Part shown: piece by piece, positions 1 through 64,000 of the stretch
Position numbering within the stretch: position 1 is the stretch's first letter
Layout: every line of letters begins with the position of its first letter
Assembly: GCA_018830645.1 (NCBI GenBank)
Contig: JAHJSA010000088.1
Location: forward strand, 186,001 to 250,000
Length of the DNA stretch: 64,000 nt
Direction: 5' to 3'
Source: Actinomycetota bacterium
Lineage (GTDB): Bacteria > Actinomycetota > Thermoleophilia > RBG-16-64-13
Translations under genes and position numbers: made by a program
The notes under the pieces: generated by a model
Database searches by the model: none
The model's input: only the letters and a program-made list of their open reading frames with translations
What the model was told of the DNA's origin: nothing

Positions 1-144
1 GTGGGCGAACTCCGCAAACGTCTGAGTGTGGGCGTAGCTGGACTGGATCATGCTGAAGACCATCGGGCGGAGCGCGGATCCGCCCGTATCCGGCCGTCCT
101 TCGACCGCGTGAGACTCCGGCTCTTCATGTATTCGGTTCTCCAT
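1..144 (-). CDS. Partial ORF running off the left edge, function unknown
   Basis: An ATG at 144 opens a 48-codon frame that stays open to base 1, so only the N-terminus is visible. The peptide begins MENRIHEEPES and contains the stretch MVFSMIQSSYAHTQTF. It has no signal peptide or recognisable motif. Upstream there is only a weak GGGTGGG purine run as a ribosome site. It lies just downstream of tRNA-Pro in the same orientation. This could be a real gene start or a chance open frame in GC-rich DNA. Confidence 0.35.
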   Translation of the reverse strand, partial: MENRIHEEPESHAVEGRPDTGGSALRPMVFSMIQSSYAHTQTFAEFAH

Positions 145-165
145 GAGACCCACCCAAGTCGTGAG

Positions 166-239
166 TCGGGGCGCCGGGATTTGAACCCGGGACCTCATCG
201 TCCCGAACGATGCGCGCTACCAGGCTGCGCTACGCCCCG
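166..239 (-). tRNA. tRNA-Pro (anticodon CGG)
   Basis: The minus strand folds as a full cloverleaf: acceptor stem CGGGGCG/CGCCCCG, anticodon stem CATCG/CGATG enclosing the loop TTCGGGA (anticodon CGG, proline), and a T arm with GGTTCAAATCC. The discriminator base is A, and the 3' CCA is not encoded because the next bases read C and T. It decodes CCG, a codon expected to be common in this GC-rich genome. It lies directly downstream of addA in the same orientation. Confidence 0.95.
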
Positions 240-251
240 CAGACGCGTATG

Positions 252-2549
252 TTACACCATCGTATCAGGTGGGTCTAAGCAGTCCGGGAGCGAGCGGCAC
301 AACCCACGCCAAGGACACCTTCCACAATGCGCGCCTGCCTCGGTCATCGCGGTGGACGAAGTTCGCTCGATGCTCTCACTGAGCGCGCGGCGCAGGCCCG
401 CGATGTCCCCGCCTGCGAAGGTCCGGACAACGGCCGCACGCGGCGACTCCAGGAACAGGAGCACCACCTCGACCTCCCGAGCTCCGGAGAGAAGGGCCGC
501 GAGTGCATAGAGCCGCACCTGGAGGTCGTACTGGGCCGCGATCTCCGCCACCTCGCGCCCTTCGAGGCTGTTGGTCTTGAAGTCGATGACGATCCAACGA
601 TCGGCCTCCTCCACCACGAGATCCATGAGACCCGTGACAGCGACACCGTCGTGGTCGAACAGGAACTGACGCTCCCGACGTGCCAAGGCATGAGATGCCG
701 TCCGTCGATAGGGAGAATCCCAGAAGGCGGCTGACAACTCGACCGCGCGGGCGGAGGCGGCGGCGTCGAGAGTCATGCCATCATCGCGCACCACCTCCTC
801 GACCTCAGATCGCAGCCGACGCCGGTCGACGGTCGCAAGGGATCCGACTCTCTCCAACACCCTGTGCACGACGATGCCCACGACCCGCGCGCCTGGCACC
901 GCCGCAGCCTCCGCCGGTTCCTCGACGGGTCGAGAGCGACCGCTCTCCCCGTGCCTGAAGTACTCGGGTGGAAGTCGGAGCACCCGCTCAAAATAGTAGG
1001 CCCGAGGGCACTCGGCGGCCCTGCTGAGAAGAGAGAAGCTCACCTGGCGCGGGCGCGGGGTTCCCACCTCGAGGGCGAGCGGCACGGGAGCCGGGGGGGC
1101 AAGCCTCGGCTCCACAGGGGCCTCGGCATCTCGAGCCGTCTCGGCTGTAGCTTCCACCACCATGGAGTACGGAACGAGGACCCCCTCCACCCATATGTCG
1201 AGATGATCGAGAGGGCGCTGGGGGAGCGCCGGCGGCATGTCCGGGCCCATGCCGAGCGCTTCGAGGACATCAGCGAGAGGAGAGCCCCCGGCCACGGGAC
1301 ACCCGGCCTTGGTCGATCCGACGAGGATGAGTCGATGCATAGCCCTCGTGGAGGCGACATAGTAGAGCCGCGCGACCTCATCACGGTCTCGGCTGCGCTC
1401 TTCCAGTTTGCACTCCTCGAACGGACCCAGCGTGATGTGATCGGTCTGGCTGCCGGTGGAAACACCGACGCGTAGAGCCGGGACGCCCGACCTGGCCTTC
1501 AGGAAGGCCCGATCGTGGTCGCGAGGCGCCGTTCCCATGCCGGGTACCACCACTACAGGGAACTCCAACCCCTTGGCCTGATGGATGGTCATCACACGGA
1601 CCACGTCGTCTTCTTCCGACAGGACGTGGGCGCCGCCCTCACGATCACCGGAGATATCGGTGCGAAGAGCGAGGTACTCCAGGAGGCCCCTGAGATCAGG
1701 ACCTTCCACCGATTCGAACTCATCGGCGATCCGCATGAGCTTACGCAGGTTCGCGAATCGCTGCGCCCCCTCGTCCGTTCCAAGCACCACGAGGTCGTAG
1801 TCGAAGGCAATCAGTGCCCCCTCGATGAGGTGCGCCAACCCTGGAGAGCCGAGGCGCGAACGAAGCGCGTTCACGGACGTGACTAGGTGAAGAAGCGCGC
1901 CTCGCGCGCGCGGCGGCACGTGCTCCAGCTCTCCCTTCTCGATCGTCTCCCACAAGAAGCGCTGCCCCTGCCTATCGGCCTGGTCGCGTAGCAGGAGGGC
2001 GACATCGTCGGAAAGCCCAAGAAGAGGAGAGCGCAGGACCGTGGCAAGGGCCGCGTCGTCCCTGGGGTTCAACAGGAGGCGCAGGAGCGCTTTCGTGTCG
2101 GCCACCTCGCTCCGGTCGAAGAAGCCCCGACCTTGCACCACATAACACGGCACCGATGCCGCCCGCAGGGCACGTTCGTACTCATGGACATGGGTGAGCG
2201 CTCGAAGGAGCACGACGACTTCGCGTGGACGGGTGCCTTCGCGAAGGAGGGACGACACTCGGGCCGCCACGACCGAGGCCTCGGCCTCGTGAGGAGAGGG
2301 CGCGGAGCCCGTCTCCGCATCGACGCCGAGGCAGGTGCCGCTGCGGTTGCCGTTGCGGTTGCCGCTGCGGTTGCCGTCTTCGTTGTCGGGGGTGCCCTCG
2401 GAACAGGAGCCGCCTTCCACCGCCACATCCTCCGCGGAAGCGACCACGAGCACACTCACGGCAGCCTGACCCTCGGCGGCACACCTCCCCCCATGACTCG
2501 ACACCGCCGACGGCGCGCCTTCGCCGGCGGCATCATCCGCACCGCCCAT
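252..2549 (-). CDS. addA: AddA-type helicase-nuclease, C-terminal part (downstream of an in-frame TGA)
   Basis: This is the second half of a UvrD/RecB-family helicase with a C-terminal PD-(D/E)XK nuclease, the AddA-like subunit of an exonuclease that processes double-strand breaks for recombination. Visible landmarks are helicase motif V (MTIHQAKGLEFPVVVVP), motif VI (YYVASTRAMHRL), a nuclease core with GLMDL near residue 640 and DFKT near 656-659, and a terminal Cys cluster C742, C745 and C751. It lies in the same frame as the 473-residue ORF upstream and is separated from it by one TGA at 2577-2579. The ATG at 2549 is only the first Met after that stop and has no good ribosome site. Residues 56-72 are a Gly/Asn/Arg repeat not expected in the family. 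It may be translated separately, by readthrough, or be the tail of a broken gene. Confidence 0.85.
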   Translation of the reverse strand: MGGADDAAGEGAPSAVSSHGGRCAAEGQAAVSVLVVASAEDVAVEGGSCSEGTPDNEDGNRSGNRNGNRSGTCLGVDAETGSAPSPHEAEASVVAARVSSLLREGTRPREVVVLLRALTHVHEYERALRAASVPCYVVQGRGFFDRSEVADTKALLRLLLNPRDDAALATVLRSPLLGLSDDVALLLRDQADRQGQRFLWETIEKGELEHVPPRARGALLHLVTSVNALRSRLGSPGLAHLIEGALIAFDYDLVVLGTDEGAQRFANLRKLMRIADEFESVEGPDLRGLLEYLALRTDISGDREGGAHVLSEEDDVVRVMTIHQAKGLEFPVVVVPGMGTAPRDHDRAFLKARSGVPALRVGVSTGSQTDHITLGPFEECKLEERSRDRDEVARLYYVASTRAMHRLILVGSTKAGCPVAGGSPLADVLEALGMGPDMPPALPQRPLDHLDIWVEGVLVPYSMVVEATAETARDAEAPVEPRLAPPAPVPLALEVGTPRPRQVSFSLLSRAAECPRAYYFERVLRLPPEYFRHGESGRSRPVEEPAEAAAVPGARVVGIVVHRVLERVGSLATVDRRRLRSEVEEVVRDDGMTLDAAASARAVELSAAFWDSPYRRTASHALARRERQFLFDHDGVAVTGLMDLVVEEADRWIVIDFKTNSLEGREVAEIAAQYDLQVRLYALAALLSGAREVEVVLLFLESPRAAVVRTFAGGDIAGLRRALSESIERTSSTAMTEAGAHCGRCPWRGLCRSLPDCLDPPDTMV

Positions 2550-2576
2550 TACCTTCAGCGAGACCGGGGCGGGAGG

Positions 2577-3998
2577 TCATCCTGTTGGGAAAGCCTCCTC
2601 GGTGGAGACGACCTTCGGGAAGTCGGAGCCTAACAGGTGCTCGTGCCCGAAGATGGAGTTCAAAGCGTCGATGAGGGGCTTCCTGCTGCGGAAGTTCACC
2701 GAGAGGGAGCTCACCTCGACGTCGGAGTCGGTGCGGGCCTCGAAACCATCCTGCAGTTCGCGGAACACCCGTACGTCGGCTCCACGGAACCCGTAGATGC
2801 TCTGGTACGGATCTCCCACCGTAAGCGTGCCGCCGACGCCCAGACGGTCCAGCAGCTCGCACTGGAGCCGATTGGTGTCCTGGAACTCATCCACCATGAG
2901 CCACGAGCGGGCCGGGAAGGGTGCCCTTCCAGTGCGCAACACACGAAGGGTCAGAGCTTCCAGGTCGGCGAAGTCCAGCGCGCTTCGAGCGGACTTCAGC
3001 GCCCCATACTCCTGGTCGAATCGAACGAGCAGTCGTTGGGCGATGCCCCATACGTCGAGCAAGTAGTGCGCGCCGAGCAGGGATCGGAAGTCCCTCATGG
3101 CCGCCTTCAGATCCTCGAACAAGGGCTTGGTCTTGCCCACCGCGAGACTCGGCATGAGCGACGACACGATCTCCAGGTCACGCCATGTCGCCCCGGCCGA
3201 GGGCAGCCACTCGCGGCAGGCCGTGACGCGCTCCAAGTTCTTCTCGGCTGTGGCCGTCAGCTTGGCCCCCTGCAACCGGGCTAGGAGATCGTCGAGAGCT
3301 CGCTCGAGGGACTCTCGGCCGGACTGCACCTCGAGCGGCCGCGGCGGTGGGGTCAGACCCGGACCGGCATCCCCCCACACGCCTTCTTGGCGCAGCTGGT
3401 GGTAGAGCCGGGGGACGTCCCGCCTCAGTCGGTGCCCATGACGTGAGAGACATGCGAGCTCGGCTGAGGTGGCAGCGAGCACGACTTCGTCCCATGCGAC
3501 CCTACCCGCCTCGTGCTCCAGCACGGCCGCCTGTTCCTCGTCCAGAACCACGAAGTGAGGATCGACGCCGGCGGCCAACGCCTCCGAGCGGATGATGCGC
3601 GAGCACAGCGAGTGGATCGTACCGATGGGTGCAGACTCCACGTGCCCCACCAGATCAGCGTGGCCTTCCCGAAGCAGCGCTTCTCTGACCCGGTGCTTGA
3701 TCTCCCCGGCCGCCCTACGGGTGAAAGTCACCATGGGCACGTGCGCCGGGGAGAGCCCATCGAGGCCGACGGCGCGGAGGTACCGAGCCACCAGCAATGA
3801 TGTCTTCCCACTGCCGGCGGCCGCGGAGACGAACACGCGCGAGGCCCGGGAGCCCACGATCGTGCGCTGTTCCGGCGTGAGCTCGCGCACCGACTTCTCC
3901 AGGCCACCGGAGGAAGGAGCTGTTGCATCCTTCAGCGCCACGACACCGCCCGCTTCGGGACCCGGCACAGGGGCCCCAAGTCGCAGTAGGGGGGGCAT
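2577..3998 (-). CDS. addA: AddA-type helicase, N-terminal part (ends at a premature TGA)
   Basis: This is the N-terminal ATPase half of the same AddA-like protein. It carries Walker A (AGSGKT at about residues 61-66), motif Ia (TFTRRAAGEIKHRV), a Walker B/DExx box (LMVDEFQDTNR), motif III (VGDPYQSIYGFRGA) and motif IV (SVNFRSRKPL). It stops after ...EEAFPTG at a TGA, although the same frame continues for 765 codons with the missing motifs V and VI and the nuclease. It overlaps the end of addB by up to 67 bases. A start at the GTG at 3941 would reduce the overlap to about 10 bases and is equally plausible. On its own this half could bind ATP but would lack the motif VI arginine finger and the nuclease. 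Confidence 0.85.
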   Translation of the reverse strand: MPPLLRLGAPVPGPEAGGVVALKDATAPSSGGLEKSVRELTPEQRTIVGSRASRVFVSAAAGSGKTSLLVARYLRAVGLDGLSPAHVPMVTFTRRAAGEIKHRVREALLREGHADLVGHVESAPIGTIHSLCSRIIRSEALAAGVDPHFVVLDEEQAAVLEHEAGRVAWDEVVLAATSAELACLSRHGHRLRRDVPRLYHQLRQEGVWGDAGPGLTPPPRPLEVQSGRESLERALDDLLARLQGAKLTATAEKNLERVTACREWLPSAGATWRDLEIVSSLMPSLAVGKTKPLFEDLKAAMRDFRSLLGAHYLLDVWGIAQRLLVRFDQEYGALKSARSALDFADLEALTLRVLRTGRAPFPARSWLMVDEFQDTNRLQCELLDRLGVGGTLTVGDPYQSIYGFRGADVRVFRELQDGFEARTDSDVEVSSLSVNFRSRKPLIDALNSIFGHEHLLGSDFPKVVSTEEAFPTG

Positions 3999-6900
3999 TC
4001 GCGCAGAGGCTCGCCCGGGATATCGCCGGCGCGCATGCCCTCGGCCGCCTTCCTGGCCTCCGCGAGCGCCGACTCGATCTGCGCCTCGAAGGTCTCGCAG
4101 TCGACCCTCGCCGTGCGCGGGAACCAGGCGCCCGACATGCCGGACTCAGCCTCCAAGACCATACCGGCCGGTTTCCCCGCACCCATGGCGAAGTAGGCGC
4201 CGCCGGCTACGCCGATCTCCGGCAGAGCGGCCCTGACCGCCGCCATGTAGAGCGGCACCTGCAGCAGCCCTCTCTTCACGAGATCCGGCCCCCCCACGTC
4301 CGAGCCGTACTTGTAGTCGATCACGATCGCGGGGCCCGCGGGACCGAGCAGGTCGATGCGATCGACACGGCCGGTGAGCCGCACACCCCCCAGGTCGACG
4401 TCACCGCCTGGCAGCGACCACTCCGATTCGTAGAGCAGCGCCTCGCTGCCCGACCCGGCGTCGAACTCCAAGAGCGAGCGCACCCGCTGCAGCACGTCGC
4501 TCCCCATCAGTCGGAGTTCCGCCTCAGGCCACCTGCCGCGCATCTGCGCCACTTCTTCACGAAGGCTCTCGTCGGCCTTCTCCATCGCCCACGTCAGGAG
4601 CGAGGGGACCAGCCGCCTCTCGCCACGCTCACGGAGCGTGGAATACACGACGCTGAGCACGCTGTGGGCGATCCGGCCCCGATGCAGGCCGCCGAGGGTC
4701 TCCTCGATTGCCTCAAGGCCCACGACTCTTTCCGCGTACCAGCGGAACGGACAGTGCAGGTAGCTCTCGAGCTCCGTAGCACCGAAGACCTCTCTCTCGG
4801 CAAGGCGGGCGAGAACCGCCGGCTCGACGAGTCGGACGGGGCGACAGTCCCACGATGGAAGGCGCCGGACTCGCTCGGCGAGGTGTTCCTCCCGGGGTGA
4901 GAGTCGCGTGCGCGCGCACGCTCTCAGGTGCTCTCGCACCGAAGGAGCGTCACCGAGAGGATGGGTGATGTCGTCGAGTCTACGGTGTCGCGCAACGCCA
5001 AGGCCGGGCAGCAACCGCCGAGCCTCGTTCCAATAGGGTGACGTCGTGACCTCGGACCCGTCGTCCTCGGTGTCGCGCGCGCTCAAGTAGAGGAGTTGCC
5101 ACGGCCTCGAAAGAGCCAGCGCGAACAACGAGGCGTCGTCTGACTCAGGAGCGGCCTCGAGCACAGGCGAGCCGAACGCGTCGTTCAAGCCCCGACGGTC
5201 GCCAGGCGAGAGCAGGGACGACAGCTCCTCCACTCCGGGAAACTCACCGTCGGCCAGACCGGCTACGAACACCACATGGAAACGGCGGGCCCGTGCCCTC
5301 CGCACGCTCATGATCCTGACCACCCCGGACTCGTCTCCCCTCCCCAGGGAGACGGGGAGCCCGGCGATGAGCGAGAGCCGGCTCTCCAGATAGGCTCCGG
5401 GTCGATCCTCTTCGCGCGGAGTCGTGAGATGGCTCGAGGACGCAGTCGAGTAGGGAGGCTCTTCGAGCGCCACCCGGAGCGCGCGCAGCGCGGCCGCATC
5501 TTCTTCCAGCCCCGACGAACCCGGGGGACGACTCCCCAGCGCCGTGACGAGCATGGCGGCTGCCAACTCGACAAGGCCCGTGCCGCGGAAGTGCGCGGGT
5601 GCCCCATCCAGCCCGGCCGCGGCGTCACGCGCGAGAGCGAGGGCTCCGGGCATCTCTCGTTCGACCATCGTCAAGGCTCCCGCTCCCCGGTAGGCCCCGC
5701 TTGCGTGCAACTGCACCTCGAGGTGGTCCACAGACGAGTGGTGCGCAGGGTGATACGGGCTCCGCAGATAGTCGAGCACGTAGTCGGCCCGATCGTGGGC
5801 GGCGCCACGCACGGCCCGCAGCAAGATGTGACCAAGACCAGTGGCCCCGAAAAGCTCTGCACCATCGACGGCAAACGGTATGCCATACGCCGCGAAGACT
5901 GTGCGGGCCGCCCTTTGCCACGAGCCGACCCGTCGTACGAGCACGGCGATGTCGTCGGGCCGGACGCCCGACCGGAGCAACGAGACGACCTCGGCCGCCA
6001 CCAGCTCCAACTCGTTCCTACGCCCTGAGGAGAGCAAGAAGCGCACGCCTTCGACCGGCGGAGCGTTCGAGACGACGGCCTCGTCCTCTGACGAGGCCGC
6101 GGTGGCCTCGACCCACGACTGCGCTCCATCGACCAAGAAGGACTTCTCGAGATGGGCGACCCGGGGAGACGAGAACACGAACTCCTGCCGGCTCAACTCC
6201 ACGACCTCTTGGGCCGAACCCCGCAGGCGCTCGAACTCCAGCAGACCCTCGACCCTCGTCCGACGCGAAAGATCATGCACGAGGGCGACCGTCACCGGCA
6301 CGACACCCGCCAGGTCGAGCACGAGAGAACGCTGCGCTCGCGTGAACGACGTGAACCCATAGAAGGCGAGTGGCCGGCTCCAGCCGGCGACGGCCTGCCG
6401 CGCGTCGCGCTGGGCGCCGTGGCGATCCACCAGCCCCCAGACGGACAGGACGCGATGGAACTCCCCGACCAGGCCGGCCAGGTCGCGGGCGGTCGCACCG
6501 CCGCCTCGGCCTGCCCAGCGACCGAGCGCGGCGAGCACGACTTCCGGCGTCTCCCCCGTCTCCCCGAGTTCGTCGAGAACATCGATGAGCGCCTGCGCCG
6601 CTCCCGGGCGGGCTGCGATGTCACGTAGGGGGCCCACAAGCTCCCCGGCGAGCAACTCCCGGGCAAGCAGACTCAGCCGCAACCCGCCCAGCACGCCCGG
6701 CGCCCCGAGCGGCCTCAGCTCCGCAATGAGACCCTCCATCGTGGTGACGGGACGTTCGTCGTAGACCACTCCCGCCCTCTGCAACAACTCCGACGTAACA
6801 TCGGTCACATCGGGCAAGGTCGGTGCGACGATCAGGGGGCGCTCAGGGCGGCGCTCGATCCAACGATCGAGTACGTAACCGAGCTTCCCGGCATTCGGCG

Positions 6901-7006
6901 GACCGATGACCAACGTGAGGCCGGCGCTCCCCTTGGGCAGGCGGGCATCGCGGCCGCCACGGCGACCATCTCGTGCGCTGTCGATATGAGCCGGCTCGTA
7001 GGGCAT
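3932..7006 (-). CDS. addB: AddB-type PD-(D/E)XK nuclease / inactivated helicase subunit
   Basis: This 1024-residue protein is the partner of AddA. The N-terminus has a degenerate P-loop (GPPNAGKL at residues 35-42, with Leu where Ser or Thr is expected), consistent with an AddB-like non-motor subunit. Helicase-like motifs follow (LVRRVGSWQRAAR; IMSVRRARARRFHVVFVAGL). The C-terminal nuclease has GRVDRID and VIDYKYG. An iron-sulfur-type cysteine set is formed by the Cys in ESYLHCPFRWYAERV and by C1004, C1008 and C1014. The ATG lies 10 bases after a TACAAT -10 element, so the mRNA would be nearly leaderless. It is first in the addB-addA operon and divergent from pafBC. Confidence 0.88.
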   Translation of the reverse strand: MPYEPAHIDSARDGRRGGRDARLPKGSAGLTLVIGPPNAGKLGYVLDRWIERRPERPLIVAPTLPDVTDVTSELLQRAGVVYDERPVTTMEGLIAELRPLGAPGVLGGLRLSLLARELLAGELVGPLRDIAARPGAAQALIDVLDELGETGETPEVVLAALGRWAGRGGGATARDLAGLVGEFHRVLSVWGLVDRHGAQRDARQAVAGWSRPLAFYGFTSFTRAQRSLVLDLAGVVPVTVALVHDLSRRTRVEGLLEFERLRGSAQEVVELSRQEFVFSSPRVAHLEKSFLVDGAQSWVEATAASSEDEAVVSNAPPVEGVRFLLSSGRRNELELVAAEVVSLLRSGVRPDDIAVLVRRVGSWQRAARTVFAAYGIPFAVDGAELFGATGLGHILLRAVRGAAHDRADYVLDYLRSPYHPAHHSSVDHLEVQLHASGAYRGAGALTMVEREMPGALALARDAAAGLDGAPAHFRGTGLVELAAAMLVTALGSRPPGSSGLEEDAAALRALRVALEEPPYSTASSSHLTTPREEDRPGAYLESRLSLIAGLPVSLGRGDESGVVRIMSVRRARARRFHVVFVAGLADGEFPGVEELSSLLSPGDRRGLNDAFGSPVLEAAPESDDASLFALALSRPWQLLYLSARDTEDDGSEVTTSPYWNEARRLLPGLGVARHRRLDDITHPLGDAPSVREHLRACARTRLSPREEHLAERVRRLPSWDCRPVRLVEPAVLARLAEREVFGATELESYLHCPFRWYAERVVGLEAIEETLGGLHRGRIAHSVLSVVYSTLRERGERRLVPSLLTWAMEKADESLREEVAQMRGRWPEAELRLMGSDVLQRVRSLLEFDAGSGSEALLYESEWSLPGGDVDLGGVRLTGRVDRIDLLGPAGPAIVIDYKYGSDVGGPDLVKRGLLQVPLYMAAVRAALPEIGVAGGAYFAMGAGKPAGMVLEAESGMSGAWFPRTARVDCETFEAQIESALAEARKAAEGMRAGDIPGEPLRECPPYCDLGPLCRVPKRAVSWR

Positions 7007-7016
7007 CTCGCCACGG

Positions 7017-7039
7017 ATTGTAGCCTACGCCACGGACAG
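7017..7039 (-). promoter_or_regulatory. PafBC-dependent (RecA-NDp-like) promoter of addB
   Basis: On the minus strand the spacer between addB and pafB reads CTGTCCGTG, exactly 8 bases, then TACAAT, then 10 bases to the addB ATG. The published RecA-NDp motif of actinobacteria (bound by PafBC) is TTGTCRGTG-N8-TAnnnT. The match keeps the spacing, the TAnnnT and seven of the nine upstream positions; the mismatches are the first T and the R. The gene divergent from it encodes PafB. That PafBC acts here is inferred. Confidence 0.7.
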
Positions 7040-7106
7040 ACCGGCCCACCCCGCCCCTCGTCAACGAGGCGCTGCCTGAACGATGGTCGAAGCAGGAGGC
7101 GTGTTG

Positions 7107-7112
7107 TACTCT
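7107..7112 (+). promoter_or_regulatory. Candidate -10 element for pafBC, giving a leaderless mRNA
   Basis: TACTCT lies 6 bases before the ATG at 7119, so transcription would start at or next to the start codon. No clear -35 hexamer is seen. The GGAGG at 7095-7099 is too far from this ATG to serve as its ribosome site. Confidence 0.4.
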
Positions 7113-7118
7113 ACCAAC

Positions 7119-8135
7119 ATGCCCCGTGACGACGACAAACTCGTGCGCCAGCTCTCCCTGGTCTCCTTCCTACTCACCCAGCGGCGCCCCGTCACCGCGC
7201 GGCACGTGCACGACTGCGTCGAAGGATACGCTCAGATGTCGGACACCACCTTCGTGCGGCGATTCTACGACGACCGAGCCGACCTGCTACAGGGGGGCAT
7301 CCGGGTGGAAGCCGCGGAGGACGAAGACGGCGAGAGCTACTTCCTACCCGACGAGAACTACCGTCTGCCCGATCTCGAGCTTCAAGCGGAAGAGCTGCGC
7401 GCTCTGGCCGTGGCCCTGACTCTGCTCGAGGGCCGCTTCGCCTACGCCCGGCCACTGCGCCTCGCCCTCGTGAACCTCACTCACGGCCATCCAGACCCGA
7501 GTTCGGTCGAGATGGAGCGGGTCGCGGTCAGCCTCGAGCCGGACGAGGAGGCCCGTACCTCCGGCCAGGCCCTAGCCCGCCTCGACGATGCCATCGCCCG
7601 CGGCAAGACGGTGCGATTCGCCTACCGCACCAGCACGTCCGACCACACGCACGAGCGGACCCTCGACCCCTACAGCCTGTTCCGCACGGGCGGCCACTGG
7701 TACGCAGCCGGGCTCGACCACGACCGTCAAGCGGTGCGCACGTTCCGCCTCAGCCGCATCTCGGGTGCGGTGCGGTTCTCGACGAAGCGCCCACGCGACT
7801 TCTCACCGCCCCCTGAGCTGGATCTTTCGGAGTTCCGGCTACGCCCCCCTTGGCAGTTGGGAGACATCGCCGGCGAGGCGACGATCCGGGTGGACGACGA
7901 ACTGGCCTGGTGGGTCACCCGCACGTATCCCGACGTAGAGACGCTGCCCGAGGTCGCTCCCGCGGGGGACTCCCAGGACGTCGCCTCCACGGTGTTCCGC
8001 ACCACGTACGCCGACGCCGACGCGCTGATCACGTGGGTCTTGGGCATGGGGCGCCGCGCCGAGCTCCTGGAGCCGCCGCACCTCAGGGAGGCAGTGGCTA
8101 TGAAGCTGCGGCGTCTGGAGGACGCCCATGTCTAA
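7119..8135 (+). CDS. pafB: WYL-domain transcriptional regulator, PafB-like
   Basis: This cytoplasmic regulator has an N-terminal helix-turn-helix segment (KLVRQLSLVSFLLTQRRPVTARHV) and a WYL-type sensor (around RFAYRTSTSDHTHERTLDPYSLFRTGGHWYAAGLD). That core has the usual Arg-rich strand and the ..HWYAAG.. form. Family knowledge: PafB with PafC activates LexA-independent DNA-damage genes in actinobacteria. The start was chosen at the ATG in MPRDDDK, which leaves a normal 8-residue lead before the HTH; the frame is open back to 7083. It overlaps pafC by 8 bases. No Pup-proteasome genes are in the window, so the assignment rests on the tandem WYL pair and the divergent addAB genes. Confidence 0.82.
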   Translation: MPRDDDKLVRQLSLVSFLLTQRRPVTARHVHDCVEGYAQMSDTTFVRRFYDDRADLLQGGIRVEAAEDEDGESYFLPDENYRLPDLELQAEELRALAVALTLLEGRFAYARPLRLALVNLTHGHPDPSSVEMERVAVSLEPDEEARTSGQALARLDDAIARGKTVRFAYRTSTSDHTHERTLDPYSLFRTGGHWYAAGLDHDRQAVRTFRLSRISGAVRFSTKRPRDFSPPPELDLSEFRLRPPWQLGDIAGEATIRVDDELAWWVTRTYPDVETLPEVAPAGDSQDVASTVFRTTYADADALITWVLGMGRRAELLEPPHLREAVAMKLRRLEDAHV

Positions 8136-9126
8136 CGGGCCCATACCTCCGGAGCGTCTCGCCCGAGCCCTCACGCTTCTCAGCTACCTCCTCGCCGAGG
8201 ACCGCGGGGAAGTGGTGTCACTGGTGACGCTCTGCCACGACCTGGGCATCAGCAAGAAAGAGGTGAGTGACGACCTGCAGCTTCTGAACCTGGTGAACCA
8301 CGGGGGCGGCACCTACGTCATCACAGGCGAGATAGTGGGCGACCAGGTGCATGTGACCCGCGAGCCCACTGGTGAGGCAATGGCCCGACCCGCCCGCCTC
8401 TCGCCTCTCATGGCTCGGGCGCTTCTTCTCACGGTCGATCTCATCGGTGAGCAATTGCCCGTGGACAGCCGGCGATCCCTCGCCTCGGCCGGGGAGAAGA
8501 TACGGAAGCTCATCGATGGCACCGAGCTGCGAGGAGTGGTGAACGTAGGGGAGCGCCGGGAAGGCGAGTCGGACGTTGTGCGCGTCATCAACCGCGCCCT
8601 GCAAGACAACCTCCTGGTCGAGATCGAGTACTACACTCCCTCAAGAGACCGCCTCAGCACACGCGCGATCGAGCCGTACCTGCTGTTCCAGTCGAAGGAC
8701 GCCTGGTATCTCGAGGCGTTCTGCCTCTCGGCTGACGCGCAGCGCACGTTCAGACTCGACCTGATCCGATCTGCGTCGCTGGAGGGTAGCTCGTTCGTTC
8801 CGAGAGCCGACGTCGATCTGGTCTACCGAAGAGCGGGACCCCTCTCCGTGCCTCCGCGACAGGCACAGTGGGCCACGGTCCGCTTCCCCGCCGGCCGTCG
8901 TAGGTCGCTGGAGGAACAGGGGCTCGAAGTCACGCCTATGCAGGACGGCGGCATCCAGGCACGAATCCCTTATTTAGATGAGCGTTGGCTCATTCGAGAG
9001 GTATTGAAGTATGCGGGCGACGCGTCGATCGAGTCACCCGAGGCCCTTCGCGAGCGGATGGCCGAGGAGACACGGGCGATCGCGGCCACGTACGAGAAAG
9101 CCCGACCCGTAAGGAGAACGGAATGA
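8128..9126 (+). CDS. pafC: WYL-domain transcriptional regulator, PafC-like
   Basis: This second WYL-family regulator (332 residues) has an N-terminal winged-helix region (ALTLLSYLLAEDRGEVVSLVTLCHDLGISKKEVSDDLQLL) and a WYL core (VEIEYYTPSRDRLSTRAIEPYLLFQSKDAWYLEAFC). GGAG at 8117-8120 sits 7 bases before the ATG. It overlaps pafB by 8 bases and its stop overlaps the next start (ATGA), so the three genes are probably co-translated. PafB and PafC work as a heterodimer in other actinobacteria, which fits this order. Confidence 0.82.
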   Translation: MSNGPIPPERLARALTLLSYLLAEDRGEVVSLVTLCHDLGISKKEVSDDLQLLNLVNHGGGTYVITGEIVGDQVHVTREPTGEAMARPARLSPLMARALLLTVDLIGEQLPVDSRRSLASAGEKIRKLIDGTELRGVVNVGERREGESDVVRVINRALQDNLLVEIEYYTPSRDRLSTRAIEPYLLFQSKDAWYLEAFCLSADAQRTFRLDLIRSASLEGSSFVPRADVDLVYRRAGPLSVPPRQAQWATVRFPAGRRRSLEEQGLEVTPMQDGGIQARIPYLDERWLIREVLKYAGDASIESPEALRERMAEETRAIAATYEKARPVRRTE

Positions 9127-9500
9127 GTCTGCTGATACGCCTGGCGGTGAACACCCTCGCGATCATGGCCACAGCCTACGTCCTGCCCAAGGTGACGGTG
9201 ACCGACTGGAAGGCGGCCGTGATCGCCGCGATCCTACTCGGACTGCTCAACACCTTGGTAAGACCGGTGTTCCGGTTCTTCGCCCTCCCCATCACGATCC
9301 TCACGCTCGGCCTGTTCACTCTGGTGATCAACGGGTTCGTGCTCAAGATCCTCGACTGGCTGATGGACGGACTCACCATCGAAGGCGTCATCCTCTGGCA
9401 CATCGTCGCCGCGCTCCTGATCTCCATCATCACGACCGTCGTCAACATCATCTTGGGACAGGACGACAAGAAGAAGGAGAAGCGCCGCTCCCGTCGCTAG
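9123..9500 (+). CDS. Small YvlD / phage-holin-family-4 membrane protein
   Basis: This 125-residue integral membrane protein starts at the ATG overlapping the pafC stop, with AAGGAG 7 bases upstream. It has about four hydrophobic segments (LLIRLAVNTLAIMATAYVL; AAVIAAILLGLLNTLV; ITILTLGLFTLVINGFVL; VILWHIVAALLISIITTVVNIIL) and a Lys/Arg-rich tail. This is the size and layout of the 'phage holin family' (YvlD) proteins, which are mostly chromosomal, widespread and of unclear role. Its coupling to pafC suggests damage- or stress-linked expression. It is not evidence for a prophage. Confidence 0.75.
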   Translation: MSLLIRLAVNTLAIMATAYVLPKVTVTDWKAAVIAAILLGLLNTLVRPVFRFFALPITILTLGLFTLVINGFVLKILDWLMDGLTIEGVILWHIVAALLISIITTVVNIILGQDDKKKEKRRSRR

Positions 9501-9513
9501 AAGACAGAGCCGC

Positions 9514-9537
9514 GCCCGGCGTCGTACGACGCCGGGC
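9514..9537. terminator. Palindromic hairpin between convergent genes
   Basis: A perfect 24-bp palindrome (GCCCGGCGTCGT and its complement) lies 14 bases after the membrane-protein stop and just past the end of the convergent gene on the other strand. It has no T tract, so it may act in both directions or only weakly. Confidence 0.5.
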
Positions 9538-9549
9538 GGTCGCCCGGGC

Positions 9550-10182
9550 TCAGGAGCTTTGGAACAGATCGTCGGCGTCGTCGAGGCTGGTGGCTTCGGT
9601 TCCCGCGCGCCAGGTGTACACCCCCACACATGTGTCGTCACCGCGCGTGCGTTTGCATTCGTAGCGCAACCGCACCTCCGGATTGAGGCCGGCCACGAGA
9701 CCCACCTCGTATCGGGAGAACGCTCCGCAAGGTCCCGGCCCCCACCAGGCCTCGCGAGACCACGGACAGCCGGGAGTGACCACACGCGCTTCGTGGGAGC
9801 CCGCCTCCACCACCACCGCGTCGATGTCGTACACCCTGTTCGCAAGGGCCACTACACGGGCACACTCCGCGGGATCCCGTCCATAGTCGAGTTGCGCGCG
9901 CAGAGCCCGCCCCTGGTCCAGCCCCACACCCTGGAGCACGGCTCCGGTGCCGCGCGCCTTCTCCCCCCCGTCTCCTCCGCCCTCGGCCTCCACCAAACGC
10001 GCCACGACAAGACCGAGGCCGCGCGCCGCCGTCCGCCACCGTATCGGGTAGGGCACGAGTCGGGGGTTGCGGATGGCGATGAGCGCGAGGAAGCGAGGCG
10101 CGACCGGCAGGCCGGGCACCCGCACGGTTCGCAGAAGCCCCAAGGCACGCAACAGACCGCGCGGGGTGATACGGGTCGTCAT
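9550..10182 (-). CDS. ATC-hydrolase/V4R-like protein of unknown role
   Basis: A 210-residue soluble protein. The C-terminal half resembles the L-2-amino-thiazoline-4-carboxylate hydrolase-like family. It has CPW, then CGAFSRYEVGLVAGLNP, then a basic strand and GDDTCVGVYTW, the usual 'C...GL..l.P...GD..C' spacing. The N-terminus (LLRALGLLRTVRVPGLP) is amphipathic and could associate with the membrane. It follows pilT by 25 bases on the same strand. Substrate and function are unknown; the family call is by eye. Confidence 0.6.
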   Translation of the reverse strand: MTTRITPRGLLRALGLLRTVRVPGLPVAPRFLALIAIRNPRLVPYPIRWRTAARGLGLVVARLVEAEGGGDGGEKARGTGAVLQGVGLDQGRALRAQLDYGRDPAECARVVALANRVYDIDAVVVEAGSHEARVVTPGCPWSREAWWGPGPCGAFSRYEVGLVAGLNPEVRLRYECKRTRGDDTCVGVYTWRAGTEATSLDDADDLFQSS

Positions 10183-10207
10183 GACGACGCGGCCGTTGCC
10201 CTACTCC

Positions 10208-11302
10208 TCAGCTCGCCAACGAGATGTCGTGACCCCGGGACGCAACAAGGAGCTTGAAGTCGTGCGGGTTGGACGCGCACACGACGGCGTCTTGCATGGT
10301 GACCAGCCCCTTCTCGTACAGCGCGAGCAGGCTCTGGTCGAACGTCTGCATGCCGTAGTACTCGCCCTCCTTGATCGCCAACTCGATGTTGTGCGTCTGA
10401 TCGGGATCCAGGATGAAATCCCTGATCCTCCCCGTGGTGACCAGGACCTCGATGGCGGGGACCCGTCCCTGGGCGTCGGAACGTGAGAGCAGGCGCTGCG
10501 AGATGATGCCCCTCAAGGATCCTGCCAGCATGATGCGTACCTGCTTCTGCTGATACGGAGGGAAGAAGTCGATGATGCGGTTGACAGTCTCGGTGGCGTC
10601 GATGGTGTGAAGGGTGCTCATGACAAAGTGACCCGTCTGAGCGGCGGTGAGGGCCGTACGGACGGTCTCTAGGTCGCGCATCTCGCCGATGAAGATGTCG
10701 TCGGGGTCCTGACGCAACACGTACTTGAGGGCCGAAGAGTACGACTCGGTGTCGAGACCCACCTCGCGCTGGTTGATGATCGACCGTTTATCGCGATGGA
10801 GGATCTCGATTGGATCCTCGATGGTCACTATGTGCCTGCGCACGCTGTTGTTGATGTGATCGATCATGGCCGCGAGCGTGGTGGTCTTCCCCGATCCCGT
10901 GGTGCCGGTGACCAAGAGCATACCGCGCGGCTCCAGCGCGAGCTTCTGCACGACCGGGGGCAACATCAGCTCCTCGAAGGAGGGGATGCTCACCGCCACC
11001 TGACGCATGGCGATGGAGATGCTCCCCCGTTGCCGGTAGACGTTCACACGGTATCGGCCGATCTTCGGGGCGCTATGAGCGAAGTCGAGTTCGTTCGTCT
11101 CGCTGAAGCGGCGGATTTGCTTGTCGCTCATGATCGCCGCCGCGAGGTCTTTGGTGTCGTCGGGCGAGCAGGATGGCAGGTCGAGCGGCTTCAGATCTCC
11201 ATCGACCCGCAACACCGGCGGGCTGCCCGCCTTCAGATGCAGGTCGGACGCACCCGCCCCGACCATGAGCTGAAGGAGTTCGTCCATGCTCTTCATCCGC
11301 AC
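10208..11302 (-). CDS. pilT: Type IV pilus retraction ATPase PilT
   Basis: A 364-residue secretion ATPase of the PilT type. It has an N-terminal domain with ASDLHLKAG, Walker A GTTGSGKT at 133-140, an Asp box (VTIEDPIE), Walker B (DIFIGEMRD), the His box (STLHTIDA) and the PilT-typical IIPRL-like segment (GIISQRLL). It powers pilus retraction for twitching and DNA uptake, which fits comEA and comEC elsewhere in the window. No other pil genes are present here. The ATG at 11302 or the in-frame ATGs at 11296 and 11287 are possible starts. Confidence 0.95.
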   Translation of the reverse strand: MRMKSMDELLQLMVGAGASDLHLKAGSPPVLRVDGDLKPLDLPSCSPDDTKDLAAAIMSDKQIRRFSETNELDFAHSAPKIGRYRVNVYRQRGSISIAMRQVAVSIPSFEELMLPPVVQKLALEPRGMLLVTGTTGSGKTTTLAAMIDHINNSVRRHIVTIEDPIEILHRDKRSIINQREVGLDTESYSSALKYVLRQDPDDIFIGEMRDLETVRTALTAAQTGHFVMSTLHTIDATETVNRIIDFFPPYQQKQVRIMLAGSLRGIISQRLLSRSDAQGRVPAIEVLVTTGRIRDFILDPDQTHNIELAIKEGEYYGMQTFDQSLLALYEKGLVTMQDAVVCASNPHDFKLLVASRGHDISLAS

Positions 11303-11374
11303 GCCTCCACTAGACAGACCGCGTCTCTCACATCGGGCTCCATCATCTGCCCGGATTCACCTGTATGTCCGAAT

Positions 11375-12400
11375 TCACCTCAACACCCGGCCCCAGGTGC
11401 CCTCGAGCGCCCTTCGCAGGTCACTCAGCGCCCGAGATTCCCTGGGAGACAGCTTAGCGGATATCTCTCCCGGCGGCAGGTGGAAACCCTCCAACGTGCG
11501 CATCACGGCCGACGCGACCCGTTCGGGGTCGTACCCGCCCTCGAGGAAGCACACAGGTCCAGCTGCCCCGACACTCTCGCAGAGGCCCGCGATCGTGCCC
11601 GCCATCCACCGGTACGCTTCGTCCGACAGAGTCAATCCGCCCAGAGGATCGCCGGCCACCGAGTCGTACCCAGCCGAGATCAGCACCAGTTCCGGCCTGA
11701 ACTCTTGCGCCAGAGGCACCAGTACGTCTGAGAAGAAGGCCCGCACCGCCCCGTCGCCCGCTCCGTGCGGCAGCGGGAGGTTCACTGTATACCCTACGCC
11801 GTCACCCGCGCCCGACTCCGCGATAGCACCCGTGCCGGGATAGTGGTTCCCCAAGTGAAAGCCACAGAGCAGCACGCGCGGATCATCGTAGAACACGTCC
11901 TGCGTCCCGTTGCCGTGATGGACATCCCAATCGACGATGAGGACCCGAGCCACACCCAGCTCCTCGATCGCATACTGTGCCGCAACCGCGATGTTGTTGA
12001 AGAGGCAGAAGCCCATGCCCCGGTCGCGGCCGGCATGATGGCCGGGGGGCCGAACGAGAAGGAACGACCGCGACCCTTCGCCGAGCGCTCGGGTTGTGGC
12101 GTGGATCCCGGCGCCGACCGCGTACAGGGCGGCGTCGAACGAAGCCGGCGACACCACGGTGTCCATGTCCAGCCGGCCGCCGCCCCCGCGCGCGATACGT
12201 TCGACCGTCTCGATATGGCCACGGGTATGGACGCGGGCCACGTCTACGACGTCCGCCCTGGGGGGGGTGATCCATACGAGATCGAGGTCGCCTGCCTCCA
12301 GCCGTCGCTTGACGACCACGAGCCGATCAGCGGCTTCGGGGTGGTTCCCGGTATCGTGCTCTAGAAAGACAGGGTGGAAGTAGACCGAGGTGACCGCCAC
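11375..12400 (-). CDS. Histone-deacetylase-fold amidohydrolase (AcuC/HDAC family)
   Basis: A 341-residue zinc-dependent deacetylase-fold enzyme. It has the family's active-site signatures: RPPGHHAG (His121-His122), FCLFNNIAVAA, DWDVHHGNGT (Asp159 and His161 as probable metal ligands) and ISAGYD. Bacterial members act on acetylated lysine (AcuC) or acetylated polyamines and small amides. The substrate cannot be told from sequence. The GTG start at 12400 lies 14 bases after the upstream peptidase stop, suggesting co-transcription. An acyl-CoA synthetase and a GNAT enzyme are encoded elsewhere in the window, but any link is speculative. Confidence 0.9.
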   Translation of the reverse strand: MAVTSVYFHPVFLEHDTGNHPEAADRLVVVKRRLEAGDLDLVWITPPRADVVDVARVHTRGHIETVERIARGGGGRLDMDTVVSPASFDAALYAVGAGIHATTRALGEGSRSFLLVRPPGHHAGRDRGMGFCLFNNIAVAAQYAIEELGVARVLIVDWDVHHGNGTQDVFYDDPRVLLCGFHLGNHYPGTGAIAESGAGDGVGYTVNLPLPHGAGDGAVRAFFSDVLVPLAQEFRPELVLISAGYDSVAGDPLGGLTLSDEAYRWMAGTIAGLCESVGAAGPVCFLEGGYDPERVASAVMRTLEGFHLPPGEISAKLSPRESRALSDLRRALEGTWGRVLR

Positions 12401-12414
12401 GGCGCTACGTCTGG

Positions 12415-13572
12415 CTACATGATCCGGCGGGCGCCGGTGTAGTTGCTTCGACTGATGGAGCTCACCCGCACGTTCGCTCCCGTGTAGGGCGCGTGCACCA
12501 TGTTGCCGTTGCCCACGTAGATGCCCACGTGATGTATGGGCGATCCGAAGAACACCAGATCGCCGGGCTGCAGATTGCCGCGCGACACTGCGACCCCGTA
12601 GCCGTACAGCGCACGGCTCGAATGCGGCAGGCTCACACCCACCTGAGCGAAGGAGTACTTCACGAGCCCGGAGCAGTCGAACCCGCTGGGCGACTCACCG
12701 CCCCACACGTAGGGCACACCTATGTACCGCATGGCCACCGAGGCGGCGGACGCACCCACGCTGGATGAGGGCACGTTCGTCGCCGCTCCACCCGACGAAC
12801 CAGACGAACCCGAACCCGAGGACGATCCAGATCCGCCCGAAGAACTGCTCTGCGCGGCCTGTTGGCGGGCGACCTCGGCCGCCCGCGCGGCGGCGACCCG
12901 GGCCTCTTCGGCGACTCGAGCTTGGCGCTCCTCCTCCTCGCGCTCGAGTTGGGCCACTTCCCGCTCCTTGCCCGCGAGCAAGCGCTCCCGCTCGGCGAGC
13001 CGTGACTCCATCTCGACCTTCGCCCTCTTCGCCTGCTCGAGGAGCTCCGCCTGCAGTGCCTGGTCGGCGGCGAGTTGCTCCTTCCGTTGGGCCACGTCGG
13101 CGCGGAACGTCGAGACTTTCTCGAGCACATCGCCGTCTTGGACGCCTATCATGTTCAGGAGTTCGAGCCGGTTCACAAAATCGGTGAACGACTCGGCCCC
13201 GAGCAGAGCCTCGAGCAACGACACGCGCCCGTTGCGGTAGATGCCGTTCACCCGGCGTTCCAAGCGCTCGTTGGCGACGACCAGGTCTTCTTCAGCGCGG
13301 GTCAGCTTGGCCGTGTTGACCTCGATCGCGGATTCCGTCTCCGCGAGTAGCACACGTGCGTATTGGTAGTCCTCGTGAGCCGCCTCGGCCTTGTCGTTCA
13401 AGACTAGGACCTGCCGGCGAAGCGCCTCGGCCTCGTTCTTCGCGTTCGCGACCTCGTTAGGATCAGCGAAAGCAAGGGGCGCCGAAGCGAGGGAGAGGAG
13501 GAGGACTGCTATGAGGATGACGACTGAACGTCGCCCGGCTTCGCTAGCGTGACCGCCTATCGGAGCCTCCAA
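12415..13572 (-). CDS. Secreted coiled-coil NlpC/P60 peptidoglycan endopeptidase
   Basis: A 385-residue exported cell-wall hydrolase. A signal peptide (SVVILIAVLLLSLASAPLAFA) is followed by a long coiled coil (about residues 36-230, rich in Glu, Ala and Arg) and a Ser/Gly linker. The NlpC/P60 domain has the triad Cys300 (GFDCSGLV), His348 and His360. This is the RipA/CwlO-like layout used for cell separation. It sits next to an amidase_3 gene, and the pair likely remodels peptidoglycan together. The coiled coil may dock to a membrane activator such as FtsEX, as in CwlO. Confidence 0.9.
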   Translation of the reverse strand: MEAPIGGHASEAGRRSVVILIAVLLLSLASAPLAFADPNEVANAKNEAEALRRQVLVLNDKAEAAHEDYQYARVLLAETESAIEVNTAKLTRAEEDLVVANERLERRVNGIYRNGRVSLLEALLGAESFTDFVNRLELLNMIGVQDGDVLEKVSTFRADVAQRKEQLAADQALQAELLEQAKRAKVEMESRLAERERLLAGKEREVAQLEREEEERQARVAEEARVAAARAAEVARQQAAQSSSSGGSGSSSGSGSSGSSGGAATNVPSSSVGASAASVAMRYIGVPYVWGGESPSGFDCSGLVKYSFAQVGVSLPHSSRALYGYGVAVSRGNLQPGDLVFFGSPIHHVGIYVGNGNMVHAPYTGANVRVSSISRSNYTGARRIM

Positions 13573-13670
13573 AGGTCGGTTTTCCCGGGCAGCGGTCAGG
13601 CTGCCGCATACGCCTAGACTCTACCACGCCGCCAAGAGGCTCACCAAACCTGAGGCGGTTCCGCGTTGTC

Positions 13671-14738
13671 TCAGAGACGCTCGAGGTAGGAGCGGATCCC
13701 CGCGATCAGGGCCTCCGCCTCCCTCCGGATGCCCGGACCGTCGGCCAAGTCCCCTCCCTCCTCGGGGTGGGTGATGAAGCCCGGCTCCACCATCACCGCC
13801 AGCCGTCGAGGCTCTCTGAGACAGGCGAAGTTGCGACCGTGGGTGTGCAGGTCGACGCGGCCGGCGTCTCGCACGAGCGCCTGGATCAGGTAGCCGGCCA
13901 AGCGCTTACCGGCCTCGGCGAAGTACGAGCTGTTCTCGAAGAAGAACGCCGCCGCCCCGTGTGCCGCCGGGGTGTGATGATGACCGTGGTGCACGGTGAG
14001 ATGAAGGTCGCCCTGGAACGAGTTCGCTCTCTCCAGACGCTCGTAGAGACCTATGAAGCGATCATCGTCGCGCACGAGCATGACGTCTGCGCCGTGCGCC
14101 CTCAGGAGATCCGCGAGTTGCTGGGCGAGCCGGAGGTTCACATACTTCTCGGTGAGTCCACCCACTCCCCTCGCCCCGATATCGGTTCCTCCGTGGGCCG
14201 GGTCGATGCTGATCGTGAGAGCAGACAGCGAGCGACTCCCCACATATCCGTCCATGCGATCGGGTATCTTCTTGTCGGACGTGCCCACGCCGGCCATCCG
14301 GATCCGCCTAAGCTGTGCCAGGGTGGCCTCGCCCACGATCCCGTCGAGGTTCACCCCGGCATTCCTCTGGAATTCAAGGAGGGCGCTCTCGGTCGCTTCT
14401 CCGAAGATGCCGTCTACAGGGCCGGAGTCGAACCCGAGTTCGTTCAGCATGAGCTGCAACTGGAGTACGTCGTCGCCCCGCAAGGCGGGGACCCGCAAGT
14501 AGAGGAGGCGCTCCCCCACCTGGTGCCCGGCCTCGACCAACTCGGCCCATGTGTTCTCACCCACGATGCCGTCCACCTCCAGCCAGCGCCGCTGCTGGAA
14601 GCCGCGAACGGCCCGCTCCGTGTTGGGTCCGAAGTGCCCATCGGCGCCTTCTCGACCAAGGTGGAAGTCGAGCGCGCGCAGACGCGTCTGGACGTCTACG
14701 ACCTCTTTACCCCTGTCGCCGAAAGAAACCGGCCTCAT
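13671..14738 (-). CDS. N-acetylmuramoyl-L-alanine amidase with two peptidoglycan-binding domains
   Basis: A 355-residue protein with two PG_binding_1 domains (around GKEVVDVQTRLRALDF...GIVGENTWAEL and GDDVLQLQLMLNELGF...GIVGEATLAQL), followed by an amidase_3 catalytic domain. Catalytic landmarks are DPAHGG, the Glu in GLTEKYVNL, HLTVHH and VEPGFITH. It cleaves the stem peptide from muramic acid. The start was set at the ATG preceded by AGAAGG 8 bases away; the frame is open 21 codons further up. No signal peptide is visible, so export could depend on another route or on lysis. This layout recurs in sporulation- and division-related amidases. Confidence 0.88.
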   Translation of the reverse strand: MRPVSFGDRGKEVVDVQTRLRALDFHLGREGADGHFGPNTERAVRGFQQRRWLEVDGIVGENTWAELVEAGHQVGERLLYLRVPALRGDDVLQLQLMLNELGFDSGPVDGIFGEATESALLEFQRNAGVNLDGIVGEATLAQLRRIRMAGVGTSDKKIPDRMDGYVGSRSLSALTISIDPAHGGTDIGARGVGGLTEKYVNLRLAQQLADLLRAHGADVMLVRDDDRFIGLYERLERANSFQGDLHLTVHHGHHHTPAAHGAAAFFFENSSYFAEAGKRLAGYLIQALVRDAGRVDLHTHGRNFACLREPRRLAVMVEPGFITHPEEGGDLADGPGIRREAEALIAGIRSYLERL

Positions 14739-14923
14739 AATCCCAACCTTCTTCTCATTCCGGGTCTTCGGGATACCCACGGGGGCGCCCGGCGACCGCA
14801 TCCAGCCCCGGTCGACGGCCGGCCCACCGGGCGGCGCGCCTCTCGCCCAGGGTCACACGCGCTATTATACCGGTCACCGAAAGGAATGCCGTCTCCCCGT
14901 GATGCCTGAGGAGCTTGACCCGC

Positions 14924-16129
14924 ATGAGCCCATCGCGTCGATCGAGGCGCCGTCTCCCGCATAGGTCGGACCTGCTGGTGATCGGGGTGTGGGTCGTCGC
15001 CCTCGTCCTGGTCGCGGTGCTCGCAGCCGATGCGCTGGGAGGCCGCCGGACGGCCGGCGCTCCCACGTCGACTGCTTCAACCGCCGAGGCGGCCGCGCAA
15101 CCGGTGACCACCCAGGTCGCCGCAACCCCGTCGACGGCGCTCGCTGCAACCACGACTTCGACCACGCTGCCACCCTTCACTCTGGCCGCAGGCGGCGACG
15201 TGCTGGGTGACCGCCAGGTGGGTGTGTACATCGACAAGCACGGGGGCGCGGCGCCGTTGGCGAAGGTGGCTCATCTCCTCTCCGACGCGCACGTTGCGTT
15301 CGTCAACCTGGAATCGCCCCTATCGGACAAGGGCACGCGCAAGACGGAAAAGGACGTCACGTTCCGGGGCCGCGTGGCGCTGGTGGATGGTCTCGCGTCC
15401 GCGGGCATCGACGTGGTGAGCCTGGCGAACAACCACGCCCTCGATTGGGGCTCGGCGGCTCTGCTCGACACCATCGATCGCCTCACTGCCGCCGGGGTGG
15501 CCAGCTCGGGTGCGGGAGTCGATCTGGCGGCCGCGCGGGCCCCTGCCCTCCTCGACACTCCTGCGGGGAAGGTCGCGGTGCTCGCCTACACGAGCATCCT
15601 GCCCGAAGGGTTCGCAGCGGGGGCCGACCGCGCCGGCGTCAATCCCACCAGGCCCGATCAAGAGCGCTTGCTTGCCGATGTGAACACGGCAAACGAAACG
15701 GCCGACTGGGTGGTGGTGAGCCTGCACTGGGGCGTCGAGTACGAGGGATACGCGAACGCTTCCCAACGCGAGTTCGCCCACGCCATCGTGGATGCGGGGG
15801 CCGATCTTGTCCTCGGTCATCACCCCCACGTCCTGCAGGGCTTCGAGATATACCGCGACAAACTGATTGCCTACAGCCTCGGCGACTTCGTCTTCGACCA
15901 CTACTCCCGAGTCACCGGCGAGGCGGTGGTGCTGCGCGTGGAGATGCTGCAGTCGGGCCCCCCGTCGTTCACCCTCGTGCCGGTCTACCTGGCAGATCCG
16001 TACGGCATCCCCGCGGTGGTCACAGGGGCGGAGGCCGACGTGATCCTCGACCGGGTCGCCGGCTTCAGCGAGCGACTGGGCCTCCAACTCGAGCGCGACG
16101 GAGATGTATCCAGGTTCACTCCGCGCTGA
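14924..16129 (+). CDS. CapA-family exported metallophosphatase-like protein
   Basis: A 401-residue protein with a single N-terminal membrane anchor (LLVIGVWVVALVLVAVLAADAL), a Thr/Ala-rich linker (about residues 45-85) and a CapA domain. It has GGDVLGDR, FVNLESPL, SLANNHALDWG, VVSLHWGVEY, LVLGHHPHVLQG and IAYSLGDFVFD. The His, Asp and Asn residues form the calcineurin-like metal site. CapA proteins are linked to poly-gamma-glutamate capsule in Bacillus, but orphan homologues like this one are common and of unknown substrate. The ATG was chosen over the upstream TTG because GAGGAG lies 10 bases before it. It overlaps the convergent phosphatase gene by 14 bases. Confidence 0.85.
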   Translation: MSPSRRSRRRLPHRSDLLVIGVWVVALVLVAVLAADALGGRRTAGAPTSTASTAEAAAQPVTTQVAATPSTALAATTTSTTLPPFTLAAGGDVLGDRQVGVYIDKHGGAAPLAKVAHLLSDAHVAFVNLESPLSDKGTRKTEKDVTFRGRVALVDGLASAGIDVVSLANNHALDWGSAALLDTIDRLTAAGVASSGAGVDLAAARAPALLDTPAGKVAVLAYTSILPEGFAAGADRAGVNPTRPDQERLLADVNTANETADWVVVSLHWGVEYEGYANASQREFAHAIVDAGADLVLGHHPHVLQGFEIYRDKLIAYSLGDFVFDHYSRVTGEAVVLRVEMLQSGPPSFTLVPVYLADPYGIPAVVTGAEADVILDRVAGFSERLGLQLERDGDVSRFTPR

Positions 16130-18278
16130 GGCGCGCGAGCATCACCACCACATCGTCGTCCAGGGTGTCGCCCGCGAACGACCGTGCGCTCTCCACCAGC
16201 TTCCTCGCCGACCCGCTCATGCGCCCTCCGGCCATCGTGCGTAACTCCTCGCTCAGCATCTCGGTTCCGAAGAACTCGCCGCCCCGGCGCGCCTCGAACA
16301 GTCCGTCGGTGAACAGGCAGAGCACCTGCCCTGGCTCGAGCACCATGTAGCGAGTGTGGTATCGGGCGTCTCTGCTCACTCCGAGGGGCAGCCCGTGTAG
16401 CCCTCGCACCTCTGTGACGCGGTCCGCGGTCGCCAGGAGCGGACTGAGGTGCCCGGCAAGTGCGCAACCGAGACGTCGCGTCTTCGGCTCAAGAGTGAGC
16501 AGCGCGAGGGTGACGAACGAATCGGGCGGCAGGTCCGCGGCGATCGCTACGTTCACGGCCCCCAACCACGGCCCGGGGGCCAGTCCTAGGGACGCGTGCG
16601 CCTTCACGGCGTGCCGGACGCTGCTCATGGTGGCGGCCGCCTGAAGCCCCTTGCCGCACACATCTCCCACGAACAGTGCCACCCCCCCATCCGCAAGGGG
16701 CACGACATCGTAGAAGTCACCCCCCACGAGGGCGGCATCGGTGGCGCTCTCGTAGACGATGTCGACGGCGAGCCCGGGCACGCGGGGAATGCGGGGCAGC
16801 ATGGCCCTTTGCAGATACTCCGCCACCCCCCGTTCGTGGTCCAATCTGCTCGTGTTTTCCAAGGCCACAGACGCGTGAGCGGCGAGGGTGGTCACCATGA
16901 TCTCGTCCTCAACTCCGAATCCAAGAGGATCGGACGACCCAGCCAGGACCAGGCAGGCCAGCAGATCACCAGACGACGTGACAAGCGGCACCGCCAAGTA
17001 GCCAATGAAGGTCCCCTCCGCTCCGGGAGTCTCCTGCGCGAACCTCACCACCCGCCGGGAATCCGCAGCGTGCTGTGCGATCTCCTTCAGATCCATCCCC
17101 GAGACGTCCATGTCAACGTGCCGCGCCTCGCGCAGCTCGGGGATGCTCAGGAACGCCTCCAGGCGCAGACCCGAGGGATTCGGGCGGTAGAGTGAACCGA
17201 CCCCGGCAGTTGTGAGACGCAGCGCGCCGGCGAGCACCTCGTCGAGCATCCGGCCCGGATCTCTCTCGCTGTTCAGAGTCACCGCCAATCGGTTGAGAAC
17301 CCGGAGCTGCGCCGATCTGGTGCGCTCGCTCTGGATCGCGATCTCCAGTCGATCGCGACCGATTCGCAGCGACGTGACGTCTCGAAGGAACACCACAGCC
17401 CCCGAGACATCCCCGATGGCGTCGCGCACTGGACCACAGTCGAGTCGCAACCAGCGGGCTGGTTCCAGAGAGATCTCCCGGAACTCCTCTCCCTTGACGA
17501 CATCGCCGACCAGCGCTCTGGCCACCGGCCCTTGGCGCCACGTGATCCGCGCCTCGTGCTCGTCGACCAGCAGCAGATCCTCCAAACGCCCTCCGAGCAC
17601 GCTCAAACGATCGGCGCTGGGAGGGACACCGAGAGTCTGGAAGGCCGGCTCGTTGGCAAGCGTCACGCGCCACAGCCGATCCAGGACGAAGAGGGCCTCC
17701 GGGATGCTCGCGAGCAGCGCTGTCAGCTCCTCCGTGCGCGCCGATTGACGCACCGCGCGATCCCACAGACGATCCGACTCGACGATCGACCGGTCCTCCG
17801 CCCGTGCTCCGTCGACCGCGGCTCCGACGATGGCCGCGAGCGAGGCGAACAACTCAGGGAGCGCCGGGCGCGTCAGCGCGGGCGCCCCAGACCAGACGCA
17901 TATCGCCAACAACCCGATACCGCGCCCAGATTCCGGCAGAGGGGCGAACCAGGCCCCACCGACTCCGATCTCGACAAGTCCGTCACTGAGCTGCCGCGCC
18001 CCAAGGTCCTCCAGCGCGGGCACCCAGACCGGCTCACCTCCACGTGCGATGGAAGCGAGAGGACCGCTGTCGCAGGGTGCCGAAAGACCCCGAAGATGTG
18101 CCGAGATACCGGAAGAGCAGTGTTCGACGACGAGCGCCCTCGCGGGCTCATCCTGGAGCATCATGAACACCGGATGGCCCGGGAACAGGAGATTTATCGC
18201 ATCGAACGCCCGCCGCAACGAAGTGGCCGCGGCGTTTGTCTCACTGCTGCGTGTAGGCACCGAGGAGATACCGTCCAC
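16116..18278 (-). CDS. GAF-PAS-GAF-PP2C (SpoIIE-type) serine phosphatase
   Basis: A 720-residue cytoplasmic signalling phosphatase. In order: a GAF-like domain (about 25-165), a PAS-like domain (LLASIPEALFVLDRLWRVTLANEPAF, about 190-300), a second GAF domain (about 320-470) and a SpoIIE/RsbU PP2C domain (from about 480). The metal-site motifs are VGGDFYDVV, FVGDVCGKG, AGHLSPLL and DDDVVVML. Such proteins dephosphorylate anti-sigma-factor antagonists in partner-switching pathways. No antagonist or kinase gene is nearby. The GTG at 18278 abuts a GGAGG, so the exact start is uncertain. Confidence 0.88.
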   Translation of the reverse strand: MDGISSVPTRSSETNAAATSLRRAFDAINLLFPGHPVFMMLQDEPARALVVEHCSSGISAHLRGLSAPCDSGPLASIARGGEPVWVPALEDLGARQLSDGLVEIGVGGAWFAPLPESGRGIGLLAICVWSGAPALTRPALPELFASLAAIVGAAVDGARAEDRSIVESDRLWDRAVRQSARTEELTALLASIPEALFVLDRLWRVTLANEPAFQTLGVPPSADRLSVLGGRLEDLLLVDEHEARITWRQGPVARALVGDVVKGEEFREISLEPARWLRLDCGPVRDAIGDVSGAVVFLRDVTSLRIGRDRLEIAIQSERTRSAQLRVLNRLAVTLNSERDPGRMLDEVLAGALRLTTAGVGSLYRPNPSGLRLEAFLSIPELREARHVDMDVSGMDLKEIAQHAADSRRVVRFAQETPGAEGTFIGYLAVPLVTSSGDLLACLVLAGSSDPLGFGVEDEIMVTTLAAHASVALENTSRLDHERGVAEYLQRAMLPRIPRVPGLAVDIVYESATDAALVGGDFYDVVPLADGGVALFVGDVCGKGLQAAATMSSVRHAVKAHASLGLAPGPWLGAVNVAIAADLPPDSFVTLALLTLEPKTRRLGCALAGHLSPLLATADRVTEVRGLHGLPLGVSRDARYHTRYMVLEPGQVLCLFTDGLFEARRGGEFFGTEMLSEELRTMAGGRMSGSARKLVESARSFAGDTLDDDVVVMLARLSAE

Positions 18279-18394
18279 CTCCGAATGACCGGCGGCGTGT
18301 GATCTGCCGACACATGCGGGACAGCATGGTAGTCGACCCGCCCGATCCAGAGTCTAACACCCGAGGATTCGAGTCGGAAACGGCGTGATCGGCT

Positions 18395-19813
18395 CTACTC
18401 CCCCGGCAGGCCCGGCTCTGTGAGCCGAAGCGCGTCGAGCAGCCGGTCGAGCGTGGCTTCGTCGAACCCGCCCATGCGCAGGGCGGCTTCCTTCACGCTC
18501 ACCCCTTCGGCCACGGCCCGCTTGGCGACTTCGGCCGCGCGCTCGTAGCCAATGGTCGGAGCGAGCGCCGTTGCCAAGGCGGTGTTCCTCGCAAGAACGG
18601 CGGCCAGCCGCTCGGAAGACGGCGTGATCCCCCGCACGCACCTATCGGCGAACACGCGCGCAGCGTTCCCCAGGAGCGTGAGCGAACCTGGCAACAGGTC
18701 CGCCGAGACCGGGGCGAACACGTTCAAGTCCACCTGCCCGTGCATGCCGGCCAACGAGACCGCGAGGTCGTTCCCCATCACCTTGAAGGCGACCATGTCG
18801 AGCATCTCGGCCATGACCGGATTGACTTTGCCCGGCATGATGGACGAGCCCGGCTGCACGGCCGGCAGGACGATGTCGCCGAAGCCGGCATCGGGTCCTG
18901 AGCTGAGCAGACGCAGATCGTTGGCTATCTTCGCGAGTTCCACCGCCAACCCGCGCATCGCGCCGGAGAATCGCACGAAGTCGTCGTGGCTCTGGGTCAC
19001 CTGGAAGTAATCGGCGGGGGGCCGCACCTCCCAGCCCGTTGATTCGCGCAGTACCCTGATGACCTCGCCCCGATAGGCCGGATCGGAGTTGACACCAGTG
19101 CCGACGGCGGTCGCGCCCAGGTTCGTCGCCAGCAGATAGCCGGCGGCCGCGTCTATCGCGTCGATCGCCTTTCGCACCGTGACGCGGTACGCGCCGAACT
19201 CCTGGCCCAGGCGGATGGGTACCGCGTCCTGCAGGTGCGTGCGGCCCGACTTCACCACAGTGTCGAACTCCCGTTCCTTCTCGCCGAGAGCCTCCGCCAG
19301 CTCTTCGAGGGCGGCACGGGCCCGCTCCCAGCCGCGCAACACGGCGAGGCGCACCATGGCGGGCACGGAGTCGTTGGACGACATCGACATGTTCACGTGA
19401 TCGTTCGGATGGACCGGCGAATAGACTCCGCGCTCGCCACCCAGCAGTTCGTTCGCCCGGTTCGCCAGTACCTCGTTCGCGTTCATGTTGTGTGAGGTGC
19501 CGGCCCCGGCCTGCAGTCGATCGACCACGAACTGATCGAGCCACCGACCCCCGATGAGGATCTCGTCCGCGGCGGATACGATCGCCGTACCAAGTGAGCT
19601 CTCGAGCCGGCCCGTGCGCACGTTCGCCAGAGCGGCGGCCTTCTTCACCAGCACGGTCGCCCAGACGAAGTCCGGGTGGGGGCACTCCCCGCTGATGGGG
19701 AAGTTCTCGACGGCACGCTGGGTCTGGGCGCCGTACAGTGCCGCCTCCGGCACCGTTACCTCCCCGAGGCTGTCCTTCTCGATGCGACGTGACACGCCGT
19801 CCTCCTCACCCAT
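18395..19813 (-). CDS. aspA: Aspartase / class II fumarase family lyase, probably aspartate ammonia-lyase
   Basis: A 472-residue lyase of the fumarase II superfamily. The signature GSSIMPGKVNP is present. GAGTSHNMNANEVLANRA and HPNDHVNMSMSSND favour aspartase (fumarases usually have GSGTQSNMN and HVNKSQSSND). It would interconvert aspartate with fumarate plus ammonia and feed the reductive or oxidative TCA branch. It stands alone, with about 115 bases to the phosphatase gene upstream on the map. Assignment between aspartase and fumarase needs phylogeny. Confidence 0.8.
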   Translation of the reverse strand: MGEEDGVSRRIEKDSLGEVTVPEAALYGAQTQRAVENFPISGECPHPDFVWATVLVKKAAALANVRTGRLESSLGTAIVSAADEILIGGRWLDQFVVDRLQAGAGTSHNMNANEVLANRANELLGGERGVYSPVHPNDHVNMSMSSNDSVPAMVRLAVLRGWERARAALEELAEALGEKEREFDTVVKSGRTHLQDAVPIRLGQEFGAYRVTVRKAIDAIDAAAGYLLATNLGATAVGTGVNSDPAYRGEVIRVLRESTGWEVRPPADYFQVTQSHDDFVRFSGAMRGLAVELAKIANDLRLLSSGPDAGFGDIVLPAVQPGSSIMPGKVNPVMAEMLDMVAFKVMGNDLAVSLAGMHGQVDLNVFAPVSADLLPGSLTLLGNAARVFADRCVRGITPSSERLAAVLARNTALATALAPTIGYERAAEVAKRAVAEGVSVKEAALRMGGFDEATLDRLLDALRLTEPGLPGE

Positions 19814-19955
19814 GTTTCGCCGACCATGCGACGGTCGTCTCCGCCTGCTCTACCCTTCTTCGGACCGCAGGATTCGCATGGCGACCACACGACCTCGAAC
19901 AGAGCGGAACCACGCGCTCCTCGCACGAGTGCCTTCGCAGGCTGTTGGTGGTCGC

Positions 19956-20981
19956 CTAGAAGTAGTCGGGCCTGAAGATGTACCCGCGGCAGGCAGACCC
20001 ACTATCGTGGGTGGCGGGACTCTCTGCCGCTTCGCCCGACGCAAGGAGGGCGAAGACACCTTCCTCGGCGACCGTCGGGCGCACCAAGAACGTCTCGTAC
20101 CACGTCTCCCGAAGGACGAGACCGGGCGGTTCGGCGACGGCGGGGTGAAGGTGGAGGACCACGCGAAGGCAACCCGACTCCCTCGCCCGCCGTAGACCGG
20201 ACTCGAGAAGGGCCATGAGAAGGCCTTCGGCTCCCGGAAGGCACGCCGCTTCGAGCACGGTGAAGATGTCGCCGTCACTCCGACTTCGCACGTATGCCCG
20301 TGTGTCATCCGCATCGACCACGAAGTCCCAAGGGTCGGGGTCATCGGAGTGCAGATCCCCGACGAACCTGCTGTGGTCCAGGTGGTAGAGCCAGTAGTCG
20401 ACGTCGCGCGCCACAGACAGCGGGACCCGGCGAGCCGCCGCTGTGTAGACGGCCGCCACGCGCTCAAGGTCGTCGACTCTGAACGGCCGCCCCTCGACGG
20501 CGCTCCGCCCGATCCCATCGGACAGCGGTCCGCGATAGAACGGCATGGGCAACACGTGGAACCCGCGCTCCCGATAGTACGAAGTGCCGATCTCCGAGAA
20601 GAGCGCCGTTCCGGCCAGCCCCGTCTCCACGGCCCACCCATGCACCCATTCCAGCAGAGCACCGGCGTAGCCGTTGCGACGATGTCTCGCCGGCGTGATC
20701 AGGGAATCGAGGCAGGCTACCTCGACGACCGGAAGCGCTCGTTCCCCCGGCCCGACATCGAACTCGGTGTGTGCTTGCGGCCAGTGCAGGGGCGTCCGCA
20801 CCACGAAGACCGACGAGACCATCTCGCCGCCGGCCCTCACCACAAAGCAGCCGGTGCGACCCTCGGCCCAGCCGGTGCGCCACCTGAGGGCCAGAAAGCC
20901 CTCCAAGGTCTCGAACGCTCTGCGCTCGGCGAGTGCGGCCTCTGCCTTCGTCGCCGGTCCTATGTCCATGATCTTCGCCAT
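19956..20981 (-). CDS. GNAT-family N-acetyltransferase (two-domain)
   Basis: A 341-residue protein starting at the ATG that overlaps the upstream methyltransferase stop (ATGA). The N-terminal GNAT domain shows the acetyl-CoA loop RRNGYAGALLEW and EIGTSYYRERGFHVLPMPFYRG; the C-terminal half looks like a second, degenerate GNAT or sterol-carrier-like domain. The overall plan recalls Eis-like acetyltransferases, but the substrate is unknown. It is last in a four-gene operon with acyl-CoA synthetase, GyrI-like and MidA-like proteins. Confidence 0.8.
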   Translation of the reverse strand: MAKIMDIGPATKAEAALAERRAFETLEGFLALRWRTGWAEGRTGCFVVRAGGEMVSSVFVVRTPLHWPQAHTEFDVGPGERALPVVEVACLDSLITPARHRRNGYAGALLEWVHGWAVETGLAGTALFSEIGTSYYRERGFHVLPMPFYRGPLSDGIGRSAVEGRPFRVDDLERVAAVYTAAARRVPLSVARDVDYWLYHLDHSRFVGDLHSDDPDPWDFVVDADDTRAYVRSRSDGDIFTVLEAACLPGAEGLLMALLESGLRRARESGCLRVVLHLHPAVAEPPGLVLRETWYETFLVRPTVAEEGVFALLASGEAAESPATHDSGSACRGYIFRPDYF

Positions 20982-22174
20982 CAGACAGCGGGTCGCTCTC
21001 GCACTTGGAGCATGACCTTGAACAGACCCCCCAAGCCGCCCTCGTCGAGTAGGGCCGCCAGAGGCGCCCCTTCGATATCGGCCGCGCCCGGAGGGGGCAC
21101 TTCTCCCGCCGCGACGAGGAATCTCGCCAGCGGGACGAACAACAAGCATTCCAATCCGCAGGCCTCTCCGTGAAGGGCCAGGGCTCTGAAGTCCACATCG
21201 GCGGTGAGATCCTGGCGACCCACCGAACGGTACGGGTCGCGAGTCACCTGGTGACGGTGGTAGCCACGAAGTGTCCGGCCATGAAGGACCGAGGCATCCA
21301 TGGATCCGCCGACCACGAGTCCGCCGGTCGCGTCGTCGCGTGGCGCGCCCGCGAACGGACCGGCGAGCCAATCGCCGTAGTCCACGGTCATCACGACGCA
21401 CTCCTCGAACCAGGTGGTCCACAGTTCGAAGAGTGAGCGGACTGCGGGCCGCAGCTCGAGGATGCCTTCACGCGTGAAGGCACGTGCACGCTCAACGTCG
21501 TCGCCTCCCATGAGGAACCGCAGTTCGGCCGCCGCGTCTTCGCTCAACGAGTGCCAAGATTCCACGCACCGCGCACTCCCATCAGGGCCCCGGACCACAG
21601 ACACCCACGCTTCCGAAGGATGGGCTCCGCGCACATCGACCAGATGCACCGGCAGGGCATCTATCAGCTCGTTGCTGATCACGATCCCGGTCACGGGACT
21701 ATCGGCTGCGAACACCCCGGCGCCGGGGTAGGGGCCGCTCGATCCGGCTACGCGCACATCCCAACCGGCACGGGCGAACGGCGCGATCGCGTCGGCCTGC
21801 CTCGTGCGCAGGCCTTCCGCCACGTCGAGCACCACGTACGACACGCGCTCGCGCAGGTTCGGTCGCGTACGTTGCCAGTGATCGAGCACCCCAGCCGCCA
21901 GGTCGCCTTCGCCGCCGCCGACCTCCACCACGACCACGTGCCCGTCGCCGACCGCATCCACGAGACTCGCCAGGGTGCCGGCGACCGCGCGGTTGAAGCC
22001 GGGCGCGAGCCTCGGAGCCGTTGAGAAATCGCCTCCTTCACCGAGCACGCGGTCGCTCCGCGAGTAGTAGCCCACCTCCGGATGAGTGAGGGCCAGCTCC
22101 ATAAAGCGGGCGAAGGGCACCACGCCGCCCTCCTCCTCGATGGCCCGCGCGAGTTGAACGGGAAGGTCAGCCAT
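20981..22174 (-). CDS. SAM-dependent methyltransferase, MidA/NDUFAF7 family
   Basis: A 397-residue Rossmann-fold methyltransferase. The N-terminal ..PEVGYYSRSDRVLGEGGDFSTAP.. and the SAM-binding VVVVEVGGGEGDLA match the COG1565 (MidA/NDUFAF7) family, whose eukaryotic member methylates an arginine of complex I. ISNELIDALPVHLV is also typical. The bacterial target is unknown. It overlaps the GyrI-like gene by 8 bases and the acetyltransferase gene by 1-4 bases, so translation is coupled. Confidence 0.87.
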   Translation of the reverse strand: MADLPVQLARAIEEEGGVVPFARFMELALTHPEVGYYSRSDRVLGEGGDFSTAPRLAPGFNRAVAGTLASLVDAVGDGHVVVVEVGGGEGDLAAGVLDHWQRTRPNLRERVSYVVLDVAEGLRTRQADAIAPFARAGWDVRVAGSSGPYPGAGVFAADSPVTGIVISNELIDALPVHLVDVRGAHPSEAWVSVVRGPDGSARCVESWHSLSEDAAAELRFLMGGDDVERARAFTREGILELRPAVRSLFELWTTWFEECVVMTVDYGDWLAGPFAGAPRDDATGGLVVGGSMDASVLHGRTLRGYHRHQVTRDPYRSVGRQDLTADVDFRALALHGEACGLECLLFVPLARFLVAAGEVPPPGAADIEGAPLAALLDEGGLGGLFKVMLQVRERPAV

Positions 22175-22655
22175 CCCCGTGCGGAGCCGAAGGGGCGAAC
22201 ACCGGCACCTGCACCTCGACGACCCACTCCCCGGGTCGGCCCTCCGGAGCGTGGTGATACACCTGCCGGTGGCAATCGGAGGAGCGCTCGAGCCCCTGCT
22301 CGTCCACCCAGCTCAGCAAGGTCGCAAGCGCCTCACCCACACCGTCGGGAAATCCCCGGTGCGTCAGGCCGGCCACGGGTTCGGCCTCGACCACACGGAG
22401 CACGATGCGCTCCTCGTCCGTTTCCGAGAGTTCGGTGCCCGCCGGCACCGGCAGCCACGCTTCGGCATTCAAGGTGATCTCGGGATCGAGTGAGTCGAAG
22501 TAGACTCCCACCAGGGGGCCCCACTGCTCCACGTGATACACGTTGGCCCACGACAGCACTTGGTCGAACGCGACCCCTGCATCGCGGGCAGGGCCCGCAT
22601 ACGTGCGCACCGCCACCGTGACCCGTGCTGTCGTCACCAGGGTGCAGTCGCTCAC
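22167..22655 (-). CDS. GyrI-like / AraC effector-binding-fold protein
   Basis: A 162-residue protein. The GTG start overlaps the stop of the upstream gene (GTGA); the frame itself extends further up. The pattern VRTYAGPARDAGVAFDQVLSWANV...GPLVGVYFDSLDPEI...AEAWLPVPAG and a late VYHHAPEGRPGEWVVEVQVPV resembles stand-alone GyrI-like (SHS2) small-molecule-binding proteins. These bind or hydrolyse hydrophobic cations or drugs. No DNA-binding domain is present. Placement between an acyl-CoA synthetase and two group-transfer enzymes hints at sensing or detoxifying a pathway intermediate. Confidence 0.65.
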   Translation of the reverse strand: MSDCTLVTTARVTVAVRTYAGPARDAGVAFDQVLSWANVYHVEQWGPLVGVYFDSLDPEITLNAEAWLPVPAGTELSETDEERIVLRVVEAEPVAGLTHRGFPDGVGEALATLLSWVDEQGLERSSDCHRQVYHHAPEGRPGEWVVEVQVPVFAPSAPHGDG

Positions 22656-24910
22656 CGACCACCCACCGTGCCGTTCACGGAGTCGAGATACGCCCGATAG
22701 CATGCCATCTTCGCTATCACCCTCACCGAACGCAGCGGCGACGGCAGCACGACGGCCGAATACGGACCGCCGCTTTCGAAGACAGCCTGCTCGACGGGCG
22801 TGAAGGAGACGTTGATGATGGGCTTCTCGTAGCGGTTCATCAGCTCCCCGGTACGCCTGATGTAGGCGGCTTCTCTGGCCATGAAGTCCTCGAACTCACC
22901 CAGTTCTCTCAGCGCGGGGTCTCCTCCTCCGGCTGCCTGGATGCTGCGCGCCGTCTCTATCACCCGCTGGCGCCCCGGGCCGATGCCAACTATCCCGAGG
23001 GCGATGACAGCGTCGACCGCGTCGCACCGCACAACAGCCTCGACGGCACGCTCGGGAGCGCGGTCGCTCATGGTGCCCACCAGGTCGACGGGATTCCCGT
23101 GGCTCCAGTACGGCGGCAGGAATGCGCTGATCTCGTCGACCACCTCCTGAGGGAGTTCGGCCAGTTCCAGGCCGGTGCGCGACACCTCGTCCGCGCTCAG
23201 CACACCCCACCCACCGCCCATGGTCACCACCGCCACCCTGCGTCCGCGAGGGAGGGGCATGTACGAGAGTGAGAAGGCCAGGTCGAGAAACTCGTCGGGG
23301 TCGCTGGTGGAGATGATGCCGCTTTGTCGCACCACGGCTTCGTACACGCGCGCCGAGCCCGCCATGGTACCGGTGTGCGACAGGGCCGCCTTCGTCCCAT
23401 AGTCGCTGATCGCCGCGCGAAGCACGATGACGGGTTTCTGCACGCTTGCCTTGCGCGCCGACTCCATGAACCGACGACCGTCGCTGAAGCCTTCGAGATA
23501 GGCGAGGATCACTCCGGTCTGCGGGTCGGTGCGGAAGTACTCGAAGAGGTCGGTGGCATCGAACAGGGCTTCGTTGCCGATACCCACGAACTTGCCTATG
23601 CCGCCCCTGCGTTCCTCCGCGGCCGCCATGAGCTGGATGCCCATGTTGCCCGATTGGGAGAGGAAGCTCCCCGGTCCGGTCTCCGGATGCATGATCACCG
23701 CGCCGGTGGCATAGAACCGGCTCCACGACGACATCACACCCATGCAGTTCGGGCCGATCATCGCGATGCCGTGGCGGGCGCACGTCTCCGCCACCGTCCG
23801 TTCGAGGGCCGCCCCCTCCTCGCTCACCTCCGAGAAGCCCGAACTGATCACCACGACCGCACGTACGCCCAGCGAAGCGCACTCCTCTATGACCTCGGGC
23901 ACCAGACGCGCCGGCACCGCGACTACCACGAGATCGGGCACTTCGGGCAGATCGCTCAAGGAGGGGAAGGCCGGCAGCCCGAAGATGCTCTCCGAGCGGG
24001 GATTAACGGGATATATCGCGCCCGGGAACCCGCCCGACATCATGTTTGTCAGGATCGTGCCGCCCCACTTCGTGGGATCGTTCGAGGCGCCCACCACGGC
24101 CACCGACTCCGGCGAGAACACGGCGCCCAGGTTGTGCAAAGCCGCCTCGAGGTCCTTGTGCACGCCCTGATCAGGCGTTTGGAGTGTGACCAGAGCATCC
24201 ACCGCGACCGGCCGAGTGCCGTCCACGAGCACCGGGTTCACGTCGATCTCACCGATCTCCGGATGATCGAACGCCATGCGTCCAACGGATTGGATGAGGC
24301 CCACGAGCGCCTGGCGGTCCACCGCCGGAGCGGCGCGGAACTCGCCCAGGAGCCTCGTGGCCCTGAATGCGCCGAGCAACTCGTTGGCTTCCCTCTCGTC
24401 CATCGGGGCCACCCCGAACGCGACGTCATCCAACGCTTCGGTCAGGACGCCCCCCACCCCGAACATGACGACCGGACCGAATTGAGGGTCGCGCGACATG
24501 CCCACCACGAACTCCCGGCCTCGTGGGAGCATCTTCTCGACCAACACACCTTCGAGGGCCGCTTCGCCCCGACGTTGAAGCGAGTGGAATGCGGAGCGGA
24601 CCGCCTCATCGTCATCGACGTCGAGCACCACCAGGCCCGCGTCGGTCTTATGGAGGACGTCGCGCACCATGCCCTTCATCACCACCGGGTATCCGAGTGA
24701 GTGGGCGGCTGCGAGTGCCTCTGCGAGGTCACGCACGACCGTGCCGGGGGTGACAGAGATGCCGTAGGAGGCGAAGAGCGCTTTGGCAGCCGACTCGTCG
24801 AGCGACGTGTGGCCTGCGGCAAGGGCGGCCTCCACGATCTCGCGACCCGCCGGCTGTACCTCGCGATCCGTCGCCTGCGACGTAGCCGGTTCCGCCCTGT
24901 CGGCCGACAT
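22652..24910 (-). CDS. ADP-forming acyl-CoA (acetate--CoA) ligase, single-chain
   Basis: A 752-residue protein starting at the ATG preceded by AGGAGGAAGG. The order is an ATP-grasp domain (about 30-245), a CoA-binding Rossmann domain (SVAVVGASNDPTKWGG) and succinyl-CoA-ligase-like domains (GPNCMGVMS; FLSQSGNMG). The SHTGTMAG motif carries the phosphorylatable His. Such enzymes make ATP from acyl-CoA plus ADP and phosphate in anaerobes, or activate acids in reverse. They also occur as acyltransferase-regulated proteins of unknown substrate. It leads the operon with the GyrI-like, MidA-like and GNAT genes. Confidence 0.88.
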   Translation of the reverse strand: MSADRAEPATSQATDREVQPAGREIVEAALAAGHTSLDESAAKALFASYGISVTPGTVVRDLAEALAAAHSLGYPVVMKGMVRDVLHKTDAGLVVLDVDDDEAVRSAFHSLQRRGEAALEGVLVEKMLPRGREFVVGMSRDPQFGPVVMFGVGGVLTEALDDVAFGVAPMDEREANELLGAFRATRLLGEFRAAPAVDRQALVGLIQSVGRMAFDHPEIGEIDVNPVLVDGTRPVAVDALVTLQTPDQGVHKDLEAALHNLGAVFSPESVAVVGASNDPTKWGGTILTNMMSGGFPGAIYPVNPRSESIFGLPAFPSLSDLPEVPDLVVVAVPARLVPEVIEECASLGVRAVVVISSGFSEVSEEGAALERTVAETCARHGIAMIGPNCMGVMSSWSRFYATGAVIMHPETGPGSFLSQSGNMGIQLMAAAEERRGGIGKFVGIGNEALFDATDLFEYFRTDPQTGVILAYLEGFSDGRRFMESARKASVQKPVIVLRAAISDYGTKAALSHTGTMAGSARVYEAVVRQSGIISTSDPDEFLDLAFSLSYMPLPRGRRVAVVTMGGGWGVLSADEVSRTGLELAELPQEVVDEISAFLPPYWSHGNPVDLVGTMSDRAPERAVEAVVRCDAVDAVIALGIVGIGPGRQRVIETARSIQAAGGGDPALRELGEFEDFMAREAAYIRRTGELMNRYEKPIINVSFTPVEQAVFESGGPYSAVVLPSPLRSVRVIAKMACYRAYLDSVNGTVGGR

Positions 24911-25121
24911 CCTTCCTCCTCGTGGTAGCAGAGTAATGGTGCGTTCCGAGCGGGGAATGTGTCGGCCGGAACGGGGATTCGCGCGCAGCGCGACGGTCCC
25001 GCGCGACAATAGCACAAGGGAGGTCATCGGCGCGGCCGGCGGCCCGCCGCCCCGGCCACTCGCGGCCGGAGTGCCACTCACGACCACCGCTTGCCGCCAG
25101 AAAGGGCCGCCACCAGGGAGG

Positions 25122-25476
25122 TGGAGGCGGGGGGAATCGAACCCCCGTCCGAGACTCGTCTGGACAAGACTTCTACGAGCGTAGCCCCCACTTTGTTTCT
25201 CGCCTCTTGCCACCGTGGGAGCAGGTCGCTTTCGGCCAGCCGCCTTAGTGTCCCCGGTGCGGCGGCGGCAGTCGCATCGGGTGAGTCCACCTGAATGATG
25301 CCACGACCCCTCCCGGCGGACGCGGAGGGCGTGACAGGCGCTTAAACTAGGTTAAGCGGCCAGTGCCAATTGGGTATCGGCAGTTGTTCTTTTCCAACCC
25401 GTTTAGCGAGAATGGTTGGAATCTCGGCTCGCTACCTTGACTCAGACCTGAACCCCGTCGAAACCATGTCGCCCCC
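25122..25476 (-). ncRNA. ssrA: Transfer-messenger RNA (tmRNA)
   Basis: The minus strand begins GGGGGCGACATGGTTTCGAC, the conserved tmRNA 5' end. It finishes with a T arm (GGGGGTTCGATTCCCCCC) and the acceptor strand CGCCTCC, which pairs with GGGGGCG. The discriminator is A, followed by CC then T, so the final CCA is incomplete in the DNA. The tag frame ends ...ADTQLALAA followed by TAA, the canonical degradation tag end; the resume codon was not fixed with certainty. It rescues stalled ribosomes together with SmpB, encoded next door. Confidence 0.95.
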
Positions 25477-25520
25477 AAGATGGGACGTCGGCCGTCAGGC
25501 CAGCATCCTGCGTCGAAGGA

Positions 25521-25526
25521 AGTATA
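25521..25526 (-). promoter_or_regulatory. -10 element of the tmRNA promoter
   Basis: TATACT on the minus strand lies 45 bases before the mature tmRNA 5' end, leaving a leader of about 40 bases that RNase P would remove. A -35 at normal spacing would fall within the GGAGACACG repeat cluster. Confidence 0.5.
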
Positions 25527-25541
25527 CCCCAAGAACGCTGC

Positions 25542-25605
25542 GGAGACACGTGCCTGGCGGTGGAGACACGTGTACGGCGGCAGGAGACACGTGTACGGAG
25601 ACACG
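25542..25605. repeat. Four clustered GGAGACACG(TG) repeats
   Basis: GGAGACACG occurs at 25542, 25562, 25583 and 25597 within 64 bases, three of them followed by TG so that CACGTG is formed. They lie between smpB and the tmRNA promoter. They may be degenerate REP-like termini, a regulator-binding cluster, or simple duplication. Confidence 0.7.
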
Positions 25606-25678
25606 CTCGCTCTCGATGCCGCCGTGGGGTCTGCGGAAGGCCCCCGGGCGCCTCATCCGCGCTCGCCCAGCCTCTCGT

Positions 25679-26146
25679 CTAGCCCTTCTGCCGCTCGCGG
25701 AAGGCGCGCTGGATCTCGCGGTCGGCGTCCTTCTTGGCCAGGTCTTCCCGTTTGTCGTAGGAAGCTTTGCCCTTGGCGAGACCCACCTCTATCTTGGCGC
25801 GACCGTCGCGGAAATAGAGCTTCGTGGGCACCAACGTGTAGCCCGCGCGCTGCACCTTGCCGATCAGCCACTTGATCTCGTGCTTGTGCAGCAGGAGCTT
25901 GCGATCTCGAGTGGGTTCGTGATTGAAGATGTTGCCCTGCTCGTAGGCGCTGATGTGCGCCCCTACCAGGAACACCTGCTCCCCCCGCACGACCGCATAG
26001 GAATCGCGCAGGTTGGCCCGCCCCTGCCGAAGGGACTTGACCTCCGTGCCGGTGAGCACCATGCCGGCCTCGAAGGTCTCCTCGATGTGGTAGTCGTGGA
26101 AGGCCTTCTTGTTCTGAGCTATGAGCTTTGTACCGGTGGGACGCAT
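25679..26146 (-). CDS. smpB: SsrA-binding protein SmpB
   Basis: A 155-residue protein of normal length with the family signatures [55 protein letters not shown] and [13 protein letters not shown]. It binds tmRNA and places it in the empty A site of stalled ribosomes. The gene lies about 200 bases upstream of ssrA in the same orientation and downstream of rnr, a compact ribosome-rescue and RNA-turnover block. The C-terminal tail ([16 protein letters not shown]) is short and basic as expected. Confidence 0.97.
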
Positions 26147-26200
26147 GGCCGAGGGAGTATACCAGGGCTCCTCGCGGCGCCGCCGCGGCAGACCTGGCGC

Positions 26201-26256
26201 TCGGGCGCCTTGCGGCGCCCCAAGGGCGGCCCCTCGGTCGGGCGCCTTGCGGCGCC
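26201..26256. repeat. Two direct 19-bp repeats, each an inverted repeat
   Basis: TCGGGCGCCTTGCGGCGCC occurs at 26201-26219 and 26238-26256. Each copy folds as GGCGCC-TTGC-GGCGCC. They fill the space between rnr and smpB with more GC-rich inverted sequence on both sides, and could act as an RNA processing or attenuation element. Confidence 0.7.
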
Positions 26257-26318
26257 GCCGACGCGGGCACGGCGTCAGGAGGCTTCCTGGCGCTCCTGCG
26301 TGTCGCCGCCGGCGGAGA

Positions 26319-28172
26319 TCAGTCGAGCGCCAGGGAGAGGTCCACCTTCCCGCTCAGACCGTCGATCGACGTCACCCTCACGTCTACGAGTTCGGCTAGA
26401 CGGTACGCAGCCCCCGTCCGGCGGCCCACCATGGCCGTCTCTGCCTCGTCGAGTTCGTAGTAGTCGCCCGGCAATTCGCGCGCAGGTAAGAATCCCTGGT
26501 AGAGGCGGTCGAAGAGCACGAAGGCACCTGACCGCGCGAAGCCCACGATCTGACCCTCGAACCGCGCGCTCGGGCCCAGCTCGGCGAGGCGCTTCTCGAG
26601 CAGGTAGGCCAGGGCGATGTCGTCGGCGAGGAGTTCTATCTTCTTCGCCTCGCGCTCCCGCACCGAGCAGTGCTCCGCCCACTCGGGCAGGGTGGAGGTC
26701 GTCGGGTTCTCCGCGACCCCGAGGCGGCCGAGCAGGCCTCGGTGCACCAGAAGGTCGGGGTATCGGCGGATAGGTGAGGTGAAGTGGCAGTACGTGGCGA
26801 GCGACAGCCCGAAGTGGCCGATGTTGTCGGCTCGGTACACCGCCCGGCTCTGGGCCCGTAGGATCTGTTGATCGAGGGCCTGCCGCCCCCTGTTCTTGGG
26901 CGCCGACGACTCGACGAATCCCGCCGCTTCCACCATGGTGCGACGCACGTCCTCCGAGGTCGCCGTGAGCGGATCGAAGCGAGGGGTGGGCAGATCAAGA
27001 CTCGCGAACACGTCGAGCATGCGATCCAGCGCGAAGGGGTCGGGCAGATCGTGCACCCTGAACACGGTGGGCACGCGCTCCTTTTCCAGGAAGGTCGCCA
27101 CCTGCTCGTTTGCCAAGACCATGTAGTCCTCGATGAACCCATGGCTCTCAGACTCCGCCGAGGGGTGAGCGCCGACCAGCGCATCTCCTTCCCACAAGAA
27201 GTCGGGCTCGAAGGAGGTGATACGCAGGGAGCCGCGAGCCTCCCGACGCCCACGCACCGCCTTCGCGAGCGGACGGCCCAGTACGAGCGCCGCGGCGAGG
27301 GCGGGCGAAGCCGCACGCGCGCCGTCGAAACAGGCTTGGAGCTGATCGTAGTCGAGGCGCTCGTCGCTCACGATCAGCGAGCGGTAGAAGCGCACCGAGC
27401 GCACGACCCCTTCCAGGTCGAGAGTCATCTCCGCAGTGACGGCCTTGCGCTCCACGCCCGGCTGCAGCGAACAGACGCCGGCGGAGAGGAGCGCGGGCAG
27501 CATGGGCACCACCCCCGTGGGCACATACACTGACGTGGTGCGCCGCAGTGCTTCTTGATCGATGAGACTACCCTCGGGCACGTAGTAGACGACGTCAGCG
27601 ATGTGCACGAAGACGGTGACCAGATCGCCGTCGGCACGGAACGAAAGGGCATCGTCGAAATCGCGCGCCGTCGCCGGGTCCACTGTGAAGGTGAAGAGGT
27701 CGCGCAGGTCGACTCGACCCGGGTCGTCCGTCTGCTCCGCCGAAGCCGCCTCGGCGGCTTCGGCGAGCACCTCACTGCCGAAATCCCGCCGTGGGAGCCG
27801 ATCGACGAGGAGTGCCTCCAGGACGTCGGACAACACCTCTCGCCTGCCGATCACTCGGGTGATCCGCGCCCGCCTCCCGTGGGCGTGCGCGAAGAGCACC
27901 AGGTCGCCCGCTCGCGGCTTGATGCCCTCGCGGGCAACGAGCAGACTCTGCCCAGCCTGGAAGGCCGGATCGATCTCCAGGTTCTTGCCCCGGCGCACCA
28001 CGACGCCGACCACCGCGGTGCCCGCGGCCTTCTCGCCCGTCCGTGTCGGCGGCACACGGGTCGTGCGCCCAGCCGCGGGGCTCTGACCCGGTCTACCTCG
28101 GTCGTTTCGACGGGGCGTCGCGCCGCTCATGGCGCGGCGCTTCGAACGGCTGAGTCGCTTCGGTTTCGGCAT
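26319..28172 (-). CDS. rnr: Ribonuclease R (RNB-family 3'-5' exoribonuclease)
   Basis: A 617-residue exoribonuclease. A Lys/Arg-rich N-terminus is followed by a cold-shock-like domain (about 45-140). The RNB catalytic domain has [21 protein letters not shown] with the metal-binding aspartates, then [46 protein letters not shown]. The C-terminal S1 domain contains [28 protein letters not shown]. It degrades structured RNA and, in other bacteria, works with tmRNA/SmpB on defective mRNA. The ATG of MPKPKRL was preferred because the upstream extension runs into prmA; no strong ribosome site is visible. Confidence 0.93.
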
Positions 28173-28195
28173 GTGTCCGGCGCGGCCGAGCGCGC

Positions 28196-29104
28196 TCAGC
28201 GTCCCGCCGGGACTACCACGAGGCCGGCCCATTCAGCCTCGTGCACCCGTTCCGTAACGGCCAACTCGGCGCGGGAGGCGGCCTCTTCGACGATCGCCTC
28301 CTGCTCGCCCATCAAGATGCCCGAGACGATAAGTCGGCGGAAGTCGACGTCCAGCGCCGCCAGACGATCGATGAGGGCCAGCACCGGTTCGAGCATCAGG
28401 TTTGCCAGGATGGTAGCTCCCTCCACCCACTCCGCGGGCACTTGGCTCACGTCGAGCACTTTCACCTGGGCCTCCACGCCGTTCTCCAGGGTGTTCTCGC
28501 GGGCGACTTCCGCCGCCTGAGGATCGTTATCTAGGGCGCGCACTGGGAAGAATCCGAGTCTACCTGCCGCGATGGCCAAGATGCCCGTGCCGGTGCCTAC
28601 GTCCAACACCGGACCGCCCGGGGCCTCCCGCTGGAGGAGTTCGAGCACTCCCCGGGTGGTGGCGTGCAGACCCGTACCGAAGGCGAGGCCGGGAGTCAAG
28701 ACGATATCGAGGAGGTCACCGGTCGGCGGCTCCTCCCACGGGGGACGAACGCAGATCCGGCCGACGGTGATGGGCCGGAAGTGTTCCTTCCACCCCTCCT
28801 CCCATCCTCCGGGCACCAGCACCCGCTCGATCCCAACTGACGCCCTCAAAGCGACATCCTCCGGGAGAGCGGCGAGGATCTCCTCGTCGGGCACGAACCC
28901 CGCGCCGTGACGGAACGGATAGAACACCATGTGTGTGCGGGCTTCCTCTTGCGGGCGCGCGTCCCCGTGCAGGTGCGCGTCGTCTTGCGGGCGCGCGTCC
29001 TCGTCGATCTGTTGGAACGGCCCGAGCAGATGGAGCAGCATCGCGCCGCACACTTCGCTCCAAACGGTGGGCACGGAGACGCGGACCGCGGGATCGGAGG
29101 CCAT
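28196..29104 (-). CDS. prmA: Ribosomal protein L11 methyltransferase
   Basis: A 302-residue methyltransferase. PrmA landmarks are DIVLTPGLAFGTGLHATTRGVLELL, the SAM motif VLDVGTGTGILAIAA, ALDNDPQAAEVARENTLENG and ATILANLMLEPVLAL. It trimethylates ribosomal protein L11. The ATG at 29104 overlaps the dnaJ stop (TGATG); a TTG three bases earlier is possible. Residues 30-52 contain an unusual duplicated acidic/His segment (GDARPQ, DDARPQ type) not expected in the family. Confidence 0.92.
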   Translation of the reverse strand: MASDPAVRVSVPTVWSEVCGAMLLHLLGPFQQIDEDARPQDDAHLHGDARPQEEARTHMVFYPFRHGAGFVPDEEILAALPEDVALRASVGIERVLVPGGWEEGWKEHFRPITVGRICVRPPWEEPPTGDLLDIVLTPGLAFGTGLHATTRGVLELLQREAPGGPVLDVGTGTGILAIAAGRLGFFPVRALDNDPQAAEVARENTLENGVEAQVKVLDVSQVPAEWVEGATILANLMLEPVLALIDRLAALDVDFRRLIVSGILMGEQEAIVEEAASRAELAVTERVHEAEWAGLVVVPAGR

Positions 29105-30231
29105 CAAGCGCCGAAGAAGCTCTTCAGCCGTTGGAACACTCCCTCATGCTTGCGGGAGTAGTGCTCGTCGCCACAGCACGAGTCGAACTCGCCCAGGAGA
29201 TCCTTCTGCTCGCCGGTGAGATCACGCGGGATCATCACGTTCACCATGATGTGCTGATCGCCGCGGCCTGAGCGGCGCAGACGCGGGACGCCCCTCGCCC
29301 GCAGCACCTTGACCTCGCCCGGCTGCGTGCCCGGGGGGAACTCAACCGACTCCTCACCGTCGAGTGTGGGCACGGTCACCTTCACACCGAGCGCCGCCTG
29401 CACCATGGTCAGGTGCAGCGAATAGAACACGTCGTCGTCTTGACGTGTGAAGTGCCGATGAGGGGCCACGGCCACCTGTACGTAGAGATCGCCGGGCGGC
29501 CCACCACGCAGACCCGCCGCCCCCTGTCCGTTGAGCCTGATGCGTTGCCCGTCGCTGATGCCGGCCGGTATATCCACGGCTAGGGTCTTGGTGCGGTACG
29601 CGCGACCCTGCCCGTGGCACGTGTCGCAGGGTTCCTCGATCACGCGACCTTCCCCCCGGCAGTTGGGGCAAGGCCCAGACTGCACGAACTGCCCGAACGC
29701 GGTGCGCCTTACCGTGCGGACGCTGCCCGCCCCGCCACACTCAGGACACTCGTGGATAGAAGACGCCTCCGTGCTGCCCACTCCGGCGCACTCTCCGCAG
29801 GTGTCGAGGAGCTCCACTTCGACCTCTCGGTTCGTGCCGAAGGCGGCGTCTTCCAACTCGATCTCGATCTGCAGACCCACATCGTCGCCACGGACCGCCG
29901 CCGAGCGGCGCGCGCCGCGGCCGCCCGCGAAGATGTCTCCTCCGAAGAACGACTCGAAGATATCGGAAAGATCGGTGAAGCCGCCGAAGCCGCCTGCCTG
30001 GGCACCGCCCCGCAGTCCATCGTGGCCGTAGGCGTCGTAGATGCGCCTACGCTCGTCGTCGGCGAGCACCTCGTAGGCCTCGGTGGCCTCTTTGAATTTC
30101 TGCTCCGCCTCGGGGTCATGATCGTTGACGTCGGGGTGCAGCTGTCTCGCCAGGGCCCGGTAGGCCTTCTTGACGCGGAGCGTGTCGGCGTCGCGAGGGA
30201 TGCCGAGCACTTCATAGTAATCACGTTTCAT
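29104..30231 (-). CDS. dnaJ: Chaperone DnaJ (type I Hsp40)
   Basis: A 375-residue co-chaperone with a J domain containing HPD (LHPDVNDHD), a Gly/Phe linker, four zinc-binding CxxCxGxG repeats (CGECAGVG, CPECGGAG, CPNCRGEG, CDTCHGQG) and the C-terminal substrate-binding domain. It delivers substrates to DnaK and stimulates its ATPase. The ATG overlaps the hrcA stop (ATGA), so the two are coupled. dnaK and grpE are not in this window. Confidence 0.96.
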   Translation of the reverse strand: MKRDYYEVLGIPRDADTLRVKKAYRALARQLHPDVNDHDPEAEQKFKEATEAYEVLADDERRRIYDAYGHDGLRGGAQAGGFGGFTDLSDIFESFFGGDIFAGGRGARRSAAVRGDDVGLQIEIELEDAAFGTNREVEVELLDTCGECAGVGSTEASSIHECPECGGAGSVRTVRRTAFGQFVQSGPCPNCRGEGRVIEEPCDTCHGQGRAYRTKTLAVDIPAGISDGQRIRLNGQGAAGLRGGPPGDLYVQVAVAPHRHFTRQDDDVFYSLHLTMVQAALGVKVTVPTLDGEESVEFPPGTQPGEVKVLRARGVPRLRRSGRGDQHIMVNVMIPRDLTGEQKDLLGEFDSCCGDEHYSRKHEGVFQRLKSFFGA

Positions 30232-31259
30232 TCGTATCGACCCTCGAGGAACTCGGATAGTAGCTGGGCAGTGCCGCGCACGATGGCGATCGCGTTCCCG
30301 TAGTCCATGCGAACGGGACCGATGAGGCTGACCGTGCCTAAGCTGCGTTGTGGCAGTCCGTACGACGCGGCCACCATCGAAAAGCGACGCAGCGCCTCCT
30401 GCGGTTGCTCGTCGCCGATGCGCACGACCACCCGCCCGGTGGAGAGCACCGAGCGAAGAGCCCGAAGGAGCATGTACCGCTCCTCGAGCAGCAAGAGGAG
30501 GTCGCGGACGTCGTCAAAATCACCGGTGGCCGGATCGGCCAACAGACGAGCGGCCCCTCCCACGTACAACGCCTCCCCTGCCTGCTCGTCGAGCAGGCGC
30601 TCGAACGCAGGCTGAATCGACGCGAGGAAGCTCGACTCATTCGGCTTCAACTCCGCGCTGGAGAGTGTTTGACGAACAAGGCGCTCCGTGACGCTCCGAA
30701 CGCCGAGCGATTCGTTCAGGTAGGTGCGCGCCCACTCGACCATGCCAGGGTCCACCGGGCCCGGGAAGTCGATGACCCACTTTGCCACACGACCGGTGGC
30801 GACGATGAACACCACCATCACCAGGCGAGGCTGCAACAGAAGCAGTTCGATATGGCGGAGCGAAGTGCCGCTCGTGCGGGGGGCCGCCACCAGGGCGAGG
30901 AGGTTCGTGGCATCGGCCATGGCCTCACTGGTTTGCCCCAGCGCGACGTCCACTTCCTTCTCGAGAGCCTCGAGGCCCAACGGGGCGGACCCGATGGCGT
31001 CGCGAAGACCCGGCACCGACATGATGGAGTCCACGAACGCCCGGTATCCGGACTGGGTGGGCAACCGGCCCGCGGACGTGTGGGGATGAGTGAGAAGACC
31101 TTGCTCCTCGAGAACGGCGAAATCGTTCCTCACGGTCGACGGACTCACCTTCACGGTGACTGAAGCCGCCACCTCTCGCGAGGAGACCGGCTGACCGGTG
31201 CGGATGTATCGCTCGGCCACCAGATTAAGGATGTCCAGTTGTCTGCTGGTGAGGCTCAT
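30228..31259 (-). CDS. hrcA: Heat-shock repressor HrcA
   Basis: A 343-residue repressor. The winged-helix N-terminus (MSLTSRQLDILNLVAERYIRTGQPVSSREVAA...VSPSTVRNDFAVLEEQGLLTHPHTSAGRLPTQSGYRAFVD) is a clear HrcA signature, followed by the GAF-like regulatory domain. It binds CIRCE elements (TTAGCACTC-N9-GAGTGCTAA) to repress chaperone genes. The start at 31259 gives the usual length; the frame is open further up but into hemW. No CIRCE was seen in front of this operon. Confidence 0.95.
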   Translation of the reverse strand: MSLTSRQLDILNLVAERYIRTGQPVSSREVAASVTVKVSPSTVRNDFAVLEEQGLLTHPHTSAGRLPTQSGYRAFVDSIMSVPGLRDAIGSAPLGLEALEKEVDVALGQTSEAMADATNLLALVAAPRTSGTSLRHIELLLLQPRLVMVVFIVATGRVAKWVIDFPGPVDPGMVEWARTYLNESLGVRSVTERLVRQTLSSAELKPNESSFLASIQPAFERLLDEQAGEALYVGGAARLLADPATGDFDDVRDLLLLLEERYMLLRALRSVLSTGRVVVRIGDEQPQEALRRFSMVAASYGLPQRSLGTVSLIGPVRMDYGNAIAIVRGTAQLLSEFLEGRYE

Positions 31260-31353
31260 AACCCTGTCCGCAGGAGTCGACCGCTTCCGTGAGCGCGCGC
31301 GACGCATCGACGCGCAATACAAGCCGTGGGGCGGCCCGGCACCGGCGGTGTGA

Positions 31354-32472
31354 CTACTCCGGCGAGCGCAGGACGGCCGCCAATACGGCATTGCCGAGAT
31401 CCAGGCCCCGCGGGCTTGAAAGAAGTGTAGCACAGCGTTTCTCGAGCAGACCGAGCCCGATCAGCCGTTCGACCGCCTCATGATCAACCGCCTCGTCGGC
31501 CAGGGACCAGGGCACGCCCGCGGCGGTGCGTAATCCCAACATCACACGTTCGTAGCGCTTGATGGCAGGCGTGAGACGCTCCTCCTCGGGCGGCTCGCAG
31601 GCAAGATATGCGGCCACTCCTTTCGGGTTCGCCCAGCGCCGCAGGCCGACCGTACTCACCGCCGAGGCACCCACGCCCAGGTAGTCGGCGCCGCGCCAAT
31701 AGGCCTGGTTGTGTCGCGACTCGTGACCCGGCCGACAGTAGCTCGACACTTCGTACCGATGGTATCCGGCTCCGGTCAAGATCTCGGACACTCGTGGATA
31801 GTGCTCCTCCGCGAGGGCCTCCGCCTCCCCGCGCGCCGCGGGACCCAGACGTCGCTCGAGACAACGGGCGTAATCAGCGGTGTAGCTGAGGTCGTACACC
31901 GAGATGTGCGGGGCCCCCACCGCCACGGCCTCCGCGACATCGGCCTCGAAGGCAGTGAGGTCCTGTCCGGGGATGCCGAACACCAAGTCGATGCTCCACT
32001 CGTGCCAGGCGCTACGGCGGAGAAGCTCCACCGCCCGATCGGCGGCGCCGGGGGAGACACGCCTTCCAAGTGAGCGGAGCGCCTCGGGCGAGAAGCTCTG
32101 CACGCCCAGAGAAAGGCGGGTGACTCTTCGCTCTCGGAACGCGTCGAGGGTCGACTCCACGAGGGTCTCGGGGTTGGCCTCCACCGTGAACTCTGTCTCG
32201 GGGCCGATGAAGACCCCGAATGCCTCGAGTAGGTCGTTCAGGAGAGCGGGAGGCACAGCCGTCGGCGTCCCACCGCCTACATATACGGTCTCCAGCGGTT
32301 GAGCGAGCACGTGTTCCGCACTCTGGATCTCCTGTCGCAGCCGCTGGAAGTAGGTGGCGACCCTGCCCGCCCGCAGGTGGCCGGCCACCGGTTCCGAAGC
32401 GAAGTCACAATAGTCGCATCGCACCGTGCAGAACGGCACGTGCACGTAGAGCGAACCCACGACGTCAGGCAC
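31354..32472 (-). CDS. hemW: Radical SAM heme chaperone HemW
   Basis: A radical-SAM protein (372 residues from the GTG at 32472; 378 from the ATG at 32490). It has the cluster motif CTVRCDYC, VYVGGGTP, the HemN-like EANPETL and RLSLGVQSF, and YEVSSYCRPGHESRHNQAYW. HemW inserts heme into respiratory proteins; it was long misnamed as coproporphyrinogen oxidase. GAGGAAGGGG sits 6 bases before the GTG, favouring that start. It follows a newly noted 48-codon ORF whose stop lies just inside it. Confidence 0.93.
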   Translation of the reverse strand: MPDVVGSLYVHVPFCTVRCDYCDFASEPVAGHLRAGRVATYFQRLRQEIQSAEHVLAQPLETVYVGGGTPTAVPPALLNDLLEAFGVFIGPETEFTVEANPETLVESTLDAFRERRVTRLSLGVQSFSPEALRSLGRRVSPGAADRAVELLRRSAWHEWSIDLVFGIPGQDLTAFEADVAEAVAVGAPHISVYDLSYTADYARCLERRLGPAARGEAEALAEEHYPRVSEILTGAGYHRYEVSSYCRPGHESRHNQAYWRGADYLGVGASAVSTVGLRRWANPKGVAAYLACEPPEEERLTPAIKRYERVMLGLRTAAGVPWSLADEAVDHEAVERLIGLGLLEKRCATLLSSPRGLDLGNAVLAAVLRSPE

Positions 32473-32611
32473 GCTGGTCCCCTTCCTCATCGACGAGGGC
32501 GGCGAGACTCGCCACAGAGAAGAGCACCACGGTCCAGCCCGAGAGCCACGCGGCGGCGATGGTCCAGGCGATCGTGGCGATCACCCGTTCGGCCCTTCGC
32601 ACGGCATACAC
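32465..32611 (-). CDS. Small (48-residue) single-pass membrane protein, unrecognised
   Basis: A GTG with GGGAG about 7 bases upstream opens a 48-codon frame. It has a basic start (YAVRRAERV), a hydrophobic stretch (IATIAWTIAAAWLSGW, then TVVLFSVASLAALV) and an acidic end (DEEGDQRA). Its stop overlaps the first codons of hemW by 8 bases, and it begins 12 bases after the next small membrane gene, so the three look translationally coupled. No family was recognised. Confidence 0.5.
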   Translation of the reverse strand: MYAVRRAERVIATIAWTIAAAWLSGWTVVLFSVASLAALVDEEGDQRA

Positions 32612-32622
32612 GCGGTCGCTCC

Positions 32623-32814
32623 CTAGCTGCCGCCGACACCCACAATCACAATAATAGTACCCAAAGCCACGGCCAAGTACCCGAGAGCTGTGCCCCAGCG
32701 ACCCGAAGACCGGGTAGCCGCCCGCTCCTCGGCCGACATCCCCCGGCGCAGCCAGATCTGCAGAACGCCGCCGACCACGAGGACGACTCCCACGATCAGG
32801 TATTCGACCGTCAC
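32623..32814 (-). CDS. Small (63-residue) two-helix membrane protein
   Basis: A GTG-started frame with two clear membrane helices (YLIVGVVLVVGGVLQIWL and ALGYLAVALGTIIVIVGVG) joined by a basic, Arg-rich loop (RRGMSAEERAATRSSGRWG). It lies between lepA and hemW in the same direction. The helix-loop-helix form is coherent and unlikely to be a shadow frame. The function is unknown. Confidence 0.65.
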   Translation of the reverse strand: MTVEYLIVGVVLVVGGVLQIWLRRGMSAEERAATRSSGRWGTALGYLAVALGTIIVIVGVGGS

Positions 32815-32839
32815 CGGCAGCCAGGTATGGGAGCGGTGC

Positions 32840-34654
32840 TCAACGCCCGCCCTTGTCGTCGAGGTCGAGAACGGCTAGAAAGGCCTCCTGGGGGATCTCG
32901 ACCACGCCCACTGTCTTCATGCGTTTCTTGCCGGCCTTCTGCTTCTCGAGCAGCTTCCGCTTCCGCGATATGTCACCGCCGTAGCACTTTGCTATGACAT
33001 CCTTGCGCTGGGCGCGCACCGTCTCCCGGGCGATGATGCGGCTGCCAACCGCCGCCTGGATGGCCACCTCGAACATCTGGCGTGGGATCTGCTTGCGCAG
33101 CCGATCGACCAAGGCCCGGCCCACGCTGTAGGCCTTGTCCTTGTGTACGATCAGGCTGAGGGCGTCCACCGGCTCGGCCGCGATCAGTATGTCCAACCGC
33201 ACGAGTTCTCCCGCCTCGTAGCCCTTCACCTCGTAGTCGAGCGAGGCGTAGCCGCGGGTGCGCGTCTTCAGCAGGTCGAAGAAGTCGAGCACGATCTCGG
33301 CAAGCGGGAGGTCATAGGCGAGCCGCACGCGCTCCGTGCTCAGATACTCCATGTCGCGGAAGGTGCCCCGCTTCTCCTGACACAACTCCATGACGGTGCC
33401 CACGAATTCGTTCGGCACAAGGATCGACGCGGCGATGTACGGCTCACGAACCTCGGAGATCGAACCAGCGTCGGGGAAGTCCACGGGGTTGCTCACGCCC
33501 TCGATCTCTCCCGTGACGCACACCACCTCGTACCGCACGTTCGGCGTGGTGGCAAGCAACTCAAGGTCGAACTCCCGCTCGAGCCGCTCCCTGACGATCT
33601 CCATGTGGAGCAACCCGAGGAACCCGCATCGGAAGCCGAAGCCGAGGGCCCGCGAGGTCTCCGGCTCCCAGTGGAGCGAGGCGTCGTTCAGAGACAGCTT
33701 CTCCAGAGCTTCTTTCAGGTCTGGGTAGTCGTCGCCCTCGATGGGGAAGAGCCCGCAGAACACCACGGGCACGGCCTCGCGGTACCCCGGCAGGGCCGCC
33801 GGCGCCGGGCGGTCGGCCAGGGTCAGCGTGTCGCCGACCCTCAGGTGCGCGACTTCCTTCATGCCGGTGATGATGTAACCCACTTCGCCCGACTTGAGGA
33901 CGTCGGTCTTCAGCATGTCGGGGCTGAAGATGCCCACTTCCTCCACCTCGCTCCTGCGCTGAGTGGCGAACGTGCGGAGCACCGCGTTGCGGCGGAAGCT
34001 CCCATCGACCACCCGCACGAAGGCCACGACGCCCCGGTACTGGTCGTAGAAGGAGTCGAAGATCAAGGCGCGCGCGGGGCCCTCCGGGTCGCCGGTGGGT
34101 GGCGGGATCCGACGCACCACCGCCTCCATGACCTCGACCACCCCCGCCCCCGTCTTGGCCGAGATGCGCAGGATGTCCGAAGGGTCGCACCCGATGAGGC
34201 CGACGATCTCCTCGGCGCGCAGGTCGGGTTCGGCTCCGGGAAGGTCGATCTTGTTCAGCACGGGGATGATCTCGAGGTCGTTCTCGAGGGCCAGATAGGT
34301 GTTGGCCAGAGTCTGCGCCTCGATGCCCTGGCTGGCGTCGACCACGAGTATGGCGCCCTCGCACGCCGCCAGACTGCGCGACACTTCGTAGCTGAAGTCC
34401 ACGTGACCGGGGGTGTCGATAAGGTTGAACTGGTAGTCGCGCCCGTCGACCGCCTTGTAGTACACGCGGACGGCCTGGGCCTTGATGGTGATGCCCCGCT
34501 CCCGCTCGATGTCCATGCGATCCAGCACCTGCTCGCGCATCTCACGGTCGGCGACGGTGTGCGTGAGCTGCAGGATGCGATCGGCCAGGGTGGATTTCCC
34601 GTGGTCGATGTGGGCGATGATGGAGAAGTTGCGGATGTGCTCGAAGCCGTCCAT
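32840..34654 (-). CDS. lepA: Elongation factor 4 (LepA), ribosome back-translocase GTPase
   Basis: A 604-residue translational GTPase. It has G1 [10 protein letters not shown]3 DTPGHVDF, G4 NKIDLPGA and the LepA-specific C-terminal domain ([22 protein letters not shown]). The start was set at MDGFEHIRN; the frame is open 14 codons further up but without a ribosome site. It acts on ribosomes under ionic or stress conditions. It heads the lepA-hemW-hrcA-dnaJ-prmA block on this strand. Confidence 0.96.
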
Positions 34655-34735
34655 GGGCGACGTATTGTACCCCAGCCCGGCCCGGTCAGGGTTCACTCAG
34701 CCGCGTCGCTCCGCGCGCAGACTCGACCGCGTGCG

Positions 34736-36343
34736 TCACCCTTGGTCGGGCTCCTCCCCGGAAGCGACGTCCCGCACGTCGTGGGGATCGCGGCGGCGGC
34801 GGATCACTCCGGCCACCTGGCCGAGTTCCTCCATGCGTAGGAGCCGTGCGGCAGCGATGTACGCTAGGAAGCCGGCCGCGTACCCTCCACCCACCGATAC
34901 CATCTGGGCGGGGACCGAACGGCCGAGTTGAGTGTCGATGAGCATCCAGACCCAATAGGCGGCCAGCGCGAGCGGCACGAGCGAAGCGACGGCACGCACC
35001 CCCGTGGATGCCACTCTTCGCGCATCGACGGACCCGATCTGTCCCCTCAGGAGCACCATCAGGCCAAAGAAGTTGAAGGTGGAGACCAGCGCCGTGGCCA
35101 GCGTCACGCCCCCGACTCCTAGAGGTCGGTAGAGCAGGAAACAGAGCAGCGTGTTCAACGCCAGATTCGCAAGGCCCACCACGAGGGGCAGCCAGGCCTT
35201 ACGCAGGCCGTAGAAGGCGCGGTTCAAGAGGGTGTTCGCGCTCACGAACGCCATGCCGAGGCTGAAGAAGGCGAGCGCCCAGGCGATGGCGGCCGTGTCC
35301 TCGGGCGTAACCTTGCCGTGCTCGAAGATCAGCCTCACCGTGGGGACGCCGAGCACCACGAAGAACGCGGTGAAGGGGAGTGTCGTGAAGAAGATCTGGC
35401 GTAGTCCCGATGACAGGGCTGAGCGAAAGTCGTCCATACGCTCAAGGCTCGCGAAGCGGGAGAGCGCCGGGAACAGCACAGTCCCGATGGCCACAGCGAA
35501 CATGCCCTGTGGGAGCTGGAACAGTCGGAAGGCTTTGTCGATCACGGCCGGCGCCGGCTCGCTTATGTAGCTTGCGAAGATGGTGCTCACCAGGGCGTTG
35601 AAGTTGACGATACCGAGGGTGAGCACCACGGGCCCGAGAAGCCGCCCCACCTGCCGCACCGCCGGGTGGCCGAACGCGAAACGCAGGCTGTAGCCGCTTC
35701 GGCGCCGCCAGATGGCGGGTAGCTGCAGAACCAGCTCAGCGACCGTGCCCGCCAAGACCCCCCACGCCAAAGCGTAGAATCCCCGGTCACCGGAGAAGAA
35801 CACCACCGCGGCTATGATCACGATGTTCCAGGCGATCGGCGCCAAGGCGGGCAACACGAAATGATCGTACGAGTTCAGCACACCCATGAAGATGCCCGCC
35901 ACGCCAAGAAGCACGACGGTCGGGAACATGAGACGGGTGAGATCGACGGCCAGAGCGATGGTCTCCGGGTTTTCGTAGCCGGGCGCGGCAAGCCGGATCA
36001 CCTGCGGTGCGAAGATCATGCCAAGCGCGCTTATGACCCCCAACACAACCACGGCCAGAAGGCTGATGGTGCTCACGAGCCGCCAGGCCTCCTCGCGCCG
36101 ATCCTTCGAGAGGAGATCGGAGAACACCGGGATGAACGCGGCGCTGAGCGCGGTGTCGGCCACCAGCGTGCGGATGAGGCTCGGGACCTTGAAGGCCACC
36201 GTGAACGCCCCCATCGCCGGCCCAAGCCCCAGGTAGTAGAGCATCACCTGTTCCCGGAACAGGCCGAGCACCCGCGAACCGGCGGTCGCGGCCATCAGGA
36301 AGGCGGCGGCCACCGCCAGACGTCGTTTGCCCTCGTTGCCCAT
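34736..36343 (-). CDS. murJ: Lipid II flippase MurJ (MviN)
   Basis: A 535-residue multi-pass membrane protein of the MVF/MOP superfamily. It begins RRLAVAAAFLMAATAGSRVLGLFREQVM, the usual MurJ start, with about 14 helices and the later ..GSVVLFPALSRFA..-like segment (GTVLFPALSRFASLERMDDF). It flips lipid II across the membrane for peptidoglycan synthesis. It is divergent from rpsT, with about 70 bases of shared promoter space. An alternative family member (other MOP flippases) is unlikely given the length and N-terminus. Confidence 0.92.
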   Translation of the reverse strand: MGNEGKRRLAVAAAFLMAATAGSRVLGLFREQVMLYYLGLGPAMGAFTVAFKVPSLIRTLVADTALSAAFIPVFSDLLSKDRREEAWRLVSTISLLAVVVLGVISALGMIFAPQVIRLAAPGYENPETIALAVDLTRLMFPTVVLLGVAGIFMGVLNSYDHFVLPALAPIAWNIVIIAAVVFFSGDRGFYALAWGVLAGTVAELVLQLPAIWRRRSGYSLRFAFGHPAVRQVGRLLGPVVLTLGIVNFNALVSTIFASYISEPAPAVIDKAFRLFQLPQGMFAVAIGTVLFPALSRFASLERMDDFRSALSSGLRQIFFTTLPFTAFFVVLGVPTVRLIFEHGKVTPEDTAAIAWALAFFSLGMAFVSANTLLNRAFYGLRKAWLPLVVGLANLALNTLLCFLLYRPLGVGGVTLATALVSTFNFFGLMVLLRGQIGSVDARRVASTGVRAVASLVPLALAAYWVWMLIDTQLGRSVPAQMVSVGGGYAAGFLAYIAAARLLRMEELGQVAGVIRRRRDPHDVRDVASGEEPDQG

Positions 36344-36363
36344 GGATTGGGCCTATGCTAAAC
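36336..36363 (+). promoter_or_regulatory. Probable rpsT promoter
   Basis: TTGCCC (36336-36341) and TAAACT (36358-36363) are spaced by 16 bases upstream of rpsT. TATGCT at 36354 is an alternative -10. The -35 overlaps the murJ start codon on the other strand. Confidence 0.45.
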
Positions 36364-36412
36364 TCCTGCGGCCCCGAAGGGAAGAAGTGACGTAGGTCGA
36401 GGAGGTGAACAC

Positions 36413-36673
36413 ATGGCAAATAGCCCGCAGCAACGCAAGCGAGTACGCATCGCCGAGCGTCAACGACTGGAGAATCTCCGCTACACGTCTTCAGTGAAGA
36501 CGCTGTTCCGCCGCCTCAAGGTCTCCGTCGCTTCCGGGGATGCAGAGGCCTCGCAGAAGGTGGCTATCGCGCTGACGTCGACCATCGACAAAGCAGCCGC
36601 ACGCAAGGCTCTGCACAAGAACAACGCCGCCCGCAAGAAGGCGCAGGTCAGTCGTCTGTTGAACCAGGCCTAG
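36413..36673 (+). CDS. rpsT: 30S ribosomal protein S20
   Basis: An 86-residue, Lys/Arg/Ala-rich protein with the S20 form (MANSPQQRKRVRIAERQRLENLRYTSSVKTLFRRL...AARKALHKNNAARKKAQVSRLLNQA). GAGGAGGTG lies 6 bases before the ATG. It binds 16S rRNA in the 30S body. It is transcribed alone, with its own promoter region and a strong terminator, and is divergent from murJ and convergent with holA. Confidence 0.97.
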   Translation: MANSPQQRKRVRIAERQRLENLRYTSSVKTLFRRLKVSVASGDAEASQKVAIALTSTIDKAAARKALHKNNAARKKAQVSRLLNQA

Positions 36674-36720
36674 CGACTGACCCTATCGACGCTCCGCGTC
36701 GACCACATAGGAAGCACCGA

Positions 36721-36745
36721 GCGCCCCGTCCGCGGGGCGCTTTTT
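36721..36745 (+). terminator. Intrinsic terminator after rpsT
   Basis: GCGCCCCG-TCCG-CGGGGCGC followed by TTTTT is a textbook hairpin plus U tract 47 bases after the rpsT stop. Confidence 0.92.
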
Positions 36746-36817
36746 CATGCTTGCGGCGGTGCCGCCACGTCCACCTGCCGCCACGTCCACCGGCGGCCTC
36801 GACGGCCGCCAGGCGAG

Positions 36818-37843
36818 TCAGTACGCGCGAACGGCGGAGTCTCTCGGCTCGACCAGCAGTCTCCCGAGACACAACTCGAACTCGAGTTCGGCCGGCAGAT
36901 CGCCTTTCCCCTTCATCCGGGCATCGGTCTCGGCGAGCACGCCGAGTGCGCGCCCGATAGACGTGGAGTCGTATGCGCCGGACTGTTCCACGATCTTCCT
37001 GGCCGGGAAGGGCTTCATCTTGAGTTCAGCCTGCACCTGGGCGGGCGCCAGCCCCTCCTCCCGCATCGCCACCGCGCGGCTAAGGTGCTGGAAGTGACGC
37101 AGCACCCGGAACAGTAGTCCCGTGGGTCGCTCACCCGACGCATACAACGCCTCGATCGAAGCGAACGCTTGAACGCCCCGCCGCGTGGCCACCGCGTCGA
37201 CCAGATCGAATATGGACGCCTCGATAGCCCGAGGAGTGAGGTCCACTACATCCTCTTCTCTGATGTACGCACGCCCTCGGTACGCGGCCAGCTTCTCGAC
37301 CTCGCGCATGATCACGTGCTGATCGTCGCCCACATACTGCACGAGAAGTCGAGCCGCACCTGGCTCGAGGTGAGCGCCGATCTTCTTCGCTTGACGTACC
37401 GCCCAGGCAGGGAGCTCGGAGGCGCGCGGCGCTGAGTACTCGAGCACATCCCCCGCCGCGGCGACGGCGACGCGCAGGGGATCCGACCCCGGGAGCTTCT
37501 CACCCACGAGCGTCAGGCACGAATCAGGAGCGGGCGATTTCAGGTAGCCGACGATGATGTCCTTGTCCGACTTCTTCCACTGCTCGACGCCGTGCACCAG
37601 GACCAAGCGGATGCCGGCGAGGAACGCGAGCGTGTTCGCGGCGGCGACCACCTCGTGGGCCGGGTGCTGAGCAGCCACGAACTCGTCGATGTTGAGCTCG
37701 GTGCCGGACTCCTCCACGATGCGTTCCCGGAGCCGATGGAGGGCGGATTCGACCTTGGGACGGTCGTCACCCAGGATCAGATAGGCGGCTCTGAGCGGCC
37801 TCTTCTTCGGCTCTTCGGGTCTCGCGCCCGCGGTGCCCACCAC
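36818..37843 (-). CDS. holA: DNA polymerase III subunit delta
   Basis: A protein of about 341 residues, the clamp-loader delta subunit that opens the beta clamp. Landmarks are AAYLILGDDRPKVESALHRL, NTLAFLAGIRLVLVHGVEQWKKSD, LVGEKLPGSDPLRVAVAAAGDVLEY, QHVIMREVEKLAAYRG and the C-terminal LLFRVLRHFQHLSRAVAMREEG. The GTG at 37843 (or 37840) follows GGGAGG by 7 bases and sits just after the comEC stop; an open frame back to 37942 is not needed. It is the last gene of the comEA-comEC-holA string. Confidence 0.92.
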   Translation of the reverse strand: MVGTAGARPEEPKKRPLRAAYLILGDDRPKVESALHRLRERIVEESGTELNIDEFVAAQHPAHEVVAAANTLAFLAGIRLVLVHGVEQWKKSDKDIIVGYLKSPAPDSCLTLVGEKLPGSDPLRVAVAAAGDVLEYSAPRASELPAWAVRQAKKIGAHLEPGAARLLVQYVGDDQHVIMREVEKLAAYRGRAYIREEDVVDLTPRAIEASIFDLVDAVATRRGVQAFASIEALYASGERPTGLLFRVLRHFQHLSRAVAMREEGLAPAQVQAELKMKPFPARKIVEQSGAYDSTSIGRALGVLAETDARMKGKGDLPAELEFELCLGRLLVEPRDSAVRAY

Positions 37844-37848
37844 TCCCG

Positions 37849-40545
37849 CTACCTCCCGGCGGCCCTGCCTTCGCGGTCCGCTCCTCGGTTCTCCACTCGT
37901 ATCAAGACCCGGCCTTGATCGCCCGAGCTCAAAGCGACCCACCCCGACTCGTCCGTCCTCACGGTGCTGACACCGGCGACAGCGAGCCCCCGCAGGGTCT
38001 CCGGGTCCGGATGTCCGAAGCTGTTGCCCTCCCCCGCCGAGATCACCGCCACGGCCAGGGACACATCACGAAGCAGTGTGGCCGACACAGCTCCCGCGCT
38101 GCCGTGATGCGGAACGACCAGCCCGTGGACCCTCGGAAGCGAGTAGCGCCTCAATGCTGGTGCTTCCGCGTCGCCCGGCACGAGTATAGCAAGGCGGGAA
38201 ACCACCACGACCGTGACGATCGAAGCATCGTTCACCTGTGTGCTCGAAAGCGGCAAGGCGGCTGCCAGAGACCCCGGCTGTCCGGTCGGCGCAGAGTCGT
38301 CCGACCCCACGTCGGCAGGATCGCGCGCCCATCCCCAAGCGCCGTGGATGGTGGCGGCCAGCTGTCGAGGCGGCGCGAAGATCTCAAGGCTCACGTCGCC
38401 CACCTGCAGCGAGCCCCGAGGCCCCACCAGAAGGTGCCTCGCCCCCCGTTTCAACGCTCTCTCTCTGATGGACAGATAGAGGTCGGCTTCGCTTGGTGGA
38501 TCCCGGCCCGCCGCGCCGTTCACCGTCGCCCCGTTCACCCTCGTCCCTCCCGAGGTCGCCCCGTTCGCGGTTGGCCCGTTCGCGGTTGGTCGTGTCACCA
38601 CGTTATCCACCAGAGTACCGATGGGCACGTCGTCCACTATCTCATCGAGCCCCGCAAAGTGATCAGCGTGAGGATGGGTCACGATCACGGCGTCCAACCT
38701 ATCGACACCGAGCTCACGAAGTCGGGCGCCGAGGCCGCAGTCGGAGGGGCCTCCGTCGATGAGCACCACCCTACGGGCCGGCGATCGCACGAGGACGGCG
38801 CTCCCTTGGCCCACGTCGAGCACCTGCACTTCGCCGGCGGTAGGCCACTCACGTCCGGCCCACCATATCTCCGCCCGCGCCCCTGCGTGCACAGCCGTCT
38901 CGAGAAGACCCAGGGACATCAGCGCACCCACGAGCATCAGCACCGCGAGTCGACGCCTCCGCGGGCGGCCACCTCCACTCCGAGGAGAGCGGCGACGAGC
39001 GAACAGGAGCCCACCGACAGACCCGGCGACCAGCGCGCCGGCGGAGGGGAGCAACGCCGAAGTAAGCACGGGAGCGAGGGCGAAGGTGCGGGAGACCACT
39101 GTGATCCACCCGATCAACACCCCCGCCACGGTGTTCAGCGGCCCGCAGAACCCTTCCCCGATGAACCCAAGGACCACGCTGCTCGCGCCGACAGCCATCA
39201 CGAAGGGGACTACGGGCACCACCAGTAGGTTGGCGACCACCCCCACCACCGACACCTGACCGAACGTCAGCATTGCCGCCGGTGCTGTGCCCAATGTCGC
39301 GGCGAGCGAGACCGCTACGCCGCCGGCTATCGCGCCCGGCAAGAAGCGTTCGAGGCGGGCCTGCAGGGACCGGGCGAGCAGCAGCAGCGCCGTCACCGCA
39401 CTGAACGACAGTTGGAACCCGGCGCCGGTCACTGCCGGAGGGTCTCTGGCCAACACGACCACGGCAGCGAGCCCGAGCGCAGACCACGCGTCACGCCCGC
39501 GGCCGGCGAGCCCGGCCGCGAGCAACGCCAAAGTCATGGTGGCCGCTCGGGTGACCGGGGGGCCCGCCCCCGTGAGGAGGGCGAACACGACCACAAGACC
39601 CCCTGCTCCCGCGGCCTGCCACCAGGGAGGCAGGTTCATGCGGCGCAGGGCGAGAAGAGCCACGCCGGCGAGCGCCCCTACATGCAGGCCGCTCACGGCC
39701 AACAGATGCGCCGTGCCGGCACGCCGGAACGAGTCGAGCGCGGAGTCGGGTATGCCTCCTTTCTCCCCCAAGAGGACGCCGCGCAACAATCCCGACGTCA
39801 CCTGATCGACGCCGAGGGACAGGTGCCTCCTCGCCCCTCCCCTCAACCGATCGAGCGCGCCTGCGGCACCCCCCCTTCTCCCTATGGACACGAGCCGGTG
39901 AGGCTTCGTCACCAGCACCGAGGCGATGCCCTGTCGCCGCAACCACCCGGCCTCGTCGAAGTCGCCGCCGCCGGCTCCCGCCTCGAGCGGGGCGCGAAGG
40001 GTGCCCTCGACTTCGAGTTCGCATCCCTCTCCGATCGACGCGGACACGAGCGATGGGTCGCCGGTCTGCAGCGCGGAACCTCGATCCACGGCGCCTTCGA
40101 TCTCGAGCAGCACCTCTTCTCCCCGGCCGCGCGGGCCGAGGGATCGAGCCGGCGCGATGAGCGCACCCCCACGCTCCCTCACCTCCCCCGTGACTACGAC
40201 GACTCCCTTGAACGAGCCGCCTCCAGCGAGCTCTCCGTTAGAGAACTCGAACATGTGCCACGAACCCCACGCCGCCCCCGCGGCGAGCGAAAGGGCGACC
40301 ACCAAGAGAGGGAGGACTCCGACGGCCGCGTGACTCCGCGCCTGCGCTATGGCGTCTCGCCGGGCGGCGGCCACCGCCCCGACCGCAAGGCCGGCTGTGA
40401 GAGCCAGCAGCGGAAGCGGGGCCGGTGACAGCACGCCGGTCGACGCAAGCCCGATGGAGGCCGCGAGGAGGGCCGAACGTGACAGACCCGCGCGCTCTAC
40501 CAGCCACCTCGACAGACGGGCCGCGAGATCGTGCGCGCGGCTCAA
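37849..40545 (-). CDS. comEC: Competence protein ComEC/Rec2 (DNA uptake channel)
   Basis: An 898-residue membrane protein that carries single-stranded DNA across the membrane during natural transformation. The N-terminal helices are followed by an OB-like domain, the ComEC membrane core (about 220-500, with GTAHLLAVSGLHVGAL) and a C-terminal metallo-beta-lactamase domain (VTHPHADHFAGL). Residues 649-678 are a tandem insert of five-residue units (TANGP, TANGA, RVNGA, TVNGA). The TTG start overlaps the comEA stop (TTGA). Adjacent comEA and a pilT elsewhere suggest a working competence system. Confidence 0.94.
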   Translation of the reverse strand: MSRAHDLAARLSRWLVERAGLSRSALLAASIGLASTGVLSPAPLPLLALTAGLAVGAVAAARRDAIAQARSHAAVGVLPLLVVALSLAAGAAWGSWHMFEFSNGELAGGGSFKGVVVVTGEVRERGGALIAPARSLGPRGRGEEVLLEIEGAVDRGSALQTGDPSLVSASIGEGCELEVEGTLRAPLEAGAGGGDFDEAGWLRRQGIASVLVTKPHRLVSIGRRGGAAGALDRLRGGARRHLSLGVDQVTSGLLRGVLLGEKGGIPDSALDSFRRAGTAHLLAVSGLHVGALAGVALLALRRMNLPPWWQAAGAGGLVVVFALLTGAGPPVTRAATMTLALLAAGLAGRGRDAWSALGLAAVVVLARDPPAVTGAGFQLSFSAVTALLLLARSLQARLERFLPGAIAGGVAVSLAATLGTAPAAMLTFGQVSVVGVVANLLVVPVVPFVMAVGASSVVLGFIGEGFCGPLNTVAGVLIGWITVVSRTFALAPVLTSALLPSAGALVAGSVGGLLFARRRSPRSGGGRPRRRRLAVLMLVGALMSLGLLETAVHAGARAEIWWAGREWPTAGEVQVLDVGQGSAVLVRSPARRVVLIDGGPSDCGLGARLRELGVDRLDAVIVTHPHADHFAGLDEIVDDVPIGTLVDNVVTRPTANGPTANGATSGGTRVNGATVNGAAGRDPPSEADLYLSIRERALKRGARHLLVGPRGSLQVGDVSLEIFAPPRQLAATIHGAWGWARDPADVGSDDSAPTGQPGSLAAALPLSSTQVNDASIVTVVVVSRLAILVPGDAEAPALRRYSLPRVHGLVVPHHGSAGAVSATLLRDVSLAVAVISAGEGNSFGHPDPETLRGLAVAGVSTVRTDESGWVALSSGDQGRVLIRVENRGADREGRAAGR

Positions 40546-41255
40546 AAGGTGCAGAGGGGGCGCAATCTCTCCACGGTGGCCGGTCCGATGCCCGACACCT
40601 CATCGAGGTCTTCGATCGACCGGAAGGGCCCGTGCTGATCCCGGTAGTCGATGATGCGCTGTGCCGTCTTCGCGCCGACCCCCGGGAGTGTGTCCAGCTC
40701 TGCGACGCCACCGGTGTTCAGGTTCACCAGGACTCCCCCCGACCCCGGCTCCGCTCCGGGCTCTGCCGTACCTCCCGGCGGAGCCGCCCCTGTCGGAAGA
40801 GTCGGCGCGCCGGAAGGCCGAGGATCCTCTCCGAGACGCGGCACCCAGATGCAGCCGCCGTCGACGACGCCCGCAGCGAGCGGCACCGCGTCGCGATCGG
40901 CCTCGTCGGTCATCCCGCCCGCGAGAAGAAGCACCTGGAAGACGCGGGCATCGGACTGCACCTCGTACACCCCCGGTCGGACCACGGCTCCCGCCAGTTG
41001 CACGAACACACGGGCCGTGCTCGTAGTGGTCACGGAGATCGCCGGGGCCCCCGCATCCTCGATCACGCCCTCGATCGATGCAGCCGGCGATCCACCGTCA
41101 CCGGTAGCGTCCGGGCCCGCGCCCGCCGACACCCAGGTGGTCTCCCCCGAAGCGTCCGCTCCGCCGGTCTCGCGCAGGCCCCACCACCCCACCATCACGA
41201 CCACCAACGCGGCGAGCACGTACGGAACCACACGTTTGAGAGGCACCCTTGTCAT
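40542..41255 (-). CDS. comEA: ComEA-type DNA-binding protein (SLBB plus helix-hairpin-helix)
   Basis: A 237-residue membrane-anchored DNA receptor. A start helix (VVPYVLAALVVVMVGWWGL) is followed by an SLBB domain (VFVQLAGAVVRPGVYEVQSDARVFQVLLLAGG), a Pro/Gly linker and a double helix-hairpin-helix (VNLNTGGVAELDTLPGVGAKTAQRIIDYRDQHGPFRSIEDLDEVSGIGPATVERL). It binds incoming double-stranded DNA at the cell surface and passes it to ComEC. The ATG of MTRVPLKR was chosen over an open N-terminal extension. Confidence 0.92.
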   Translation of the reverse strand: MTRVPLKRVVPYVLAALVVVMVGWWGLRETGGADASGETTWVSAGAGPDATGDGGSPAASIEGVIEDAGAPAISVTTTSTARVFVQLAGAVVRPGVYEVQSDARVFQVLLLAGGMTDEADRDAVPLAAGVVDGGCIWVPRLGEDPRPSGAPTLPTGAAPPGGTAEPGAEPGSGGVLVNLNTGGVAELDTLPGVGAKTAQRIIDYRDQHGPFRSIEDLDEVSGIGPATVERLRPLCTF

Positions 41256-41389
41256 GGTGAAGAAGATACGTCGCGACCGCGGCAGGCGGATATCCGACTG
41301 AAGTACCAGGGTGGCGCCCCGGGATCGGGGACGGCGCCTTCGAACGCGGACGGCGTCCTGCAACGCGGAGCGATCTGGGGCAAGAAGAA

Positions 41390-41430
41390 GGGCGGTCCGG
41401 CCGGCGACCTGAAGCCGGCACGGACCGCCC
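41390..41430 (-). terminator. Hairpin terminator after the rubrerythrin gene
   Basis: GGGCGGTCCG and CGGACCGCCC flank a nested CCGGC/GCCGG loop. On the minus strand the stem is followed by a pyrimidine run (TTCTTCTTG). It lies 28 bases past the rubrerythrin stop. Confidence 0.75.
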
Positions 41431-41457
41431 GAGCGTGCGCTCGGCTCGGGCTCCTAT

Positions 41458-42033
41458 CTAGTAGGCCTCGACCCAGAGTTCAAAATGGGCCTGCGGGTGA
41501 TCGCACGCGGGGCACACGTTGGAAGCCTCCGCTCCTTCATGCACGTATCCGCAGTTACCACACTTCCACCGCGCATCGGGAGCGTCGCTCGTGAATACCG
41601 TGCCACCCTCGACATTCGCAAGGAGCTTGCGAAAGCGACGTTCGTGATATGTCTCGACAGCCGCGATCCTCTTGAAGGCCGCCGCGACCTTCTTGAAGCC
41701 TTCTTCCTCAGCCACGGTCGCGAAGTCAGGATACAGCGATCCCCACTCCTCGAGTTCGCCCTCCGCCGCGGCCAGGAGGTTGGCGGCGGTGTCGTTCGTC
41801 GGGCCGGCAGGGTAGGCCGCCGTGAACTCGACCGTGCCGCCTTCGAGGAGCTTGAAGAACACCTTCGCGTGCTCCTTCTCGTTCTCTGCGGTCTCGAGGA
41901 AGAGATTACTGATCTGCACGTAGCCTTCCTTGCGGGCCGCTGAAGCGGCATACGTGTAGCGCATACGGGCCTGTGACTCGCCCGCGAACGCCTTCATGAG
42001 GTTCTTCTCGGTCTGCGATCCCTTCAACTCCAT
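41458..42033 (-). CDS. Rubrerythrin
   Basis: A 191-residue non-heme iron protein. The diiron four-helix domain carries ENEKEHAKVFF and AVETYHERRF (Glu and ExxH ligands), and the C-terminal rubredoxin-like domain carries CGNCGYVHEG and VCPACDHP. It reduces hydrogen peroxide in the cytoplasm of anaerobes and microaerophiles. AGGAGG lies 8 bases before the ATG. It follows the DEAD-box helicase by 20 bases and ends with its own terminator. Confidence 0.96.
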   Translation of the reverse strand: MELKGSQTEKNLMKAFAGESQARMRYTYAASAARKEGYVQISNLFLETAENEKEHAKVFFKLLEGGTVEFTAAYPAGPTNDTAANLLAAAEGELEEWGSLYPDFATVAEEEGFKKVAAAFKRIAAVETYHERRFRKLLANVEGGTVFTSDAPDARWKCGNCGYVHEGAEASNVCPACDHPQAHFELWVEAY

Positions 42034-42053
42034 CTACTCATCCTCCTGTGGTT

Positions 42054-44402
42054 CTATTCGGGCTTGGCGGACGTCTCGGCCTTGGCGGACGTCTTCGCCG
42101 GTTCTACCGAGATCTCACGTCCCTTGAACACCGATTCGTGCATGGCCTCGATTACCCGTCCGGCGACCGCTTTTCGCACCTCGACGAAGGCGAAGTTGTG
42201 CAGAAGATCTATCCGCCCGATATCACCCTCTTGGATACCGGCCGCCTCCCGCACCATCTCCTCCAAGCCGTCGCGATTCACGCGAGCCCTTCGCCCGATG
42301 GACATGAACAGACGCGTCATCTCTCCGGCGGCGGGTGTCGTGGTGTCCGACGCGTCCGACGGTGACGCCTCGTCGAAGTCGGCGGCCTCGGCGATCGTAT
42401 CGCCTCCACTTGGAGAGACGACCCCCCGGCCGGCAAGCTCCTTCAGGAGACCGGCGGTCACCACACGCAGGTCGTGATCGAGTTCCAAGCGACCGACGAT
42501 CGCCAGGTAGTCGGCGAGGCCGTCCAGATCGAGACCCGATAGGAGACGCGAGACTCCCTCGCGAAGCTGCATCGCCCGCACGATCCTCATTTCGTCGTCT
42601 TCGACCGGCGGGGCCATGGCGGCAGCCACCGGCACAGCGGCAGCGCGCGCTGGTTCGGCGGCAACGCTCGGTCGGTCGGCGGTCGGCTGCTTCGCCGGAT
42701 CGGTGTCGCGGCGGGTGGCTGCCCGCGCAGCTTCCGCGGCGACCGCGGACTCCGCCGCACGCATCCGATCGGCCACATCCGCGCGACGCGCGGCCTCAGC
42801 CGCCGCCAAAGCCGCCGCGGCCGTATCGTCGCCGTGCTGTTCCTCGACCGTGAGGCCGTCGGCCACGGCACCCTCGTGCGCCACTTCCACCCGCTCTTCA
42901 TGCTCTATGCGGTCGGCCTCGCGCAAAGCCTCCTCGGTCTTCGACCACTCGATGCGCTTGCGCGCATCCCGCAGCATGTAGCGTCGCTGATCTCGCTCCG
43001 CCATGGTGGCCGGCTCCTCACCGTGCGACACCAACTCGGCCAGCGTCAGTTGTTCCGACTCCTTCTTGCGACCACGAGGCCTGCGAGGCGGCGCGGCCGT
43101 CGTCTCCGGGGCTACGTCGGCAGCTTCAGAAGCCTCGGCGCCCGACGCCGCGGCCGCAGCCAGGGTCGCCGCCTCTCCGTCCTCGGGAAGCGGCACGATG
43201 GGCTCGCCTCTCCGGTCGGCCTCTTGCACCCGCCTGCGGGCCAGAACATCACCACGGGAGGCGCGGCGCCGCTCGTCTACCTCACTCGCCGAGGGCAACT
43301 CCCCCTCCGCGATCTGCGCCATCGAGAACTCCTGGATACGAAGTAGATCCCAGTACTCGGCGGGGGTGACGAACGTGATCGCAACACCCGACCGGCCCAT
43401 GCGCCCGGTTCGGCCTATGCGGTGCACGTACGCCTCGGGGTCTTGCGGCACGTGGAAGTTGATCACGTGGGTCACGTGGCTGATGTCCAACCCGCGAGAA
43501 GCGACGTCCGTGGCGACGAGATAGGCGAAACGTTCTTCGCGGAAGCCCTGCATGATCTGGTCCCGCTGGGCCTGCGTCAGGTCGCCGTGGAGGCCTTCCG
43601 CGTCGTAGCCTCGGGCCTTCAGCTTTCGGGCGAGTTTGTCGACGTTCCGCTTCGTGCGGCAGAAGATGATCGCACTGGCGCCCTCTTCCTCGAAGTCGAG
43701 GAGCCGCATGAGCGCGTCGATCTTCTCGTCCTCGGGGACCTCGTAGAATATCTGCTCGGTCTCCGCGAGCGTGAGGGTGTCGGGCACCACGGAGACCGAT
43801 TCCGGGTTGTTCATGTACTCGCTCGCGATGCGACGGATGTCGTCCGGGATCGTGGCGGAGAACAGCAGGGTCTGCCGTTCCTTGCCGCACTGCCGAAGGA
43901 TGCGGCGGATGTCGGGCAGGAAGCCCATGTCGAGCATCATGTCGGCCTCGTCGAGCACCAGCAGCTTGATCGAGGCGAGGGAGAGAGTCCTACGGCCAAG
44001 ATGGTCGAGGATGCGGCCGGGAGTCCCCACGACTACCTGTACGCCCTTCTTCAGCGCGGTGATCTGCCGGTCGATGCGCTGGCCTCCGTACACCGGCAGC
44101 ACCTTGTGACCCGTGAAGAGCGTGATCTCATGCACCTCTTCGGCGATCTGCACCGCGAGTTCCCGGGTCGGGGAGAGCACGAGGGCCTGGACGCCTTCCG
44201 CGTCGACCGGGAGCATCTCGGCGAGCGGTATGCCGAAGGCCGCGGTCTTGCCGGTGCCGGTCTGCGCCTGCCCTAGCAAGTCCCTGCCGGCCATCACCAG
44301 CGGGATCGTCTTCTTCTGAATGGGTGTGGCCTCTACGAAGCCCATCTTGTTGATGGCGTCGAGTACGGGCTTGCTGAGGTTGAAGGTGGTGAATTCAGCC
44401 AT
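42054..44402 (-). CDS. deaD: DEAD-box RNA helicase with DbpA-like RNA-binding domain (DeaD/CshA type)
   Basis: A 782-residue helicase. Q motif FNLSKPVLDAINKMGFVEATPIQ, motif I AQTGTGKT, DEAD box LDEADMMLDMGF, SAT (FSATIPDD) and motif VI HRIGRTGRMGRSG are all present. The C-terminus has a DbpA/CsdA-like RNA-binding fold (RLFMSIGRRARVNRDGLEEMVRE..GRIDLLHNFAFVEV). Between them lies a 300-residue Ala/Glu/Arg-rich linker that is unusually long. It unwinds structured RNA in ribosome assembly or decay at low temperature. Confidence 0.93.
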   Translation of the reverse strand: MAEFTTFNLSKPVLDAINKMGFVEATPIQKKTIPLVMAGRDLLGQAQTGTGKTAAFGIPLAEMLPVDAEGVQALVLSPTRELAVQIAEEVHEITLFTGHKVLPVYGGQRIDRQITALKKGVQVVVGTPGRILDHLGRRTLSLASIKLLVLDEADMMLDMGFLPDIRRILRQCGKERQTLLFSATIPDDIRRIASEYMNNPESVSVVPDTLTLAETEQIFYEVPEDEKIDALMRLLDFEEEGASAIIFCRTKRNVDKLARKLKARGYDAEGLHGDLTQAQRDQIMQGFREERFAYLVATDVASRGLDISHVTHVINFHVPQDPEAYVHRIGRTGRMGRSGVAITFVTPAEYWDLLRIQEFSMAQIAEGELPSASEVDERRRASRGDVLARRRVQEADRRGEPIVPLPEDGEAATLAAAAASGAEASEAADVAPETTAAPPRRPRGRKKESEQLTLAELVSHGEEPATMAERDQRRYMLRDARKRIEWSKTEEALREADRIEHEERVEVAHEGAVADGLTVEEQHGDDTAAAALAAAEAARRADVADRMRAAESAVAAEAARAATRRDTDPAKQPTADRPSVAAEPARAAAVPVAAAMAPPVEDDEMRIVRAMQLREGVSRLLSGLDLDGLADYLAIVGRLELDHDLRVVTAGLLKELAGRGVVSPSGGDTIAEAADFDEASPSDASDTTTPAAGEMTRLFMSIGRRARVNRDGLEEMVREAAGIQEGDIGRIDLLHNFAFVEVRKAVAGRVIEAMHESVFKGREISVEPAKTSAKAETSAKPE

Positions 44403-44467
44403 GTGATATGCGGTGTCCCAACTGATCCGAAGTGTTCGCGCGGCGCGGTCGCGTCGCGTTACCGTCA

Positions 44468-44473
44468 ACTATA
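44468..44473 (-). promoter_or_regulatory. Probable -10 of the DEAD-box helicase operon
   Basis: TATAGT on the minus strand lies 65 bases upstream of the helicase ATG, implying a leader of about 60 bases. No clear -35 or ribosome site is seen. Confidence 0.4.
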
Positions 44474-44528
44474 GCCCAAACGGCCCATGAGGGCGGTCAG
44501 AGGCACCCTTGCTCTGCTTCGCGAAACA

Positions 44529-45332
44529 CTACTTCCCGGAGATGACGCGCCTCAAGAAGCCGCGCAGATACAGGTTGGTCTCGTAGGGATTCTCGAGCAT
44601 GGGGAAGTGCCCCACGCCCTGCAGGGACTTCTGGAGAGCCCCGGGGATCCAGTAGGCAAGCATGTTCGCGATCTCCACGAAATCGTGCATGTCCTGTTGA
44701 CCGGAGAGCACGAAGGTAGGCGCGCAGATCTCAGCGAGCCGGTCCAGGTCTGAGACCTCCTGCTTCGGATAGCGCCCCTCGTCGAGCCATTCGGCGCCGG
44801 ACCAACCCCGGCTCATGCCCACCAAGCGCTCGAACACCTGGGGATTGTGCTCGCGCACCCAGGAGAACAGCGCCCCGTGCGACCACACATCGTCGAAGGC
44901 GGCCCGCACTCCCCGAGAGCGGGCCTCGGCGGCGGCGGCCCGCATGAGCGACGTGAACTCGTCGGACCAGGGGAAGCCGCGCAGAACGGTGTCGACGAAC
45001 ACCAGCGACGCCACCCGTTCGGGTCGCGCGAAGGCCTGGGTCATGATCACGCCGCCACCCCGGGAGTGACCCACCAAGTGCGCTCGCTCGATCTCGAGCA
45101 GGTCCATGAGACCGGTGAGCTCGTCGGCCAGGTCGGGATAGTCGTAGCCGGTGGCCGGCACCGTCGACGCGCCGCAGCCACGCGCGTCGTAGGAGATCAG
45201 CCGGAACTCCTCAGCCAGCACCGACTGCTCTCTCCACGCGGTGTGGTCAAGCCCCAGCCCGTGCAACAGGATGACAGGAGGTCCGCCGCCCTCGTCCACG
45301 TAGAAGACGCCAAGAGACTCAGCCAGCGGCAT
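44529..45332 (-). CDS. Alpha/beta-fold hydrolase
   Basis: A 267-residue hydrolase. An oxyanion HGLGLDHTAW, a nucleophile elbow VGHSRGGG (Ser), an acid in LSGQQDMHDF and a late His in GVGHFPMLENP complete the catalytic triad. It resembles 3-oxoadipate enol-lactonase-type esterases, but the substrate is unknown. It overlaps the next hydrolase gene by 14 bases and lies downstream of the YajQ gene. Confidence 0.85.
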   Translation of the reverse strand: MPLAESLGVFYVDEGGGPPVILLHGLGLDHTAWREQSVLAEEFRLISYDARGCGASTVPATGYDYPDLADELTGLMDLLEIERAHLVGHSRGGGVIMTQAFARPERVASLVFVDTVLRGFPWSDEFTSLMRAAAAEARSRGVRAAFDDVWSHGALFSWVREHNPQVFERLVGMSRGWSGAEWLDEGRYPKQEVSDLDRLAEICAPTFVLSGQQDMHDFVEIANMLAYWIPGALQKSLQGVGHFPMLENPYETNLYLRGFLRRVISGK

Positions 45333-46026
45333 GTCCCGCCTCCTCCGCGAAGAATCGCGCTACCGGGGCACCGACCTCTTCCCCTTTGCCCACGAACAGA
45401 TGGTCCACCCCGGGCACCACCACCATCGTCGCCTCCACACCCACACCCCTGAGGAACGCCTGCACCTGGACCGGCGGAGCGATCGAATCGTTCTCGCCGC
45501 AGAGAGAGAACACCGCACCGGGGTATTCCCCCAGCCGGCCGAAGAAGCCGGGCATGAACTCGTCCCAATCGACCGGGAAGGCGATCAACCCGAGTGCCTG
45601 CGCCGGCTCGCCGTCGATCACGGCGAGAGCCGACATCACCGCCCCGAAAGAGTAGCCCGCCAGGAACACCGGGAGCCCGTCACCTAGCTCCTCCCGCAGG
45701 AAGTCTGCGGCCACGCGGATGTCGCGATACTCGTCGGTGCCACTGTAGCGCCCCGAGCTGCCGCCAACGCCTCGGAAGTCGAAGCGCAAGGAGGCGAGAC
45801 CCCGGCGGCGGCACGCGCGCGCCACGTGGTGCACCACCGGCTGGTGCATAGTTCCGCCGTGGAGAGGATGAGGATGAGCCACCACGACCCCGCCGATGGC
45901 GGCGCCGGACTCCGGCAGTTCCAAGAGCCCCGCCAGCCGCTCGTCGCCCTCGATCACGACCTCACGGCGACCGTTCACCGCCTGCTCTCCACGCCCAGGG
46001 CGCCGGGCTTCGTCTACCATACTCAC
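45319..46026 (-). CDS. Alpha/beta hydrolase, dienelactone-hydrolase-like (COG2945)
   Basis: A 235-residue hydrolase. HPHPLHGGTMHQPVVHHVA and RFDFRGVGGSSG match the COG2945 type; the elbow is LAGYSFGAV (Ser), with an Asp in GENDSI and a His in GVDHLF. It begins with a GTG at 46026 (an ATG at 46020 is possible) directly after the YajQ stop. Substrate unknown. Confidence 0.85.
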   Translation of the reverse strand: MSMVDEARRPGRGEQAVNGRREVVIEGDERLAGLLELPESGAAIGGVVVAHPHPLHGGTMHQPVVHHVARACRRRGLASLRFDFRGVGGSSGRYSGTDEYRDIRVAADFLREELGDGLPVFLAGYSFGAVMSALAVIDGEPAQALGLIAFPVDWDEFMPGFFGRLGEYPGAVFSLCGENDSIAPPVQVQAFLRGVGVEATMVVVPGVDHLFVGKGEEVGAPVARFFAEEAGHAAG

Positions 46027-46518
46027 TCAGTCCCTCATGTTGACGAATTGAAGTGGTATACCCAGATCGGCTTCGCGGAGCAGAGCGATGACCTCCTGCA
46101 GATCGTCACGCTTCTTGCCGGAGACGCGCACCTCGTCGCCCTGGATGGAGGCCTGCACCTTGAGCTTCGCGTCCTTGATCAGCTTCACTACCTTGCGCGC
46201 TGCCTCGGTATCGACGCCCACGGACACGCGCACCTCCTGACGCAACATGTCGCCGCCGGCTCTCTCAGGGTCGCCGAAATCGAAGACCTTGGTGTCGATG
46301 GATCGCTTGACCGATTTGCTGATCAGCAGTTCGCGCAGGGCGCGGAGCCGCATGTCGTCCTCGGTGAGGATCTTGATGACGGCTTCCTTGCGGTCGAGGT
46401 CGATCTCGGTCTTCGAGCCACGGAAGTCGTAGCGGGTGGCCACTTCTTTCTTGATCATGTTGACCGCGTTGTCCATCTCCTGCATGTCCACGCGACTGAC
46501 CACGTCGAAGGTAGGCAT
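46027..46518 (-). CDS. YajQ-family nucleotide-binding protein
   Basis: A 163-residue protein matching the YajQ family throughout: MPTFDVVSRVDMQEMDNAVNMIKKEVATRYDFRGSKTEI, TEDDMRLRALRELLISKSVKR and FVNMRD-like end. In Xanthomonas and Pseudomonas a homologue binds cyclic di-GMP; others bind RNA or tRNA. It heads a three-gene group with two hydrolases. Confidence 0.93.
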   Translation of the reverse strand: MPTFDVVSRVDMQEMDNAVNMIKKEVATRYDFRGSKTEIDLDRKEAVIKILTEDDMRLRALRELLISKSVKRSIDTKVFDFGDPERAGGDMLRQEVRVSVGVDTEAARKVVKLIKDAKLKVQASIQGDEVRVSGKKRDDLQEVIALLREADLGIPLQFVNMRD

Positions 46519-46728
46519 GGCTACTCACTCTCCCTCTGACGGCACGCTCCGTGCCGCCGTCTCACAGGCATCCTCGCATCCATCGCAATAATACCAAGCG
46601 GGGCGGATGCCCACGCTCGACTGGTCGGCGGCGCCCGGGGCTGCTAGACTGCTCCCCCATGTTGCCTAAGACGCCCCCTCGCGGCCGGGTGCGCACGATC
46701 ACGACACGTGCTCACCGGCCCGCAGCCC

Positions 46729-47961
46729 ATGGAGAAGCCCTTGCATAAAGCCGCCCACTGGATCGCCGCGCTGGCGTTCACCCTCTCTGCCCTCTTCGCC
46801 GTCGGCCCAGCTTACGTGTTTTCCCCCTTCATCGCCTCCGCCTCCGCCGCCGACCTCGCCACGGTGCAGGCCGAGCTGGCCGCGGCCAAGGCGGAACTCA
46901 AGGCCCGCCAGGCTGCCCTCGACAAACTCGCCCAGCGCTACTATGACGCGGAGCACCAGCTCGCCGAGACCGAGGAACGCATCACCGTGGTTCAGGCCGA
47001 CGTCGAGCGAGCCAGCACGGACCTCAGTACGCTTCAGGTGCGGCTGAACGAGCGGCTCCGCAGCATCTACATCGACGGTAACGTCGGCGGCCTCGTCGTG
47101 CTCGACGCCATCTTCGGCACAGACCAGCTGATGAGCCTCCTCAACAGGCTGGATATGCTGGGTCGAGTGCTCTCCGAAGACGAGGACGTGTTCTCACAGG
47201 TGGAGCGTCAGGTGAACCTCCTGGAGGGCATCGAAGCGGAGTTGGGCGAGGAGCAGCGGGCGCAGGAAGGCTTGTTGAGCGAACTCGACCGGGCCAACCA
47301 GGATGCGCTACACGCGCTCGAAGAGACCAAGGACGACTACAACACCCTGCGCGAGAAGGTCAGGCGCCTCGAGGCCGAGGAGAAGAAGAGACGCGAGGAA
47401 GAAGCCGCACGGCTGGCCGCCGAGCGGGCCCGTCAGGAAGCCGCCTCCCGAGCGAGCAGCGAGAGCCCAAGCACGACCAGCAGCTCGTCTTCAAGCAGCT
47501 CGTCTTCAAGCAGCTCGTCGTCGAGCGGTTCCTCTTCCGGCGGCTCGGTCGGCTCAACCGGTTGGCACTTCCCCGTCCAGGGACCGAACAGCTTCATCAA
47601 CGACTGGGGTTACCCGCGCTCCGGCGGCCGCACCCACAAGGGCACAGACATCATGACCCCGCGCAACACGCCGCTCGTCGCCGTGGTGAGCGGCGTCATC
47701 AGCCGCACGAGCTCCGGGAGCGGTCTGGGCGGCGTCACCATCTGGCTGAAGGGTGACGACGGCAACTCCTACTACTACGCCCACCTCACGTCGATCGCTT
47801 CGGGCATCTCAAGCGGCGTCCGGGTGTCGGGAGGCCAGACGATCGGCTACGCGGGCAACACCGGCAACGCGCGCGGTGGGGAGTCTCACCTGCACTTCGA
47901 GATCCATCCGGGCGGCGGTTCCGCGATCAACCCGTACCCCACGCTGATAGCGAACCGTTAG
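46729..47961 (+). CDS. Secreted coiled-coil M23 peptidoglycan endopeptidase
   Basis: A 410-residue exported protein. A signal peptide (WIAALAFTLSALFAVGPAYVF) is followed by a long coiled coil (about 45-240), a Ser-rich linker built of 15-bp repeats at 47481-47540, and a LytM/M23 domain (HKGTDIMTPRNTPLVAVVSG; HLHFEIHPGG) with the zinc-binding H..D and HxH. This is the EnvC/NlpD-like layout. A GTG at 46708 is an alternative start. A TAGACT about 70 bases upstream could serve as -10. It is divergent from the YajQ group. Confidence 0.9.
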   Translation: MEKPLHKAAHWIAALAFTLSALFAVGPAYVFSPFIASASAADLATVQAELAAAKAELKARQAALDKLAQRYYDAEHQLAETEERITVVQADVERASTDLSTLQVRLNERLRSIYIDGNVGGLVVLDAIFGTDQLMSLLNRLDMLGRVLSEDEDVFSQVERQVNLLEGIEAELGEEQRAQEGLLSELDRANQDALHALEETKDDYNTLREKVRRLEAEEKKRREEEAARLAAERARQEAASRASSESPSTTSSSSSSSSSSSSSSSSGSSSGGSVGSTGWHFPVQGPNSFINDWGYPRSGGRTHKGTDIMTPRNTPLVAVVSGVISRTSSGSGLGGVTIWLKGDDGNSYYYAHLTSIASGISSGVRVSGGQTIGYAGNTGNARGGESHLHFEIHPGGGSAINPYPTLIANR

Positions 47962-48013
47962 GAGCAGCCCGCTCGGAGAACGCAGGTCGGTAGAAGCCGT
48001 GCCGGTGCTGGAT

Positions 48014-50020
48014 TCAGGCCGGCCGGTCGATGGCGGCTGAACACTCCGCCAGTTCCTCCCATTCCGGGTAGAGCGACGCAAGCTGTTCGCGGATCTCCGC
48101 GGCCTCGCTGCTGGCCCCGGTGAGGAGTTCGTAGTCGGACATGTTCGCCGGATCGGCGAGCACCTGCGCCAGCCACTCCTGCCGGGATTCGAGTTCCACG
48201 ATGGTCTTCTCCACCTGCCTGTGCCTGCGCTGGACTTCCTTCCTACGCCGGTAGGACCCCGTGGGTTGGGGTCCCGAGCCGCCGGCCGAGGTGGACTTCG
48301 CGGCCGAGGTGGACTTCGCGGGCGTCGCCGGCGCACTGCGGGAGGCGGCCGGCGTAGAGGGTGCGTTCCCCGCCACCTCCTTGCTGGGCTGGGCCTTCTT
48401 CCAGCTGTAGTATTCCCAGTCACCCGCGTAGTGCGTCAGGTTGCCCCCCTGCACATCGATCACCTTCGTGGCGATGGCGTTGATCAGGTACCGGTCGTGA
48501 CTGATGAAGATGATGGAGCCCTCGAATTGGCGCAGGGATTCCGTCAGCACGTCGCGCGACACCATGTCGAGGTGGTTCGTGGGCTCGTCGAGCAGGAGGA
48601 GCCCGGCGGGGTCGAGGAGCATGCGGGCCAAGGTGAGGCGGGCCTTCTCTCCCCCGGAGAGAACGCTTACCTTCTTGTCGACGTCGTCACCGGTGAACAG
48701 AAATGCGCCCAGGTAGCCGCGCACGAGCTGGAGTTTGTCCACGCGCGCGGCACACTCCTCCATGGTCTTCAGCACCGAAAGGTCCGCATCGAGCACATCG
48801 AGTTGATGCTGCGCGAAGTACTCGCGCCGTACGTTGTGGCCCAAGCGGAGCTGTCCGCCGTCGGGTCGGATGACCCCTGCAAGCAGCTTCAGCAGCGTGG
48901 ACTTCCCTGCCCCGTTCGGTCCGACGAGGGCGATCTTCTCCCCCCGCTCCACCACCAGGTCGAGACGCCGATACACGATGTTGTCCCCGTAGGCCTTCCG
49001 AACGCCTTCGAGTTCCACCACCACCCGCCCGGTCCGTCCCGGCTGGGGGAACCTGAACGAGATGCGCTTGCGATCGAGAGTGGGCGCGTCGATGCGCTCG
49101 AGCTTCTCGAGCTGCTTCATCTTCTGCTGCACCTGCTTGGCCTTGGTGTTCTTTGCGCGGAAACGCTTGATGAAACTCTCGGCGGACTCGATCTCTCGCT
49201 GCTGGTTCTTCGCCGAACTGACCAGTGCTTCGTGACGTTGCCGCTTTTCGCCCTCGAACGAGTCGTAGTCACCGGTGTAGAGGTCGAGGACGCCGCGATC
49301 GAGTTCCACCACATGCGTGACGATGCGGTTGAGGAAGTAGCGGTCGTGCGCGATCACGATCAGGGCCCCCGACCAATCGAGCAGGAACTCCTCCAGCCAG
49401 ATGAGGCTCTCGAGGTCGAGGTGGTTCGAGGGTTCGTCGAGGAGCAGGAGGTCGGGCTGCTCCATCAGCAGACGAGAGAGGGCAACACGCATACGCCAAC
49501 CCCCCGAGAGCTCCTCGATGGGCCGGTAGAAGTCCGCGTCCGTGAAACCCATGCCCCTCAGGATGGTCTGCGCCCGCGACTCGAGTTCGTACCCTCCCGC
49601 AGCTTCGAAGTCTGTCTGCAGCACCCCCATCTCGTGCAGCAGAGCGTCGGGGTCGTCTGCGCCTACCCGCGGGGCGTCGACGCCTCCGTTGTAGGCGCTC
49701 GCGATACGGTCGCCCAACTCCTTGAGGCGTAGCTCCATACGCAGCACCTCGCCGTACGAGGCGAGCACCTCTTCGAGTACTCCGTGATCCGCGATCTCCT
49801 CGATCTCCTGCGGCAGGAAGCCCAGGCGCAGACCCTTGCGCGCGTTGATCTCCCCCTCGTCCAAACTGGTCTCGCCCGCGATGATGCGCAGGAGTGTGGT
49901 CTTGCCTGCGCCGTTCGGCCCCACGAGCCCGAGGCGCATGCCCGGCCGCACGTGCAGGCTCGCGCCATCCAGGATCACCTGGGTGCCGAAGGATTTGGAG
50001 AGATCGGTGAGATGCAGCAT
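48014..50020 (-). CDS. ABC-F family ATPase (ribosome-associated)
   Basis: A 668-residue protein with two ABC domains and no membrane part. Walker A GPNGAGKTTLL and GPNGAGKSTLL, signatures LSGGWRMRVALSRLL and LSGGEKARLTLARML, and DEPSNHLDLESL / DEPTNHLDMVSR. The linker (about 250-310) and the C-terminal coiled coil match EttA/Uup-type factors, which act in translation or antibiotic resistance. The frame is open upstream, but MLHLTDLSK is the usual start. It is 57 bases after mqnD. Confidence 0.93.
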   Translation of the reverse strand: MLHLTDLSKSFGTQVILDGASLHVRPGMRLGLVGPNGAGKTTLLRIIAGETSLDEGEINARKGLRLGFLPQEIEEIADHGVLEEVLASYGEVLRMELRLKELGDRIASAYNGGVDAPRVGADDPDALLHEMGVLQTDFEAAGGYELESRAQTILRGMGFTDADFYRPIEELSGGWRMRVALSRLLMEQPDLLLLDEPSNHLDLESLIWLEEFLLDWSGALIVIAHDRYFLNRIVTHVVELDRGVLDLYTGDYDSFEGEKRQRHEALVSSAKNQQREIESAESFIKRFRAKNTKAKQVQQKMKQLEKLERIDAPTLDRKRISFRFPQPGRTGRVVVELEGVRKAYGDNIVYRRLDLVVERGEKIALVGPNGAGKSTLLKLLAGVIRPDGGQLRLGHNVRREYFAQHQLDVLDADLSVLKTMEECAARVDKLQLVRGYLGAFLFTGDDVDKKVSVLSGGEKARLTLARMLLDPAGLLLLDEPTNHLDMVSRDVLTESLRQFEGSIIFISHDRYLINAIATKVIDVQGGNLTHYAGDWEYYSWKKAQPSKEVAGNAPSTPAASRSAPATPAKSTSAAKSTSAGGSGPQPTGSYRRRKEVQRRHRQVEKTIVELESRQEWLAQVLADPANMSDYELLTGASSEAAEIREQLASLYPEWEELAECSAAIDRPA

Positions 50021-50077
50021 GACCGAGGAAGGATACCAGCACACGCGACGCCCGTGCGCCCAGCCCTCGGCGCTCGG

Positions 50078-50971
50078 TCAGACGGCGGGGGCGCCTACCG
50101 CGGGATCGTTCCAGAACAGCGGGTGGCCGGAGGCTTCGGGGATGATGCCCGCGGCGCCGGCCCGGGAGAACAACTCGCGGATGGCCTCGCCGCCCTCGAT
50201 CCCGTAATCCATGGAGAACTGGTTCACGTACAGGGCGATATGCTCCCGGCAGACGGCCGGATCCATCTCCTGCGCGTGACGGCGGATGTACGCCGCCGAG
50301 GCATCGGGGTCGGAGCGCGCAGCGTCCAAGCTGCGCCTGATCGCCCGCTCGGCGTCGCCGGCGATGCCCGCGCCGAGATCTCTGCGCACGGCGATACCAC
50401 CCAGAGGAACCGGCAACCCCGTCGTCTGTTCCCACCAGTCACCAAGGTCGAGCACCGCGCGGAGCCCCTGCGCGCGGTACGTGAAGCGGCTCTCGTGGAT
50501 AATCGCACCCACCTCGACCTCTCCCGAAGCCACGGCGGTCACGATTCGATCGAAGGGCATGACCACCCGCCGTCCGGCGTCTCCGGCATAGAGCCGCACG
50601 AGCAGCGCGGCGGTCGTCAGGTCGCCGGGGATCGCCACGACGGCTCTCTCCAGCAGCTCCCCCAGCCGTCCGTTCGAAGGAGCACCGATCGGCGAGTCAT
50701 CGCGCACGACCAATAACGGGCCGCATCCTCGACCGAGGGCGCCTCCAGCATGCAGCAGTGCGTAACGCTCGCGCACGTGAGCCAAGGCGTGGAACGACAA
50801 CTTGACCACATCCGGTTCGCCCCGCAGGGCCATGGCGTTCAGGGCGTCGATGTCGTCGAGCACCTCCCGCACAGGCGGAGCGCCCTCCAACAATCCGTGC
50901 ACCCAGGCGTGGAAGATGTACGTGTCATTGGGGCAGGGAGAATAGGCCAGGGTGAGCGGCTCGAGTGTCAT
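50078..50971 (-). CDS. mqnD: 1,4-dihydroxy-6-naphthoate synthase (MqnD)
   Basis: A 297-residue enzyme of the futalosine menaquinone route, forming 1,4-dihydroxy-6-naphthoate. LAYSPCPNDTYIFHAWVHG is the family start, with DVVKLSFHAL, PGDLTTAALLVRL and GAIIHESRFTY following. The ATG overlaps the mqnB stop (ATGA). It lies downstream of the dehydrogenase operon. mqnA, mqnC and mqnE are not in the window. Confidence 0.93.
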   Translation of the reverse strand: MTLEPLTLAYSPCPNDTYIFHAWVHGLLEGAPPVREVLDDIDALNAMALRGEPDVVKLSFHALAHVRERYALLHAGGALGRGCGPLLVVRDDSPIGAPSNGRLGELLERAVVAIPGDLTTAALLVRLYAGDAGRRVVMPFDRIVTAVASGEVEVGAIIHESRFTYRAQGLRAVLDLGDWWEQTTGLPVPLGGIAVRRDLGAGIAGDAERAIRRSLDAARSDPDASAAYIRRHAQEMDPAVCREHIALYVNQFSMDYGIEGGEAIRELFSRAGAAGIIPEASGHPLFWNDPAVGAPAV

Positions 50972-51798
50972 CGCGTACCTGCCGCGAGGATGTCGGCCGA
51001 TAGGGCACAGAGCAGCAGCCCCGCGCGACCCGCCACACCGGCAGCAGCTTCCAACTCCCAGGAGTCGCGATCGCGGTCGACGACGAGGTTACTCACGCCT
51101 CGCACCTCGATGAAGGGCACGTCGTACAGGGCACACACGTGGGCGGCGGCCGCTCCCTCCATGGACTCCACCACCCCGGCCCATCGTTCTTCGAGGCGGT
51201 CGGCGAGCTCCCGCGTGCCCGTCACCTGCGACGACGTGAGGAACGGCCCCACGATCACCTGGGGCGCGGGCGAGTCCCACGGTCCGGACTTGAGGATGCG
51301 GGCGGCCGCTTCCACCATGCCCGGATCCAACCGGATGACGCCATCCGACGCCGTCGCGGCGGCCACGATCGGGCCGGGGAACACCGAGGCCGGGAGCCAC
51401 CCCTCTGGCGTCGCCACGCCGAGGTCGGCGTACGTTTCGCTCGAGGCGACGGCGAGGTCGCCCACCGCTGCGCCCGACCCCGTGAAGGCTCCGGCGATGC
51501 CAACCTGGATCACGAGTCGCGGCCGAGCCGCCTCCAGAAGGCTGGTAAGGGCCTGAGCGGTGTTCACCACCCCCACGCCGGTCGTCACCACAACGGCCTC
51601 CACCCGACTTGTTCCTCCGGGCAGCGGGCCGCCCCACCACCGTCTACCCCAGACTTCGACGGACTCCGCGCCACTCAAGGCCTGGATAACGGTCGTGAGC
51701 TCCGACTCGGTAGCGGCGAGCACGACCACTTCGGCCGCGCCGAAGACTTCACGCACGCGCCACGACGTGGGATGTAGCTCCCGCCCGCCTCCGGTCAC
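50968..51798 (-). CDS. mqnB: Futalosine hydrolase (MqnB)
   Basis: A 276-residue nucleosidase of the PNP/UDP family. VVLAATESEL, VVTTGVGVVNTAQAL, IQVGIAGAFTGSG, VESMEGAAAAHVCALYDVPFIEVRGVSNLV are characteristic of MqnB. It cleaves futalosine or dehypoxanthinylfutalosine precursor. It overlaps mqnD and follows the E2 gene by 7 bases, so it belongs to the same operon. A methylthioadenosine nucleosidase is possible but less likely beside mqnD. Confidence 0.88.
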   Translation of the reverse strand: MTGGGRELHPTSWRVREVFGAAEVVVLAATESELTTVIQALSGAESVEVWGRRWWGGPLPGGTSRVEAVVVTTGVGVVNTAQALTSLLEAARPRLVIQVGIAGAFTGSGAAVGDLAVASSETYADLGVATPEGWLPASVFPGPIVAAATASDGVIRLDPGMVEAAARILKSGPWDSPAPQVIVGPFLTSSQVTGTRELADRLEERWAGVVESMEGAAAAHVCALYDVPFIEVRGVSNLVVDRDRDSWELEAAAGVAGRAGLLLCALSADILAAGTR

Positions 51799-51805
51799 GC
51801 CGGGC

Positions 51806-53245
51806 TCAAGTCCCTTCCAACAACAGCAGGTCGGGGTCTTCCAGGTAGCCGATCACGAGATTCAGGAACCGAGTCGCCTCGGCGCCATCGATGACCTGGT
51901 GGTCGTACGTCAACGAGAGGGGGAGCATCTGCCTCACCACCACCTCGCCTTTGCGCACCACAGGGAGTTCACGTACCCGCCCCATGCCGAGGATGGCGAC
52001 CTCCGGATAGTTGGTCACCGGAGTGGCGTACACGCCTCCGATCGCACCGTAGTTCGTGATAGTGAACGTCCCGCCACGTAGTTCTGAGAGGTCCAGCCTG
52101 CGCTCCTGTGCGCGCTCGACGAGGTCGACCACCTCTTCCGCTATCCGGAAGATGCTCTTCGAGTCGACGCTCTTCAGGTTCGGCACCACGAGCCCGGCCT
52201 TGGTGTCGATGGCGATGCCCACGTTGTAGTAGCGCTTGAGCACCAGCTGCTCACAGTCCTCTTCGAGGATCGAGTTCATACGCGGGAACCGGCGCAACGC
52301 CGACGCGGTCGCCTTGATGACGAACGCGAGGTATGTGAGCCGGATACCCCGCTCGGCCGCAAGGGTGCGTTCCTTCTCGCGGATCCGCCGGACGATCGAG
52401 ATGTCGGCATCGTCGGACGTGGTGACCTGAGCCTGCTTGGCCAGCGACTCCGCCATCCTCCGCGCCATGGTCCGGCGGATGCCCTTGAAGGTGACCCGCT
52501 CGACCACGCCGTGCTCGTCCTGTTCGATCGCCCCGTCCATCCAGGCCTCGGCCGACTCGATCTCGGCCACCTCTACCGAGGGCGCCGACACGGTGGGCCG
52601 CCCGTAGACCGCCGCCTCCGCCTGGTCCTCGATATCCTGCCGCAGGATGCGCCCCCCGGGCCCCGTGCCGCGCACAAGCCCGAGGTCCACCCCCAGTTCC
52701 TTCGCCATGGCCCGCACCGAGGGCATCGCGAGCACCTTGACCGATGCTGCGTCTTCCTCCGCCGGCGCGGGCACGACCGGCGCCTTGGCCGGCGTCTCCG
52801 CGGGCTCGTCGGGTGCCTCCTCCAACTGTCCGATCACCGAGCCGGTGTAGAACTCCTCCCTCTCGTCCTCATCATGAGGGCTCGAGAGAGGCGGCGCTTC
52901 GGGCGTTGCTCCCTCGAGCGGTGCCGGCGCGGACGCGGCGGTCGGTTCGGCGGTCGGTTCGGCGGTCGGTTCGGCGGTCGGTTCGGCGGCGGCTCCCCCC
53001 GCCGTCGCCCCCTCTTCGATGGTCACGATCACCTGGCCGACCTCGATGGTCTCGCCCTCTTCGGCGTGCAGCTTCACGATCCGACCCGCCCGCGGCGACG
53101 GCATCTCCACCACCGCCTTGTCGGTCTCCACCTCGGCCAGGGTCTGATCCTCGTCGACGATGTCGCCTTCCTTCACCTTCCAGGAGAGGAGCTCACCTTC
53201 GGTGATGCCCTCCCCCACGTCTGGGAATCTGAACTCGAATGCCAT
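51806..53245 (-). CDS. Dihydrolipoamide acyltransferase (E2) of a 2-oxoacid dehydrogenase
   Basis: A 479-residue E2. The N-terminal lipoyl domain carries the target Lys43 (ETDKAVVEMPSP); a hinge with a fourfold AEPT repeat (about residues 86-102) follows; then a peripheral-subunit-binding domain (AMPSVRAMAKELGVDLGLVRGTGPGG), and the catalytic domain with DHQVIDGAEATRFL. It transfers the acyl group to CoA. It is 2 bases after E1beta. Whether the complex uses pyruvate or a branched oxoacid is not decided. Confidence 0.92.
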   Translation of the reverse strand: MAFEFRFPDVGEGITEGELLSWKVKEGDIVDEDQTLAEVETDKAVVEMPSPRAGRIVKLHAEEGETIEVGQVIVTIEEGATAGGAAAEPTAEPTAEPTAEPTAASAPAPLEGATPEAPPLSSPHDEDEREEFYTGSVIGQLEEAPDEPAETPAKAPVVPAPAEEDAASVKVLAMPSVRAMAKELGVDLGLVRGTGPGGRILRQDIEDQAEAAVYGRPTVSAPSVEVAEIESAEAWMDGAIEQDEHGVVERVTFKGIRRTMARRMAESLAKQAQVTTSDDADISIVRRIREKERTLAAERGIRLTYLAFVIKATASALRRFPRMNSILEEDCEQLVLKRYYNVGIAIDTKAGLVVPNLKSVDSKSIFRIAEEVVDLVERAQERRLDLSELRGGTFTITNYGAIGGVYATPVTNYPEVAILGMGRVRELPVVRKGEVVVRQMLPLSLTYDHQVIDGAEATRFLNLVIGYLEDPDLLLLEGT

Positions 53246-53247
53246 GG

Positions 53248-54228
53248 TCAGAACTCCATCGTCGCGATGACCTCGTCGACCACCAGGTCGACGCTCGGCT
53301 GGTAGAGATCCTCGAGCTTCGACAAAGGCGGGATCGTGTCGAAGCCCGCGATCCGCTTGACCGGCGCCTCCAGGTGCAGCACGGCACGCTCCATGATCTG
53401 CGCGGATATCTCGGCTCCGAACCCACCGCTCTGTGGCGCCTCATGCACGATGATAGCGCGCCCGGTCTTCTTCACGCTCGCCACTACGGTGGCGGCGTCG
53501 AACGGCGAGATCGTCCGCACGTCGATCACCTCCACGTCACAGCGCTTGTCACCGGCGAGACGCTCCGCCGCTTCCTTGATCGTGCGCACGTGCGCACCCC
53601 AGGCGATCAACGTCAGGTCGGTTCCCTCCCGCACCACGCGGGCTTCCCCGATGGGCAGTGTGTACTGCTCTTCGGGCACCTCCATCTTGATGGCGCGGTA
53701 CACGCGCGCCGGCTCGAAGAACACCACGGGGTCGGGATCGCGGATCGCCGCGGTGAGCAGCCCTTTCGCCTCGTACGGGTCGGACGGGATGACCACCTTC
53801 AGGCCGGGTATGTGCGCGAACACGGCTTCCATGCTCTCGGAATGGTGTTCGAGCGCCCGGATGCCGCCACCGTAGGGCATGCGCACCACCATCGGCACCG
53901 TCCGCTGTCCGCGGGAACGGGTACGGAAGCGGGCGGCATGCGACAGGATCTGATCGTAGGCCGGATACACGAACCCGGAGAACTGGATCTCCGCCACCGG
54001 CTTGAACCCCCCGATGGCCATGCCGATCGCGAACCCCACGATGCCGCTTTCGGCGAGGGGAGTGTCCATCACCCGGTCCTCCCCGAAGCGCTCGTACAGG
54101 CCGTCGGTCACTCGGAAGACACCGCCGTCCTTCCCCACATCCTCACCCAGCACGATGACGGTGTCGTCTCGGTCCATCTCCTGGCGGAGGGCCTGATCGA
54201 TCGCCTCGACCATGTTCAGACGAGCCAT
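53248..54228 (-). CDS. 2-oxoacid dehydrogenase E1 component, beta subunit
   Basis: A 326-residue subunit starting at MARLNMVEAIDQALRQEM; the frame is open far upstream but only in the antisense shadow. VIVLGEDVGKDGGVFRVTDGL, GMAIGGFKPVAEIQF, MRMPYGGGIRALEHHSES and ..VEVIDVRTISPFD.. are family features. With E1alpha it decarboxylates pyruvate or a branched-chain oxoacid using thiamine diphosphate. It lies 2 bases after the E1alpha stop. Confidence 0.92.
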   Translation of the reverse strand: MARLNMVEAIDQALRQEMDRDDTVIVLGEDVGKDGGVFRVTDGLYERFGEDRVMDTPLAESGIVGFAIGMAIGGFKPVAEIQFSGFVYPAYDQILSHAARFRTRSRGQRTVPMVVRMPYGGGIRALEHHSESMEAVFAHIPGLKVVIPSDPYEAKGLLTAAIRDPDPVVFFEPARVYRAIKMEVPEEQYTLPIGEARVVREGTDLTLIAWGAHVRTIKEAAERLAGDKRCDVEVIDVRTISPFDAATVVASVKKTGRAIIVHEAPQSGGFGAEISAQIMERAVLHLEAPVKRIAGFDTIPPLSKLEDLYQPSVDLVVDEVIATMEF

Positions 54229-54230
54229 AC

Positions 54231-55310
54231 TCACTCCCCCCCTTCCAGCCGGCGGAGCAAGCGGTCGCGCTGCTCGGCCAGGGGCGGAGTGATCTCGGCG
54301 AACACGTGGGCGAACAACTCTTCGGCAGGGGGCGGCTCCATCGCCTCGAACACCGCCACCGCTTCCGCCACCTTGCCCACGGCCTCCTCGTGTACCGCGG
54401 TCTCCCCAGCGTCGTCGAGCAGCCCGTTCTTCTTCATGTATCTGCCCAACCGCTCGATAGGGTCGCGCTCGCGCCACTCCTCCACCTCGGCATCCTCCCG
54501 ATAGCGGCGGGCGTCGTCGGCCGTGGTGTGGTCGGTCACCCGGTAGGTGTGTGCCTCGATAAGTGCCGGCCCGCTTCCGTTGCGCGCATTCTCCAGGGCT
54601 TCGCTCACGGCCCTGTACACCGCGAACACGTCGTTGCCGTCCACCTGCGTGCCGGGCATGCCGTAGCCGAGAGCCTTCTGCGCCACCGTGCAGGCCTGCG
54701 ATTGCTTGTGGTAGGGCACCGAGATCGCCCACTGGTTGTTCTGACAGAAGAACACCACCGGGCACTGATACACAGCCGCGAAGTTCATCGCTTCGCTGAA
54801 GTCACCTTCTGAGGTGGCGCCTTCGCCGAACACGGTGAGCACCGCCGACCGCTCGCCCTTCTTCTTCATCGCCCACCCCAGGCCGGCTGCGTGGAGCATG
54901 TGGGTGCCGACGGGGATGGAGGCCGGCAGCATGCGGACCCCTTCGGGGAAGACGTTCCCCCGTTCGTCGCCTCCCCAGTACTGGAGGAAGTGCTCCATCT
55001 TCATGCCCCGCAGAAGAAAGGCTCCGGCCTCTCGGAACGCCGGCACCATCCAGTCTTCGTCGCGCAACGCGAAGGCGGCCCCGACGTGGGCCCCCTCCTG
55101 TCCCGCCACCCGCGCGAACGTCCCAAGGCGCCCCTGTCTCTGCAGCTTGAGCATCCGCTCGTCGAAGACGCGGGTGAGCACCATCACCTCGTACAGCGCA
55201 GCGATGCGTTCGGAAGAGAGCTCAGGCATGAGCGACGCGTCGACCTCGCCCTCGACGTCCATCACCTCGACGCGCTGCACAGAGTACGACACCAACGTGG
55301 TCACCGGCAC
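54231..55310 (-). CDS. 2-oxoacid dehydrogenase E1 component, alpha subunit
   Basis: A 359-residue thiamine-diphosphate enzyme subunit. The TPP motif is GEGATSEGDFSEAMNFAAVYQCPVVFFCQNNQWAIS, preceded by GTHMLHAAG and followed by RVTDHTTADDARRYR. The GTG at 55310 was chosen because GGAGG lies 6 bases before it; GTG at 55316 or 55304 is possible. It heads an E1alpha-E1beta-E2-mqnB-mqnD operon; the E3 (lipoamide dehydrogenase) gene is elsewhere. Confidence 0.92.
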   Translation of the reverse strand: MPVTTLVSYSVQRVEVMDVEGEVDASLMPELSSERIAALYEVMVLTRVFDERMLKLQRQGRLGTFARVAGQEGAHVGAAFALRDEDWMVPAFREAGAFLLRGMKMEHFLQYWGGDERGNVFPEGVRMLPASIPVGTHMLHAAGLGWAMKKKGERSAVLTVFGEGATSEGDFSEAMNFAAVYQCPVVFFCQNNQWAISVPYHKQSQACTVAQKALGYGMPGTQVDGNDVFAVYRAVSEALENARNGSGPALIEAHTYRVTDHTTADDARRYREDAEVEEWRERDPIERLGRYMKKNGLLDDAGETAVHEEAVGKVAEAVAVFEAMEPPPAEELFAHVFAEITPPLAEQRDRLLRRLEGGE

Positions 55311-55450
55311 GGCCACCCTCCGATCGTCATATGTGAGACGGCACCTCGAGACCGAGACCGCCCGATTGCCAAGAATCCTTGGTACCCGTTATCACCACTA
55401 AGCCCGTCGCCTTACACCCGGGCTCGAACGAACGACCTTCCGTATCATGC

Positions 55451-55456
55451 TATACT
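55451..55456 (+). promoter_or_regulatory. Extended -10 promoter of the 46-residue zinc-ribbon gene
   Basis: TGC-TATACT is an extended -10 (TGn) with no canonical -35. It lies 59 bases upstream of the ATG. The leader contains a small CAAGCGGCGCTTG hairpin. Confidence 0.55.
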
Positions 55457-55514
55457 TCCGTCAAGACCAAGCGGCGCTTGCCGTATTTCGTGGTCTGGAA
55501 GGAGGTGATGGCGA

Positions 55515-55655
55515 ATGCGCCACACCCAGACGTGCGATCACTGTCGCACTGAGATTCCGCTGTTCGCCTGGGTTTGCCCCAGTTGTAACGAGTGGGTAGG
55601 GGATATCAACCGCCACTCAGCGGACGATCTCGTAGCAATGCGGGTAACGGTCTAA
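55515..55655 (+). CDS. 46-residue zinc-ribbon protein
   Basis: Starting MRHTQTCDHCRTEIPL, the frame has two CxxC pairs (CDHC and CPSC, 12 residues apart) in a zinc-ribbon form, then ends ADDLVAMRVTV. GGAGG sits about 9 bases before the ATG, and an extended -10 and a strong terminator enclose it, so it is a complete small gene with its own transcript. No family was recognised; zinc-ribbon proteins of this size often bind RNA or a ribosome- or polymerase-related partner. Confidence 0.8.
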   Translation: MRHTQTCDHCRTEIPLFAWVCPSCNEWVGDINRHSADDLVAMRVTV

Positions 55656-55702
55656 GGAGACCACACTCGCAAAGTGGGCCGAAGGCGGCCCGGAACAAGG
55701 AG

Positions 55703-55722
55703 AGCCCCTCGGGGCTTTTTTT
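55703..55722 (+). terminator. Intrinsic terminator after the zinc-ribbon gene
   Basis: AGCCCC-TC-GGGGCT runs into seven Ts. It lies 47 bases past the stop of the 46-residue gene. Confidence 0.9.
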
Positions 55723-55734
55723 GTTGGACCGACA

Positions 55735-55792
55735 CGAGTCAGGGGGCGCCGAAGCAGGGTCAGGGTCGCCGTCAGCGAGTCAGGGGGCGCCG
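55735..55792. repeat. Direct 17-bp repeats in an intergenic GC-rich stretch
   Basis: CGAGTCAGGGGGCGCCG occurs at 55735-55751 and 55776-55792, with similar GGGCGCCG copies beyond. They lie between the zinc-ribbon terminator and the convergent YHS-LOG gene. Confidence 0.6.
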
Positions 55793-55854
55793 CCACGGGG
55801 GCGCCGGGTCGAGGGCGCCGCCCGTCACTCCCGGCCTCGCGCGCCCGCCACGCC

Positions 55855-56622
55855 CTATCCCACCGACTGCCGTAGACGCCTGCCACCCTTCTTCTCGTAA
55901 TCGTCCTGCACCAGGATCGAGGGATGGCGGAAGTGCCCTTGCATGTACTCGTCGATCAAACGGTCGATCAGACGCTCAGGGTCGGCTTCGTAGACGATGA
56001 GGGCCCCGGTATCCTTGTTGATGGCCTTGACGAGATCTGGGATCGTATCGGCGATGCCGCCGCTCCCTTCGACGACACCGATGAGCTTCGCCTCGTCATA
56101 GGCGATGGAGAACTCCCCCAAGGTCCCCGAATGCCCGTTGATGATGGCGACCATGTCGCTCGAGCGGATGTTGACGATCTCGCGCCCCATGAGGCCGCTG
56201 CCCGTATAGATCATCACGTCGAAGTGGTCGGCCGGAGACTTGTAGTAGTTCAGGTGCTCGTCGAGACTCAGCGCGGGCGACACGCCCACAGACAGACCGC
56301 CCTCCGACTGGGCGCCTCGCGCTGACTCCCAGGGCAACCCCGGAGCCGCCCCGGTCACCACCACGAGCCCCTTGCGCGCCGCCGCCGCCCCCAGATCGAA
56401 GGCCGCCTTGAGCACCTCAGGGGTGAACTCACCCGAGGCGGCGCCCATGACTCCCAACGTGAGGGCGCCTCCCTTCACTTTGGCGGCGTAGACTTCCGGA
56501 TCGGCGTCGAAGCGGTCGCGATCCTTCTGCGAGCAGAAGTAGAAGAGCCTGCCCTTGTAGAAGGCGGTCGCCTTCGCCTTGCGCTCGATCACGAACTTGC
56601 CACATACCGGATCGATGGTCAT
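55855..56622 (-). CDS. YHS-domain / LOG-family (SLOG) fusion protein
   Basis: A 255-residue protein. The N-terminal YHS domain (IDPVCGKFV...ATAFYKGRLFYFCSQKDRDRF, residues 3-50) has two cysteines for metal binding. The rest is a LOG-family domain (LGVMGAASGEF..., GLVVVTGAAPGLPWESARGA, MGREIVNIRSSDMVAIINGHSGTLGEFSIAYDEAK) in which GHSGTLGE replaces the usual PGGxGTxxE. LOG relatives bind or cleave nucleotides. The ATG of MTIDPVC has AAGGGA upstream. It follows the beta-CASP gene by 63 bases. The pairing is unusual and function is not known. Confidence 0.78.
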   Translation of the reverse strand: MTIDPVCGKFVIERKAKATAFYKGRLFYFCSQKDRDRFDADPEVYAAKVKGGALTLGVMGAASGEFTPEVLKAAFDLGAAAARKGLVVVTGAAPGLPWESARGAQSEGGLSVGVSPALSLDEHLNYYKSPADHFDVMIYTGSGLMGREIVNIRSSDMVAIINGHSGTLGEFSIAYDEAKLIGVVEGSGGIADTIPDLVKAINKDTGALIVYEADPERLIDRLIDEYMQGHFRHPSILVQDDYEKKGGRRLRQSVG

Positions 56623-56685
56623 TCTGGTCCCTTCTGTTGGCTGGTGGTCAGGCATGGCGCGAGGCAGCTGGGCCGCCCGCGTAAT

Positions 56686-58107
56686 TCAGTTCGACGCGCG
56701 CGCCTCCCGCTCGCGGGGACGCTCCACCAGCCCAACGATCTCCAGCGGCTCCGGCACCACGACCTCCAGGCCAAGGCGCTCTTCGAGGGCATCCCGCAAC
56801 GCGAAGGCGGCACGTGTCTCCCCGTGCGTCAAGATGGTGAGCGGGGCCGGCTTGAAGCTCGAAGCCCATTCGATGAGTTGCGCTCGATCGGCGTGCGCTG
56901 AGAGCCCCGTGATGTCGTGGATGGTGGCCTTCACCGCGACCTCGTCGCCGAAAAGGCGAACCCGCCTCTCGCCCTCCAGCAGGCGCCGGCCGAGTGTGCC
57001 GTGTGCCTGATACCCCACGATCACCACGTGGGCCTCCGGACGCCATAGGTTGTGCTTGAGATGATGCTTGATACGCCCCGCTTCCGCCATCCCGCCGGCC
57101 GAAATGATGATGGCACCGGTCTTCCCGTTGAGCGCGCGCGACTCGTCGGCGGTCACGGTGTAGTGCAGGCCGGGGAACTCGAAGATGGGCCCGTTCGCGT
57201 CGATCATGTCCCTGGCCTCTTCGTCGAACTCGGCGCGGTGCTTTCGGAACACCTCCGTCGCCTTGATCGCCAGCGGACTGTCCACGTAGATCTGCATGCC
57301 GTGGCAGCTCGTCTCGCAGATCTCGCGCAGATAGTAGATCAGTTCCTGCGTGCGCCCAACCGCGAAGGCCGGGATGATCACGTTCCCCCCGGTGCGGTGG
57401 GCCTGCTGTACGATCTCGCGGAGCTCCTCCACAGGATCCCCGGCTTCGTCGTGCAGACGGTCGCCGTAGGTGGACTCCATGATCAGGTAGTCGGCGTCGC
57501 GGAGCACCTCGGGGTCCCTGATGATCGGTCGATCGGGCTGTCCCAGGTCGCCGCTGAACACCATCTTCACCGACCCGGCCGCGCTGTCCAGCCAGATCTC
57601 CAACGCCGCCGAACCCAGGATGTGGCCGGCCTCGCGGAAGACCACCCGCACCTCGTCGGAGGGCCGCATCTCCTTGTCGTAGTCCACAGGGTGGAACAGG
57701 CGGACGGCCGCGGCGGCGTCCTTCTGAGTGTAGAGCGGCTCGTGGCCGGTCCGGCCGGCCCTCTTCGCCTTCCGCCCGCGCCACTCCGCGTCCATCTCCT
57801 GGATGTGAGCGGAGTCGATCAGCATGATGTCGGCGAGGTCGGCTGTGGGAGTCGTCGCGTAGATGGGCCCTTCGAACCCGTCCTTGGCAAGTTTGGGCAG
57901 CAGGCCGGAGTGGTCGATATGAGCGTGGGTGAGCACCACGAAATCGATCTCGCGCGCATCAAAGGGGAAGGGCTCACGGTTCTGTGCGTTCTCCTTGGCC
58001 CCACCTTGGTGAAGGCCGCAGTCCACAAGGAACCGACTTCGACCGGCTTCGACCAGATAGCAGGAGCCGGTGACCTCTCGTGCCGCGCCGCAGACCTGCA
58101 AGTGCAT
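56686..58107 (-). CDS. Beta-CASP metallo-beta-lactamase RNA nuclease-type hydrolase
   Basis: A 473-residue protein. The metallo-beta-lactamase motif THAHIDHSGLLPKL (HxHxDH), EAGHILGSAALEIW, FSGDLG, the beta-CASP segment (IIPAFAVGRTQELIYYL, IYVDSPLA) and the late SAHADRAQLIEW and HGE complete the zinc and substrate site. Relatives are CPSF-like/RNase J-like nucleases. GGAGGGG lies 3-4 bases before the ATG. It is first in a pair with the YHS-LOG gene. Confidence 0.9.
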   Translation of the reverse strand: MHLQVCGAAREVTGSCYLVEAGRSRFLVDCGLHQGGAKENAQNREPFPFDAREIDFVVLTHAHIDHSGLLPKLAKDGFEGPIYATTPTADLADIMLIDSAHIQEMDAEWRGRKAKRAGRTGHEPLYTQKDAAAAVRLFHPVDYDKEMRPSDEVRVVFREAGHILGSAALEIWLDSAAGSVKMVFSGDLGQPDRPIIRDPEVLRDADYLIMESTYGDRLHDEAGDPVEELREIVQQAHRTGGNVIIPAFAVGRTQELIYYLREICETSCHGMQIYVDSPLAIKATEVFRKHRAEFDEEARDMIDANGPIFEFPGLHYTVTADESRALNGKTGAIIISAGGMAEAGRIKHHLKHNLWRPEAHVVIVGYQAHGTLGRRLLEGERRVRLFGDEVAVKATIHDITGLSAHADRAQLIEWASSFKPAPLTILTHGETRAAFALRDALEERLGLEVVVPEPLEIVGLVERPREREARASN

Positions 58108-58320
58108 GTGCCCCTCCGTCGATCGTGCGCAGCGGCTGTCGTGACGCCGGCTCCGCTTGGATTCCTCACACATCCCCGCGCTCCTCCGAAACCACACCCT
58201 CTAACCCTCCTGGACTTTACACGGACTTTGCACCGCCTTGGCAGACTCTCCACACGAGAAGTCGACAATGAGTATCAAGAACCGCACACGATCCGCGTGG
58301 ATCTAAACAAGGAGCGCATC

Positions 58321-58839
58321 ATGAACAGAAGACTCACGATAAAGGGAGCATCGCTGATCGCGGTAGGCGCCCTCGGGCTCGTCGCCCTTGGAGCCCTCGG
58401 CCCGGTGTTCAGCCCCGGCACAGCGGCGGCGGAAGGCACCATCCCCAGTTGGCAGCGGCAGATGGCTGCGATCTCGGTGGCGGCACAGCAGGCAGCGACC
58501 GACCCAGTCGGCACCGACGCCGGCGCGAGTGACGACGTTCGCGATCGCATCACCGACATGATGCGCGATCACATGGGCATCACCGGGGAGCAGGCTGACG
58601 AGTTGGCCGGTGCCATGGAAGATAGGATGCGCTCCATGCACGGCGATCAAGTCGACGAGATGCTCGACTACTGCGCCCAGAACGGCGGAGCCGAGGGCAT
58701 GATGGGCGGCTCCGGCCGGGGCGGCATGATGGGCGGCTGGACCGGTGAGGGCTCGGCCGACGGCACGGGCTGGGGCGGCATGATGGGCGGCTCGGGCTCC
58801 GGATACGGCGGCATGATGGGCGGCTCGGGCACCAACTAG
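58321..58839 (+). CDS. Exported Met/Gly-rich protein (GMMGG repeats)
   Basis: A 172-residue protein with a signal peptide (ASLIAVGALGLVALGALGPVFSPGTAAAEG), a helical middle (DRITDMMRDHMGITGEQADELAGAMEDRMRSM) and a C-terminal third of GMMGGSG/GMMGGWT repeats. AAGGAG lies 7 bases before the ATG. Met-rich tracts suggest copper(I) or silver binding in the envelope, which is a guess. It runs divergently from the beta-CASP gene and convergently with nothing, ending at a strong hairpin. Confidence 0.75.
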   Translation: MNRRLTIKGASLIAVGALGLVALGALGPVFSPGTAAAEGTIPSWQRQMAAISVAAQQAATDPVGTDAGASDDVRDRITDMMRDHMGITGEQADELAGAMEDRMRSMHGDQVDEMLDYCAQNGGAEGMMGGSGRGGMMGGWTGEGSADGTGWGGMMGGSGSGYGGMMGGSGTN

Positions 58840-58897
58840 ACGGGCCGCACGCACAGAGGCGCGGCGCCGGGCGATGCCGCGCCTCCCCGTGCTGGAT

Positions 58898-58933
58898 CAC
58901 GAGGCCGGGCTCTCGCGGGAGCCCGGCCTCGTG
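58898..58933. terminator. 15-bp perfect hairpin
   Basis: CACGAGGCCGGGCTC and its complement pair perfectly around a six-base loop. It lies after the Met-rich gene and before the transporter. It has no T tract. Confidence 0.7.
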
Positions 58934-58946
58934 CTACGCTCGCCGA

Positions 58947-59939
58947 GTGAGACCGCCTGAACACACGATAGCCCGCGAAGACCTCCTACGACCCGGCGGC
59001 GTCTCGACACCCTCGCACCCCTCTGGTTTCCCGCTCAAAGCAGCTGGGATCCTGCTGGTGCTCTGCGCCATCTGGGGAGCGAACTTCGTAGCCATCAAGA
59101 TCGGCAACCAGGGGTTCCCGCCCCTGTTCTCGGCCGCGGTGCGCTCCACCGGCGCCGCCTTTCTCGTGGCGCTGTGGTCGACGGCCGGCCGCCGCAGCCT
59201 CGCCGTGGACCGACGCCGTCTGCTCGATGGCCTGATCGTCGGGTCTGTCTTCTCCCTGGAGTTCATGTTCCTCTATGTGGGGATGGAGTACACGACCGCT
59301 TCTCGATCGGTGCTCTTGATGTACACGAGCCCGTTCTGGGTGGCCCTCGGAGCCCACTTCCTCCTCCCCGATGATCGGCTCACCTGGCTCAAAGTAGGCG
59401 GTCTTGTGCTCTCCTTCGCCGGCGTGGCCGCAGTGTTCCGCGCTCCAGCGGGTGACCTTGGAACCGCCCACCTGGTGGGGGATGTGCTCGAAGTACTCGC
59501 CGGTCTGTTCTGGGCGCTGACGACCCTCTACATCAAGCGGACCATGCCGAAGCGACCAATGACCACCTCGCAGGTGCTCTTCTACCAACTGGCCTGGTCG
59601 GCCCCCATACTCTGGGCGGCTACCTTCGTGTTCGAGAGCGACCGCGATCTCGTACCCACCGTGGCCGCGTCGTTGGCCCTCGCCTACCAGACTGTCATGG
59701 TGGCCACGATCAGCTATCTGGTGTGGTTCTGGCTCATGCGCACGCAGCAGGTGTCTCAGCTTCATTCCTTCACCTTCTTCGCCCCGATCTTCGGTGTGGT
59801 GTTCGGTGGGGTCTTCCTTGGCGACCACCTGTCCGCACTGCTCTGGGTGGGCCTCGCCTTGGTCGCGGCGGGCACGTACCTCGTGAACGCGCCCCGAACG
59901 TGGGGGCGTGCTGTGAGATTGCGCAGCGGAGTCCGCTAG
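58947..59939 (+). CDS. EamA/DMT-family transporter
   Basis: A 330-residue protein with about ten membrane helices in two EamA repeats (AAGILLVLCAIWGANFVAIKIGNQG..., and GDVLEVLAGLFWALTTLYIKRTM...). It likely exports a metabolite or drug; the substrate cannot be told. The GTG lies 14 bases after the hairpin. It is the last gene before the accessory end. Confidence 0.85.
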   Translation: MRPPEHTIAREDLLRPGGVSTPSHPSGFPLKAAGILLVLCAIWGANFVAIKIGNQGFPPLFSAAVRSTGAAFLVALWSTAGRRSLAVDRRRLLDGLIVGSVFSLEFMFLYVGMEYTTASRSVLLMYTSPFWVALGAHFLLPDDRLTWLKVGGLVLSFAGVAAVFRAPAGDLGTAHLVGDVLEVLAGLFWALTTLYIKRTMPKRPMTTSQVLFYQLAWSAPILWAATFVFESDRDLVPTVAASLALAYQTVMVATISYLVWFWLMRTQQVSQLHSFTFFAPIFGVVFGGVFLGDHLSALLWVGLALVAAGTYLVNAPRTWGRAVRLRSGVR

Positions 59940-60067
59940 TACGATCGCTCGTGGACCTCGTCGCTCGTGGGGGGTGTGGCTCGAAGGAGGCGGCCCCGCG
60001 TCGCTCCGTGGCCCCAAGCACTCCGGACGAGAGCACGTGATTGCCAAGGACGTCAATGGGATAGATT

Positions 60068-60099
60068 TACCAGCACTCGACTCCCATTGCTGGTATATT
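60068..60099 (+). promoter_or_regulatory. Operator-promoter of the AbiE toxin-antitoxin pair
   Basis: TACCAGCA and TGCTGGTA form an inverted repeat at 60068-60075 and 60088-60095. An extended -10 (TGG-TATATT) starts in the right arm, 11 bases before the ATG. AbiEi antitoxins are known to repress their own promoter by binding inverted repeats. Confidence 0.7.
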
Positions 60100-60109
60100 T
60101 ATCCGCATT

Positions 60110-60718
60110 ATGACCGAGCAGCCCAGCATTGAGAGAGCGCTTGAGATCTTTCGGAATGCCGGTGGCCTCCTTCGGACCCGGCAGGCCTTGGCCGCCGGCG
60201 TACATCCCCGTACGCTCTACGCCATGCGCGATGCCGGACTCCTCGATCGGCTCGGTCGCGGCCTCTACCGGCTCGCGAACCTGCCTCCCCTCGGGAGTCC
60301 CGATCTGGTCACCGTCGCGGCCACCGTGCCTCACGGTGTCGTGTGTCTGATCTCGGCCCTGAGCTTCCATGAACTCACCACCCAGATCCCTCACCAGGTG
60401 TTCCTGGCGCTCGGGCGAGGCGTCGAGCCTCCCCGCATCGAGCATCCGCCACTCCGGCTCTTCTGGTTCACGGGTGCCATGTTCACCGACGGCATTGAGC
60501 GCCACGGAATGGACGGACTCACGCTCCAAGTGTACGGTCCGGCGAAGACTGTGGCCGACTGTTTCCGCTATCGCAACAAGCTCGGGATGGACGTCGCCCT
60601 TGAAGCGCTTCGTCTCTACCGCGAGCGCGACTACTTCTCCGTCGAGGATATCCTCCACTACGCAGGCATCTGCCGCGTTCAAACGGTGATCCGACCCTAC
60701 GTCGAGGCCTTGCTTTGA
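60110..60718 (+). CDS. AbiEi-type antitoxin (type IV toxin-antitoxin system)
   Basis: A 202-residue protein. The N-terminal winged helix (ALEIFRNAGGLLRTRQALAAGVHPRTLYAMRDAGLLDRLGRGLYRL) is the AbiEi signature, followed by the antitoxin domain (ALSFHELTTQIPHQVFLAL; YGPAKTVADCFRYRNKLG). It neutralises AbiEii and represses the operon. It overlaps the toxin gene by 4 bases. The transcript would be almost leaderless. Confidence 0.9.
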   Translation: MTEQPSIERALEIFRNAGGLLRTRQALAAGVHPRTLYAMRDAGLLDRLGRGLYRLANLPPLGSPDLVTVAATVPHGVVCLISALSFHELTTQIPHQVFLALGRGVEPPRIEHPPLRLFWFTGAMFTDGIERHGMDGLTLQVYGPAKTVADCFRYRNKLGMDVALEALRLYRERDYFSVEDILHYAGICRVQTVIRPYVEALL

Positions 60719-61632
60719 CGCAGAAGGGGCCCCGGAACCTGGCGGCCTCCGTGCACGACCGGCTGCTTGCGCTCGCCCGGGAGAGCCATCGTCCCTTCAA
60801 TGAACTCCTGCAGTTCTTCGCAATGGAACGATTCCTCTTCCGAATGAGCAGGTCGAAGCATGCTTCGCGCTTCGTATTGAAGGGCGGACTTATGCTCCTC
60901 GCTTGGCGGGCGCCGTTCTCGCGCCCCACCAAGGACATCGACGTACTGGCCACGCTGGACAACGAATCTCAGGTTGTGGAGGAGGCGGTGAGGGACGCCT
61001 GCGTCGAGGCGGTCGAGCCTGACGGGATGATCTTCGACCCCGACAGCGTCACCAGCACGGTGATCGTGGAGCAAGCGGACTATCCCGGCGTACGCGTGCG
61101 TTGGTTGGGCTTCCTGGGAAACGCACGCGTCACGCTGCAACTCGACGTCGGTTTTGGCGACGTGGTCATCCCCGGTCCCGCGAGCTTTGCGTATCCCGTA
61201 CTGCTTGCCGGCTTTCCTGCCCCTGATATCGCCGGATACAGTCGCGAAAGCATGGTCGCGGAGAAGTTCCACGCGATGGTCAGGCTCGGGCTTCTGAACA
61301 GTCGCATGAACGACTTCTTCGACGTATGGTTACTGGCGAGGCAGTTCGACTTCGAGGGACAGATCCTTGCGAAAGCCGTCTCGACCACCTTCTCACGGCG
61401 ACACACCGATGTCCCCGCTCGGCCGATTGTCTTCGAGACAGCGTTTCCCACCTACCAGGGCAAGCAAGAGCAATGGCGCAGCTATCTGGAGAGGAACAGT
61501 ATCGAGGCTGCGCCTATCGACTTCGGCGAAGTGGCCACCTACATCGCCACGTTCTTACGGCCGGTCACGGCCGCGCTCGTTGCGGACGGCTCGTGCCGCC
61601 GACGGTGGGTGGCCCCGGGGCCATGGCGCTGA
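60715..61632 (+). CDS. AbiEii-type nucleotidyltransferase toxin
   Basis: A 305-residue protein. FVLKGGLMLLAWRAPFSRPTKDIDVL shows the nucleotidyltransferase GG...DxD pattern; SRESMVAEKFHAMVRLGLLNSRMNDFFDVWLLA is the family's later motif. AbiEii toxins inhibit growth by modifying tRNA or nucleotides and give phage abortive infection. It forms an operon with AbiEi. Confidence 0.9.
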   Translation: MTQKGPRNLAASVHDRLLALARESHRPFNELLQFFAMERFLFRMSRSKHASRFVLKGGLMLLAWRAPFSRPTKDIDVLATLDNESQVVEEAVRDACVEAVEPDGMIFDPDSVTSTVIVEQADYPGVRVRWLGFLGNARVTLQLDVGFGDVVIPGPASFAYPVLLAGFPAPDIAGYSRESMVAEKFHAMVRLGLLNSRMNDFFDVWLLARQFDFEGQILAKAVSTTFSRRHTDVPARPIVFETAFPTYQGKQEQWRSYLERNSIEAAPIDFGEVATYIATFLRPVTAALVADGSCRRRWVAPGPWR

Positions 61633-61665
61633 CTCGACGAGTTCCGCGCGGTCCTGCCTCGCCCC

Positions 61666-62112
61666 CTACTTCAAGTCCTGGCGAAGAGAAGACTCGGGAT
61701 ACGGACCATCACCACGGAAGACCGCGAACGGGCGGTACCCGGTTCCTAGGGTCCCTTCCATGACCACACGGTAGTAGTACTCCCGGGGCACGTCCGTGCC
61801 GACCAGAAAGACCACTAGAGCCCTCTCTCCCGGGAGGGACTCCCAAGAGGTGGCGTGCACGCTCCTCGGCCGCCCACCCTCGTTCACTATCTCCATCTGC
61901 TGCGTGAAGGTGGCTATATCAACCTGCTCCTGCGCTTCCTCGCCGAACATGGCGTAGGCGGCAGGCACATCATCATCGACGACGCAGAGCCTGACGAACT
62001 CCTCGGCTTCCCGGGCCGCCGCCTGCGGGTCGTGATTGATGGCGCCGACACTGGCGCTGCACCCCACCGACAAAAGGGCCGTAGCCAGGGCGATGACGAC
62101 GGCAATCCTCAC
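61666..62112 (-). CDS. Putative lipoprotein, function unknown
   Basis: A 148-residue protein with a lipobox (ATALLSVGCSAS, lipidated Cys18). The mature part (AREAEEFVRLCVVDDDVPAAYAMFGEEAQEQVDIATFTQQMEIV) resembles small NTF2/DUF4878-like domains. GGGAGG lies 5 bases before the GTG. It is convergent with the AbiE operon. Confidence 0.7.
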   Translation of the reverse strand: MRIAVVIALATALLSVGCSASVGAINHDPQAAAREAEEFVRLCVVDDDVPAAYAMFGEEAQEQVDIATFTQQMEIVNEGGRPRSVHATSWESLPGERALVVFLVGTDVPREYYYRVVMEGTLGTGYRPFAVFRGDGPYPESSLRQDLK

Positions 62113-62152
62113 GGAGTCCTCCCTCGAAGATGCATGGATGAGGTGCGGCGGG

Positions 62153-62359
62153 TCACAGCATCGCCTCCACCACCGGGACCACGGACAGGACCATGAAACC
62201 TACGCCCACAAGCCAGACGACCAGACGAGTCTGCCCCGCCTCGTCCTCACTCATCCCATGATTCCTTGCCACTTCCCGCACAATCCAATCGCGACGCAAG
62301 ATGATCAGGGTGCCGATAACGATACCCGGGATGCTCAGGATCAGCTCATCGAAAATCAT
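62153..62359 (-). CDS. Small (68-residue) two-helix membrane protein
   Basis: Two hydrophobic segments (LSIPGIVIGTLIIL and LVVWLVGVGFMVLSVVPVV) flank an acidic-basic loop (RRDWIVREVARNHGMSEDEAGQTR). The start overlaps the end of the next ORF (ATGA). Unrecognised. Confidence 0.5.
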   Translation of the reverse strand: MIFDELILSIPGIVIGTLIILRRDWIVREVARNHGMSEDEAGQTRLVVWLVGVGFMVLSVVPVVEAML

Positions 62360-62553
62360 GGCACAGGAATAAGGAACAAGGCCGAGAGCGTGCCTGACCG
62401 AGCGGTGGAATCCTCATAGCCGCCTGCCACGATGCGTCCCGGGGTATGCATGACCGAGATCCCGCCCTTTCCGTTCGTCACCGCCGCACGGATCTGCAAG
62501 AAGCGTTCCTCCACGTGCGTGTCCGCCGCCCGATTGTAGACGACACCGAACAT
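62356..62553 (-). CDS. Short ORF of unknown function
   Basis: A 65-codon frame (MFGVVYNRAADTHVEERFLQIR...). It stays open about 19 codons further upstream without a start codon, so it may be the tail of a truncated gene. It overlaps the small membrane gene by 4 bases. Confidence 0.3.
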   Translation of the reverse strand: MFGVVYNRAADTHVEERFLQIRAAVTNGKGGISVMHTPGRIVAGGYEDSTARSGTLSALFLIPVP

Positions 62554-62736
62554 GACGGCGTTACGGTCTCTGACCCGGATCGTGCAGTTCTGTGGATTTC
62601 AGATAGACGGCTGCTGATCGCTGACCCCCATCGATAGTGAGGAGGGAGACACCGAACGAACACGGAATCATCCGCGTGATTAGATTCATCCCAACGGCCC
62701 ACGGTCTGGGCTTCTCAGCCGGAGTATCTGGGGCCT

Positions 62737-62946
62737 TCACCGCAAGCTGATGATGAAGCCGACGATCCCGGCCAGAAAGGCTATTACGCAGAGCAACCGC
62801 AGTACTCTCGCTCCCCACGGGGTAGGGTCTCGCATCTGCGGCCACCATCGTTTCTTGCCGTATTCGTGCATTTCCCCCGGAGCGAGAAGCCACAACAGCG
62901 CTACGGCGGACAACCCGAGCCACCAAAGATCCATGGTCACCGCCAC
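62737..62946 (-). CDS. Small (69-residue) membrane protein
   Basis: Two hydrophobic segments (LWWLGLSAVALLWLLAPG and VLRLLCVIAFLAGIVGFIIS) surround a basic aromatic loop (KKRWWPQMRDPTPWG). A GTG start overlaps the upstream ORF. Unrecognised. Confidence 0.5.
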   Translation of the reverse strand: MAVTMDLWWLGLSAVALLWLLAPGEMHEYGKKRWWPQMRDPTPWGARVLRLLCVIAFLAGIVGFIISLR

Positions 62947-63167
62947 ATGAGTATCAGTGACGCGAACGCGCCAGGTCGATACGGCTGCACAGGTCCACCT
63001 TGCTCATGAGGTTCCCAGACCGGACGCCACACGTTGCCGTCATTGCCGTCGCACGACGGCTCCCTCGATGGATCAGAGACCTTGACTCCCCGAACTACGC
63101 CGAGGCCCCCTCCGCTGATTTGGCCTTCCACACAGATCCCTGCGGAGGCAGTCGACTCAGACCCCAT
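62937..63167 (-). CDS. Short ORF of unknown function
   Basis: A 76-codon frame overlapping both neighbours by 1-10 bases (TGATG at the start). Composition (Gly/Ser/Pro, one Cys-containing segment) is not distinctive. It could be a coupled small gene or chance. Confidence 0.25.
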   Translation of the reverse strand: MGSESTASAGICVEGQISGGGLGVVRGVKVSDPSREPSCDGNDGNVWRPVWEPHEQGGPVQPYRPGAFASLILMWR

Positions 63168-63640
63168 CAGGGAAGTAGGGAGCCCCGGATTTCCAGCCGA
63201 GAGCGCAACGTAGGGGTGGTCGTTCGTTGGTCGCCCTTCTCGTCTCTGTTGGTGACGATTCCAACCGTCACGCCCACAAGTACCGCGGGGATCACTTGCC
63301 TAGCCAAGTCCAACGACCTCGACTTCCCGGTCTTGGACCTTTCCAATTCGTAACGACCTTTGAGTTGGCCAAGCACGCTCTCGGTTCTGCGTGTCGTCTT
63401 CTCCCTAGTACCAAGCTTCCTTGCTACTCTTCCGGCAAGTTTCCGTTTGGTCGACCAGTAGGATTTCGCCCAGATAGCGCCCCTCCCTCCAAGCTCCTCC
63501 ATCCGATACCCCGTCGGATCAACCCCCGCCGCCAAGAACGTGCACACGCTCGACGAGAACGGACTTACGGCATCAGGCGGGTAGTCAGCCAGTTTCTCGA
63601 GTGCCCCGGAGAACCTTTCTATGAGTTCACGTTCTTTCAC
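63167..63640 (-). CDS. Hypothetical protein downstream of an 18-bp palindrome
   Basis: A 157-residue protein (MKERELIERFSGALEKLADYPPDAVSPF...). It has a Lys/Arg-rich middle (STKRKLAGRVARKLGTREKTTRRTESVLGQLKGRYELERSKTGK) and one hydrophobic segment (QVIPAVLVGVTVGIVT). The GTG lies 13 bases after a perfect palindrome. No family was recognised. Confidence 0.45.
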   Translation of the reverse strand: MKERELIERFSGALEKLADYPPDAVSPFSSSVCTFLAAGVDPTGYRMEELGGRGAIWAKSYWSTKRKLAGRVARKLGTREKTTRRTESVLGQLKGRYELERSKTGKSRSLDLARQVIPAVLVGVTVGIVTNRDEKGDQRTTTPTLRSRLEIRGSLLP

Positions 63641-63652
63641 TGAAATCCACTA

Positions 63653-63670
63653 TTTCACCACTTGGTGAAA
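63653..63670. promoter_or_regulatory. 18-bp operator-like palindrome (TTTCACCA-CT-TGGTGAAA)
   Basis: A perfect inverted repeat of 8-bp arms with a two-base centre, 13 bases upstream of the 157-residue gene. The form is that of a dimeric repressor site. Confidence 0.55.
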
Positions 63671-63738
63671 CAGACACTGCCAGTGAAGGCCGCCGTCGAG
63701 GATTGGCACATCACGGCTTGCCCGCCTAGCTTCGATGG

Positions 63739-63935
63739 TCACATGGCGACATCCCGGTTCGGACCGGTCTGCCCGGTGAGGAGACCGGCCGCGTTGTAGA
63801 CGAAGGTGGTGGTGGCGCCGGTGGTGGCCTCGGAGGTGACGCGGCCCGCCTTGTCGTATCGCGCCCTTCCGTGTCCCGAGTCGACCTGACTTGAGGGTGC
63901 GCCATCTGCTCGAAACGACAGCCAGCGGACGCTTA
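63739..63935 (-). pseudogene. Relic of an RHS/YD-repeat protein
   Basis: On the minus strand the frame encodes YDKAGRVTSEATTG, then TTFVYNAAGLLTGQTGPN, two clear YD-repeat units, and stops at a TGA at 63739. Upstream of about 63890 the frame is open but no longer repeat-like. It is a fragment; no core, delivery or toxin part is present. Confidence 0.65.
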
Positions 63936-63936
63936 A

Positions 63937-63957
63937 GTAGCATAGATATGCTACACT
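63937..63957 (+). promoter_or_regulatory. 18-bp operator-like palindrome with extended -10
   Basis: GTAGCATA-GA-TATGCTAC (63937-63954) is a perfect inverted repeat. An extended -10 (TGC-TACACT, 63949-63957) overlaps its right arm, so a dimeric repressor bound here would block transcription of the gene starting at 63982. Confidence 0.6.
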
Positions 63958-63981
63958 CGAGACTAACCACTGGAGGCCGAG

Positions 63982-64000
63982 ATGCGACAGGGAGTGAAGC
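63982..64000 (+). CDS. Start of a gene cut by the right edge
   Basis: ATG CGA CAG GGA GTG AAG (MRQGVK) with TGGAGG 6 bases upstream. Only six codons are visible. The autoregulatory-looking palindrome in front suggests an antitoxin or small regulator, but this cannot be tested here. Confidence 0.55.

Follow-up and report, generated by a model that had tools for sequence, protein, structure and literature searches.

The closest described counterpart of the locus analyzed here is the mycobacterial PafBC regulon, whose promoters, reportedly delineated by Gamulin in 2004 and by Mueller in 2018, follow the RecA-NDp pattern TGTCRG-N10-TANNNT. PafBC takes its name from its proximity to the Pup-proteasome system and has been studied in that setting; most mapping of its regulon comes from mycobacteria. 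In its published forms, the PafBC box reads TGTCGG, TGTCAG or TGTCAC, followed by N10-TANNNT (PMC8151990). Mycobacterial PafBC is activated by single-stranded DNA (ssDNA) at its WYL domains, and RNA polymerase carrying the housekeeping sigma factor then uses the -26 box in lieu of a -35 element (PMC11804915).

The window, a stretch of 64,000 nucleotides from a member of the Thermoleophilia (assembly GCA_018830645.1, contig JAHJSA010000088.1, positions 186,001 to 250,000), carries a pafB-pafC operon divergent to addB. A preliminary description of this sequence placed a PafBC-type promoter on the addB side of the shared spacer, matching TTGTCRGTG-N8-TANNNT apart from two positions, and regarded regulator and nuclease as a self-contained damage-response locus outside a Pup-proteasome context. 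The comparative analysis reported here makes it very likely that the addB side acts as a PafBC-dependent promoter, that the pafBC side has its own box-less promoter, and that addBA is one target of a wider repair regulon.

Results

Organization of the divergent locus

The spacer is flanked by the ATG codons of the addB-like ORF (7006, leftward) and of pafB (7119, rightward), and its features are collected in Table 1. An alternative in-frame pafB ATG exists at 7083, but the start is placed at 7119 because relatives agree on this position and a conserved -10 element sits six bases upstream of it. The leftward genes have the composition of AddAB, with an AddB bearing a C-terminal nuclease domain adjacent to an AddA with UvrD helicase and nuclease domains. 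A single in-frame TGA (2577-2579, minus strand) splits the window addA in a linker of variable sequence that joins the helicase core to the C-terminal helicase/nuclease region; addA is one intact ORF in a genome of the same genus (G001), and the stop may be either an assembly error or a strain mutation. On the opposite side, pafB and pafC share 8 nt (8128-8135). A minority of family genomes keep the two genes separate; in most relatives they are fused into a single ORF of about 700 codons.

Table 1. Coordinates of the features of the pafBC-addBA locus in the window.
Feature	Position	Strand	Remarks
Spacer between addB-like gene and pafB	7007-7118		Divergent genes on either side
PafBC-type -26 box TGTCCG of addB promoter	7033..7038	-	YGTCYG conserved 9-10 nt from -10
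Extended form of addB box, GTCTGTCCG	7041-7033	-	
addB promoter -10 element TACAAT	7017..7022	-	TANNAT (most often TACAAT) conserved in family, 4-10 nt from addB start
addB-like gene, nuclease subunit with C-terminal PD-(D/E)XK domain	3932..7006	-	PDDEXK_1 3.1e-31; addB_Gpos 3.8e-14
addA part 1, UvrD-type helicase core, stops at in-frame TGA	2577..3998	-	
addA part 2, UvrD_C and PD-(D/E)XK nuclease	252..2549	-	
pafB promoter -10 element TACTCT	7107..7112	+	Six bases 5' of ATG; leaderless; TANTCT-type in most family members
pafB, WYL and WCX domains	7119..8135	+	WYL 6.3e-22; WCX 1.3e-12
pafC, HTH_PafC, WYL and WCX domains	8128..9126	+	HTH_PafC 4.8e-10

The best PDB matches of PafB and PafC are to their own chains (1.1e-22 and 1.5e-22) in 7p5x, the M. 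smegmatis PafBC initiation complex. WYL and WCX domains occur in both proteins; HTH_PafC scores above its cut-off in PafC, and the HTH of PafB is visible by alignment only. As adjacent PafB and PafC homologues of HTH-WYL-WCX architecture, they belong to WYL class A and, by sequence, the regulator pair is PafB/PafC, the identity first given to the divergent operon. The four residues needed for ssDNA sensing in M. smegmatis PafB (R181, Y196, R204 and R208; PMC11804915) are all identical in the window PafB, in an alignment whose numbering was matched via residue spacing.

Recognition-helix residues Arg44 and Arg48 of A. aurescens PafB have been reported as strictly conserved, which is a trait of the taxa sampled and not a definition of the family, and the M. 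smegmatis equivalent of Arg48 has been mutated together with a neighbouring residue, yielding a non-functional double mutant (PMC6789036). Arg44 is retained in 57 of 59 Thermoleophilia-type PafBs (Lys in 2). Arg48 is missing in all 59, and retained in 5/5 PafBs from other Actinobacteria, while Met45 and Lys50 are both replaced by Arg in 59/59. With Arg48 absent, the window PafB is classed as a variant. The altered helix parallels an altered box, described below, as a correlation between two groups and not as proof that those residues read that base. A literature search outside subscription sources found no report joining PafBC with the Thermoleophilia.

The addB promoter element

A second reading of the sequence returns the element, and the gene order, as first described: on the minus strand, TGTCCGTG (7038-7031) is followed by N8, TACAAT (7022-7017), 10 nt and the addB ATG (7006), with the spacer up to the addB start reading GGTCTGTCCGTGGCGTAGGCTACAATCCGTGGCGAG-ATG. 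In core form, the site is TGTCCG-N10-TACAAT (minus strand, 7038-7017). The two mismatches to TTGTCRGTG-N8-TANNNT are indeed present (first T to C, and R to C); the latter is, however, a rule of the lineage, and the GTG tail of the motif is not conserved. With two mismatches allowed, this motif has 6 matches in the window against 2.2 expected, and the addB match, taken alone, is weak; it is conservation that lifts it above chance. When the window is scored with a weight matrix derived from 14 promoters that do not include addB, the addB site ranks first at 23.8 bits, a result that is partly circular because the matrix sites were gathered with a pattern first seen at addB; the next window site reaches 12.7 bits with the same matrix, and the best of 30 shuffled windows 18.5. 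The site shares with RecA-NDp promoters the 10-nt spacing between box and -10 (9 nt in one family member) and the TANNNT -10 element, but it carries C, as do most family sites, where the box of those promoters has a purine as its fifth base. On these letters, it is a RecA-NDp-like variant and not a strict RecA-NDp member.

Conservation of the spacer

PafB matches were found in 59/61 genomes, nearly always one per genome. A separate scan of named genomes gave matches with the PafB alignment and none with a single-sequence AddB query. Wherever a genome of the window's own family has a PafB match on a long enough contig, addB is divergent to pafB(C), and every complete pafB-addB spacer read in the family (16 genomes) contains YGTCYG-N9/10-TANNAT. 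In these spacers the box is TGTCCG or CGTCCG; a -10, usually TACAAT or TAGAAT, follows after ten bases, and the addB start 4-10 bases further on, with single departures in a nine-base gap (G005), TAGCAT (G012) and CGTCTG (G008). Conservation around the box extends to TTTC upstream and to a G two bases before the -10. In a second Thermoleophilia family, pafBC is also divergent to addBA, and TTCCGTCCG-N10-TANNAT was found in 4/4 spacers examined. Some members of this second family (three loci) have a small conserved ORF (MKLTSFLYRMARLSRD...) between pafBC and addB. Within the DNA examined, addBA is not adjacent to pafBC in most other Thermoleophilia families. The reading of the addB site as a PafBC-type promoter, proposed in the preliminary description, is well supported, and the site is conserved over two families.

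The pafB side of the spacer has a different make-up. Its -10 element, located six bases before the ATG, is TACTCT in the window and TAGTCT in most relatives, and no box faces pafB in the spacer, so that autoregulation through a YGTCCG box is not indicated.

Distribution of the box across genomes

The footprinting pattern used for genome searches was derived first from the window addB site. Across 18 family genomes, the pattern TGTCCG-N10-TANAAT has 27 matches and its reversed control 1; for YGTCCG-N10-TANAAT the corresponding counts are 59 and 9. From the downstream genes, about 34 of these 59 sites precede addB (13), uvrA (6), a YhaM-like exoribonuclease gene (6), rpsF-ssb (5), coaE-transglycosylase-uvrB (2) and nrdR (2). 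The window genome has exactly three such sites, located 5' of addB, uvrA and yhaM. Among 17 promoters, the informative positions outside the search pattern are T, T and C before the box, the G two bases before the -10, and a C after it.

When the -10 is relaxed to TANNNT, 54 sites are found in the window genome against 23 in the control, and 46 against 18 in a congener. Promoters that carry the box in both genomes are those of addB, uvrA, yhaM, recQ, recJ, nrdR, lexA and a dnaE; genes for a PcrA/UvrD helicase, an SbcD/Mre11-like nuclease and an MrfA-type DEAH helicase; yebC, followed by ruvC and ruvB (yebC-ruvCAB); and genes for a HAD hydrolase, a Se/S-carrier-like protein and a secreted protein. 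The identities of the genes behind these shared boxes were confirmed, but some of the sites may represent inherited background, since the two congeners have much non-coding sequence in common. Shared boxes inside conserved coding sequence, of which there are at least three (pgsA, mcsB and locus L292), or in ambiguous context (loci L287 and L289) were excluded as targets. A HAD-type hydrolase gene carries the box in several genera (four loci), and may be a new regulon member.

Besides addB, the box is present at no fewer than eleven other repair or nucleic-acid genes of the window genome, lexA included. These sites predict a repair regulon that spans the genome, is largely independent of LexA and counts the addBA operon among its targets; the notion of a self-contained locus is too narrow and is not supported. 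A lack of motif enrichment before repair genes had been proposed as a refutation, and it did not occur: the lineage variant is enriched there. The exact mycobacterial motif is not enriched (2 matches in the window genome against 1 in the control), and recA, which lies mid-operon with no box directly upstream, was rejected as a direct target. The uvrB operon lacks the box in the window genome and in G001; the corresponding coaE-transglycosylase-uvrB operon has it in two family genomes (G005 and G013).

Beyond the family, a TANNAT search of 16 genomes from other families yielded 19 matches against 10 in the control, in which lexA, ribonucleotide reductase and a guaB-like gene are suggestive candidates only. 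In two of these other families, TGTCCG-N10-TA(G/C)GAT lies shortly before the start of the guaB-like gene.

LexA and the Pup ligase

LexA is present in 6/6 family genomes tested. Perfect SOS boxes beside the PafBC-type box occur only at lexA and dnaE (two loci each), and no SOS box was found at addB or at most other box-bearing targets. The box at lexA suggests that PafBC may act on the LexA system in the window's genus.

The Pup ligase (PF03136) was not found in the window genome, and the counts were 0/6 for family genomes and 0/149 for genomes of the class, with Corynebacterium glutamicum detected as a positive control. Because no Pup ligase was found, PafBC works outside a Pup context across the class, as far as the PF03136 model sees, and the earlier placement of the locus outside that context holds; without a Pup ligase gene, it is not a Pup-proteasome-associated pafBC locus.

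Discussion

In the model that we consider very likely, the addB promoter would consist of YGTCCG centred near -26, 10 nt and TACAAT, with a nearly leaderless addBA transcript, and the pafBC side would use a housekeeping-type leaderless promoter with no box. By analogy with mycobacteria, ssDNA derived from damage would bind the WYL domains of PafB and PafC, and the activated heterodimer would use the -26 box to bring RNA polymerase with its housekeeping sigma factor to promoters that lack a proper -35, driving addBA and the wider regulon. PafBC itself, with a promoter that has no box, is probably made constitutively; PafBC levels are constant in M. smegmatis (PMC5656591), which fits the box-less pafB side. 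The addBA operon is an expected kind of target, because M. smegmatis PafBC has RecBCD and AdnAB among its targets (PMC8223512). Furthermore, AddAB-type enzymes resect ends to ssDNA, and the pafBC-addBA linkage could hence give positive feedback, although ssDNA made by AddAB acting back on PafBC is speculation.

The YGTCCG box could instead be bound by an activator other than PafBC that governs a shared repair regulon, with pafBC a mere neighbour. The box is one base off its mycobacterial form, the PafB recognition helix is altered, and ClgR, according to a report cited in PMC5656591, was once placed at the mycobacterial P1 promoter motif. Such an activator is made improbable by the exact PafBC spacing, with 10 nt between box end and -10, by similar kinds of target genes, by the fact that two families have pafBC linked to an addB promoter with the box, and by the finding of just one PafB match in nearly every relative's genome. 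We give still less credence to the box as part of a constitutive promoter, an extended -10 or an unusual sigma element common to some repair genes. Such a promoter would account for the G two bases before the -10, which looks like an extended -10, and for the few box-bearing promoters of non-repair genes, but the 10-nt gap between box and -10 compares poorly with the 16-18 nt expected for a -35, and box enrichment centres on repair genes. The least credible proposal is that pafBC serves only the adjoining addAB: its divergent linkage is conserved, yet the same box is found at about a dozen other repair promoters in the genome. The favoured reading is a PafBC-dependent addB promoter within a wider regulon.

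A broader interpretation, slightly less likely than not, can be advanced tentatively. Class-wide, and without Pup, Thermoleophilia PafBC and its box would have been rewired as a pair, through loss of Arg48 and gain of Arg at Met45 and Lys50 on the one hand, and a change from TGTCRG to (TTTC)YGTCCG on the other; the addBA linkage would be a feedback unit, and PafBC a general actinobacterial damage activator for which the Pup association is not essential. A whole actinobacterial class seems to use PafBC as a main damage response without a Pup ligase, which raises the question of how the response is ended when the proteasome does not remove RecA and other targets. The lineage has a predictable, slightly different promoter code, and offers a natural specificity variant for asking which PafB residues read the -26 box. 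In some lineages, the suggested control of lexA by PafBC would join both damage responses.

The arrangement described here is most similar to the mycobacterial PafBC regulon, with which it has in common a heterodimeric HTH-WYL-WCX regulator, a non-palindromic box at a fixed distance of 10 nt from a TANNNT -10, and mostly LexA-independent repair targets that include uvrA, ruvC and end-resection nucleases. It differs from it in a box with C for the purine, a degenerate first base and an upstream TTTC, in a PafB recognition helix without Arg48, in the absence of a Pup ligase, and in a regulon where recA is not directly behind a box and lexA, in the window's genus, is itself box-bearing. The PafB-PafC fusion of most relatives of the window resembles the fused PafBC of A. 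aurescens (PDB 6sj9), whereas the window's genus has two overlapping genes, and the recognition helix is different. With DriD and other homodimeric WYL damage activators, the system shares a WYL-domain, ssDNA-sensing type of activator of damage genes, but it relies on a PafB/PafC pair and a non-palindromic box. Lastly, as with mycobacterial AdnAB and RecBCD (PMC8223512), an end-resection helicase-nuclease is placed in the predicted PafBC regulon; the enzyme of the window is, however, of the AddAB type, and is encoded as the divergent neighbour of its regulator.
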